A stretch of 32,745 nt of DNA from positions 1 to 32,745 of IMG/VR virus record IMGVR_UViG_3300046004_000177; one strand, written 5' to 3'. The notes under the pieces were generated by a model. The model did no database searches. It was given only the letters and a program-made list of their open reading frames with translations, and was not told where the DNA came from. Positions 1-32,745 of the stretch are shown here, one piece after another. The first letter of the stretch is position 1. Each line of letters begins with the position of its first letter. Source of the stretch: a virus. The position numbers were made by a program, and so were the translations under genes.

Positions 1-1
1 T

Positions 2-202
2 ATAAACGGGCATAAGACAGAGAGATTTGTTGATTATGAGTCAACAAGTCTTGTGTGTGATTGTGGTGAGGAGACTCATCGCATTTTATCTGCACCAGCT
101 TTTAAGCTAGAAGGGTGGTCTGGAGCGTTTCCATCGTCGCATGGGAAGTTCGAGAAAAGTCACTTAGATAGATTGAAAGCCGAGCAGAAACTCAACTCAT
201 AA
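2..202 (+). CDS. FmdB-like zinc-ribbon protein (5' end cut by window edge)
   Basis: The reading frame is open from the left edge and stops with TAA at 200-202, so the N-terminus is missing. The visible 66 residues begin INGHKTERFVDY and contain a CDCG knuckle, followed by a SAPAFKLEGW stretch. This fits the small FmdB-type zinc-ribbon proteins that many phages carry between portal and scaffold. In that family the first Cys pair lies at the extreme N-terminus, which is outside this window. The function in phages is not established; a structural or assembly-associated role is inferred from its position. The next gene, scaffold, starts 58 nt downstream with its own ribosome binding site. Confidence 0.65.
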   Translation: MNGHKTERFVDYESTSLVCDCGEETHRILSAPAFKLEGWSGAFPSSHGKFEKSHLDRLKAEQKLNS

Positions 203-260
203 GCAATTATGCCGAGTTGAATCTCCTACAACCGATTGACGGCAGGAAAAGGAAATAAGT

Positions 261-1004
261 ATGTTGATTGATGATGACAAAGAAGAGTTGGGTGAGTTAG
301 AGATCGAAGAACAGAAGATTTCGCAAAAGCCTGAACTTCCTGAGAAATACAGGGATAAAAGTTTAGACGAGATTGTGAGGATGCACCAAGAGGCTGAAAA
401 GCTAATTGGAAAGCAAGCACAGGAAGTAGGCGAGGTCAGAAAGTTAGCCGATGAACTTATCAAACAGAACCTTGGTTCACGACAGCAACAGACTAGACAG
501 GATGAGCCTGAAGTAGATTTCTTTGAGAATCCACAGAAGGCAGTTCAAAGGACTGTTGATAATCACCCTGACATCCTAGCGGCACGACAAGTAACGCAAG
601 AGATGAAAAGGGCGCAAATTCAGCAAAGGTTAGCGCAAGAACATCCCGACTTTGGCGACATTGCCAGAGATCAGGACTTTGCAAATTGGGTGAAGTCTAG
701 CCCTATTCGCATTAAGATTTTTGAGCAAGCCGATTCTGGATATGATTTCGACTCAGCCAATGAATTGCTATCTACCTATAAACAGCTACGCACTGTAAAA
801 AGTAAGCAAGTAAGTGATGAGGGTGAGGTAACTCGCAAGCAGAACTTAAAGGCAGTAGGTGTTGATGTAGGTGGTTCTGGTGAATCATCAAAGAAAGTAT
901 ATCGTAGGGCTGACCTTATTCAGCTTCAGTTGAGAGACCCAGATCGTTATGCTTCGCTTGCTGATGAAATTTATCAAGCGTATGCAGAGAAACGGGTTCG
1001 TTAA
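261..1004 (+). CDS. Capsid scaffolding protein
   Basis: A 247-residue, strongly charged and predominantly helical protein. It has an acidic N-terminus (MLIDDDKEELGELE), a long Lys/Glu/Gln-rich middle and a basic C-terminus ending YAEKRVR. It lies directly before the major capsid gene, the usual place for a phage scaffold, and no hydrophobic segment or enzyme motif is visible. A role as internal scaffold guiding coat assembly, with the basic C-terminus contacting coat, is inferred from position and composition. The start is supported by an AAGGAAA ribosome binding site a few bases upstream of ATG 261. A minor head protein is the main alternative. Confidence 0.75.
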   Translation: MLIDDDKEELGELEIEEQKISQKPELPEKYRDKSLDEIVRMHQEAEKLIGKQAQEVGEVRKLADELIKQNLGSRQQQTRQDEPEVDFFENPQKAVQRTVDNHPDILAARQVTQEMKRAQIQQRLAQEHPDFGDIARDQDFANWVKSSPIRIKIFEQADSGYDFDSANELLSTYKQLRTVKSKQVSDEGEVTRKQNLKAVGVDVGGSGESSKKVYRRADLIQLQLRDPDRYASLADEIYQAYAEKRVR

Positions 1005-1027
1005 AATTTGTTTTAGGAGATTTAATC

Positions 1028-1990
1028 ATGGCATATCCAACACCAGCGGTAACAGTAACCACCGCAGCAACGTTCATTCCAGAAATCTGGTCTGACGAAA
1101 TCGTAGCCGCTTACAAGAAAAACCTTGTTTTGGCTAACATCGTAATGAAGATGAACTTCAAAGGTAAGAAGGGCGATGTAGTTCACATTCCCGCACCTAC
1201 CCGTGGTTCTGCTTCAGCAAAAGCGGCATCTACTGCCGTTACTCTGATTGCCGCAACTGAGACAGAAGTTCTGGTTAACATTAACCAACACTTCGAGTAT
1301 TCACGTTTCATTGAGGACATCGTTGAAGCCCAAGCCTTGAACAGCTTGCGCCAGTTCTACACTGCTGATGCGGGCTATGCGCTTGCCAAGCAAGTAGACA
1401 CTAGCTTGATCCAATTGGGTCGTGCATTCAATGGTGCTACTGTCGGTACTGATGACTACGCAACAAGCAATACAACCACTAAAGCCTTCATTGGCGGTGA
1501 TGGTACTACTGCTTATAACAGCACTACATCCAATGCTTCCGCATTGACTGACGCTGCTATTCGTCGCACCATTCAGCGTTTGGATGACAACGACACTCCT
1601 ATGGATGGTCGCTTCTTTATCATTCCTCCTTCAAGCCGCAATACGTTGATGGGTCTTGCCCGTTACACAGAACAGGCTTTTGTGGGTAATGGCAATGCCA
1701 TTCGCAATGGTGAAATCGGTCAACTGTATGGTATCCCCGTGTATACATCTAGCAATGCTGATACTGGTGCTGGTAACTCCACCACTGATCGTATCTGCTT
1801 GATGGGTCACAAGGACTCTATGGTTTTGGTTGAGCAAGTGGGCATCCGTTCACAGACTCAGTACAAGCAAGACTTCTTGGCTACCTTGTTCACATCTGAC
1901 ACACTTTATGGTGTGAAAGCAATGCGTACAGCCGCCACAACTGGTGCAGCTTTGTCTTCTAGCGCATTTGCGTTAGCAGTTCCAGCCTAA
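1028..1990 (+). CDS. Major capsid protein (HK97-fold type)
   Basis: A 320-residue protein with the look of HK97-fold coat proteins of podoviruses. The N-terminus MAYPTPAVTVTTAATFIPEI is followed by IWSDEIVAAYKKNLVLANIV, a G-K-K-GD-V-HIPAP beta segment and a helix-rich region (residues about 88-135). A later TPMDGRFFIIPPSSRN segment and a C-terminal beta region (KAMRTAATTGA) resemble the P-domain and A-domain of this fold. The strong AGGAGA ribosome binding site 7 nt upstream suits a highly expressed gene, and an intrinsic terminator lies just past the stop. Position after scaffold makes the assignment firm; the exact family was not checked. Confidence 0.9.
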   Translation: MAYPTPAVTVTTAATFIPEIWSDEIVAAYKKNLVLANIVMKMNFKGKKGDVVHIPAPTRGSASAKAASTAVTLIAATETEVLVNINQHFEYSRFIEDIVEAQALNSLRQFYTADAGYALAKQVDTSLIQLGRAFNGATVGTDDYATSNTTTKAFIGGDGTTAYNSTTSNASALTDAAIRRTIQRLDDNDTPMDGRFFIIPPSSRNTLMGLARYTEQAFVGNGNAIRNGEIGQLYGIPVYTSSNADTGAGNSTTDRICLMGHKDSMVLVEQVGIRSQTQYKQDFLATLFTSDTLYGVKAMRTAATTGAALSSSAFALAVPA

Positions 1991-2002
1991 TAGTTGCCTT
2001 TT

Positions 2003-2033
2003 CCCCTCGCCTTAATCGGTGGGGGGATTTTTT
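2003..2033 (+). terminator. Intrinsic terminator after major capsid gene
   Basis: A 9-bp stem CCCCTCGCC/GGTGGGGGG (two G-T wobbles) with a 6-nt loop TTAATC is followed by ATTTTTT. It starts 12 nt after the coat stop codon and would limit read-through into the genes downstream. Confidence 0.8.
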
Positions 2034-2051
2034 ACATCAAGGAGATTTATT

Positions 2052-2375
2052 ATGGCAGCAGCAACAGCAGTCGTTTCCCGCAGGGGTAATGACCAGTTCC
2101 GTGGTTTGTTTACAGACACTTGGGACGTTTCATGCACTCTTGATAGCGGATCAGTAGCTACTACTGCAACCGCTACAGATACAGTTACAGTACCAGGCGT
2201 TGCTTTGGGCGACATGGTTATCGGTATGTCTGTTGGCGTTTCTGAAGCAGGTTTGGTTCGTAGAGCCTATGTTTCAGCCGCTAACACAGTTACTATCGTG
2301 ACTTACAACCCTACAGCAGGTTCTGTAGACTTGGCATCAACTACATTGACCTTAATCATTGGTCGTGCAGTTTAA
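2052..2375 (+). CDS. Small virion protein next to coat gene (possible head decoration)
   Basis: A 107-residue Ala/Thr/Val-rich protein, beta-strand-like, with no Cys and no membrane segment. The start at 2052 (MAAATAVVSRRGND) is chosen because an AAGGAG site sits just upstream. A longer in-frame start at 2019 would lie inside the terminator hairpin. The gene is bracketed by two intrinsic terminators (2003-2033 and 2378-2404), so its dose is probably set separately from coat. I do not recognise a named family. A head decoration or cement protein is an inference from composition and position. Confidence 0.7.
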   Translation: MAAATAVVSRRGNDQFRGLFTDTWDVSCTLDSGSVATTATATDTVTVPGVALGDMVIGMSVGVSEAGLVRRAYVSAANTVTIVTYNPTAGSVDLASTTLTLIIGRAV

Positions 2376-2377
2376 TT

Positions 2378-2404
2378 AAAGGGGGCTAATACCCCCCTTT
2401 TTTT
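2378..2404 (+). terminator. Intrinsic terminator
   Basis: Perfect stem AAAGGGGG/CCCCCTTT with a short CTAAT-type loop that runs directly into a T tract. It begins 3 nt after the TAA of the preceding gene. This is the second terminator within 400 bp of the coat gene. Confidence 0.85.
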
Positions 2405-2413
2405 GGAGTTTTT

Positions 2414-2590
2414 ATGGCTACTTTTCGTTGCTTAAAGTCGGGAACATTGGTTACTTTCATCTATCAGCATGATATTGATAGCATGAAAGGTCATGAAGGA
2501 TACGTCCTTGTTGAGGAAACTTTAAAGAAAGACGAAGATAAACCTAAGGTTGGAAGACCAAAGAAAGAGGTTTCAAATGTCGGAAATTGA
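2414..2590 (+). CDS. Small uncharacterised structural-operon protein
   Basis: A 58-residue ORF beginning MATFRCLKSGTLVTF, with a TTGGAG ribosome binding site at 2403-2408. The N-terminal half looks beta-like. The C-terminal half is a charged Lys/Glu tail (KKDEDKPKVGRPKKE). It overlaps the next gene by 14 nt, which suggests translational coupling. Similar short proteins sit after coat genes in related phages as I recall them, but no function is known to me. Confidence 0.65.
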   Translation: MATFRCLKSGTLVTFIYQHDIDSMKGHEGYVLVEETLKKDEDKPKVGRPKKEVSNVGN

Positions 2591-2780
2591 TCCAAGAGAG
2601 TTCGGCAAATTGGAAGCTCAAGTTGAGGCTTTACAGAATGAAGTCCATGCACTTCGCCAAGATATAAAAACCCTTTTAGAGATGGCAAACAAATCTAAAG
2701 GTGGTTTCTTTGTTGGAATGGCTATCGCTTCTGTTGTTGGCGGTATCATTTCTTTTGTTGCAACCAAGCTAGTTCGATAA
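2577..2780 (+). CDS. Small coiled-coil plus C-terminal membrane segment protein
   Basis: A 67-residue protein. Residues about 8-40 form a heptad-like helix (FGKLEAQVEALQNEVHALRQ), and residues about 46-64 are a hydrophobic Gly-rich transmembrane segment ending in basic residues (TKLVR). The ATG at 2577 is preferred over an upstream TTG at 2550 because a purine-rich AAAGAGG lies before it. The shape is like XhlA-type hemolysin/holin accessory proteins, but position among head genes does not demand a lysis role. Function is open; a membrane-anchored assembly or lysis accessory is possible. Confidence 0.7.
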   Translation: MSEIDPREFGKLEAQVEALQNEVHALRQDIKTLLEMANKSKGGFFVGMAIASVVGGIISFVATKLVR

Positions 2781-2788
2781 GGATTTAT

Positions 2789-2974
2789 ATGCCACAAGTT
2801 GGAAACAAGAAATTCCCATACACAGAAAAAGGCGAGAAAGAAGCCAAAGAGTATGGAAAAAAGAAGTCTATGCCTGTCACTGTGATGATTGCTATTGGTA
2901 AGCCTAAAGCAATGCCTACCCGTGGTGGTCGCACCGCTACCAATATGATGAAGAAATCCACAAGGGGTAAATAA
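2789..2974 (+). CDS. Small basic protein, unknown function
   Basis: A 61-residue, highly basic protein (MPQVGNKKFPYTEKGEKEAK) with many Lys and Arg residues and a C-terminal KKSTRGK. There are no Cys or hydrophobic segments. An AAGGATT site precedes the ATG, and the stop overlaps the next start (TAATG). Short Lys-rich proteins of this kind recur in podovirus structural operons. A nucleic-acid or virion-associated role is a guess from charge only. Confidence 0.65.
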   Translation: MPQVGNKKFPYTEKGEKEAKEYGKKKSMPVTVMIAIGKPKAMPTRGGRTATNMMKKSTRGK

Positions 2975-3255
2975 TGGCTATAACTGCTCCAATTACACTT
3001 TTGAATGCCGTTGTCGCTACTGGAGCATCAACCGCAGTCCAAGTCGATGCTGGTCAACCTGCATTCTTACAAGTTTCAGGCATTACAAGTGCTACTGTTG
3101 CTTTACAAGGAAGTCTGGACGGGGTAACCTTTTCAACGATTGGTACGGCCTTAACTGGTGATGGCATGATTACTGTAGCTAATGCGCCTAAGTATCTAAG
3201 AGCCAATTGCACAGTTTATGTAACTGGAACAATCACTGCCAAGATCATGTACTGA
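2974..3255 (+). CDS. Small beta-rich virion-associated protein
   Basis: A 93-residue protein made of alternating hydrophobic and Thr/Ser/Gly stretches (MAITAPITLLNAVVATGAST), typical of small beta-sandwich virion proteins. It has no Cys and no membrane segment. Its start overlaps the previous stop by one base (TAATG). It may be a head fibre or decoration subunit. That reading rests on composition and on its place between head and tail genes, not on a recognised family. Confidence 0.65.
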   Translation: MAITAPITLLNAVVATGASTAVQVDAGQPAFLQVSGITSATVALQGSLDGVTFSTIGTALTGDGMITVANAPKYLRANCTVYVTGTITAKIMY

Positions 3256-3256
3256 T

Positions 3257-3412
3257 ATGAAAACCAAAGCCCAAAAGAAGATCAGCAAAGTTATGACTGA
3301 GTTTGGTAAGGGCAAGTTGACTACCAATAAAAAGGTCGTTACTAATCCAAAACAGGCTTTGGCTATTGCTTTATCCGAAGCAGGTATGTCTAAACCAAAG
3401 GGTAAGAAATGA
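3257..3412 (+). CDS. DUF6496-like small basic protein
   Basis: A 51-residue protein starting MKTKAQKKISKVMTEFGKGK and containing NPKQALAIALSEAG near the C-terminus. That combination (a KxxKVMxEFxxGKL block, then a QAxAIALSEA block) is what I remember for DUF6496, a family of tiny phage and bacterial proteins of unknown function. The ATG lies 1 nt after the previous stop, and its stop overlaps the next ATG (ATGA). Lys-rich; it might bind DNA, but this is unproven. Confidence 0.75.
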   Translation: MKTKAQKKISKVMTEFGKGKLTTNKKVVTNPKQALAIALSEAGMSKPKGKK

Positions 3413-3702
3413 AATCTCCTGTTTGGCAAACAAAAGAAGGAAAAAACCCCAAGGGGGGCTTGAATGCCAAAGGTAGAGCATCGTATAATGCAGAAACAGG
3501 TGGCAATTTAAAACCACCAGTCAAGTCGGGAGATAACCCTCGTAGGGCATCCTTTTTAGCACGAATGGGCAATATGCCTGGCGCTGAGATGAAAGATGGA
3601 AAGCCTACCCGACTTTTACTTTCTCTTAGAGCTTGGGGCGCAACGTCCAAGGAAGACGCTAAAGCTAAGGCTAAAGCGATCTCTAAGAGGAATATGAAGT
3701 GA
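3409..3702 (+). CDS. DUF6321-like phage protein
   Basis: A 97-residue basic protein starting MKSPVWQTKEGKNPKGGLNA, followed by GRASYNAETGGNLKPPVKSG and an RRASFLARMGNMPG segment. This W-Q-x-K-E-G-K-NP-x-GGLN-KGR pattern is the signature I associate with DUF6321, small proteins common in cyanophage and other phage genomes near structural genes. Function is unknown. It overlaps both neighbours by 4 nt (ATGA at the start, GTGA at the end), so it is translated as part of the chain. Confidence 0.75.
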   Translation: MKSPVWQTKEGKNPKGGLNAKGRASYNAETGGNLKPPVKSGDNPRRASFLARMGNMPGAEMKDGKPTRLLLSLRAWGATSKEDAKAKAKAISKRNMK

Positions 3703-4034
3703 GACCAATCTCAGTCGGAATTAACCCTACAGCTAATACGCTGACAACTGTTTATACAGTTCCTACGGGTTATTACGCCAAGTTTACTGTGATGTACATT
3801 CACAATACTGGCGGTTCGACTAAGCACATTACTGTTCAGTGGTATGACGCAAGTACCGCTACAACCTTGGACATTCTTACGTCTTACAACTTAACTTCTA
3901 AAGAATACCTTGAATTCAATGGTGTTGCTTACATCGTTTTAGAAGAAGGCGATAGGATTCAACTTACAACTGAAGCGGCAAGTTCCTTCAGTTTTATTGC
4001 CACATTTGAGGTTCAGGGAGCACAAAGAACATGA
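3699..4034 (+). CDS. Small beta-rich virion protein (GTG start)
   Basis: A 111-residue protein beginning at GTG 3699 (read as MRPISVGINPTANTLTTVYT), overlapping the previous stop as GTGA, with an AAGAGG site upstream. The sequence alternates beta strands and Thr-rich turns, with YYAKFTVMYIHNTGG in the middle and FSFIATFEVQG at the end. This resembles small jelly-roll-like virion proteins. It is followed by the head-tail adaptor, with the ATG overlapping its stop. A tail- or neck-associated structural role is inferred from this position. Confidence 0.7.
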   Translation: MRPISVGINPTANTLTTVYTVPTGYYAKFTVMYIHNTGGSTKHITVQWYDASTATTLDILTSYNLTSKEYLEFNGVAYIVLEEGDRIQLTTEAASSFSFIATFEVQGAQRT

Positions 4035-4675
4035 CCTACTTAGAACTTGTCAATGATGTTCTCACCCGCTTGCGTGAGACTAATGTTTCTACAGTCTCAG
4101 AAACAAACTATTCCGCTTTGATTGGCAAGTTTGTCAATGATGCCAAGCGTCAGATTGAAGATGCTTATTCATGGAATGTGTTGTCTCAGACAGTCACAGT
4201 GACTACTACCAGTGGCACAAGTTCATATTCTTTGACAGGTTCAGGTCAGAAGTTTCGTGTTAATGATGCTATTAACACTACCAGTGTTATAACATTGGAT
4301 CACACGACTACTGCGGATATGAACCGCAAGTTGAACTTTGGCACACCTTCACAGTCTATTCCTAGCGAGTTCTGCTTTAACGGGGTAGATGGTAGTGGCG
4401 ACACAAAGATTGACCTGTTTCCTGTTCCCAATGGTGTTTACACACTGAAGTTTGATTTAACCATCCCACAGGCTAATCTGTCTGCTGATGGCACTTCAGT
4501 CAAGGTTTTGGACTATTTGGTTACTCAGAATGCCTATGCTCGTGCTTTGATGGAGCGTGGCGAAGATGGCGGTACAACAACTTCAGATGCCTATGTTTTA
4601 TACAAAGGTATGCTCTCTGATGCTATTGCATTGGAAAGCACTCGTTATCCTGAAGACAACTTTGTGGCGGTGTAA
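4031..4675 (+). CDS. Head-to-tail adaptor protein (SU10/P22 gp4-like)
   Basis: A 214-residue protein starting MTYLELVNDVLTRLRE. The N-terminal helix is followed by SALIGKFVNDAKRQIEDAYSW, a pattern shared by phage adaptor proteins of the SU10 type that bind below the portal and form the upper tail ring. The middle is beta-rich (TVTTTSGTSSYSLTG) and the C-terminus is helical. It is flanked by small head genes and the nozzle gene, the normal podovirus order. Start and stop both overlap neighbours (ATGA at 4031, TAATG at 4675). I am fairly confident of the role; the exact family needs a profile search. Confidence 0.8.
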   Translation: MTYLELVNDVLTRLRETNVSTVSETNYSALIGKFVNDAKRQIEDAYSWNVLSQTVTVTTTSGTSSYSLTGSGQKFRVNDAINTTSVITLDHTTTADMNRKLNFGTPSQSIPSEFCFNGVDGSGDTKIDLFPVPNGVYTLKFDLTIPQANLSADGTSVKVLDYLVTQNAYARALMERGEDGGTTTSDAYVLYKGMLSDAIALESTRYPEDNFVAV

Positions 4676-6219
4676 TGGCTGCTCCTTTACAAAGTCAAAG
4701 CATTAGCGCACCAGGCTTTTTCGGCCTGAACACGCAAGATTCGCCATTAGATTTGGCATCTGGCTTTGCTTTGGTCGCCAATAATTGTGTGATTGACCAA
4801 TATGGTCGTGTTGGCTCTCGCAAGGGCTACACCTTGGTAAACCCCTCATCTGGGAATCTAGGTGCTAATGATGTCACTGTTATCCATGAATTAGTCCAAA
4901 CTGATGGCACTTTGACTCTTTTGTTTGCAGGAAATCTCAAGTTATTCAAACTTGGAACTTCTAATGCAGTGACTGAGTTAACTTATGGTGGTGGTGGTTC
5001 TGCTCCTACGATTACGGCTAATAACTGGCATTGCGCCTCTCTGAATGGGATTACTTATTTTTTCCAATCAGGACACGATCCACTCATCTTTGACCCAGCT
5101 ATAAGTACTACTACTTATCGTAGAGTATCTGAAAAGTCAGGCTATGTTGGTACTGTTCCTCAAGCAAACATTGCTATCTCAGCTTTTGGTCGTTTGTGGG
5201 TGGCTAATACATCTACAGATAAGGTGACTATTAGCTTCTCTGATCTGATTGCAGGTCATGTATGGGGTGGCGGCACAACAGGAACTTTAAATGTTTCTCG
5301 TGTTTGGCCTAATGGTTCAGATGAGATAATGGGTCTAGCGGCTCACAATGACTTCTTATTCATCTTTGGTAAACGACAGATTCTTGTTTACTCTGGTGCT
5401 ACAACTCCCGCTACGCTCCAGTTAAGCGACACAGTAGGCTCTATTGGTTGTATTGCAAGAGACTCTATTCAGTCAATTGGCACTGATGTGATCTTCTTGT
5501 CAGACTCAGGTGTTCGTTCTCTGATGAGAACAATCCAAGAGAAGTCTGCTCCTTTGAGAGACCTATCTAAGAATGTTCGTTCCGATTTAGTTTCATCTTT
5601 GGCAGTAGAGACTCTTGCTAATCTGAAGTCTGTTTACTCAGAGAAGAATGCTTTTTACTTGTTGACTCTACCAACAACAGCACAAGTCTTCTGTTTTGAT
5701 ACAAAGATGCAATTGCAAGATGGTGCATCTAGGGTCACTAAGTGGGATTCAATTACCCCTACATTTCTATATTCGCTTCGCAATGGTGATTTGTATATTG
5801 GCAAGAATGGATATATTGGAAAGTATGGAAGTTTCTTAGATAACACATCTACTTACCGACTTTCTTACTTTACGAATCATGCAGATTTAGGTAATGAAAA
5901 TCAGATTTCTATCCTCAAGAGAATCAAAACAATCGTTATTGGTGGCTCTAACCAGTTCGTCACAATTAAGTGGGGATTTGACTTTGCTGCCAACTATTTG
6001 TCGGGCAATGCTTTTATCCCTGAGCAGAAGAACTATGAGTATGGTCTCGCTGAATATGGTGTGGCAGAATACTCTGGTGGTGTGCTTATTAAGACGCTAG
6101 ATGTGACTGCTTCTGGCGCAGGAAAGATTGTTCAAACTGGTTACGAAACCACCATTAACGGCACACAGTTGTCAATTCAGAAGATTGAGATTCAATCTAA
6201 AAACGGAAAGATATCCTAA
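4675..6219 (+). CDS. Tail nozzle / hub protein (P22 gp10 or T7 gp12-like)
   Basis: A 514-residue, beta-rich protein. The N-terminus ends in GFFGLNTQDSPLDLASGFAL and is followed by NNCVIDQYGRVGSRKGY. This N-terminal pattern is typical of podovirus nozzle proteins, which form the beta-propeller tube tip of the short tail. Later segments such as IMGLAAHNDFLFIFGKRQ and VIFLSDSGVRSL suit propeller blades. It directly follows the adaptor and precedes the fibre gene. Length is within the range for the family. The alternative, a general tail stabilisation protein, would be in the same complex. Confidence 0.8.
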   Translation: MAAPLQSQSISAPGFFGLNTQDSPLDLASGFALVANNCVIDQYGRVGSRKGYTLVNPSSGNLGANDVTVIHELVQTDGTLTLLFAGNLKLFKLGTSNAVTELTYGGGGSAPTITANNWHCASLNGITYFFQSGHDPLIFDPAISTTTYRRVSEKSGYVGTVPQANIAISAFGRLWVANTSTDKVTISFSDLIAGHVWGGGTTGTLNVSRVWPNGSDEIMGLAAHNDFLFIFGKRQILVYSGATTPATLQLSDTVGSIGCIARDSIQSIGTDVIFLSDSGVRSLMRTIQEKSAPLRDLSKNVRSDLVSSLAVETLANLKSVYSEKNAFYLLTLPTTAQVFCFDTKMQLQDGASRVTKWDSITPTFLYSLRNGDLYIGKNGYIGKYGSFLDNTSTYRLSYFTNHADLGNENQISILKRIKTIVIGGSNQFVTIKWGFDFAANYLSGNAFIPEQKNYEYGLAEYGVAEYSGGVLIKTLDVTASGAGKIVQTGYETTINGTQLSIQKIEIQSKNGKIS

Positions 6220-6220
6220 T

Positions 6221-8413
6221 ATGTCGAATTACACAAAATCCACGAATTTCGCTACTAAAGACAACCTTACACCTGGCGATCCGCTAAAGATTGTCCGTGG
6301 TACTGAGATTGACACTGAGTTCAATAACATTGCTACTGCTGTTGCGACAAAGACAGACAACTCTGCTGCCGCAATTACTGGTGGTTCAATTACTGGTATC
6401 ACAGACTTAGCAGTTGCTGATGGCGGTACTGGTGCTTCTACGGCTACTGCGGCTTTAAATAACCTCTTGCCTAGCCAATCAGGTAACTCTAGCAAGTATC
6501 TTCAGACTGATGGCACTAATGCTACTTGGGATGCAATCAGTATCAATACTGGCGACATCACAGGTACTTTAGGTGTTACCAATGGTGGTACTGGTGTAAC
6601 TACCTCTACTGGTACAGGCAATGTAGTGTTGTCAAACTCGCCAACACTGGTGACTCCCGCATTGGGAACTCCTGCTTCTGGTGTGGCTACTAACATAACT
6701 GGTCTGCCAATCTCTACTGGTGTAAGTGGATTGGGTACTGGTGTGGCTACCTTCTTGGGTACACCATCATCTGCGAACTTGATCTCTGCCGTAACAGATG
6801 AAACAGGATCAGGTGCTTTGGTGTTTGCCAATAGCCCAACATTAGTTACTCCCGCCCTAGGAACTCCATCAGCCTTGGTAGGCACAAACATCACAGGCAC
6901 TGCCTCTGGCTTAACTGCGGGTAACGTCACTACTAATGCCAACTTAACAGGTGCAGTCACTTCTAGCGGAAATGCTACATCTCTTGGTTCATTCACTTCT
7001 GCTCAACTATTGGGTGCTTTAACAGACGAAACAGGAACAGGCTCTGCCGTTTTTGCAACAAGCCCGACATTGGTGACACCTTTATTGGGTACACCTACAT
7101 CAGGAGTAGCAACCAACTTAACTGGTTTACCCTTGACAACTGGAGTGACAGGAACTTTACCTACTGCCAATGGCGGTACAAACCTAACATCATTCACATC
7201 AGGCGGTGTGGTTTACGCCTCTAGTACAAGTGCATTGGCTACTGGCTCTGCGCTTTTGTTTGATGGGACTAATCTGGGTGTTGGAGTAACGCCTACAAAC
7301 AAGTTGACAATCGGTGGAACTGATTCTTCAGTATTCTTTAAAAATGCAGGTGCAACAACTGGATATGCCGCAACTCAAATAGTCAACACAGGTGGCAGTT
7401 TTTACATGGGTGTTACCAGTTCAACTGGAGCATTCTGGGCAAATACAAGCGGTAACTATGCCGCCACTATTGGTACAAGCAATGCTACTAACCTTACATT
7501 TGCTACCAACGACAATATCCGAGCCACACTCGACTCATCAGGCAATCTAGGTATTGGTACAAGTTCGCCTGTAGAAAAACTAACTGTTAATGGTGCAATT
7601 GCTGTTACAGGCGCTATTACAGGTCATGGTGCAAACAGAACAACACTTTCACAAGAAGGTGCTAATGGTGCATTCTGGCAATCGTATGGTGCAAACGCAA
7701 GCACATACGGAACTTACAAGTTAAGACAAGCAAGTTCTGATTTCAGTCTTTCTCGTACTGCTGTTGAAATTGATACCTCAGGCAATCTAGGCGTGTCCGT
7801 TACTCCGAGTGCTTGGGCTTCAAGTTACAAAGCATTGGAGGTTAAAAGCAGTGGTGGTCTTGCGGCTGATGGTGCGGCTGATGTTTTGTTGTTGCAAAAC
7901 GCTTATTTAAATTCTAGTGGTCAGTGGATTAGACGTAATGCACAAGCTGTGGGCATCTACAACATTTCGGGTGCATCCCATGTTTGGTATCAGTCAGCAA
8001 GTAGCACAGCAGGGTCTGCAGCAACGCTTACTCAGGCGCTTACATTACATGCCTCTGGTGGTCTGTCATTAGGAAACACAACTGACTATGGCGCTGGAAA
8101 TTTAAGCGTTACTGGTAAAGCAAAGATAATTACTTCAACAGCAATCAATAGTTCAACAGCCACAACAGTAACCACTCAATCCTCTGGCGCAGTACTTTTA
8201 AGGGATAACACAAATGGAGGCACTGCTTTAGTAATAACGGACACAACTGGAGGTTTAGTAATTGTTTCTCAAGTTGGGGCAACAACTTATGTAACTACTT
8301 CCCCAACAGCAACACAAATTCAAGTCACAAATAGTTCTGGAAACATTCAATGTCTTGGGGGTTCTTCCAGAAATGCAGTTACCATTGTTACCACAGCCCT
8401 CCAACTAGATTAA
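6221..8413 (+). CDS. Tail fibre / receptor-binding protein with internal repeats
   Basis: A 730-residue fibre-like protein. Residues 1-45 (MSNYTKSTNFATKDNLTPGD) resemble phage fibre attachment domains. Roughly residues 130-320 hold a collagen-like, Gly/Thr/Ser-rich shaft with three copies of an SPTLVTPxLGTP unit, two of them followed by GVATN-TGLP. The remainder is a beta-rich region with several SGNLG(V/I) turns. No Ser/Asp dyad of an intramolecular chaperone is apparent. The start at ATG 6221 is 1 nt after the nozzle stop; upstream in-frame codons overlap the nozzle gene and are not used. The C-terminal part likely carries host specificity. The homing endonuclease gene follows 12 nt later. 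Confidence 0.8.
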   Translation: MSNYTKSTNFATKDNLTPGDPLKIVRGTEIDTEFNNIATAVATKTDNSAAAITGGSITGITDLAVADGGTGASTATAALNNLLPSQSGNSSKYLQTDGTNATWDAISINTGDITGTLGVTNGGTGVTTSTGTGNVVLSNSPTLVTPALGTPASGVATNITGLPISTGVSGLGTGVATFLGTPSSANLISAVTDETGSGALVFANSPTLVTPALGTPSALVGTNITGTASGLTAGNVTTNANLTGAVTSSGNATSLGSFTSAQLLGALTDETGTGSAVFATSPTLVTPLLGTPTSGVATNLTGLPLTTGVTGTLPTANGGTNLTSFTSGGVVYASSTSALATGSALLFDGTNLGVGVTPTNKLTIGGTDSSVFFKNAGATTGYAATQIVNTGGSFYMGVTSSTGAFWANTSGNYAATIGTSNATNLTFATNDNIRATLDSSGNLGIGTSSPVEKLTVNGAIAVTGAITGHGANRTTLSQEGANGAFWQSYGANASTYGTYKLRQASSDFSLSRTAVEIDTSGNLGVSVTPSAWASSYKALEVKSSGGLAADGAADVLLLQNAYLNSSGQWIRRNAQAVGIYNISGASHVWYQSASSTAGSAATLTQALTLHASGGLSLGNTTDYGAGNLSVTGKAKIITSTAINSSTATTVTTQSSGAVLLRDNTNGGTALVITDTTGGLVIVSQVGATTYVTTSPTATQIQVTNSSGNIQCLGGSSRNAVTIVTTALQLD
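6611..7160 (+). repeat. Three-copy fibre-shaft repeat inside tail fibre gene
   Basis: Three coding repeats each carry an NSP/TSP-TLVTP-LGTP core, located near 6635-6710, 6830-6895 and 7060-7130. They are separated by AVTDETGSGA/ALTDETGTGS linkers. DNA copies have diverged, so they look like old shaft duplications rather than a recent expansion. Confidence 0.7.
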
Positions 8414-8425
8414 AAGTTGTTAAAT

Positions 8426-8929
8426 ATGATTACAAAACAACTTATTACAGAATATTTTGACCACAAGGATGGTCATTTGTATTGGAAGAAAGTCATGCAC
8501 CCTAACAAGCAATATCTTGTTGGTCAGGAAGTTGGCTCAATCCACAAAACTGGCTATCGTCATGTCACTTGGATGGGCAAGCCCCACAAGGTTCACCGAT
8601 TGATTTTCTTGCTTGAGCATGGTTACTTGCCAAAAGAGATTGACCATATCAATGGTGACAGACAAGACAACCGACTTGAGAACTTGCGTGAAGCCACTAG
8701 AAGCGAAAACCAATATAACAAGGGTATGTGCAAAAACAACACATCAGGCTTTCGTGGCGTGAGTTGGCACAATCATAGTAAGTCTTGGGCTGTTCGTGTT
8801 TGTACTAAAGGCAAGACAAAATCAATTGGCTACTTTGATGACCTAGAACTTGCGGGTTTGGTTGCTGACGAAGCAAGAGCGTTACATCATGGCAAGTTTG
8901 CGTATAACTCAGCGTCTTTCTGCCGCTAA
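8426..8929 (+). CDS. HNH homing endonuclease with AP2 DNA-binding domain
   Basis: A 167-residue protein. The HNH core spans residues about 57-98: HRLIFLLEHG, then DHINGDRQDNR, then NLREATRSENQYN. The C-terminal part (about 104-155: NNTSGFRGVSWH, then KSIGYFDDLELAG) is an AP2-type DNA-binding domain. This HNH-AP2 architecture is typical of free-standing phage homing endonucleases, which nick or cut DNA at a homologous locus lacking the gene. ATG 8426 is favoured over a TTG at 8417. The ribosome binding site is weak. It is inserted between the fibre gene and the DUF7936-like gene, a common hotspot. No intron splice context is evident. Confidence 0.9.
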   Translation: MITKQLITEYFDHKDGHLYWKKVMHPNKQYLVGQEVGSIHKTGYRHVTWMGKPHKVHRLIFLLEHGYLPKEIDHINGDRQDNRLENLREATRSENQYNKGMCKNNTSGFRGVSWHNHSKSWAVRVCTKGKTKSIGYFDDLELAGLVADEARALHHGKFAYNSASFCR

Positions 8930-8948
8930 TCTTTAAAAGGAAAATATC

Positions 8949-9248
8949 ATGACTACGACTTGGACAATCTCAACCCTAGACCGCAACACTTCTAACGGAT
9001 TTGTAACAACTGCACACTGGCAAGCCACAGCAGTAGATGGAGACTACACAGCCTCTATCTATTCAACTTGCTCATGGGCAGATGGCACACCAACAATTCC
9101 CTATGCAGACCTGACACAAGAAACAGTGCTTGGTTGGGTGTGGGCTAATGGTGTTGATAAACAAGCCACAGAAGATGCTCTGGCGGCTAATATTGCTTTG
9201 CAGAAGAATCCTGTAACTGCTACTGGCACACCTTGGGGTCAAGCATGA
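8949..9248 (+). CDS. DUF7936-like phage protein
   Basis: A 99-residue protein starting MTTTWTISTLDRNTSNGFVT and containing QETVLGWVWANGVDK. This resembles a small family I recall as DUF7936 that is common next to tail fibre genes in aquatic phages. It has a Trp-rich N-terminal beta region and a helical C-terminal part (TEDALAANIALQKNPV). An AAAAGGAAA site precedes the start. Function is unknown; a fibre-associated or assembly factor role is suggested only by its position. Confidence 0.7.
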   Translation: MTTTWTISTLDRNTSNGFVTTAHWQATAVDGDYTASIYSTCSWADGTPTIPYADLTQETVLGWVWANGVDKQATEDALAANIALQKNPVTATGTPWGQA

Positions 9249-9385
9249 AGCTAGAGTTAGACGTTAACGAGATTAACTTTGTATTACAGACCCTTGGTGA
9301 ACTGCCAAGCAAATCAGGCGTATGGCCTCTGATTCTTAAAATAAAAGAACAGGCTGAAGCGCAAGTTCCTAAAGAAGCGGAGTAA
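9245..9385 (+). CDS. Short conserved phage protein, unknown function
   Basis: A 46-residue protein (MKLELDVNEINFVLQTLGEL, then a SGVWPLILKIKEQAE helix). Its ATG overlaps the previous stop (ATGA). Tiny helical proteins with this N-terminal pattern are frequent between tail and internal-virion genes in podoviruses. It has no membrane segment and no metal-binding residues. The gene after it starts 5 nt downstream. Confidence 0.7.
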   Translation: MKLELDVNEINFVLQTLGELPSKSGVWPLILKIKEQAEAQVPKEAE

Positions 9386-9390
9386 ACATC

Positions 9391-11796
9391 ATGGCTGTCA
9401 CTAATGCACAAATTGTAGAATTCTTGCTTGCAAATCCAGGCATGAGTGATGCCGATATTGCCGCTGTAATGAGTACTTATGGAGTTGATCCATCTCAAGT
9501 GGCAGAGGCTACGGGGTCTGATGTTGCGGCTATTCAAGAAAGATTTGATGCGGTTGCTCCTACTGCTCCTGAACCTGTTTATGAACCAGTAGCTGAACCT
9601 GTTGCTCCTGTTGCTCCTGCTCCTGTTGCTCCTGCTCCTGTTGCTCCTGCTGCCGAAGTAGCTCCTGTTGCTCCTGCGGCTGCTCCTGTTGCTGGAGCTG
9701 TAACAACGGAGCAAATTGTAGATTTTTTAACAACTAATCCAGATTTAAGTGACGCTGCAATTGTTAAGGTAATGGAGACTTACAAAGTATCTCCTGCTGA
9801 ACTTGCTAAGGCTGTTGGCTTACCAGAAGGAACGATTGCGGCTCGTATCGCTGAGACTGTGCCTAATGGTCAAACCATTACTCTTGGCGACACTGTTGTT
9901 CAGCCAGTTTACAAAGTTACTGGTTCTGGTGAAGATCAACAAGTTGGTGGTATTGAAAATGTTATTACCTATAAAGCTGCTGATAACAAAGCTGGTGGAG
10001 GCTTCACCCAATACTTGCCTACTGGTGAAGTAGAGAAAACTGGCACTCAACAAGAAGTTAAAAGCGGTCTAAAAGAGTTCGCAATAGGGACAGCATTGCT
10101 TCTTGGTTTGCCAAGCATATTAAATGCGGGTGCGGCTACTGGTGCGGCAGGTACTGCGGCTGGCACAGCAGGTATGACTACGGCTGAACTTGCTCAACTT
10201 GACTTGGCTCTTGGTGGTGCGGGTGGTACTGCTGGAGCTACAAGTCTTGGCAGTGCTTTGGCTACTGGTGCGCCAGTTGCTACATTAACAAATTTAACAG
10301 GTGGTAGTGGTACAGGAGGTTTGCTTACAAGTGCTCCTGCGGCAGGTGGTGCGGCAGCAGGTGGTGCGGCTACTGGTACTGGAGGATTGTTAACTCCTGC
10401 GGCTAGTACTCCTGCGGTTGCGGGAACTGGTATCAAAGTTGGTACAGGTCTAGCGGGAACAGGTGTTTTGACGGGTTCTACTTTAGGTACGTCTGCGGCA
10501 GCGGGTGGAGCTACTGCGGTAGGAACTGGTCTGCTAACTTCTGCGGGAACAAAAGTAGCTGAAAAAGTAGCAGAAGGCGTTATAGGAAAAGCCGTTGGTG
10601 CTGGTTTAACTACTGCGGCTGGTATAGAGCAAGCTAGGGTTTCTAAGGAAGCCGCACAAGCCGCCCAAAAGAAGATTGATGAAGAGACTGCTGCTGCCAA
10701 AAGTGCCGCTGCCTTTAGACCTGTTGGCATGACAACTAGGTTTGGTTCTTCACAGTTTGCTTTTGATCCTAAAACGGGTCAATTGACTAGCGCAGGGTAC
10801 ACACTGAGTCCTGAAGCTAAAGCGGCTCAAGATAGATTTGTTAAGTTAGCTGAGTCTGGTATTCAGCAAGCAGAAGGTGCTCAGAAAGCCTTTGAACCCC
10901 TCCAAACGGGTGCTCAGAGCTTGTTTACACTTGGTAACAAGTATTTGGCTCAATCTCCTGAACAAGTCGCCTCAGACTATTTAAAGAGTCAGATGGCATT
11001 GCTTCAACCAGGCAGAGAGTTAGAGTTGGCTAACCTTCAGAATAAACTTCAACAACAAGGTCGTGCGGGTCTGTCTGTTGCTCAAGGTGGTACTTTGGGT
11101 GCAACTACTCCTGAATTACAGGCTTTGTTTAATGCTCGTGCGCAACAAGAAGCTATCTTGGCGGCTAATGCTCAACGAGAAGGTCAACAGAACGTCTTGT
11201 TTGGTGCGGGACTCTTGGGTACTGGTGCTTCTACTATGGGTCAGTACTATGGTGGTCAACAAGCCGCTTATTCACCTTACACGACTGCCATGAACCAAGT
11301 TCAAGCCTTGGAGAGTGCGGGTCAACAACCATTAACTACTGGCATCAACTTGGGTAATCTTGTTTCTACCGCAGGTGCTAGAGCAGGTGAACTTGGTTTA
11401 AGGGGTGCGGGTCAGAGCGTGGCATTGGCTACAGGGGCAGCGGCTACCAATAGTCCTCTTGCTACAGGATTGACTGCTTTGGGTTCTTCAGGTCTTTTGT
11501 CTACTGGAATCAATACTGCTGTTGAAGCATTCTCTGCCAATCAACTTGATCAATCAAGACCTTTGGGACAAAGATTAGAGCAACCAGCTTCTGGTGGATT
11601 TCTTCCAGGCTCAGGATTGGTAAATGATCTTTCAATGTCTGAAGTTGGCCCAGCAAGAGTAGCCGCACCTACAGGCCCAATGGATGTGAATACAGCTGAC
11701 ATGGCTAGAAGGTTAGGCATCAATTTGCCTGCAAGTTACCTAGGTACTACTACTACAGTAAATCCTCTTCTGCCTAATCAACAATACACTTATTAA
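9391..11796 (+). CDS. Internal virion (ejection) protein A with duplicated N-terminal domain
   Basis: An 801-residue protein. Residues 4-55 and 105-159 are two copies of a helical unit (NAQIVEFLLANPGMSD and TEQIVDFLTTNPDLSD). They are joined by a Pro/Ala/Val-rich linker at 56-103. Residues about 225-400 are extremely Gly/Ala/Thr-rich and hydrophobic. The rest is helical and Gln/Ala-rich. Long Ala/Gly-rich genes following the fibre are typical of podovirus ejection proteins, which form the trans-envelope DNA channel. This gene, 11807 and 13170 form a three-gene set comparable to P22 gp7/gp20/gp16 or T7 gp14-16. Sequence homology to those was not checked. Confidence 0.75.
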   Translation: MAVTNAQIVEFLLANPGMSDADIAAVMSTYGVDPSQVAEATGSDVAAIQERFDAVAPTAPEPVYEPVAEPVAPVAPAPVAPAPVAPAAEVAPVAPAAAPVAGAVTTEQIVDFLTTNPDLSDAAIVKVMETYKVSPAELAKAVGLPEGTIAARIAETVPNGQTITLGDTVVQPVYKVTGSGEDQQVGGIENVITYKAADNKAGGGFTQYLPTGEVEKTGTQQEVKSGLKEFAIGTALLLGLPSILNAGAATGAAGTAAGTAGMTTAELAQLDLALGGAGGTAGATSLGSALATGAPVATLTNLTGGSGTGGLLTSAPAAGGAAAGGAATGTGGLLTPAASTPAVAGTGIKVGTGLAGTGVLTGSTLGTSAAAGGATAVGTGLLTSAGTKVAEKVAEGVIGKAVGAGLTTAAGIEQARVSKEAAQAAQKKIDEETAAAKSAAAFRPVGMTTRFGSSQFAFDPKTGQLTSAGYTLSPEAKAAQDRFVKLAESGIQQAEGAQKAFEPLQTGAQSLFTLGNKYLAQSPEQVASDYLKSQMALLQPGRELELANLQNKLQQQGRAGLSVAQGGTLGATTPELQALFNARAQQEAILAANAQREGQQNVLFGAGLLGTGASTMGQYYGGQQAAYSPYTTAMNQVQALESAGQQPLTTGINLGNLVSTAGARAGELGLRGAGQSVALATGAAATNSPLATGLTALGSSGLLSTGINTAVEAFSANQLDQSRPLGQRLEQPASGGFLPGSGLVNDLSMSEVGPARVAAPTGPMDVNTADMARRLGINLPASYLGTTTTVNPLLPNQQYTY
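9598..9690 (+). repeat. GCTCCTGTTGCTCCT minisatellite encoding Pro/Ala/Val linker
   Basis: Near-perfect tandem copies of a 15-bp unit (GTTGCTCCTGCTCCT and variants) inside the ejection protein gene encode the APVAPAPVAP linker between its duplicated domains. The tract could expand or contract by slippage. Confidence 0.8.
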
Positions 11797-11806
11797 GGAA
11801 TAAATC

Positions 11807-13168
11807 ATGGCAACTATAGTTGAAGGTTTATTTGGCCTAACCCCTGAAATGTATGGTCAACAACAACGTACTTCTGCTTTAAGCGAAGGCATGAGGTTGG
11901 CTCAATTAGACCCTGCGGCTCGTGGTCAGGCATTAATCTATGCGGGTGCTAGAGGACTTGCTGATGTGGCTGGTGGTGCTTTGGGTGCAGAAGACCCTCA
12001 GTTGCGTCTAATCAGCACTAGGAACTCTATTGCCCAACAGATTGACCAGAACAATCCTGAGTCGATTATGAAGGGTGCTCAGATGTTGGCACAAGCGGGA
12101 GACCAACAAGGTGCTATGGCTTTGGCTGAATATGCTCGTAAAGCGCAAGTTCAAATTGCTGAACAACAACAGCGTTTGGCGGCAGGACAAGCATCTTTGG
12201 CTAGTGCGGCTAAGACTGAATTGTCTGTTAGACAAGAAGAGCAATTGCGTGCTGAGTTGGCTAAACTTGGCCCTGATGCAACTCAAGATCAAGTTATTGG
12301 CGTTCTAACCAAATATGGCCCACCAGAGAAAGTTTTGGCGGCTTTAACAGCAGCTCAAAGCAGAGCAGAAGCCACACAAGCTAGAACTGCGGGATTAGAG
12401 GCGGCTAATCTAGCTAAGACTGAAGCGGCTAAAACTGCGGCTGATGCTGCATTAGAAAGAGCTAAAGTTGCGGCAGATGCACAGATTGAAGCGGCTCGTG
12501 AACGTGGTGCAACAGCAGTACAAATTGCTCAATTGCAAACGCAATCTAAGAGAGATTTAGCACAACTTGCTATTTCTCTAAAAGAATCGGCTTCTGCTGA
12601 ATTACTTACTCCAAAAGAAAAGCAAAAGCGTGAAGCGGCATATCCACAAGCAACGTCTGCAATTAACAGTTTTGAAACTAAGGCTGATTCATTTGTTAAA
12701 GACATTGAGAAGCTAAGAGATAGTCCTGGTCTTTCAGAAATCACAGGTATTGCGGCAGGTCGATTGCCTGGCATTACAGCAAATGGTCGTGCGGCTCAAG
12801 CCCTATACGACAAGATTGTTGCCAAAGGTGGTTTCCAAGCCTTACAAGACCTTCGTGATGCCTCTAAAACAGGTGGTGCTTTGGGTAATGTGTCTAATCA
12901 AGAGGGTAAACAACTTACTGCTTCTTTTGCTGCCATTGATCGTAGACAAGATGCTAAAGATGTTAGAGCCGCACTTGACCAAGCCATTGGAGACATTCAG
13001 GGTTCTAAGACCCGTTTGAAAGAAGCGTACGATTTGACGTACTCATACAAGGCTGAACAACCTAAGAGGACGCTTTCTGGTGAAGATCGGCAAGCCTTAG
13101 ATTGGGCAAACAAAAACCCAAATGATCCTCGTTCTGCACAAATCAAGAATCGTTTAGGAGAAAAGTAA
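11807..13168 (+). CDS. Internal virion (ejection) protein B, helical
   Basis: A 453-residue, almost wholly helical protein rich in Ala, Gln, Lys and Glu. The N-terminus (MATIVEGLFGLTPEMYGQQQ) is followed by long coiled-coil-like runs at about 100-265. A more globular segment follows (DSPGLSEITGIAAGRLPG, then FQALQDLRDASKTGGALGN). The middle resembles internal core proteins that are ejected with the DNA. It begins 10 nt after ejection protein A and ends 1 nt before protein C. Assignment rests on order, size and composition. No lytic transglycosylase motif is seen in it. Confidence 0.7.
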   Translation: MATIVEGLFGLTPEMYGQQQRTSALSEGMRLAQLDPAARGQALIYAGARGLADVAGGALGAEDPQLRLISTRNSIAQQIDQNNPESIMKGAQMLAQAGDQQGAMALAEYARKAQVQIAEQQQRLAAGQASLASAAKTELSVRQEEQLRAELAKLGPDATQDQVIGVLTKYGPPEKVLAALTAAQSRAEATQARTAGLEAANLAKTEAAKTAADAALERAKVAADAQIEAARERGATAVQIAQLQTQSKRDLAQLAISLKESASAELLTPKEKQKREAAYPQATSAINSFETKADSFVKDIEKLRDSPGLSEITGIAAGRLPGITANGRAAQALYDKIVAKGGFQALQDLRDASKTGGALGNVSNQEGKQLTASFAAIDRRQDAKDVRAALDQAIGDIQGSKTRLKEAYDLTYSYKAEQPKRTLSGEDRQALDWANKNPNDPRSAQIKNRLGEK

Positions 13169-13169
13169 T

Positions 13170-15209
13170 ATGGCTGAATTTGACCCTGACGCATACCTTG
13201 GTAAATCTACTGAGTTTGACCCAGATAAGTATCTAGGTACTGCAAAGCCTATTGCTGATGAAACTGCTCGTTTGGCGGCAAGATATCCTGCTCCTCCTTC
13301 AGCGCAAATACCTGGCTATGGGAAACCTGTACCTGCGGCTAAAAATGAACAAAATTTAACTTTAAGCCAGTTGTTATATCGCAATATTGCCAAACCAGTA
13401 GTTGCTCCTACAGTTGAGGCTCTTGGTGCTGTTGGCGGTGGTATGTTAGGTTCACCAGCAGGGCCACCAGGCATTGTCGGTGGTGCAGGTTTAGGCTATG
13501 GCATGGCTAAAGAAGTCCTAAAACTAGGTGATATTTACCTTGGTGGCATGACTCCAGAACAAGCGCAAACACAACCTGTTAAGAATATCCTTGAAGGCGC
13601 GACTTATGAGGCGGGTGGTCGTGTTGTTGGTCAAGCAGTAAGTGCTGGTGTTGGCAAAGTAGTAGATTTATTCAATGCTCCTGCACAAAAAGCGGCTACT
13701 TTGGCTCAATTGTCTCTTGGTAAAGACCTTCCTAATGTGCTTGCTGCATTAAAGAAAGCTCCTCCAAATGCGAGTGTTGCTGAAATTACAGCTTCTGTTA
13801 ACAATCCCAAATGGCAAGCATTGATTGATGATGCATTGCAACAAGACCCACAATTCTTGCGAAAAGTTAAGTTATTCAATGAAGATGAATCTTTAAAGGC
13901 TTTGTCTAAATTGGCGGGTGGCGAGAATGCAGCTGAAGTTCGTTCTATTGCTGAAAAAGCAAAAGATGCCTTAAATGCCATTACAACTCCATCAAGAGAA
14001 GCCTCACTAAATCGTGCAAATCTTGGTAAGGCGGTTGCTGAATATGAAGCAAAAGCGGGGATGTTAAGTGGTGAAGCTGCAGCTAAAGTTGCAGATGTTC
14101 GCAGATTGATTGAAGCGGGTGAATTGGCAGAGGCGGCAGGTCGTCTTGAGTTAATCAAGAAAGGTATTCCTGTTGGCTTTACAAGATATACCTACAAGGG
14201 TGATCTTGCACAAATGGCTGACAATTGGGCTTCTAAGGCGGCAAATGCGTCTTTAGACTTAGGTCAAGGCGCTCGTTTTGCTCAAGGTGCGGCTGATGCG
14301 CTTCGTTCTGTTGGAATTAAGCCACTTGAAGGCGTTAGTTTGGCAAGAAGTATCTCTTCTATTGCCAATAATCCTCGCTTTGCAGGTGACGATGTATTGG
14401 TTGGTGCGGTAAAGAATGTTGCTGATGACATTGCTAAATGGACAAACAATGGCGGTGTCGTAGATGCTATTGCTTTGGATGCTATTCGCAAGAACTCTGT
14501 TAATGCGGCTATTCAGAGATTGCGACCAGGCATTGATGCAACATCACAGAGAAATCTTGCTTCTAAGGTTCTAGGTGATATTCGACCAATCATCATTGAT
14601 GCAATCGAAGAGTCTGGTGGTAGAGGTTATCGCCAATACCTTGCTGATTACACAAAAGGCATGGAGAAGATTGCCGAACGTAAACTGTCTGGTGAAGCAC
14701 TAAAGTTGTGGAAAACTAACAAGGATGGGTTTGTACGTTTGGTTCAGAATGAAACACCTGAAGAAGTCGAGAGAATTCTTGGGCCAGGCAAATACAATAT
14801 TGCTACTGAGTTGGCAGATTCAAGTTTGTCTGTGTTGCGAGATCAGGCACAAAAACGATTGACTCAAGTATCTGTTGCAGAACAAGTTAAAGAAGGTCAG
14901 GCCGCCCTTGCACAACTGTTAAAACAACAAACTTCTTTCATTAGATTGCCATCTTATTTAAGTGTAGTGGCTTCATCAACTAACAAAGTGATAAGCGAGT
15001 TAGAAAGAGCCGTTAGCACCAAAACATTGCAAACTTTAACAGAAGCCATGAAAACACCTCAAGGTGCGGCTGATTTGTTGTCAACATTACCTGCTGCCGA
15101 ACGTAATCAAGTATTGAGGCTATTGGCAGACCCAAGCCAATGGAGTCCAACACTTAGCTCTTCAGCAACATTTGGCTTCAAGGGTGCTTTTGAACCTAGA
15201 GAAGAGTAA
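13170..15209 (+). CDS. Internal virion (ejection) protein C
   Basis: A 679-residue protein, mostly helical. The N-terminus holds a 12-residue tandem repeat, EFDPDAYLG at 3-11 and EFDPDKYLG at 15-23. A Gly-rich, weakly hydrophobic segment follows at about 85-120 (GAVGGGMLGSPAGPPG) that could contact membrane. The remainder is long helices rich in Ala/Lys/Glu. As the last of three large genes after the fibre it fits the biggest podovirus ejection protein. No cell-wall hydrolase motif is visible, unlike T7 gp16. Its TAA overlaps the next ATG (15209). Confidence 0.7.
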   Translation: MAEFDPDAYLGKSTEFDPDKYLGTAKPIADETARLAARYPAPPSAQIPGYGKPVPAAKNEQNLTLSQLLYRNIAKPVVAPTVEALGAVGGGMLGSPAGPPGIVGGAGLGYGMAKEVLKLGDIYLGGMTPEQAQTQPVKNILEGATYEAGGRVVGQAVSAGVGKVVDLFNAPAQKAATLAQLSLGKDLPNVLAALKKAPPNASVAEITASVNNPKWQALIDDALQQDPQFLRKVKLFNEDESLKALSKLAGGENAAEVRSIAEKAKDALNAITTPSREASLNRANLGKAVAEYEAKAGMLSGEAAAKVADVRRLIEAGELAEAAGRLELIKKGIPVGFTRYTYKGDLAQMADNWASKAANASLDLGQGARFAQGAADALRSVGIKPLEGVSLARSISSIANNPRFAGDDVLVGAVKNVADDIAKWTNNGGVVDAIALDAIRKNSVNAAIQRLRPGIDATSQRNLASKVLGDIRPIIIDAIEESGGRGYRQYLADYTKGMEKIAERKLSGEALKLWKTNKDGFVRLVQNETPEEVERILGPGKYNIATELADSSLSVLRDQAQKRLTQVSVAEQVKEGQAALAQLLKQQTSFIRLPSYLSVVASSTNKVISELERAVSTKTLQTLTEAMKTPQGAADLLSTLPAAERNQVLRLLADPSQWSPTLSSSATFGFKGAFEPREE

Positions 15210-15301
15210 TGAGAGACTATGCCGAAGCCATCATCGCTGCGGTATGTATTAGTGCTTTTGTCATTTTTTGTAGCTACATTATTGTTTGGTGTTTTCCGTG
15301 A
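15209..15301 (+). CDS. Possible 30-residue membrane peptide overlapping next gene
   Basis: ATG at 15209 overlaps the ejection protein stop (TAATG). The frame encodes MRDYAEAIIAAVCISAFVIF and ends IIVWCFP, a nearly complete single transmembrane helix with a charged N-terminus. It shares 83 nt with the 62-residue frame at 15219, which is also a membrane protein. Purine-rich AGAGAAGAG lies just before the start. The translational coupling position and the membrane helix favour a real gene. The short length and full overlap leave doubt. Confidence 0.45.
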   Translation: MRDYAEAIIAAVCISAFVIFCSYIIVWCFP

Positions 15302-15407
15302 TCGTCTAAAGGCGGCAACCATAGAGTACCGATGTATTAAATGGACTTGGGTTGGAGATGTGTATAACCGAAGGGTTATCTGTCTTAAATGGGAGAAGGT
15401 GAAATGA
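15219..15407 (+). CDS. Small membrane-anchored protein, possible lysis accessory
   Basis: A 62-residue protein. A basic N-terminus (MPKPSSLRY) is followed by one hydrophobic segment (VLVLLSFFVATLLFGVF, about 10-26). A C-terminal domain with two Cys and several Trp follows (YRCIKWTWVGDVYNRRV, then CLKWEKVK). The C-x-K-W-x-W-x-GDVYNR-V-CLKWE pattern is one I recall in small phage membrane proteins. The topology (N-in, short periplasmic domain) would suit a spanin- or holin-associated protein in the lysis region. Its stop overlaps the next start. A definite function cannot be assigned. Confidence 0.65.
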   Translation: MPKPSSLRYVLVLLSFFVATLLFGVFRDRLKAATIEYRCIKWTWVGDVYNRRVICLKWEKVK

Positions 15408-15898
15408 TCGATCCGATGACGGCTCTAGCTGGCATTCAGCAAGCTATTTCGATGGTTAAGAAGGCGAGTAAGGTCGCCAATGATTTAGGTTCTCTTGCCC
15501 CGATGATTGGCAAGATGTTCGATGCCAAGAGTACCGCTACTAAGGCATTGATTGAGGCTAAGAAGAGTAAAGGCTCAAACATGGGGACTGCTCTCCAGAT
15601 TGAGATGGCTCTTGAACAGGCTAGAGCATTTGAGGAAGAACTCAAGATGCTCTTTATGACCACAGGTAAGGTTGACGTTTGGAACAAGATTAAAGCCCGT
15701 CAAGACCAGATGGACATTGATGACGCAAGGGAACTCAGGGCTTTAGAGAGAGCAGATAAGAAGGCTAAACAAAAAGAGCAAGAGATGAATGAGTTAGCCA
15801 TCATTATTGGTGGCTCATTCTTTGTTTTGTTTTTGGTCTTTGTCGGTATATACGAACTTATGGAGTTTTGTGACACCACTAAAAGGTGTGGGCGGTGA
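15404..15898 (+). CDS. Helical protein with C-terminal membrane anchor
   Basis: A 164-residue protein. It starts MIDPMTALAGIQQAISMVKK, continues as a long charged helix (ARQDQMDIDDAREL, KKAKQKEQEMNE) and ends with a transmembrane segment (LAIIIGGSFFVLFLVFVGIY) and a short Cys-containing tail. I remember proteins with this plan, beginning MIDP and ending in a membrane helix, just upstream of the lysis genes in many podoviruses; their function is unknown. The start at 15404 has GGGAGAAGG upstream, better supported than the in-frame 15389 ATG. It overlaps the next gene by 4 nt (GTGA). Confidence 0.75.
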   Translation: MIDPMTALAGIQQAISMVKKASKVANDLGSLAPMIGKMFDAKSTATKALIEAKKSKGSNMGTALQIEMALEQARAFEEELKMLFMTTGKVDVWNKIKARQDQMDIDDARELRALERADKKAKQKEQEMNELAIIIGGSFFVLFLVFVGIYELMEFCDTTKRCGR

Positions 15899-16044
15899 AT
15901 GAGTACCAAAAGACCTTTGACCTTTGCCTAAAGATATTTGTCTATGGGGTAGTGGCTTTATGGTTTTTAGGTTTCCTAAAGTTTCTCCCTGACGATTTGT
16001 CAGACAAGATTGTTAATCTCTTACTTGGAAAGATTGGACTGTAA
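15895..16044 (+). CDS. 49-residue membrane protein (GTG start)
   Basis: GTG at 15895 overlaps the previous stop. The protein begins MNEYQKTFDLCLKIFVYGVV (GTG read as Met), has one hydrophobic helix (about 13-31) and an amphipathic C-terminus (DDLSDKIVNLLLGKIGL). Its TAA overlaps the holin ATG (TAATG). The tight coupling to the holin suggests a lysis accessory such as an antiholin or second holin. That is inferred from position and topology only. Confidence 0.65.
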   Translation: MNEYQKTFDLCLKIFVYGVVALWFLGFLKFLPDDLSDKIVNLLLGKIGL

Positions 16045-16547
16045 TGCTATCTCTATTTTCTACACTTGGTGGTTTGCTCATATCGGGCTTACCAAAACTC
16101 CTAGACTTCTTTCAGAACAAAGATGACCAAAAGCATGAGTTAGCTTTGGCTCGTGTTCAAGTAGAGTTACAGCTACAGATGATGGCTCAAGGCTTTAAGG
16201 CTCAAGAGCGCATGGAGGAGATTCGCACAGACCAGATTGCCATGCAGACTGATGCCCAGATGACAGAAGCAGCCCTCAAGCATGATGAGAAAATCATGGA
16301 AAAGGCAAGCACTTGGGTAGTCAACTTTGTCGGTACTGTAAGACCAATCGTGACTTACATCTTTATATTTGAACTCTGTGCTATTAACGCATGGATTGCC
16401 TACTACGTTTACAGCAGACCTAGTTTAGTCAACAACATGGATGATTTGATTAGGATTACTGACGTTATTTTTAGTTCTGATGAAATGGCTATGTTGGGAG
16501 GAATTATAGGATTTTGGTTCGGAAGTAGAAGCTGGGCTAAGAAATGA
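16044..16547 (+). CDS. Holin (3-TM, gene-transfer-agent type)
   Basis: A 167-residue protein. The amphipathic N-terminus MLSLFSTLGGLLISGLPKLL is followed by a charged helical stretch (about 25-88). It then has a transmembrane hairpin (VNFVGTVRPIVTYIFIFELC onward, about 93-123) and a C-terminal segment MLGGIIGFWFGSRSW. The layout and the terminal GxWFGSRxxxK pattern fit the 'holin of 3 TMs' family known from gene transfer agents and phages. It would form inner-membrane lesions that release the cytoplasmic endolysin. The endolysin gene starts inside its last codons (ATGA), the classic holin-endolysin cassette. Confidence 0.85.
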   Translation: MLSLFSTLGGLLISGLPKLLDFFQNKDDQKHELALARVQVELQLQMMAQGFKAQERMEEIRTDQIAMQTDAQMTEAALKHDEKIMEKASTWVVNFVGTVRPIVTYIFIFELCAINAWIAYYVYSRPSLVNNMDDLIRITDVIFSSDEMAMLGGIIGFWFGSRSWAKK

Positions 16548-17047
16548 AAATCAGCGAAAAAGGCGAACATCTGATGCACTTCTTTGAAGGCTACAGGAAT
16601 AAGCCTTATCGGTGCAGTGCGGCTATCTGGACTGTTGGATGGGGTCACGCTATGTACGCTGACCAACTTAACCTGCCAAACGTGCGTAAAGAGGGTTACA
16701 CAGGGCTTATCAGGTCTGACTACCAATTAAAAGGGGAAGACAATCGTGTTTGGTCTAAAGATGAACTGGTCAATCTGTTCAAGGTTGACATCGATACTTT
16801 TGAACGTGGTGTTCTTCGACTTTCTCCTACTCTTGCTAGTCATCAAAGCAAATTCGACGCTGTTGTCTCTTTTGCGTACAACGCAGGTTTAGGCAACTAC
16901 CAAAGGTCAACCATTCGCATGAAGGTTAATCGTGGTGATTGGGATGGTGCTGCCGAGGCTTTTATGTCATGGACTAAGGCTGGTGGCAAAGAGGTTGCAG
17001 GGCTTGTCAAAAGACGCAAAGCAGAAGTAGCCTTGTTCTTATCTTAA
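16544..17047 (+). CDS. Endolysin, GH24 lysozyme (T4/P22 type)
   Basis: A 167-residue muramidase that hydrolyses the MurNAc-GlcNAc bond of peptidoglycan. The catalytic region reads FFEGYRNKPYRC, then TVGWGH. It carries the expected E-x8-(D/C)-x5-T triad as Glu15, Cys24 and Thr30, with Cys replacing the T4 Asp20 as in some other phage lysozymes. SKFDAVVSFAYNAGLG at about 106-121 and the C-terminal GLVKRRKAEVALFLS match the family core. No signal peptide is present, so export depends on the upstream holin. Length is normal for the family. Confidence 0.93.
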   Translation: MKISEKGEHLMHFFEGYRNKPYRCSAAIWTVGWGHAMYADQLNLPNVRKEGYTGLIRSDYQLKGEDNRVWSKDELVNLFKVDIDTFERGVLRLSPTLASHQSKFDAVVSFAYNAGLGNYQRSTIRMKVNRGDWDGAAEAFMSWTKAGGKEVAGLVKRRKAEVALFLS

Positions 17048-17082
17048 ATTAAATTGTCATAAATACTGTATAAGGTGTTGAA

Positions 17083-17457
17083 ATGCCTAACATTCCTACA
17101 CCAGAAGATGCAAAACTGTTCGCACAAAGTGTCAGAAAGTGGCAGCAAGTGCTTAGTTTGGGTGATTGGAGAATAGAGAAGGGAAGTAAACCTGCAAAGT
17201 CAGCAATGGCTTCTGTGGAGTTCAATACTTCTGCTCGATTGGCTACCTATAGACTAGGTGATTTTGGTGCTGAAAAGATCACACCTGAGTCTCTGGATCA
17301 GACTGCTTTACATGAGTTACTTCATGTGTTTCTGCACGATTTAATGACTGTGGCACAAGACCCAAAATCATCTCAAGATGAAGTGGAAATGCAAGAGCAT
17401 CGAGTCATTAACCTTTTAGAAAAGTTACTGTCTAAGGATTCCAATGGGCGCACATAA
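17083..17457 (+). CDS. Putative zinc metallopeptidase-like protein (HExxH)
   Basis: A 124-residue protein with a TALHELLHVFLHDL motif, giving His77-Glu78-x2-His81, the zincin signature. A C-terminal Glu-rich helix (DEVEMQEHRVINLLEKLL) may supply the third ligand. It has a Trp-rich N-terminal part (VRKWQQVLSLGDWRIE). Short HExxH proteins of this kind recur in phages next to lysis or late genes; substrates are unknown. A 35-nt gap separates it from the endolysin, with AAGGTG ahead of the ATG. It overlaps the phosphoesterase gene by 14 nt. It may process a virion or host protein, but this is not shown. Confidence 0.7.
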   Translation: MPNIPTPEDAKLFAQSVRKWQQVLSLGDWRIEKGSKPAKSAMASVEFNTSARLATYRLGDFGAEKITPESLDQTALHELLHVFLHDLMTVAQDPKSSQDEVEMQEHRVINLLEKLLSKDSNGRT

Positions 17458-18430
17458 TGAAACGTGTACTGATATGGAGTTCATCCAGTTATGGGGGAAA
17501 CTTCAGTCTGCGACAAAGATAGCTGAACATCTTGGGATACACAATAGGGCAGTTCATCTACGCAGAAGGTGGATTGAAAAACAATACAACATGGCACTCA
17601 GCGCAAGTGACCATCGTGGTGCTTACTACGACAAAAACAGACCCAAGTCATTCTCTCCTTTAAAGCAAGTAGAACTAGGCATCCTAGATGGCACTGTCAT
17701 AGTTTTCTCTGACGCTCACTTCATACCTGGTCAACGAACAACAGCCTTTAAAGGGCTTCTATGGGCTATCCAAGAGTTCAAACCTAAGGCAGTGATATGT
17801 AACGGGGATGCGTTTGATGGAGCGTCTATATCGAGGCACGATGTAACTGACCAACCACAGACTTCTGTTATCCAAGAGTTAAAAGCTACGCAAGGTGCGT
17901 TGGGTGAGATAGAGGAAACCGCTAAAGCAGCAAGGCACAATGTAAAGTTATGCTTTACATGGGGTAATCACGATATTCGGTTTGGCAATCGTTTAGCCCA
18001 ACACGCACCACAATTCAAAGAAGTTCAAGGGTTTAAACTGACAGACCATATAACCGAGTGGGAGTTCTGTTGGGCAGTATGGCCTACCGAGGATGTGATT
18101 GTTAAACACCGATACAAAGGTGGTGTTCATGCCACTCACAACAATACAGTAAACGCTGGTGTGTCAATCGTTACTGGACACCTTCACTCTTTAAAAGTCA
18201 CGCCATTCTCTGATTACAATGGATGTAGATACGGGGTAGATACGGGGACTTTAGCTGAGACTGATGGCCCACAGTTTACCTATGCAGAGATAAACCCAAG
18301 CAACCACAGATCGGGCTTTGCAGTGTTAAACTTCTTCAATGGTCAGCTTTTATGGCCTGAACTCGTCCATAAATTTGATGAAGACCAAATTCAGTTCAGA
18401 GGCGAAGTTATTGATGTAGGTGCATTTTGA
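17444..18430 (+). CDS. Calcineurin-like metallophosphoesterase with N-terminal HTH
   Basis: A 328-residue protein. Residues about 11-50 look like a helix-turn-helix (SATKIAEHLGIHNRAVHLRR). The C-terminal two-thirds has all metallophosphoesterase motifs: FSDAH (Asp90, His92), NGDAFD (Asp122), WGNHD (Asn175, His176), HATHN (His229, His232) and TGHLHS (His246, His248). Such enzymes bind two metal ions and hydrolyse phosphomono- or diesters, and some act as DNA nucleases. The fused HTH suggests a DNA-related substrate, but this is inference. ATG 17444 overlaps the previous gene; an internal ATG at residue 11 is an alternative start. Confidence 0.85.
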   Translation: MGAHNETCTDMEFIQLWGKLQSATKIAEHLGIHNRAVHLRRRWIEKQYNMALSASDHRGAYYDKNRPKSFSPLKQVELGILDGTVIVFSDAHFIPGQRTTAFKGLLWAIQEFKPKAVICNGDAFDGASISRHDVTDQPQTSVIQELKATQGALGEIEETAKAARHNVKLCFTWGNHDIRFGNRLAQHAPQFKEVQGFKLTDHITEWEFCWAVWPTEDVIVKHRYKGGVHATHNNTVNAGVSIVTGHLHSLKVTPFSDYNGCRYGVDTGTLAETDGPQFTYAEINPSNHRSGFAVLNFFNGQLLWPELVHKFDEDQIQFRGEVIDVGAF

Positions 18431-18570
18431 GTGCTTGGCTAATCATTCTGACAGGGGCTATCTACGCCTACATTGCTGGTGAACAGCTCTACAAAGAAAA
18501 CCCACACATGGCTATCGTGTACGCAGGGTACGCCTTTAGCAATGTGGGGCTTTATCTGTTGGCAAAGTAG
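18427..18570 (+). CDS. 47-residue membrane protein, last gene of the rightward late block
   Basis: The TTG at 18427 overlaps the phosphoesterase stop and follows AGGTG by about 5 nt. The protein begins MSAWLIILTGAIYAYIAGEQ (TTG read as Met) and ends YAGYAFSNVGLYLLAK, giving two hydrophobic stretches. I recall very similar tiny proteins (SAW-x-ILTG-YAYIA … GYAFSNVGLYxLAK) in many phage genomes; function is unknown. The stop codon sits within a hairpin at 18558-18575, just before the convergent leftward block. Confidence 0.75.
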   Translation: MSAWLIILTGAIYAYIAGEQLYKENPHMAIVYAGYAFSNVGLYLLAK

Positions 18571-18575
18571 CCAAC
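18558..18575. terminator. Hairpin between convergent gene blocks
   Basis: A perfect 6-bp inverted repeat GTTGGC/GCCAAC with loop AAAGTA lies between the last rightward gene and the leftward block (stop at 18579). There is no T tract on either strand, so it may only slow or protect transcript ends. Confidence 0.35.
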
Positions 18576-18578
18576 AAG

Positions 18579-18800
18579 CTACAAAGGTTCGTGAGCGTTT
18601 AAAGCAAAGTCTGGGACTGCTTCTTCTTCAGTTTCTTCAAAGTCTTCATCAAGTTCGTCAATTGCTTCATATTCAACTGCCCATCCATTTTCCTCTTGGA
18701 ACTGGATAAATTCTTGAATGACTTGGATCTTGTCGAAGTCGTGGGTTTCAACTGTAATTTTCTCACTGCCTACCCAACCAAATTCCATTTCAAATTTCAT
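18579..18800 (-). CDS. Small acidic protein, unknown function
   Basis: A 73-residue protein starting MKFEMEFGWVGSEKITVETH. It has a predicted beta-hairpin start and a very acidic C-terminal half (IDELDEDFEETEEEAV). The ATG at 18800 is chosen because TAAGGAGAAAATC precedes it; the longer frame would begin inside the ribosome binding region. It is the last gene of the leftward recombination block. Acidic small proteins in phages are sometimes DNA mimics, but only charge supports that here. Confidence 0.7.
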   Translation of the reverse strand: MKFEMEFGWVGSEKITVETHDFDKIQVIQEFIQFQEENGWAVEYEAIDELDEDFEETEEEAVPDFALNAHEPL

Positions 18801-18814
18801 GATTTTCTCCTTAA

Positions 18815-18857
18815 GCAACTGATTGTTGCAATGACATACTAAATTTGGTATGTGTCA
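18815..18857 (-). promoter_or_regulatory. Two hairpins ahead of last leftward gene
   Basis: The 58-nt gap contains two perfect or near-perfect hairpins: GCAAC/GTTGC (18815-18829) and an ACATAC/GTATGT stem extended by outer TGAC/GTCA (18832-18857). They sit immediately upstream of the AAGGAG site of the 18800 gene. They could affect message stability or translation; no T tract follows. Confidence 0.35.
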
Positions 18858-18858
18858 G

Positions 18859-19089
18859 TTATGTGTTCTTTTCCTTAACCCATGTGCAATCAAAACAAAT
18901 CTTCATCATCCATCTGACAAACCAATTAGGTTCGTATCCTTTTAGTGGTCTGTAAGAAATACCTTCTCCTTTACGACCACCAAACAAATAGCAAACCCAT
19001 TCAGACCTTTCAGGCACATGAAATTTATACGAGCCTTCAGCTTTGTATTCATCATCAAAACGAATTGTTTCGCTTATTGGTTTATCCAT
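18859..19089 (-). CDS. Small aromatic-rich protein, unknown function
   Basis: A 76-residue protein (MDKPISETIRFDDEYKAEGS, then a Trp/Arg-rich middle and CFDCTWVKEKNT at the end). It has two C-terminal Cys in a C-F-D-C pair and several Trp/Tyr, with no membrane helix. An AAGGAGTAAGAAC site precedes the start, and it overlaps the upstream gene's stop by 8 nt. I do not recognise a family. Confidence 0.7.
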   Translation of the reverse strand: MDKPISETIRFDDEYKAEGSYKFHVPERSEWVCYLFGGRKGEGISYRPLKGYEPNWFVRWMMKICFDCTWVKEKNT

Positions 19090-19480
19090 TGTTCTTACTC
19101 CTTAGTTTGGCTTCTACATATTGCACTACTTCTTTGAGTAAATCGGTGTATCTGTCTAAACCAACAATTTTTTTAACTTCCTCATCCGTCAGCCCTACCC
19201 ATGTGCGCTGTGGTGATGCTTCTTCAATTCTTTGTTTTAAAACATCGGCTCTGTGCATACCAAGTTCATGTGGTTTGACAGTTTCTTGAACCCACTCTGT
19301 TTTGTCTAGCCATACTTCAAGTGCTTTTTTGTAATTAGGCTCTGGCTGTGCCAAGGCTTCTTTTATGGCGGTGATGGCTTTCACTTTCTTGCCCAATGCC
19401 AAGTCGCAACCATCAACATAAGGTGCATTCCAAGGGGTTTCCAAAGCCTCCAGCGCCAGCTTCAATGCTTCTTTAATCAT
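19082..19480 (-). CDS. Helical phage protein, unknown function
   Basis: A 132-residue helical protein. The N-terminus reads MIKEALKLALEALETPWNAP and continues with AITAIKEALAQPEP. Similar LKLALEALE… and AIKEALAQ… blocks appear in many phage and prophage proteins of unknown function. The C-terminal part contains RTWVGLTDEEVKKIVGLD. It overlaps both neighbours within the leftward block. No catalytic motif is visible. Confidence 0.7.
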   Translation of the reverse strand: MIKEALKLALEALETPWNAPYVDGCDLALGKKVKAITAIKEALAQPEPNYKKALEVWLDKTEWVQETVKPHELGMHRADVLKQRIEEASPQRTWVGLTDEEVKKIVGLDRYTDLLKEVVQYVEAKLRSKNNG

Positions 19481-19707
19481 TGCTTCATCCCCCTGACAAA
19501 AGCAGCAAAGCTATGTGCTGTGTCGCCAAAAGGCATCTTTTCAAACTCTAAAGCCACTTCCTCAAGAACATGGTTTCTTTGTGAGGGTGAAACGTAGGTA
19601 TCAAAATGATAGGGTTGACCTTGTGCTTTTAAGATTTGCTTACCAAGGTTGCTTTGTTGCTCAACAGCATTAAATGCTTCGTCTTCTTCCTTAGTCCAAT
19701 CAGTCAT
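19477..19707 (-). CDS. Small uncharacterised protein
   Basis: A 76-residue protein starting MTDWTKEEDEAFNAVEQQSN and ending FAAFVRGMKQ. The start at 19707 is favoured because AAGGGGACAAGC lies directly upstream and it forms an ATGA overlap with the previous gene. It is largely helical and charged. I recall the MTDWTxEEDEAF start in phage proteins without assigned function. Confidence 0.7.
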   Translation of the reverse strand: MTDWTKEEDEAFNAVEQQSNLGKQILKAQGQPYHFDTYVSPSQRNHVLEEVALEFEKMPFGDTAHSFAAFVRGMKQ

Positions 19708-19907
19708 GCTTGTCCCCTTGCTCGTATGGCATAAGCGCATTTGTTACCAAGCGGAAGAAACTCATCACACACCTTTGCACACGCCTCACGCTCGGCAGAA
19801 GCGACAAGGGTGGCAAAGCGTTCAATGACAGGATGGAACACAAACTCAGCCATGCCTTCAGCTTCTCCCGCCTCTCGTGCCATGCGGATAACGTCTTCTT
19901 TAGTCAT
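19704..19907 (-). CDS. Small conserved phage protein
   Basis: A 67-residue protein starting MTKEDVIRMAREAGEAEGMA and containing ERFATLVASAEREACAKVCD. This pattern is widespread in phages of proteobacteria as an unannotated small protein. The start at 19907 is set by a strong TTAAGGAGGGTGAG site; the longer frame begins far upstream inside another gene. It has two Cys near the C-terminus. It overlaps both neighbours by 4 nt. Confidence 0.75.
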   Translation of the reverse strand: MTKEDVIRMAREAGEAEGMAEFVFHPVIERFATLVASAEREACAKVCDEFLPLGNKCAYAIRARGQA

Positions 19908-20086
19908 CTCACCCTCCTTAAAGGTTGAATCTCTTTTTCTGGTGGAGGAGGAGGCATATTCTCTGAAGGAGGAGTCCATCCATGCTTTTTCCATAGTGCC
20001 TGGACATCTGATCCTGATTCCCACTTGAAGTCCTTAGTCGGGATAGAGGGATAGCTAATCTTAGAATGCGGTGGTAGTTCAATCAT
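19904..20086 (-). CDS. Small Pro-rich protein
   Basis: A 60-residue protein (MIELPPHSKISYPSIPTKDF, then VQALWKKHGWTPPSEN and a run of five prolines). The WxKxGWTPPSE segment is familiar from phage small proteins, but no function is known to me. The start at 20086 forms an ATGA overlap with the upstream gene and has GGGAG about 8 nt before it. It is probably partly disordered. Confidence 0.65.
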   Translation of the reverse strand: MIELPPHSKISYPSIPTKDFKWESGSDVQALWKKHGWTPPSENMPPPPPEKEIQPLRRVR

Positions 20087-20391
20087 GCTGACCACTCCCT
20101 TTCATTGCGTCCTGAGTTGGACTTAACTGTCTTACCAGTAAGATGGATAAGACCAATCTTCTGCATCTCATTTAAACGCCTTGCAACCTGATTGTTTTCT
20201 AGTTTGGTCAGAGATGAGATTCCATCCTTTCCAAGCGCACCATAGGTCTGTAAACACTCCAGAATGATGTCATAGTGTTTGTTGACTACTGGCTTGATTT
20301 CCTCTGCTGCTTCAAATGAAGTGAGAGGGTCTGTAGTCCTAACTCGTGGAAAGTTAGGAAATATCCTATCGAAAGCACTTTTAATATCCAT
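20083..20391 (-). CDS. Winged-helix-like DNA-binding protein
   Basis: A 102-residue protein. After an N-terminal helix (MDIKSAFDRIFPNF) comes RTTDPLTSFEAAEEIKPVV, then a likely winged helix (ILECLQTYGALGKDGISS, then ENNQVARRLNEMQKIGLIHL). This arrangement, starting with a T-(D)-P-xTSxxAA motif, is common to phage HTH proteins that sit in replication/recombination blocks. It might regulate the block or take part in replication. The gap before it (20392-20479) carries a strong RNA hairpin. Confidence 0.65.
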   Translation of the reverse strand: MDIKSAFDRIFPNFPRVRTTDPLTSFEAAEEIKPVVNKHYDIILECLQTYGALGKDGISSLTKLENNQVARRLNEMQKIGLIHLTGKTVKSNSGRNEREWSA

Positions 20392-20409
20392 TATTGACTC
20401 CTATTGGGT

Positions 20410-20465
20410 GAGGGGAAAACTGCTCGACTGCAAGCTAGGAAAATCCTTTGCACAGCTCTCCCCTC
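20410..20465 (-). ncRNA. Structured intercistronic RNA element
   Basis: The 88-nt gap between the SSB-like and winged-helix genes folds into a long hairpin. The outer stem GAGGGGA/TCCCCTC pairs 20410-20416 with 20459-20465. The inner stem TGCAA/TTGCA pairs 20429-20433 with 20448-20452 and is continued by AGGA/TCCT around an AAA loop. No T tract follows. It could be a processing site, attenuator or protein-binding site in the leftward message. Confidence 0.45.
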
Positions 20466-20479
20466 GGGTTTATATTAAC

Positions 20480-20716
20480 TCAGAACGGCAAATCAGACTC
20501 GTCAAAACTTGCCTTTTTAGGGGCTTGTTTGGGCTGATAGTCTTCTTTGGGTGATACTGCTAGACCCATGAATTTGCCTGACTTGCCCTCTTTAATCCAT
20601 GCAGATAGCCAGTAATCCTGACCGCCCACTGTGATATTTCCTTTGTAATCAGGGTGTTTCTCTGACTCTTTTTTGTCGTTCTTGAACAAAACGCCACTGT
20701 TATCTTTCTTTTCCAT
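20480..20716 (-). CDS. Small single-strand DNA-binding-like protein
   Basis: A 78-residue protein. A beta-rich core (NITVGGQDYWLSAWIKEG, then KFMGLAVSPKED) is followed by a linker and an acidic tip ASFDESDLPF. The tip closely mimics the C-terminal D-D-I-P-F tail that bacterial SSBs use to recruit partner proteins. The core is shorter than a full OB-fold SSB (about 110 residues), so it may be a minimal ssDNA-binding partner. It overlaps the ERF recombinase gene (TAATG), which supports a joint role in strand annealing. SSB function is an inference. Confidence 0.6.
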   Translation of the reverse strand: MEKKDNSGVLFKNDKKESEKHPDYKGNITVGGQDYWLSAWIKEGKSGKFMGLAVSPKEDYQPKQAPKKASFDESDLPF

Positions 20717-21330
20717 TACATTTCCTTCGCTTTCTTTAACGCACTTCTTACTTTACTGGGCAGGAGTGTCCACAATGCAATCTTTTGTTCTGCATCAAGG
20801 TTCTCTCCTTCCAACTTATCCCAAGCTGCCTTGGGGTCACCTTGCTCACACATGGCAATCAATTCAACTGCCATCTCTTGCAAGTACTGTACTTCCTCTG
20901 GGGGAATATTATCCATTGCACCTTGGGTAGGGCTAATGATGACTTTATCTTCCTTCAGAGGGGCAGAAGAGTCTAGGGCATCGTGTTCAACGATCTCCAT
21001 TGCTGAAACCCACAGATAACGCCTGGTATAAGTTTCTACCGCACCAAGGTTCTGAATTGGGTGGCATCCCTTTAGATTGGCTTCTGCCATAGGGCTTGTC
21101 AGAACGATCTCTGAGCCGTCTTCTGTGTCTGTGATAGTCAGACTAGCCAACTCCTTGCCAAACGACACTACACCGCACAATCCAACCTTATAAAAGATTG
21201 AGTTGATTGTTGGCAGAAAGTCACCCAATTCGAAGTATGAATAACCCGCAAACTTGTTGTGGCCTGACTTCTTAAGTGGAGCGTGCTGCAAGAGTAATCT
21301 TGCTTCCATTAACTTCTTATGTACACCCAT
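20716..21330 (-). CDS. erf: ERF-family single-strand annealing recombinase
   Basis: A 204-residue protein. The core has KKSGHNKFAGYSYFELGDFL, then LGAVETYTRRYLW (about 95-107), SAMEIVEHDALD (to 120) and a charged C-terminal tail. The G-A-x-E-T-Y-x-R-R-Y signature and trailing acidic Asp residues are the ERF hallmark known from P22 Erf. These proteins anneal complementary ssDNA and circularise or recombine phage genomes. The start has AAAGGAGTTAATC upstream. It is followed at once by the SSB-like gene, forming a recombination module with the RusA gene elsewhere. Confidence 0.88.
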   Translation of the reverse strand: MGVHKKLMEARLLLQHAPLKKSGHNKFAGYSYFELGDFLPTINSIFYKVGLCGVVSFGKELASLTITDTEDGSEIVLTSPMAEANLKGCHPIQNLGAVETYTRRYLWVSAMEIVEHDALDSSAPLKEDKVIISPTQGAMDNIPPEEVQYLQEMAVELIAMCEQGDPKAAWDKLEGENLDAEQKIALWTLLPSKVRSALKKAKEM

Positions 21331-21332
21331 GA

Positions 21333-21521
21333 TTAACTCCTTTGATTTTGATCTAATTCGTCATCGATGATTACTTTTTGTTCCTCAATATTTAATTCTT
21401 GGAACTCGACAAAGTGGTTCTCATCACAACATTTGTAGCTTTCGCCTTTTGGTTCTAAGCAGTAGCAGCAGTACAAAATGTCTGCAAATTGCTCTCTGTA
21501 CTGTTCAAACAATGTCTTCAT
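21333..21521 (-). CDS. Cys-rich small protein, first gene of leftward block
   Basis: A 62-residue protein starting MKTLFEQYREQFADILYCCY. Five Cys lie in a CCYC … KCC arrangement (YCCYCLEP, then SYKCCDENH), plausibly binding zinc. The C-terminus is acidic (EQKVIIDDELDQNQRS). The start at 21521 has AGGAGTGAAT upstream; a longer in-frame ATG at 21569 would lie in the leader hairpin and is rejected. As the first gene after the promoter it may be a regulator or a host-takeover protein. Family not recognised. Confidence 0.65.
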   Translation of the reverse strand: MKTLFEQYREQFADILYCCYCLEPKGESYKCCDENHFVEFQELNIEEQKVIIDDELDQNQRS

Positions 21522-21546
21522 ATTCACTCCTATAGGTTTATTAAAA

Positions 21547-21568
21547 TGTGGGTTTTTTGTTGCCCACA
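21547..21568 (-). promoter_or_regulatory. Leader hairpin of leftward block
   Basis: Perfect 6-bp stem TGTGGG/CCCACA with a 10-nt loop. In the leftward message it is followed by TTTTAAT, so it could act as a weak attenuator between the promoter at about 21600-21627 and the first start codon at 21521. Confidence 0.4.
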
Positions 21569-21598
21569 CCTCTAATATGCCATACAGATTCCTGAATT

Positions 21599-21627
21599 TA
21601 CATAGGGGTTTTCCCTAATTTACGCAA
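21599..21627 (-). promoter_or_regulatory. Putative sigma70-type leftward promoter
   Basis: On the leftward strand, TTGCGT (21622-21627) and TATGTA (21599-21604) are separated by exactly 17 nt. The spacer contains the AGGGAAAACCCCTA dyad element (21604-21617), a good place for an operator. It would start the ERF/SSB block with a leader of about 70 nt. Confidence 0.4.
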
Positions 21628-21646
21628 CTTTTTTCTATGCTAATCT
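21619..21646 (+). promoter_or_regulatory. Putative rightward promoter, divergent from the leftward one
   Basis: TTTACG (21619-21624) is followed after 16 nt by TAATCT (21641-21646), which has an extended TGC just before it. Its -35 box overlaps the leftward promoter's -35, so the two blocks may be controlled jointly. It would drive the 21698 gene. Confidence 0.35.
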
Positions 21647-21697
21647 AAAAAGACTTGTCCTATTAACTAATAGCCCTTCCTCCTCCTTTTCCCTCTT

Positions 21698-21877
21698 ATG
21701 TCTCCTGAACAAATTGAACAAACCTGCGCTGACTTATTGCTTCAGTTCTCTCACAATATGGCTGACGCTTATGTAACCGAACCAGAGGACTATTCTGCCT
21801 CTGTAACAGCTTTGCTTGCCAGAACGCTAGAACTTCACTTAAACCGCCCAATCAACCTGGAGAACCTTTACAAATGA
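21698..21877 (+). CDS. Small helical protein, unknown function, no ribosome binding site
   Basis: A 59-residue protein starting MSPEQIEQTCADLLLQFSHN and ending HLNRPINLENLYK. It is helical and acidic. The leader just before the ATG is pyrimidine-rich with no Shine-Dalgarno, unlike nearly every other gene here. It may be translated from a very short leader or by S1-dependent initiation. Its stop overlaps the next ATG (ATGA), which argues that it is real. It is the first gene of the rightward replication/modification block. Confidence 0.6.
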   Translation: MSPEQIEQTCADLLLQFSHNMADAYVTEPEDYSASVTALLARTLELHLNRPINLENLYK

Positions 21878-22236
21878 CCCAAGAATCTGTCATCAGAGCA
21901 TTACAAAATGGCCCACTTACATCCTATCAACTGGAAGACCTAACTGGCATACCCAGACTATCTATTGCAGCTTGTTGCACAAAGATGAGCTACAAGAAGA
22001 AGCTAAAAATTGGAAAAATTAAGATGGGTCGTTCTTGGGTTTCTCAGTACACCCTAGCACCACACATGATTGAGGCTGAAAAGGTAGAAGAGCCTCGTGA
22101 TCTGCTAAACCCGTTTGACATCAGAAACGCTAAAGGCATCTTCACTAAGGCTGAATATGCTTCTATGAACAACCAAGCTATTCGTTTGTTTGGCAAAAAA
22201 CCAACAAATGAAATTACCAACAATCAATTTATTTGA
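21874..22236 (+). CDS. Winged-helix/HTH DNA-binding protein
   Basis: A 120-residue protein. The N-terminal half reads MTQESVIRALQNGPLTSYQL, then LTGIPRLSIAACCTKMSYKK and a beta wing (KIGKIKMGRSWVSQYTL), a clear winged-helix pattern. The C-terminal half is polar (DIRNAKGIFTKAEYASMNNQ). It overlaps the upstream gene and sits just before a promoter plus inverted repeat. It is a candidate regulator for the dispersed AGGG-CCCTA elements or a replication accessory; neither is shown by sequence alone. Confidence 0.65.
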   Translation: MTQESVIRALQNGPLTSYQLEDLTGIPRLSIAACCTKMSYKKKLKIGKIKMGRSWVSQYTLAPHMIEAEKVEEPRDLLNPFDIRNAKGIFTKAEYASMNNQAIRLFGKKPTNEITNNQFI

Positions 22237-22242
22237 TACAAT
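22214..22242 (+). promoter_or_regulatory. Putative sigma70 promoter for DUF1376/dpdA/yhhQ block
   Basis: TTACCA (22214-22219) and TACAAT (22237-22242) are separated by 17 nt, matching 4/6 and 5/6 consensus positions. The promoter lies across the end of the HTH gene. The AGGG…CCCTA inverted repeat at 22260-22281 falls near or just after the expected start site. Confidence 0.4.
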
Positions 22243-22259
22243 GTTTTGAAACACGGCTA

Positions 22260-22281
22260 GATAGGGCTTGATCTCCCTATC
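22260..22281 (+). repeat. Inverted repeat GATAGGG-8-CCCTATC (operator-like)
   Basis: Perfect 7-bp arms GATAGGG and CCCTATC with an 8-nt spacer lie in the 109-bp gap before the DUF1376 gene. It belongs to the AGGG…CCCTA element family seen at other gene-block starts. It could be an operator or an RNA hairpin in the leader. Confidence 0.6.
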
Positions 22282-22345
22282 GAAAAGAGTTATCCCTTCT
22301 CCTGCCGCAGTTTCTTTTTAAGGGTGTTTAAAAAGCGGAAAATTT

Positions 22346-23125
22346 ATGCACTACTACTCCTTTCATGTGAGTGACTACATTCACGACACAGCTCATTTGT
22401 CAAATTATGAAGATTTGGCATTTAGACGATTGTTAGACTTGTATTACACAAGCGAAAAACCTATCCCAAACCAAACCCACGAGGTTGCCAGACGCATAAG
22501 GATGTCTAATCAGATCAATGCTGTTCAGACAGTTCTCGAAGAATTCTTCATGTTTGACATGGAAAATAATTGTTGGTTTCACAAACGATGCGATGAAACT
22601 ATTGCGGCTTATCAGGCAAAGGCTGAGAGGAATCGTGAGGTTGGTAAACTTGGCGGTAGACCTAAATCAAACCCAGATGCTAACCAAGAAGAAACCCAAG
22701 TGGTTTCCAAACATAACCCTAACCAAGAACCACTAACCACTAACCATAAACCAAAGAGAGAGAGCGCAACTGTCGTTGCTTGTCCTTCAGATGTTTCACA
22801 ACAAATTTGGAATGATTGGGTAGCCTTGCGTAAAAGCAAGAAAGCACCGATTACCCAAACTGTTTTGAATGGTGCTATTACTGAAGCAAAGATACTTGGT
22901 TGGCCTTTAGAGAAGTTTTTGGCTGAATGGTGCAGCCGAGGTAGCCAAGGTTTAAAAGCAGAGTGGATTGTTAAACCAAACCCTGCCGACAAAGTAAGGC
23001 TCACTGTTCCGCCATCAAATGAGCCTGACCCTGCTTTACTGAAGATTGCAGAAGATGCGAAAAAAGCAGCACCTATTCCGCTAGAAACATTGGCTAGGAT
23101 GGCTCAAATAAGGGGAAGAGCATGA
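22346..23125 (+). CDS. DUF1376 replication-type protein
   Basis: A 259-residue protein. Residues 1-60 (MHYYSFHVSDYIHDTAHLSN, then LAFRRLLDLYYTSEKPIP) are a typical DUF1376 domain, found in phage and prophage replication proteins such as YdaU-like factors. A Pro/Asn/Gln-rich linker spans about 105-140. A C-terminal helical domain follows (QQIWNDWVALRKSKKAPITQ, then GWPLEKFLAEWCSRGSQGLK), which resembles replisome-organiser C-termini. It probably helps recruit or load replication machinery, since no polymerase or helicase is encoded. The ribosome binding site is weak. It overlaps dpdA by 4 nt (ATGA). Confidence 0.8.
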   Translation: MHYYSFHVSDYIHDTAHLSNYEDLAFRRLLDLYYTSEKPIPNQTHEVARRIRMSNQINAVQTVLEEFFMFDMENNCWFHKRCDETIAAYQAKAERNREVGKLGGRPKSNPDANQEETQVVSKHNPNQEPLTTNHKPKRESATVVACPSDVSQQIWNDWVALRKSKKAPITQTVLNGAITEAKILGWPLEKFLAEWCSRGSQGLKAEWIVKPNPADKVRLTVPPSNEPDPALLKIAEDAKKAAPIPLETLARMAQIRGRA

Positions 23126-23862
23126 TCCACTATCACGGCTTGCCAATAACTCCTGCCACAGTAGCTGTCAAAGCAATTGAGAATGGTCATGCGTTTGTTT
23201 CGTTTGCTCATTCTGACCAGCTTTCTATAGCAATTGAGGTGTGTCAGTCTTTCGCCATAGACAATGGAGCATTCTCTGCCTGGCGATCTGGCAATCCAAT
23301 CCAAGATTGGCAACCTTTCTACGATTGGTCACTTAATCTAAAGAAAGTACCTTCTTGCGACTTTGCTGTTATTCCTGACGTTATTGATGGCAACGAAGCA
23401 GACAACGATGCTTTGCTGAAAGATTGCCCGCTGCCGACATGGTTTGGCGCACCAGTTTGGCATATGCATGAATCTTTAATGAGACTTGAACAACTTGCAA
23501 ACACCTATGTGCGGGTCTGCATTGGCAGTTCTGGTGAGTTTTCTACAGTAGGAACATCCAACTGGTGGGTCAAGATGGGGCAAGCCATGAGAGTTATTTG
23601 TGATGACATGGGAAGACCTGCTTGCAAACTGCATGGTTTGAGGATGCTAGACCCTGCAATCTTTACCAAATTACCATTTTCATCAGCAGACAGTACCAAT
23701 ATTGGCAGAAATGTTGGTATTGATGTGCATTGGAAGCATGGGAATTATCTGCCGCCAACCAAAGAAGCCAGAGCGCAAGTCATGCGTTCTAGGATCGAGG
23801 CATTTAATGCCCCTTCACAATGGAATTTTTATCAACCAATGGAACAGGAAACACTTTTATGA
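23122..23862 (+). CDS. dpdA: DpdA-like transglycosylase (TGT-fold), 7-deazaguanine insertion into DNA
   Basis: A 246-residue protein that looks like the tRNA-guanine transglycosylase (TIM barrel) superfamily, phage DpdA branch. Visible landmarks: IDNGAFSAW (Asp47, matching the TGT DSGGF motif), DFAVIPDVIDG (80-90), PVWHMHES (111-118), RVCIGSSGEF (131-140), CKLHGLRML (168-176) and PFSSADSTN (185-193). Asp190 sits where the TGT nucleophile is expected (compare FDS in archaeosine TGT). DpdA proteins swap guanine in DNA for preQ0 or a derivative, which protects phage DNA from restriction enzymes. The gene is coupled to the DUF1376 gene upstream and the YhhQ-like gene downstream (ATGA both sides). 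The fold assignment is from motif reading; substrate and activity are inferred. Confidence 0.72.
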   Translation: MIHYHGLPITPATVAVKAIENGHAFVSFAHSDQLSIAIEVCQSFAIDNGAFSAWRSGNPIQDWQPFYDWSLNLKKVPSCDFAVIPDVIDGNEADNDALLKDCPLPTWFGAPVWHMHESLMRLEQLANTYVRVCIGSSGEFSTVGTSNWWVKMGQAMRVICDDMGRPACKLHGLRMLDPAIFTKLPFSSADSTNIGRNVGIDVHWKHGNYLPPTKEARAQVMRSRIEAFNAPSQWNFYQPMEQETLL

Positions 23863-24341
23863 TTTTTGCTTTAATTGCATATGCTGTGGCAATGGTTGCC
23901 GCAAACCTTTTAGTGGCTACATTTGGGCCAGCAATCAGCCCAATAAACGCTTTTTTACTGATTGGACTTGATCTGACGCTGAGAGATTGGCTTCATGTTC
24001 GACTCAAAACATGGCAAATGGGTGGCTTGATATTGGGAACAGGTGCTTTGACCTATTTGCTAAACCCTGCGGCAGGAATGATTGCGGTAGCTTCTGCGGT
24101 GTCATTCTTGGTGGCGGCTTTGGTGGATTGGGCTATTTTTGTAAAAACCACAGGGTCATGGATTAAACGAGCAAATGTTTCAAATACTGCTGGTGCTGCC
24201 GTTGACTCTCTGTTGTTCCCAACGATTGCGTTTGGTGCTTTGATGCCTGAGATTGTTGCGCTTCAGTTTGTAACCAAGGTTTCAGGCGGTGCGGTTTGGT
24301 CTTATGTTCTTGAAAAGAAACTAAAGCATGAACTACTTTGA
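23859..24341 (+). CDS. yhhQ: YhhQ/VUT-family queuosine-precursor transporter
   Basis: A 160-residue, strongly hydrophobic protein with about five to six membrane helices: MIFALIAYAVAMVAANLLVA, then AFLLIGLDLTLRDWLH, GLILGTGALTYLLNP, and AVASAVSFLVAALVDWAIFV. The hallmark SNT-x-VDSLLFPTIAF segment (108-124) matches the VUT/YhhQ family, whose E. coli member imports preQ0/preQ1. It is shorter than cellular YhhQ (about 220 residues), as many phage copies are. ATG 23859 overlaps the dpdA stop; the longer in-frame start at 23820 would lie within dpdA. It likely supplies preQ0/preQ1 for the DpdA-like enzyme. Confidence 0.8.
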   Translation: MIFALIAYAVAMVAANLLVATFGPAISPINAFLLIGLDLTLRDWLHVRLKTWQMGGLILGTGALTYLLNPAAGMIAVASAVSFLVAALVDWAIFVKTTGSWIKRANVSNTAGAAVDSLLFPTIAFGALMPEIVALQFVTKVSGGAVWSYVLEKKLKHELL

Positions 24342-24441
24342 AGCCATGAGACTGCTAGACAAGGTGCGTGAAGGCGTACCATTTCCGATACATCTGATAA
24401 ACCAAGCATTGGAGTTAACTGGTGACTTGGAGCAGACGTAA
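24328..24441 (+). CDS. 37-residue conserved phage peptide
   Basis: ATG 24328 lies inside the end of the transporter gene. The protein is MNYFEAMRLLDKVREGVPFP, then IHLINQALELTGDLEQT. This small helical pattern (MNYF-AMRLLD-V … I-ALELTGD) recurs in many phages beside recombination genes as I recall. It overlaps the next gene by 20 nt (next GTG 24422). Function unknown; the conserved pattern and position make it a likely real gene despite its size. Confidence 0.65.
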   Translation: MNYFEAMRLLDKVREGVPFPIHLINQALELTGDLEQT

Positions 24442-24634
24442 CATTCAAGGCCCAAGCGATAGAGTAATTCTTGAGCAAGCCGAGGCAAGAGAGCTTTATC
24501 GGAATTGGGAAGGCAGTAAAAACAGAGACCTTATTCGTGCCAGACTTGAGAGAGCCGAAAGAATCTATGGCATAGGTGCTAGAGACAGAATCCGAGAATA
24601 TATGAACAGAATCAAAGATGGAACACTTCTATGA
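24422..24634 (+). CDS. Small Arg-rich conserved phage protein (GTG start)
   Basis: A 70-residue protein read from GTG 24422: MTWSRRNIQGPSDRVILEQA, then ARELYRNWEGSKNRDLIRA and RIREYMNRIKDGTLL. It is basic, helical and without Cys. Similar MTWSRRN-QGP-DRV proteins sit next to rusA in many phages, again from memory. A nucleic-acid role is plausible. It overlaps rusA by 4 nt (ATGA). Confidence 0.7.
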   Translation: MTWSRRNIQGPSDRVILEQAEARELYRNWEGSKNRDLIRARLERAERIYGIGARDRIREYMNRIKDGTLL

Positions 24635-25059
24635 CATTTATGGTCAATTTCAAAGTAGACGCTAACCCTGTTGGCAAACAAAGAGCAAGATACGTCAAAA
24701 GGGGAAACTTTGTTAGCACATACACCCCTGAAAAGACAAGAACCTATGAGACTTTAATCAAAGAAGCTGCAATCGAGGCAATGGGTGCTTCCGAACCCTT
24801 AGAAACCCCTGTTAGCCTTTATCTTTACATTCGAGTGCCAATCCCCAAGTCATGCACCAAAAAGCGGTTAGAAGCCATTGATAACGGGTCAGAGAAGCCA
24901 ACTAAGAAACCTGACGCAAGCAATATCCTAAAGAGCGTAGAAGATGGCATGAATGGGGTTGTCTACCATGACGATTCGCAGATCATAAACATTCACGTTA
25001 CAAAGGTTTATTCAAGTCTGCCAGGCGTGGATATTTGCGTAAAAGAATGCTTGGACTAA
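24631..25059 (+). CDS. rusA: RusA-family Holliday junction resolvase
   Basis: A 142-residue endonuclease that resolves four-way DNA junctions. The RusA motifs are present: NPVGKQRARYVKRG (12-25), a beta strand PVSLYLYIRVPIP, KKPDASNILKSVEDGM (92-107) and VVYHDDSQIINIHV (110-123). The acidic residues Asp95, Asp105, Asp114 and Asp115 are candidates for the metal site, and Asn98 sits in the conserved D-x-x-N spacing. Length fits the family (about 120-150). It likely resolves replication or recombination intermediates together with the ERF annealing protein. The AGGGTTTATCCCTA element sits right at its stop. Confidence 0.9.
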   Translation: MTFMVNFKVDANPVGKQRARYVKRGNFVSTYTPEKTRTYETLIKEAAIEAMGASEPLETPVSLYLYIRVPIPKSCTKKRLEAIDNGSEKPTKKPDASNILKSVEDGMNGVVYHDDSQIINIHVTKVYSSLPGVDICVKECLD

Positions 25060-25072
25060 GGGTTTATCCCTA
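25059..25072 (+). repeat. AGGG-CCCTA dyad element after rusA
   Basis: AGGGTTTATCCCTA at the end of rusA and upstream of the 25126 gene, another copy of the dispersed dyad family. A short ATTCC/GGAAT inverted repeat (25081-25096) follows, then an AT-rich stretch that could hold a promoter (TTCAAA-17-TAACAT, weak). Confidence 0.5.
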
Positions 25073-25125
25073 TTCAAAACATTCCAAAATAGGAATAACA
25101 TTTAATTTTAAACAGGAGTTACATC

Positions 25126-25377
25126 ATGGAATCAACTTGGGAATTTGACACAACAGTAGGTGCTGGTAGCGAGATTGTTACTGTCGTTTATGAGTATTCA
25201 TCAGACGAGGATGGCACTTATAACGAGTCCATTAAAGAAATTTGGTATCAAAACAGAAGTGTCAACGTCATTGGATTGCTGAGTGATGAGGCATTTAAGG
25301 AACTAGAGTGTGAGGCAGCAATGCGGTTTCAGCACCATAAGCTCAACTTTAAGCAAACATCGGATATTCAGCCATGA
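25126..25377 (+). CDS. Small acidic conserved phage protein
   Basis: An 83-residue protein starting MESTWEFDTTVGAGSEIVTV and continuing with YEYSSDEDGTYNESIKEIWY. It is acidic in the first half and helical in the second (LSDEAFKELECEAAMRFQHH). It has a good CAGGAG site and overlaps the next gene by 4 nt. I recall such proteins beside recombination genes in phages of proteobacteria; function unknown. Confidence 0.7.
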   Translation: MESTWEFDTTVGAGSEIVTVVYEYSSDEDGTYNESIKEIWYQNRSVNVIGLLSDEAFKELECEAAMRFQHHKLNFKQTSDIQP

Positions 25378-25700
25378 GTGACAACCCCCACAAGGCCATA
25401 CAATTCCTGATTGACACGGCAGAACCCTATAGCAAGGCTAAAGCTAGTCGAATCTACCTTGAGGGTTTTTTAAAGTCCCGCAAGGCACAGCTCATGGCAC
25501 AAGCAGGGACTGAGGTTTTAGGTAAACAAGAGACCTATGCCTACGCCCATGCCGATTATGTGGGCATCTTAGAGGGCATTAGGGAAGCCGTGGAGATCGA
25601 GGAAAAGTATCGATGGATGATGACCGCAGCCCAAGCTAGGATCGAGGTCTGGCGAACAGAACAGTACTCAGCCCGAATGGAAATCAAAGCAACCCAATGA
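25374..25700 (+). CDS. Helical phage protein near rusA/HNH genes
   Basis: A 108-residue, almost completely helical protein (MSDNPHKAIQFLIDTAEPYS, SRIYLEGFLKSRKAQLMAQ, then EEKYRWMMTAAQARIEVWR). The Tyr/Lys/Ala-rich helices are typical of a conserved phage family of unknown function found next to Ref- or HNH-like genes. Start and stop overlap neighbours by 4 nt, so it is translated in a chain. Confidence 0.7.
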   Translation: MSDNPHKAIQFLIDTAEPYSKAKASRIYLEGFLKSRKAQLMAQAGTEVLGKQETYAYAHADYVGILEGIREAVEIEEKYRWMMTAAQARIEVWRTEQYSARMEIKATQ

Positions 25701-25987
25701 ACAACAAGCTGAACGCAAAAGAGAGATTGCACCTGGCAAGGGTTAAAAGTCTCCCGTGTTCAGTATGCGAAGCACCACCACCAAGCGAAGCCCACCATTA
25801 CAAACAAGGGCTTCAATACACTTGCATTGCTTTATGTGTAGATTGCCACCGCAATCCAGTAATGGGATGGCATGGGCAGAAACGTGCATGGGCTATCAAT
25901 AAGATGGATGAAATTGATGCTTTGAATGAAACCATACGCAGATTGTGCGAAGAAATGCCCACCAAAGGCACTAAAAGCCCTTTCTAG
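25697..25987 (+). CDS. Cys/His nuclease-like protein (Ref/HNH type)
   Basis: A 96-residue protein with CSVCEAPPPSEAHH, then CVDCHRNP and GWHGQKRAW. The C-x2-C … HH … C-x2-CH … HG arrangement resembles HNH-fold phage proteins such as Ref, a RecA-dependent nuclease, and related DUF968-type proteins. The residues could bind zinc and form a beta-beta-alpha metal site. Its place after rusA and other recombination genes suits a recombination nuclease. The family name is tentative. It is the last gene of the rightward block and stops in a hairpin (25975-26003). Confidence 0.65.
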   Translation: MNNKLNAKERLHLARVKSLPCSVCEAPPPSEAHHYKQGLQYTCIALCVDCHRNPVMGWHGQKRAWAINKMDEIDALNETIRRLCEEMPTKGTKSPF

Positions 25988-26003
25988 GCGTTTTTAAGGG
26001 CTT
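25975..26003. terminator. Hairpin at the end of the rightward block
   Basis: Perfect 8-bp stem AAGCCCTT/AAGGGCTT with a 13-nt loop straddling the stop codon at 25985-25987. There is no strong T tract on the top strand; on the bottom strand the stem is followed by TTAG. It may act on either strand. Confidence 0.5.
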
Positions 26004-26029
26004 GCCCATGCCAACCTACACAAGGCAAG

Positions 26030-26050
26030 AAAAAACCCTCCTGAGAGGGT
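26030..26050 (-). terminator. Intrinsic terminator of leftward block (26109-28916)
   Basis: On the leftward strand the stem ACCCTC/GAGGGT with loop TCAG is followed by six T residues. It lies 59 nt after the last leftward gene and is a textbook Rho-independent terminator. Confidence 0.8.
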
Positions 26051-26108
26051 CTGAGAGTTTAGCGTTTTCCGCCAAGTATTCGCAGAATTAGAGCAATACA
26101 CGCATAAA

Positions 26109-26285
26109 TCATAGATCGTTTAAACACGCTGTGTGTATGTAGGTGTTCAAAATCTCAGCTTCTGGGTGATACTTTTTAAGTTCAGCCACCGCATCCTCTA
26201 AAGATTCTGCGCTTGTTTCGTCATATTCAGCGTGAACACAATCAGGGTATGGGTAAAACTCAATGAGATAAGTTCTAAAAGTCAT
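26109..26285 (-). CDS. Small protein, last of leftward small-gene block
   Basis: A 58-residue protein: MTFRTYLIEFYPYPDCVHAE, then SAESLEDAVAELKKYHPEAE and a TACLNDL end. It looks like an alpha/beta mini-fold. GGTGGAGG lies 5 nt before the ATG, and the ATG overlaps the preceding gene's stop. A GTTTAAAC site falls within its last codons. No family recognised. Confidence 0.7.
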   Translation of the reverse strand: MTFRTYLIEFYPYPDCVHAEYDETSAESLEDAVAELKKYHPEAEILNTYIHTACLNDL

Positions 26286-26452
26286 AAAGCCTCCACCAAT
26301 TCAAGAGCTTGCGCCTTGCAATCTTCTACTTGGTCAAATGATAAACCTCTAGCTATTTCTTCCGCTAATTCGCTTGCTCGTTGAGCTTTGTGGTCATCTG
26401 GTGCAGTTATTGCCAAAACTAGGCATTGTGTGAGTGCTTGTAATTGTGTCAT
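26282..26452 (-). CDS. Small helical protein
   Basis: A 56-residue protein: MTQLQALTQCLVLAITAPDD, then RASELAEEIARGLSFDQVED. It is predicted as helices throughout, acidic, with two Cys. AAAGGATTAAAA precedes the start and ATGA links it to the next gene. The start lies 2 nt from the stop of the upstream gene. Function unknown. Confidence 0.7.
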   Translation of the reverse strand: MTQLQALTQCLVLAITAPDDHKAQRASELAEEIARGLSFDQVEDCKAQALELVEAL

Positions 26453-26454
26453 TT

Positions 26455-26658
26455 TTAATCCTTTTCGTTTTCGTAGGCTTTAATCATCAATTCATCGTCA
26501 ATGTATTGTCGAAAAATTTGATAGATGGTGTCTTCAGCTTCACCGCTGAAAAAATAGGCGGCATTATCTCCAGTCTTAACCCCTAAAGCGTCTTGAATGT
26601 GTCGGCAAGCCTCATGCAAAGCATTTTCTGCAAGTTCTTGAATATCTTGTTTGTTCAT
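26455..26658 (-). CDS. Small helical acidic protein
   Basis: A 67-residue protein: MNKQDIQELAENALHEACRH, then SGEAEDTIYQIFRQYIDDEL. It has a helix-loop-helix shape, net negative charge and no membrane segment. GGGAGAAGAATAA lies before the ATG. It overlaps the upstream gene by 4 nt. No recognised family. Confidence 0.7.
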   Translation of the reverse strand: MNKQDIQELAENALHEACRHIQDALGVKTGDNAAYFFSGEAEDTIYQIFRQYIDDELMIKAYENEKD

Positions 26659-26807
26659 TTATTCTTCTCCCAAATTTTGTAACCATTTGGCATTCTGACA
26701 ATGCCATGTTGATGTTTAAAACGCTTGATTGCGTCTTTTTTGTCATATCCGTGTTGAGTCCATGCACGATGAATCCATGATGGGATAAAAAAAAGATAAT
26801 GTTTCAT
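26655..26807 (-). CDS. 50-residue basic protein
   Basis: Protein MKHYLFFIPSWIHRAWTQHG, then KKDAIKRFKHQHGIVRMPNG. It is strongly basic and aromatic, possibly nucleic-acid-binding. Its start overlaps the upstream stop (ATGA) and its stop overlaps the next start. Function unknown. Confidence 0.65.
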   Translation of the reverse strand: MKHYLFFIPSWIHRAWTQHGYDKKDAIKRFKHQHGIVRMPNGYKIWEKNK

Positions 26808-27010
26808 GCTTTCACCTTAAGTTGTTTAAACGCTCTGCACTTGGCAAAGTCTGACAAATGAAACTCGTGCAATATTTGGTCTGGGCTTTTCTCTGACCAA
26901 TAATAAAACCCTCGTTTAGCTCGTTTCTTGTGCGTGAATTGCAAATGGTCGAGATCACAGATTCGCTCATCAAATGATCTGGCTTTGAACCCGCTTGGAG
27001 GCTTTCTCAT
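26804..27010 (-). CDS. Small basic protein
   Basis: A 68-residue protein: MRKPPSGFKARSFDERICDL, then FTHKKRAKRGFYYWSEKS. It is basic in the first half and helical at the end (FAKCRAFKQLKVKA). A GTTTAAAC site (26824-26831) overlaps its last codons. It overlaps neighbours by 4 nt on both sides. Function unknown; a DNA- or RNA-binding role is suggested by charge only. Confidence 0.7.
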   Translation of the reverse strand: MRKPPSGFKARSFDERICDLDHLQFTHKKRAKRGFYYWSEKSPDQILHEFHLSDFAKCRAFKQLKVKA

Positions 27011-27192
27011 GTTGTTACCACCAATTCTTTTACATCTTGAATAAACTCTTCAGCGTGAACAACTTTATAGTTCTCGCTTCCTGTAAATTCATCGTGCGCC
27101 ACATCTTCAGCATCATCTTCATCTTCAGCTTCCACCTCAAGAAAATAAACTTGATGCTCGATTCGTACATATTGAACTTCAAATTTTTTCAT
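27007..27192 (-). CDS. Small acidic protein
   Basis: A 61-residue protein: MKKFEVQYVRIEHQVYFLEV, then an acidic run EAEDEDDAEDVAHDEF. The beta strand followed by an acidic helix resembles small DNA-mimic or ubiquitin-like phage proteins, but that is only a shape argument. It overlaps neighbours by 4 nt on both sides. Confidence 0.7.
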   Translation of the reverse strand: MKKFEVQYVRIEHQVYFLEVEAEDEDDAEDVAHDEFTGSENYKVVHAEEFIQDVKELVVTT

Positions 27193-27593
27193 GCTGACAC
27201 CTTGTCATAAATAGCCCATTGAGCCGTGTCGTAACCTTCTAAGTCAGGGATTGCGTTAGAGATGATCGCCTCGATAAACTTAGAAGCCAGAGAGTCCTCA
27301 AATTCTGGATGTTCGCAAGATTGATAACGCAAGCACTGAGCCGCTTTAATCGCTTGAATAGCCGTAAGAATGGGTGCGCCTCGGTCGTAATCAATCTGCG
27401 TGGTTTCGCTCTCGCCATAGCGATGATTAACGCTCTTCACGTTCTCTTCAAAGAGAATCTGCGCCACCGCTTGCTCATTGCCGAAAGCGTTTAAACGCAT
27501 TACTGTTGCGCCATAGGAAACGCCCACCTTATGCCTTGAGGCATAGCGAACCAAAGCGTTGATGTGGGAATCGGAAACGATAAAAGCTGACAT
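27189..27593 (-). CDS. Conserved phage/bacterial protein of unknown function
   Basis: A 134-residue protein starting MSAFIVSDSHINALVRYASR. It continues with VGVSYGATVMRLNAFGNE and a C-terminal helical region (AIQAIKAAQCLRYQSCEHPE). The MS-x-FIVS-xHINALV start is one I recall from conserved hypothetical proteins in phages and mobile elements. ATG 27593 has AGGTG just upstream; an upstream GTG is less supported. A perfect 12-bp palindrome GCGTTTAAACGC lies within the gene. Confidence 0.75.
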   Translation of the reverse strand: MSAFIVSDSHINALVRYASRHKVGVSYGATVMRLNAFGNEQAVAQILFEENVKSVNHRYGESETTQIDYDRGAPILTAIQAIKAAQCLRYQSCEHPEFEDSLASKFIEAIISNAIPDLEGYDTAQWAIYDKVSA

Positions 27594-27665
27594 TTTGAAC
27601 ACCTATTAAATGATGCGACATTGCACCGAATAGACCACCCAGAGGATGATCTACCCGTTGAAATT

Positions 27666-27761
27666 TCACTTTACCAATATATCGAAATAAGCCATTAAAC
27701 CCACACAGAGGGCGAGACCCAAACCGACACAAACTAACAGATCGTAAATTATGTTTTTCAT
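27666..27761 (-). CDS. 31-residue membrane peptide
   Basis: ATG 27761 overlaps the stop of the 27758 gene (ATGA) and has AAGGTGTCACC upstream. The protein is MKNIIYDLLVCVGLGLALCV, then GLMAYFDILVK, a single transmembrane helix. A 72-nt gap separates it from the next gene. A host-membrane-targeted early protein or a regulator of lysis timing is conceivable. Only topology supports this. Confidence 0.6.
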   Translation of the reverse strand: MKNIIYDLLVCVGLGLALCVGLMAYFDILVK

Positions 27762-28015
27762 GGTGACACCTTGTAAACGTCAATCATCGTATCTGGGTGA
27801 ACCCATCTTTGTTTGGAGTCGGGCGCATTTTTATGGCACAAATAGACTGTGTTTTCTGATCTCTCTCGCCATGCTGAACCCACCTCATCGTAAAGCGTTG
27901 AACCTTTTTTGAATGTAAATTTCCAATCATTAGGGATTGATCCATTCATCTCAAGGTCGGCAAGGTCAGTAATAGCCATTGAGCACACTAAATATTTCCA
28001 AGTATAAGTTTGCAT
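27758..28015 (-). CDS. Small mixed alpha/beta protein
   Basis: An 85-residue protein: MQTYTWKYLVCSMAITDLAD, then IPNDWKFTFKKGSTLYDEVG and a Trp/Pro-rich end (RWVHPDTMIDVYKVSP). It is Trp-rich with two Cys. No clear ribosome binding site: a GTTTAAAC palindrome (28019-28026) occupies that place, 4 nt before the ATG. Function unknown. Confidence 0.7.
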   Translation of the reverse strand: MQTYTWKYLVCSMAITDLADLEMNGSIPNDWKFTFKKGSTLYDEVGSAWRERSENTVYLCHKNAPDSKQRWVHPDTMIDVYKVSP

Positions 28016-28030
28016 GATGTTTAAACGCTT

Positions 28031-28273
28031 TCAGTGAATTTTGTCGCCAAAGTAAGCACGATCAGTCTCACCCATAAACCTAAAAAACAGGTCAGGGAAT
28101 GCTTCTTCTATTCTGGTCTTATTTGTTTTATCTGCCTTTTGCCAAGCCTCAGCCATAGAACCCGCAAAGCCACTGCCATGCTCACGCATAGTCTTTGCCG
28201 CATTGTGTAGAGCATTCCATCGGGAAGCCTGTACCATGTCTTCAAAATCGCTTGAGCTAATCTTGTATGTCAT
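28031..28273 (-). CDS. Small helical protein
   Basis: An 80-residue protein: MTYKISSSDFEDMVQASRWN, then AAKTMREHGSGFAGSMAEAW and ETDRAYFGDKIH at the end. It is helical with mixed charge. AAAGGCGTTAAAA lies upstream. A 70-nt gap separates it from the SprT-like gene, containing TTTCAAATAATGCAAC, which partly resembles the sequence ahead of the 27593 gene. Function unknown. Confidence 0.7.
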   Translation of the reverse strand: MTYKISSSDFEDMVQASRWNALHNAAKTMREHGSGFAGSMAEAWQKADKTNKTRIEEAFPDLFFRFMGETDRAYFGDKIH

Positions 28274-28343
28274 TTTTAACGCCTTTCAAATAATGCAACA
28301 GTGCATCCCAAGCCACTCTGTCACAGTGGCTCAAGCTGAACTG

Positions 28344-28916
28344 TTAAGAGATGGACATCTCTCCGTGATCTGGGCAATGTGGTGCACCCATTTCATTGAG
28401 CCACTTACCCGCCACACGAACTGTGTAACCACAATCACGGCAAACACATTTCAACATTCTGGTTGATTGTTTCTTTTGGGCGTTTGAGGGGATCAAGTCA
28501 GCATGAGGATAAATGCCAAGCCTTTCCAAAACAGGCGATGCCCAGAGCTTGAATTTCTCACCCGCAACTGTGGCGGTCATTTTGCCCTCTAAGCCGATTG
28601 CCAAGGCGGTGCGTTTAAACAGTTTGCCGTGACCATCGTTAGGGTGACAAGCATGGACAAGCTCATGCGCCAGAATGTCTAAAACCCTCATGCTGTCGCT
28701 GATCGTGGGAGAGATAAAAATCTCCGCATGGCTATCTGCTGATGCCCTAGCAGACCAACATTCTCCGATTCTCCGATTCTTGTTTGAAAGAGCCGATTTT
28801 GAGGGGAAGCCACAGCTTGAGCGAACCTCTAAAGGTAAGTCAATGCCATGTTGTTTAAACAGTGTACGAAGCTCTGAGGTAGCCTCTGAAAGCCATTGTT
28901 CGCGGGTGTTGGTCAT
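28344..28916 (-). CDS. SprT-like metalloprotein with zinc ribbon
   Basis: A 190-residue protein with LDILAHELVHACHPNDGHGK: His84-Glu85-x2-His88 and a third ligand candidate His96, the SprT/Spartan pattern. A C-terminal zinc ribbon follows (KCVCRDCGYTVRVAG, then HCPDHGEM; Cys157, 159, 162 and 181). Cellular Spartan relatives cut proteins crosslinked to DNA. Phage copies have no proven substrate but may clear DNA-bound proteins. It is the first gene of the leftward small-gene block, next to the putative origin. Its ribosome binding site is poor (AGGCG 9 nt away). Confidence 0.8.
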   Translation of the reverse strand: MTNTREQWLSEATSELRTLFKQHGIDLPLEVRSSCGFPSKSALSNKNRRIGECWSARASADSHAEIFISPTISDSMRVLDILAHELVHACHPNDGHGKLFKRTALAIGLEGKMTATVAGEKFKLWASPVLERLGIYPHADLIPSNAQKKQSTRMLKCVCRDCGYTVRVAGKWLNEMGAPHCPDHGEMSIS

Positions 28917-29282
28917 GATGTTTACGCCTATTTAATAAACACTGAAAAGGTCAGTTCCTAAGCAATATTTTAGTTTTACCAGTGAGCCTACCTATAGGGA
29001 AAACCCTATGTTTGCCAACTTTAAACCCTTAAGGGTAAACCCTAATATCTATACCCCATGCAGTACCAGTTATTCACAGGCTTTGGTCTTATATAAGAGT
29101 CAAAATGTGGATAACCATAAACACTGGTGTGAATAACTTTTTTTCAGGGGTAAGTGAGGGCAACGGCTTGAGACGCTCTAAGAGGCTAAAAATGGCCTTC
29201 CTGAGCCTTTTATTAAAATAAGTAGAAACCCTTAAAACAATGGTTTACAATTATTTAAATTCAATAAATTGGTGAAAAAACA
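28917..29282. other. Putative DnaA-dependent replication origin region
   Basis: A 366-bp intergenic region between divergent genes. It holds three matches to the DnaA box TTWTNCACA: TTATTCACA (29070-29078, top strand), TTATCCACA (29106-29114, bottom strand) and TTATTCACA (29128-29136, bottom strand). It also has two AGGG…CCCTA dyads (28995-29008, 29032-29044), AAACCCTT half-sites (29023-29030, 29226-29233) and an AT-rich stretch at about 29213-29275 that could be the unwinding region. A weak hairpin AGGCT/AGCCT (about 29192-29212) lies between. Origin function is inferred from these features. Confidence 0.6.
28995..29044. repeat. Two AGGG-CCCTA dyad elements in origin region
   Basis: TAGGGAAAACCCTA (28995-29008) and AGGGTAAACCCTA (29032-29044), with ACCCTTAAGGGT (29025-29036) forming a 12-bp palindrome that merges into the second. 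These match the element at the divergent promoter near 21604. Confidence 0.65.
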
Positions 29283-29525
29283 ATGGGCAGACCCTCAAAA
29301 CCTAATACCCGATATTTCCAAAGGACACTGACAGACCCACAGCGAATGATCTTGTTGTCAGCGGGTAAGGGCAATATATGTAGAGGGTTTGAAACAGTGT
29401 TGGATTTATACCACTATGCCCACAATCAAGGGTTTCGCCCTGATATGGAAATGAGTATTTTAATTATGGATCGCGGGACAACAGACAACCCCAATGAAGA
29501 GAGGTCATCAGTTAAGGTAGGGTAA
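29283..29525 (+). CDS. Small protein beside origin, unknown function
   Basis: An 80-residue protein starting MGRPSKPNTRYFQRTLTDPQ, followed by SAGKGNICRGFETVLDLYHY and an acidic tail. A GRPSKPN start is common in small DNA-binding proteins. The region at about 30-50 could be a helix-turn-helix, but no family is recognised. GGTGAAAAAAC precedes the ATG. It lies between the origin and the repeat-rich gap, with dyad elements on both sides, which makes it a candidate binder of those elements. That is inference. Confidence 0.6.
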   Translation: MGRPSKPNTRYFQRTLTDPQRMILLSAGKGNICRGFETVLDLYHYAHNQGFRPDMEMSILIMDRGTTDNPNEERSSVKVG

Positions 29526-29553
29526 ACACTAATAGAAGGGTAAACGCGAATAG
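29519..29553 (+). repeat. Two tandem AGGGTAAAC…AATAG repeats, 18-bp period
   Basis: AGGGTAAACACTAATAG (29519-29535) and AGGGTAAACGCGAATAG (29537-29553), direct repeats with 15 of 17 matching bases. They straddle the stop of the 29283 gene. Part of the same element family; the spacing resembles iterons. Confidence 0.65.
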
Positions 29554-29610
29554 TTCTCAATTAGATCAAGTCACCATAAAAAGGTGCATCACTCTTTCAC
29601 ACTCGATTGA

Positions 29611-29633
29611 ATGCAAATAAGAATCATTCGCAT
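29611..29633. promoter_or_regulatory. Fur-box-like dyad
   Basis: An imperfect dyad with outer arms ATGC and GCAT and core AAATAAGAATCATT. The core matches 13 of 19 positions of the E. coli Fur consensus by hand alignment. It lies 154 bp upstream of the terS start. It may be chance, or a site for a host regulator. Confidence 0.3.
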
Positions 29634-29642
29634 CTAGCACTA

Positions 29643-29687
29643 AGGGTAAACCCTATGCTGTATGGATAGACAGTAGTAGAAACCCTA
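29643..29687 (+). repeat. AGGG-CCCTA element and half-site before terS
   Basis: AGGGTAAACCCTATG (29643-29657) followed by AAACCCTA (29680-29687). Together with the 29519-29553 copies this makes the gap between the 29283 gene and terS the densest cluster of the family outside the origin. Confidence 0.65.
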
Positions 29688-29697
29688 GGAGATGTAT

Positions 29698-29723
29698 GGG
29701 GGGGGAGGGGGTAGGTTGGGTTG
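29698..29723 (+). other. G-rich tract (possible G-quadruplex) before terS
   Basis: G8-A-G5-TAGGTT-GGG-TTGG gives at least four G runs within 26 nt and could form a quadruplex. GGGGGTA (29707-29713) can also pair with TACCCCC (29737-29743). It lies about 65-90 bp before the terS start, a region where packaging signals can occur. Homopolymer runs also raise the chance of sequencing error. Confidence 0.5.
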
Positions 29724-29786
29724 GTAGATATTTGTGTACCCCCCTATCCTCTGAAAAGGTAAAAATGAACCATCCAAGGAGGACAA

Positions 29787-30161
29787 ATGGAACAATTGAA
29801 AAGAGGAAGAGGAAGACCCAAGGGAAGCGTCAAGATGACCATACAGAGGTTTGCTGACAATCCACCCCTAGTACTGCCTAAGACAGACCATCAACGTCTG
29901 AAGGAGCTTAAAGAGCTAATGATTAGGAGTGGAGGTAAGGATGTGGCTCAGAAGGTTATTGAGATAGCCCTTAATGATGAGCATCCCCATCAATTGGTAG
30001 CTTTAAAGATGTGTCTTGATAGAACTCTTCCTGTTTCTTTGTTTGAAAAGGACAAGTCCCAAAGGTCAGCAGTGACCATTAACATAACAGGGATTGGTGC
30101 TGAACCAGTTATTGTTGAGAATACTGAACAACCCCAAGATGTAGAGGCAAAGTATGGCTGA
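29787..30161 (+). CDS. terS: Terminase small subunit (putative)
   Basis: A 124-residue basic-to-mixed protein. An N-terminal GRGRPKGSVK block (DNA-binding, AT-hook-like) is followed by helices KTDHQRLKELKELMIRSGGK and ALNDEHPHQLVALKMCLDRT. The GRPKGS start followed by the pattern HPHQL-A-K-LDR-LP is usual in phage small terminases that recognise the packaging site. It overlaps the large terminase gene by 8 nt. A strong AAGGAGGACAA site is present. Assignment rests mostly on context and N-terminus. Confidence 0.75.
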   Translation: MEQLKRGRGRPKGSVKMTIQRFADNPPLVLPKTDHQRLKELKELMIRSGGKDVAQKVIEIALNDEHPHQLVALKMCLDRTLPVSLFEKDKSQRSAVTINITGIGAEPVIVENTEQPQDVEAKYG

Positions 30162-31413
30162 TCTCAATTTCTCCTTACTGCCGTGGCAACAAGAAGTTTT
30201 TGCCGACAAAACGAGGTTCAAGGTTGTTGCGGCTGGTAGGCGGTGCGGCAAGTCTAGGATGGCTGCCGTTACCTTGCTAATAGAGGGATTGAAGTGCCCA
30301 CCTGGTTCTGCTGTACTCTATGTTTCGCCAACAATGGGACAGTCGAGGCAAATCGTCTGGGATTTACTGCTAGACCTTGGTAGAGAGGTTATTCAGTCCT
30401 CCCACGTAAACAATCTAGACATCACCCTGATAAACGGGGCTAGGATATACGTTCGTGGTGCGGATAGACCTGATACCCTTCGTGGAGTTAGCTTGACCTA
30501 TGCCGTACTAGACGAGGTTGCCGACATCAAGCCTGAGGCATGGGAACAGGTCATTCGTGCCTCTCTATCTGACAAGCGTGGGAGAGCCTTGTTTATTGGG
30601 ACTCCCAAAGGTAGAAACTGGTTCTATGATACCTTCAAACTAGGTGAGAGTGAAGATGATCCTGATTGGAAGTCATGGCACTTCACCACTGCTGATAACC
30701 CCCTGATTGACCAAGCAGAGATTGATTCCGCTAAGAAAACCCTAAGTTCCTTCGCTTTTAAGCAAGAGTTTATGGCTTCTTTCACCAATGCGGGTTCTGA
30801 CATCTTCAAGGAAGAGTGGATCAAATACGGGGTAGAACCTGAACACGGAAGCTATTACATCGCTGTTGACCTTGCAGGATTCGAGGAAGTTGCCAAACAA
30901 GCCGCCAATTCCAAAAAGCGTCTGGACGAGTCTGCTATTTCAATCGTTAAGGTTACAGACGATGGGAAGTGGTTTGTTCAGAAGATTGAACACGGGCGTT
31001 GGGATATCCGTGAGACTGCCTCCAAGATACTTATAGCCATTCGAGACTACCGCCCTTTGAGTGTGGGGATAGAGAGGGGGGCATTAAAGAACGCTGTTTT
31101 GCCGTATCTTAGTGACTTAATGCGTAAGAATAATACCTATGCTCACATCATAGATTTGACCCACGGGAATAGAAAAAAAGCGGACAGAATCATCTGGGCT
31201 TTACAAGGTAGGTTCGAGCATGGCAGAATTGTGTTAAATTCGGAAGAAGATTGGGATGAGTTTGTAGACCAGTTAATCCTGTTCCCTGCTCAAGGAGTCC
31301 ATGATGACTTACCTGACTCCCTTAGTTACATTGACCAACTTGCTGTTACATCTTACATGGAAGAAGATGATTCAGAAGATTGGGAACCAGTAGATATTAT
31401 TAGTGGGGTATAA
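30154..31413 (+). CDS. terL: Terminase large subunit
   Basis: A 419-residue packaging motor. The ATPase domain has Walker A GRRCGKS (28-34), Walker B TYAVLDE (115-121) and coupling motif GTPKG (149-153). The nuclease domain has IAVDLAG (Asp239), LDESAISIV (Asp258) and a final HDDLPDSL (383-390), the three acidic clusters of RNaseH-like terminase nucleases. It cuts concatemeric DNA and pumps it through the portal. The length is somewhat compact but complete. The portal gene starts 2 nt after its stop. Confidence 0.95.
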   Translation: MADLNFSLLPWQQEVFADKTRFKVVAAGRRCGKSRMAAVTLLIEGLKCPPGSAVLYVSPTMGQSRQIVWDLLLDLGREVIQSSHVNNLDITLINGARIYVRGADRPDTLRGVSLTYAVLDEVADIKPEAWEQVIRASLSDKRGRALFIGTPKGRNWFYDTFKLGESEDDPDWKSWHFTTADNPLIDQAEIDSAKKTLSSFAFKQEFMASFTNAGSDIFKEEWIKYGVEPEHGSYYIAVDLAGFEEVAKQAANSKKRLDESAISIVKVTDDGKWFVQKIEHGRWDIRETASKILIAIRDYRPLSVGIERGALKNAVLPYLSDLMRKNNTYAHIIDLTHGNRKKADRIIWALQGRFEHGRIVLNSEEDWDEFVDQLILFPAQGVHDDLPDSLSYIDQLAVTSYMEEDDSEDWEPVDIISGV

Positions 31414-31415
31414 GA

Positions 31416-32745
31416 ATGGAATTCCAAGAACCTAGTGACTCAGACAAAGAGATAGTTAACTTTGTTGTCAACCATTGTGACAGATGGCGGGATTGGAGAG
31501 ATGTCAATTGCCTTGATGATTGGCTAGAGTACGAGCGTATCTTCAATGGTGAGTGGGATGTTCAAGACAAAACCCGTGAGTCCGAGCGTTCAAGAATCGT
31601 TACCCCCGCTACCCAACAAGCCGTAGAGACACGCCATGCCGAGATCATGGAAGCCATCTTTGGTCAGGGTGAGTTCTTTGACATTCAAGACGATATTCGT
31701 GATGTCAATGGTAGCCCCCTAGATGTTGCTGCCATCAAAGCACAACTGATGGAAGACTTCAAAGTAGACAAGATTCGCAAGTCTATTGACCAGATTGAGC
31801 TACTTGCTGAAATCTATGGTACGGGTATCGGTGAGATTGTTGTCAAAACAGAGAAAGTCTATGTTCCCGCTACTCAGGCAATACCTGGTCAAATGGGACA
31901 AGCCGCTATCGGAGTGGTAGAGCAAGACCGAATCGCAGTCAAGATTGTTCCTGTTAACCCCCGTAACTTCTTGTTTGACCCTAATGGAACATCTATTGAT
32001 GACTGTATGGGTGTCGCTATCGAGAAGTATGTCTCCATTCACAAGGTCGTTAAAGGTCAAGAAGAAGGCATCTACCGCAAGGTAAAGGTCGGCACTGACT
32101 CAATGGATACAGACTTGGAGCCTACACAAGAAGTCTCCCAGTACGAAGATGACAAGGTAAAACTGCTAACTTACTATGGCTTAGTCCCCCGTGAGTATCT
32201 AGAACAGTTGGAAAACGAAGATGGTGAAATAGAGGATTTCTTCCCTGAAGACACCATCCAAGACGAGTATTCCGATTTGGTTGAAGCAATCGTTGTGATT
32301 GCCAATGATGGAACACTTCTTAAAGCAGAAGCTAATCCATACATGATGAAAGACCGCCCAATTCTTGCTTATCAGGACGATACAGTTCCTAATCGCTTGT
32401 TAGGTCGTGGTACTGTTGAGAAGGCTTACAACTCACAAAAGGCTATTGATGCCCAAGTTCGTTCACACTTAGATTCACTAGCTCTCACAACTAGCCCAAT
32501 GATGGCTATGGATGCTACTCGTCTACCACGGGGTGCTAAGTTTGAAGTAAAGCCAGGCAAGGCAATCCTGACAAACGGCAATCCCAACGAGATTCTGTTC
32601 CCGTTCAAGTTTGGCAATACTGATGGTTCTAACCTGACAACTGCCAAAGAGTTTGAGCGTATGCTTCTGATGGCAACAGGCACTTTAGACTCACAGGGAA
32701 TGGTTACTGCTGTCTCCAGAGATGCGGGTCAGGGCGGTATTTCCT
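31416..32745 (+). CDS. Portal protein (3' end beyond window)
   Basis: The frame is open to the right edge, giving 443 residues. It starts MEFQEPSDSDKEIVNFVVNH and includes WLEYERIFNGEWDVQ, IVTPATQQAVETRHAEIMEA and VKIVPVNPRNFLFDPNGTSI. Later segments are GRGTVEKAYNSQKAIDAQVR and a portal-like TAKEFERMLLMATGTLDSQG. This matches P22-like portal proteins, which form the dodecameric channel at one capsid vertex. Such portals reach about 650-750 residues, so roughly a third is missing. The missing part should lead into the zinc-ribbon gene seen at the left edge. Confidence 0.88.
   Translation, partial: MEFQEPSDSDKEIVNFVVNHCDRWRDWRDVNCLDDWLEYERIFNGEWDVQDKTRESERSRIVTPATQQAVETRHAEIMEAIFGQGEFFDIQDDIRDVNGSPLDVAAIKAQLMEDFKVDKIRKSIDQIELLAEIYGTGIGEIVVKTEKVYVPATQAIPGQMGQAAIGVVEQDRIAVKIVPVNPRNFLFDPNGTSIDDCMGVAIEKYVSIHKVVKGQEEGIYRKVKVGTDSMDTDLEPTQEVSQYEDDKVKLLTYYGLVPREYLEQLENEDGEIEDFFPEDTIQDEYSDLVEAIVVIANDGTLLKAEANPYMMKDRPILAYQDDTVPNRLLGRGTVEKAYNSQKAIDAQVRSHLDSLALTTSPMMAMDATRLPRGAKFEVKPGKAILTNGNPNEILFPFKFGNTDGSNLTTAKEFERMLLMATGTLDSQGMVTAVSRDAGQGGIS

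Follow-up and report, generated by a model that had tools for sequence, protein, structure and literature searches.

A DpdA-family gene coupled to a predicted 7-deazaguanine importer gene in a viral record, and the recurrence of the pair among phages

The dependence of phage DNA modification on DpdA has been established for Escherichia phage CAjan, in which dpdA is essential for modification and about 32% of G is modified (Hutinet 2019, PMC6884629). dADG has been measured in the DNA of Salmonella phage 7-11 and Pantoea phage MED16, at the much lower levels of 0.02% and 0.13% of G, respectively; MED16 DNA remained susceptible to most of the enzymes tried, and in the passages considered no dpdA deletion is reported for either phage. 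Mycobacterium phage Orion, according to Hutinet 2019, encodes DpdA and has unmodified DNA, in a host that makes no preQ0. The study also described ‘DpdA-only’ phages that rely on preQ0 made by the host or imported (some of them with a YhhQ gene), and stated that phage YhhQ was not correlated with any specific phage group. A preQ0 transporter is further found within the full gene cluster of Enterobacter phage EC151 (PMC8310023), and YhhQ accompanies about 9% of bacterial dpd islands. The enzyme family, DpdA-only phages, their reliance on a precursor from the host or from outside, and the existence of phage YhhQ genes are, in other words, already known; what is added here is a recurrent two-gene pair, together with a contrast in the presence of QueC among the hosts that carry it.

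A coupled gene pair in an early DNA-metabolism region

The window (the whole stretch of DNA analysed, 32,745 nucleotides of IMG/VR record IMGVR_UViG_3300046004_000177) carries three overlapping genes on its plus strand: a DUF1376 / primosomal-type replication gene at 22346-23125 (Pfam DUF1376, E 6.8e-23; best match to PHROG primosomal proteins at E 7e-33), an ORF at 23122-23862 encoding a predicted DpdA-family (TGT-superfamily) base-exchange enzyme of 246 residues, and an ORF at 23859-24341 encoding a short Vut_1/YhhQ-like membrane protein of 160 residues, the predicted importer. A RusA-type Holliday junction resolvase gene follows on the same strand at 24631-25059 (Pfam RusA, E 8.2e-33), which places the pair within an early DNA-metabolism region. 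The stop codon of the primosomal gene overlaps the start of the DpdA gene in an ATGA (23122-23125), and a second ATGA (23859-23862, plus strand) joins the DpdA stop to the importer start, so that translational coupling across all three is probable; an Achromobacter prophage (L280) has GTGA at the position matching this second overlap. The original prediction had correctly located both ORFs and their coupling. It had, however, begun the importer at 23820, an ATG that would give 173 residues; the true start is most likely 23859, as indicated by the overlap with the DpdA stop, an AGGA upstream, a length of 160 residues like that of relatives, a first hydrophobic segment that begins there, and aligned relatives that begin nearby.

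The last ORF, a portal gene at 31416-32744, is cut by the end of the record, and the beginning of the record (1-1990) holds capsid genes, so that it may represent a circularly permuted and slightly incomplete genome; IMG/VR classes it as lacking end repeats. Just upstream of the primosomal gene (22250-22324, plus strand) lies a sub-threshold match to the int-alpA RNA family RF02996. Similar matches occur in sister phages (L006 7136-7209; L020 7163-7237 and 5307-5244), all scoring 27-30 bits (the gathering score is 35.8) and retaining the motifs CGGCUAG, CGAAAAG and CCUGCCG, and the element is possibly a conserved phage small RNA. A search for a preQ1 riboswitch ahead of the genes gave no Rfam match to one in the window.

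Membership of the first ORF of the pair in the phage singleton DpdA family is confirmed. Its residues 1-236 match PHROG 887 (‘queuine tRNA-ribosyltransferase’) with an E of 3.6e-66, and the protein aligns with CAjan DpdA (BLASTP E 1e-10, 29% over 161 residues; hhalign 97.6%) in such a way that Asp47 falls on LDSGAFSA and Asp190 on CDSSS. In Pfam the ORF has no match of any kind, and the TGT family (PF01702) gave none even at E 1, nor in six frames; of the two families for which a profile search of 23122-23862 had been proposed, phage DpdA was recovered and Pfam TGT was not. The CxCxxC zinc site and the C-terminal domain of cellular TGTs are absent, as is any CxC in the 246 residues, and the cellular TGT frames compared are mostly longer, at 380-410 residues. 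By Pfam, the protein is not a cellular TGT.

The landmark motifs described earlier (IDNGAF with Asp47, HGLRML, SSADSTN with Asp190, and SNTAGAAVDSLLFPTIAF) are all present, and their order in the enzyme is that of TGT. Across 59 aligned homologues Asp47 and Asp190 never vary, and the neighbouring motifs are invariant or nearly so. An AlphaFold2 run with those homologues, for which a single-sequence model (pLDDT 31) was set aside, returned a TIM barrel with a pLDDT of 92, in which strand 43-47 ends at Asp47, Asp190 lies within strand 188-191, and Asp47, Asp86, Gly135, His171 and Asp190 all sit at or beside strand ends; the barrel and the location of both aspartates at the C-terminal ends of strands, as judged by strand position, agree with the original prediction. 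Among viral models (BFVD), Foldseek matched those of phage queuine transferases, with E 1e-10 for the best that carries a name. In the PDB, the archaeal TGT 1j2b ranked sixth (E 4e-3) amid TIM barrels scoring similarly, so that TGT cannot be told from these by fold alone, and a sequence search of solved structures found no TGT. A profile-profile comparison with cellular TGTs (0.2%) is taken as uninformative, because the positive control, CAjan DpdA, was likewise low (1.4%). The two aspartates are predicted to be the catalytic residues.

The second ORF matches Pfam Vut_1 along almost the full length of the domain (E 1.4e-9; 39 bits, cut-off 27.2), has hydrophobic segments, and matches PHROG 4899 (E 3e-36), a family annotated as of unknown function that would gain a function by association from the pairing described below. 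The NCBIfam equivalog cut-offs are missed (TIGR00697, 14.6 against 50.95 bits; PRK11212, 17.9 against 252 bits), and while the earlier description of the protein as YhhQ-like stands, its treatment as a proven preQ0/preQ1 carrier was overstated: the protein is predicted to carry a 7-deazaguanine base of this kind. As had been noted for preQ0 synthesis genes, searches for QueC, QueD and FolE found none of the three in the record or in nine sister contigs (26-37 kb), any of which may be incomplete.

Recurrence of the pair in phages and prophages

Two independent importer queries retrieved the same 21 phage records, and in about 14 of these a DpdA gene lies beside the importer. Most of the 14 neighbourhoods were examined directly, those of Opt-79 and Sadiya were judged by match coordinates, and Phleasolo and duplicate records of PEAT2 and Tbat1_6 were counted through matching importer matches. 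The window query matches DpdA in only 168 of 50,697 records; the corresponding binomial expectation for 14 of 21 is 2e-30, a figure that ignores relatedness and therefore shows only that chance is out of the question. The remaining seven records form a single lineage, that of mEp021-like phages together with MagusPhagus, and in the two DpdA-less records examined the importer lies between methyltransferase-type genes.

The order of the two genes is not fixed. DpdA comes first in Acinetobacter phage AB3P2, Rhizobium phage N3_2, Vibrio phage 1.173.O and Pam5 (with one gene between), while the VUT gene comes first in PEAT2, ECO111 5-P, Tbat1_6, Opt-719, RCIP0319, LHE71, Lg3 and Phc. More divergent importers lie beside DpdA, or one gene from it, in Pam5, RHph_N3_2 and Vibrio 1.173.O, and also in the CAjan cluster. 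The presence of both orders in divergent DpdA clusters is the reason for rejecting an artefact of close relatives, and indicates that the two genes came together on more than one occasion. A recurrent, side-by-side pair in unrelated phages goes beyond the earlier statement that phage YhhQ shows no link to particular phage groups (Hutinet 2019).

In IMG/VR, an importer lies within 2 kb of DpdA at 36 of 41 window-like loci and, for DpdA of the Rhizobium-phage-like kind, at 38 of 50 (13 with one order of the genes and 25 with the other), as against 4 of 35 loci found with the LHE71 query and 5 of 71 genome loci; among prophages of sequenced hosts, DpdA without VUT is the rule (66 of the 71 loci with enough flank). 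Counted from the importer, DpdA lies within 1.5 kb at 55 of 61 Rhizobium-type and 10 of 15 Vibrio-type loci, and at none of 26 mEp021-type loci, these being from mEp021-like E. coli phages in which the importer stands without DpdA within the fetched flanks of about 4 kb. The short VUT gene of these phages (L129 5908-6420, L131 2977-3480, and L374-L400) is flanked, in mEp021, by a DUF6378 gene on one side and a DNA methyltransferase gene (PHROG 757) on the other. Two further arrangements were seen: in Caulobacter phage DMCA (L135 3708-4729) a QueD-like gene overlaps DpdA, giving a gene content intermediate between the full and the salvage-only sets, and in Pseudomonas phage Epa33 (L138 2001-4696) a C-5 cytosine methylase gene directly follows DpdA.

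Host QueC and a proposed salvage module

Among 80 prophage-bearing genomes with a DpdA locus, six have the importer beside DpdA. Full-length QueC is missing from three of these six (an actinomycetote, L343, and two Rhizobium genomes, L353 and L355), as against two of the 74 with DpdA alone (L344 and L286), a contrast with a Fisher p of 0.002, or of 0.018 when Rhizobium is counted once. Given that only six pair genomes are involved (two of them Rhizobium, which carry further Vut_1 genes), that some genomes are drafts and some flanks short, and that QueC was called at two E limits, the contrast favours import as support and not as proof. The idea of scavenging advanced in the original prediction gains from this contrast, although it is not new, DpdA-only phages having been described in 2019 (PMC6884629). 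Most DpdA hosts do encode QueC, including the genomes that hold the closest cellular relatives of the window protein (a beta-proteobacterial MAG, a Nitrosomonadales MAG, Achromobacter and Pseudomonas), so that the host of the window phage probably makes preQ0. Only three DpdA matches were found in a sample of 297 genomes of one order, and a terminase search did not place the window phage near any isolate.

The reading preferred here, at a probability of roughly two in three, is that DpdA and the importer form a salvage-type module for 7-deazaguanine modification of DNA. The infected cell would take up a 7-deazaguanine base, either preQ0 or preQ1, through the 160-residue Vut_1/YhhQ-like protein, and the DpdA-family enzyme would put this base in place of selected guanines in the phage DNA. 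The reaction would resemble that of TGT, Asp190 acting as the nucleophile and Asp47 as the general base. Coupling to the upstream replication gene would cause the enzyme to appear during replication of the phage DNA. Where the host makes preQ0, the importer would add to the existing pool; where it does not, the importer would provide the sole supply. Base exchange in DNA, the nature of the imported base and a benefit to the phage are what we infer; what is shown is family membership, the predicted fold, the invariant Asp pair, the operon anatomy and the recurrent pairing. The detection of dADG in 7-11 and MED16, which carry a DpdA of the same family and no preQ0 genes, argues for the salvage module, and the tiny extent of modification in those two phages, the usual lack of VUT beside DpdA in prophages of sequenced hosts, the missed equivalog cut-offs and the DpdA-less mEp021-like lineage argue against it. 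A strong anti-restriction role is not supported, because only 0.02-0.13% of G is modified in these relatives and most of the enzymes tried still cut the DNA of MED16; the evasion of restriction originally ascribed to the pair was overstated, as were the effects of modified DNA on the terminase and on host nucleases.

That most prophage DpdA genes lack a VUT neighbour, and that nearly all genomes with the closest cellular DpdA relatives encode QueC, would also fit an enzyme that acts on DNA with host preQ0 sufficing, the importer being a minor supplement and the pairing a matter of shared cassette inheritance. The repeated assembly of the pair in both gene orders and the enrichment of QueC-less hosts among its carriers, however, make this explanation unlikely. 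The label of PHROG 887, membership in the TGT superfamily and the supply of the tRNA pathway by bacterial YhhQ (PMC11130926) could instead point to a TGT-like enzyme and importer that raise queuosine-type modification of host or phage tRNA and so aid translation; a protein of 246 residues with neither a Pfam TGT match at E 1 nor CxCxxC, whose nearest proven relative among those compared (CAjan DpdA) modifies DNA, and whose relatives 7-11 and MED16 have modified DNA, renders this improbable. Least probable, by a small step, is a barrel protein that has lost base exchange or uses another base, beside a membrane protein that carries another solute, since the unmodified DNA of Orion (whose host, though, makes no preQ0), the missed transporter cut-offs and the generic PDB fold matches are set against two aspartates and nearby motifs that are invariant or nearly so in 59 homologues, and against repeated pairing with a transporter family known for 7-deazaguanine bases.

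If the salvage module works as proposed, two genes would suffice for some phages to modify their DNA, and such phages would live on a nutrient that other cells produce; any protection they gain would then differ from one surrounding community to another. A broader proposal, for which the odds are somewhat short of even, is that DpdA with a short Vut_1 importer constitutes a widespread, repeatedly assembled, salvage-only module, with a DNA chemistry dependent on 7-deazaguanines from other microbes, that might let phages modify their DNA even where the host cannot make preQ0 itself, a possibility suggested by the Rhizobium and Actinomycetota prophages found here. The exogenous precursor uptake envisaged by Hutinet is now directly testable with phages LHE71 and Lg3 in laboratory E. 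coli.

Comparison with described systems

The window importer shares Vut_1 with the YhhQ / QPTR / COG1738 transporters; at 160 residues it is shorter than the E. coli-type YhhQ model of 221 positions, and it scores below the NCBIfam equivalog cut-offs. Salmonella phage 7-11 (group 3 of Hutinet) and Pantoea phage MED16 have enzymes of the same family, 32% and 38% identical to the window protein, and encode a singleton DpdA with no reported preQ0 synthesis genes, as is proposed for the window; unlike the window and many other loci, they have no annotated VUT gene beside dpdA. Escherichia phage CAjan and Enterobacter phage EC151 resemble the window in combining a DpdA homologue with a small preQ0 transporter in their cluster, but they also encode FolE, QueD, QueE and QueC, whereas the window is without QueC, QueD and FolE. 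Parallels in arrangement are Acinetobacter phage AB3P2, Pectobacterium phage PEAT2, Rhizobium phage RHph_N3_2, Pseudanabaena phage Pam5 and Vibrio phage 1.173.O, in which DpdA and VUT are adjacent or one gene apart with no named preQ0 gene in the stretch examined, and which differ from the window in phage lineage, gene order and neighbouring genes.
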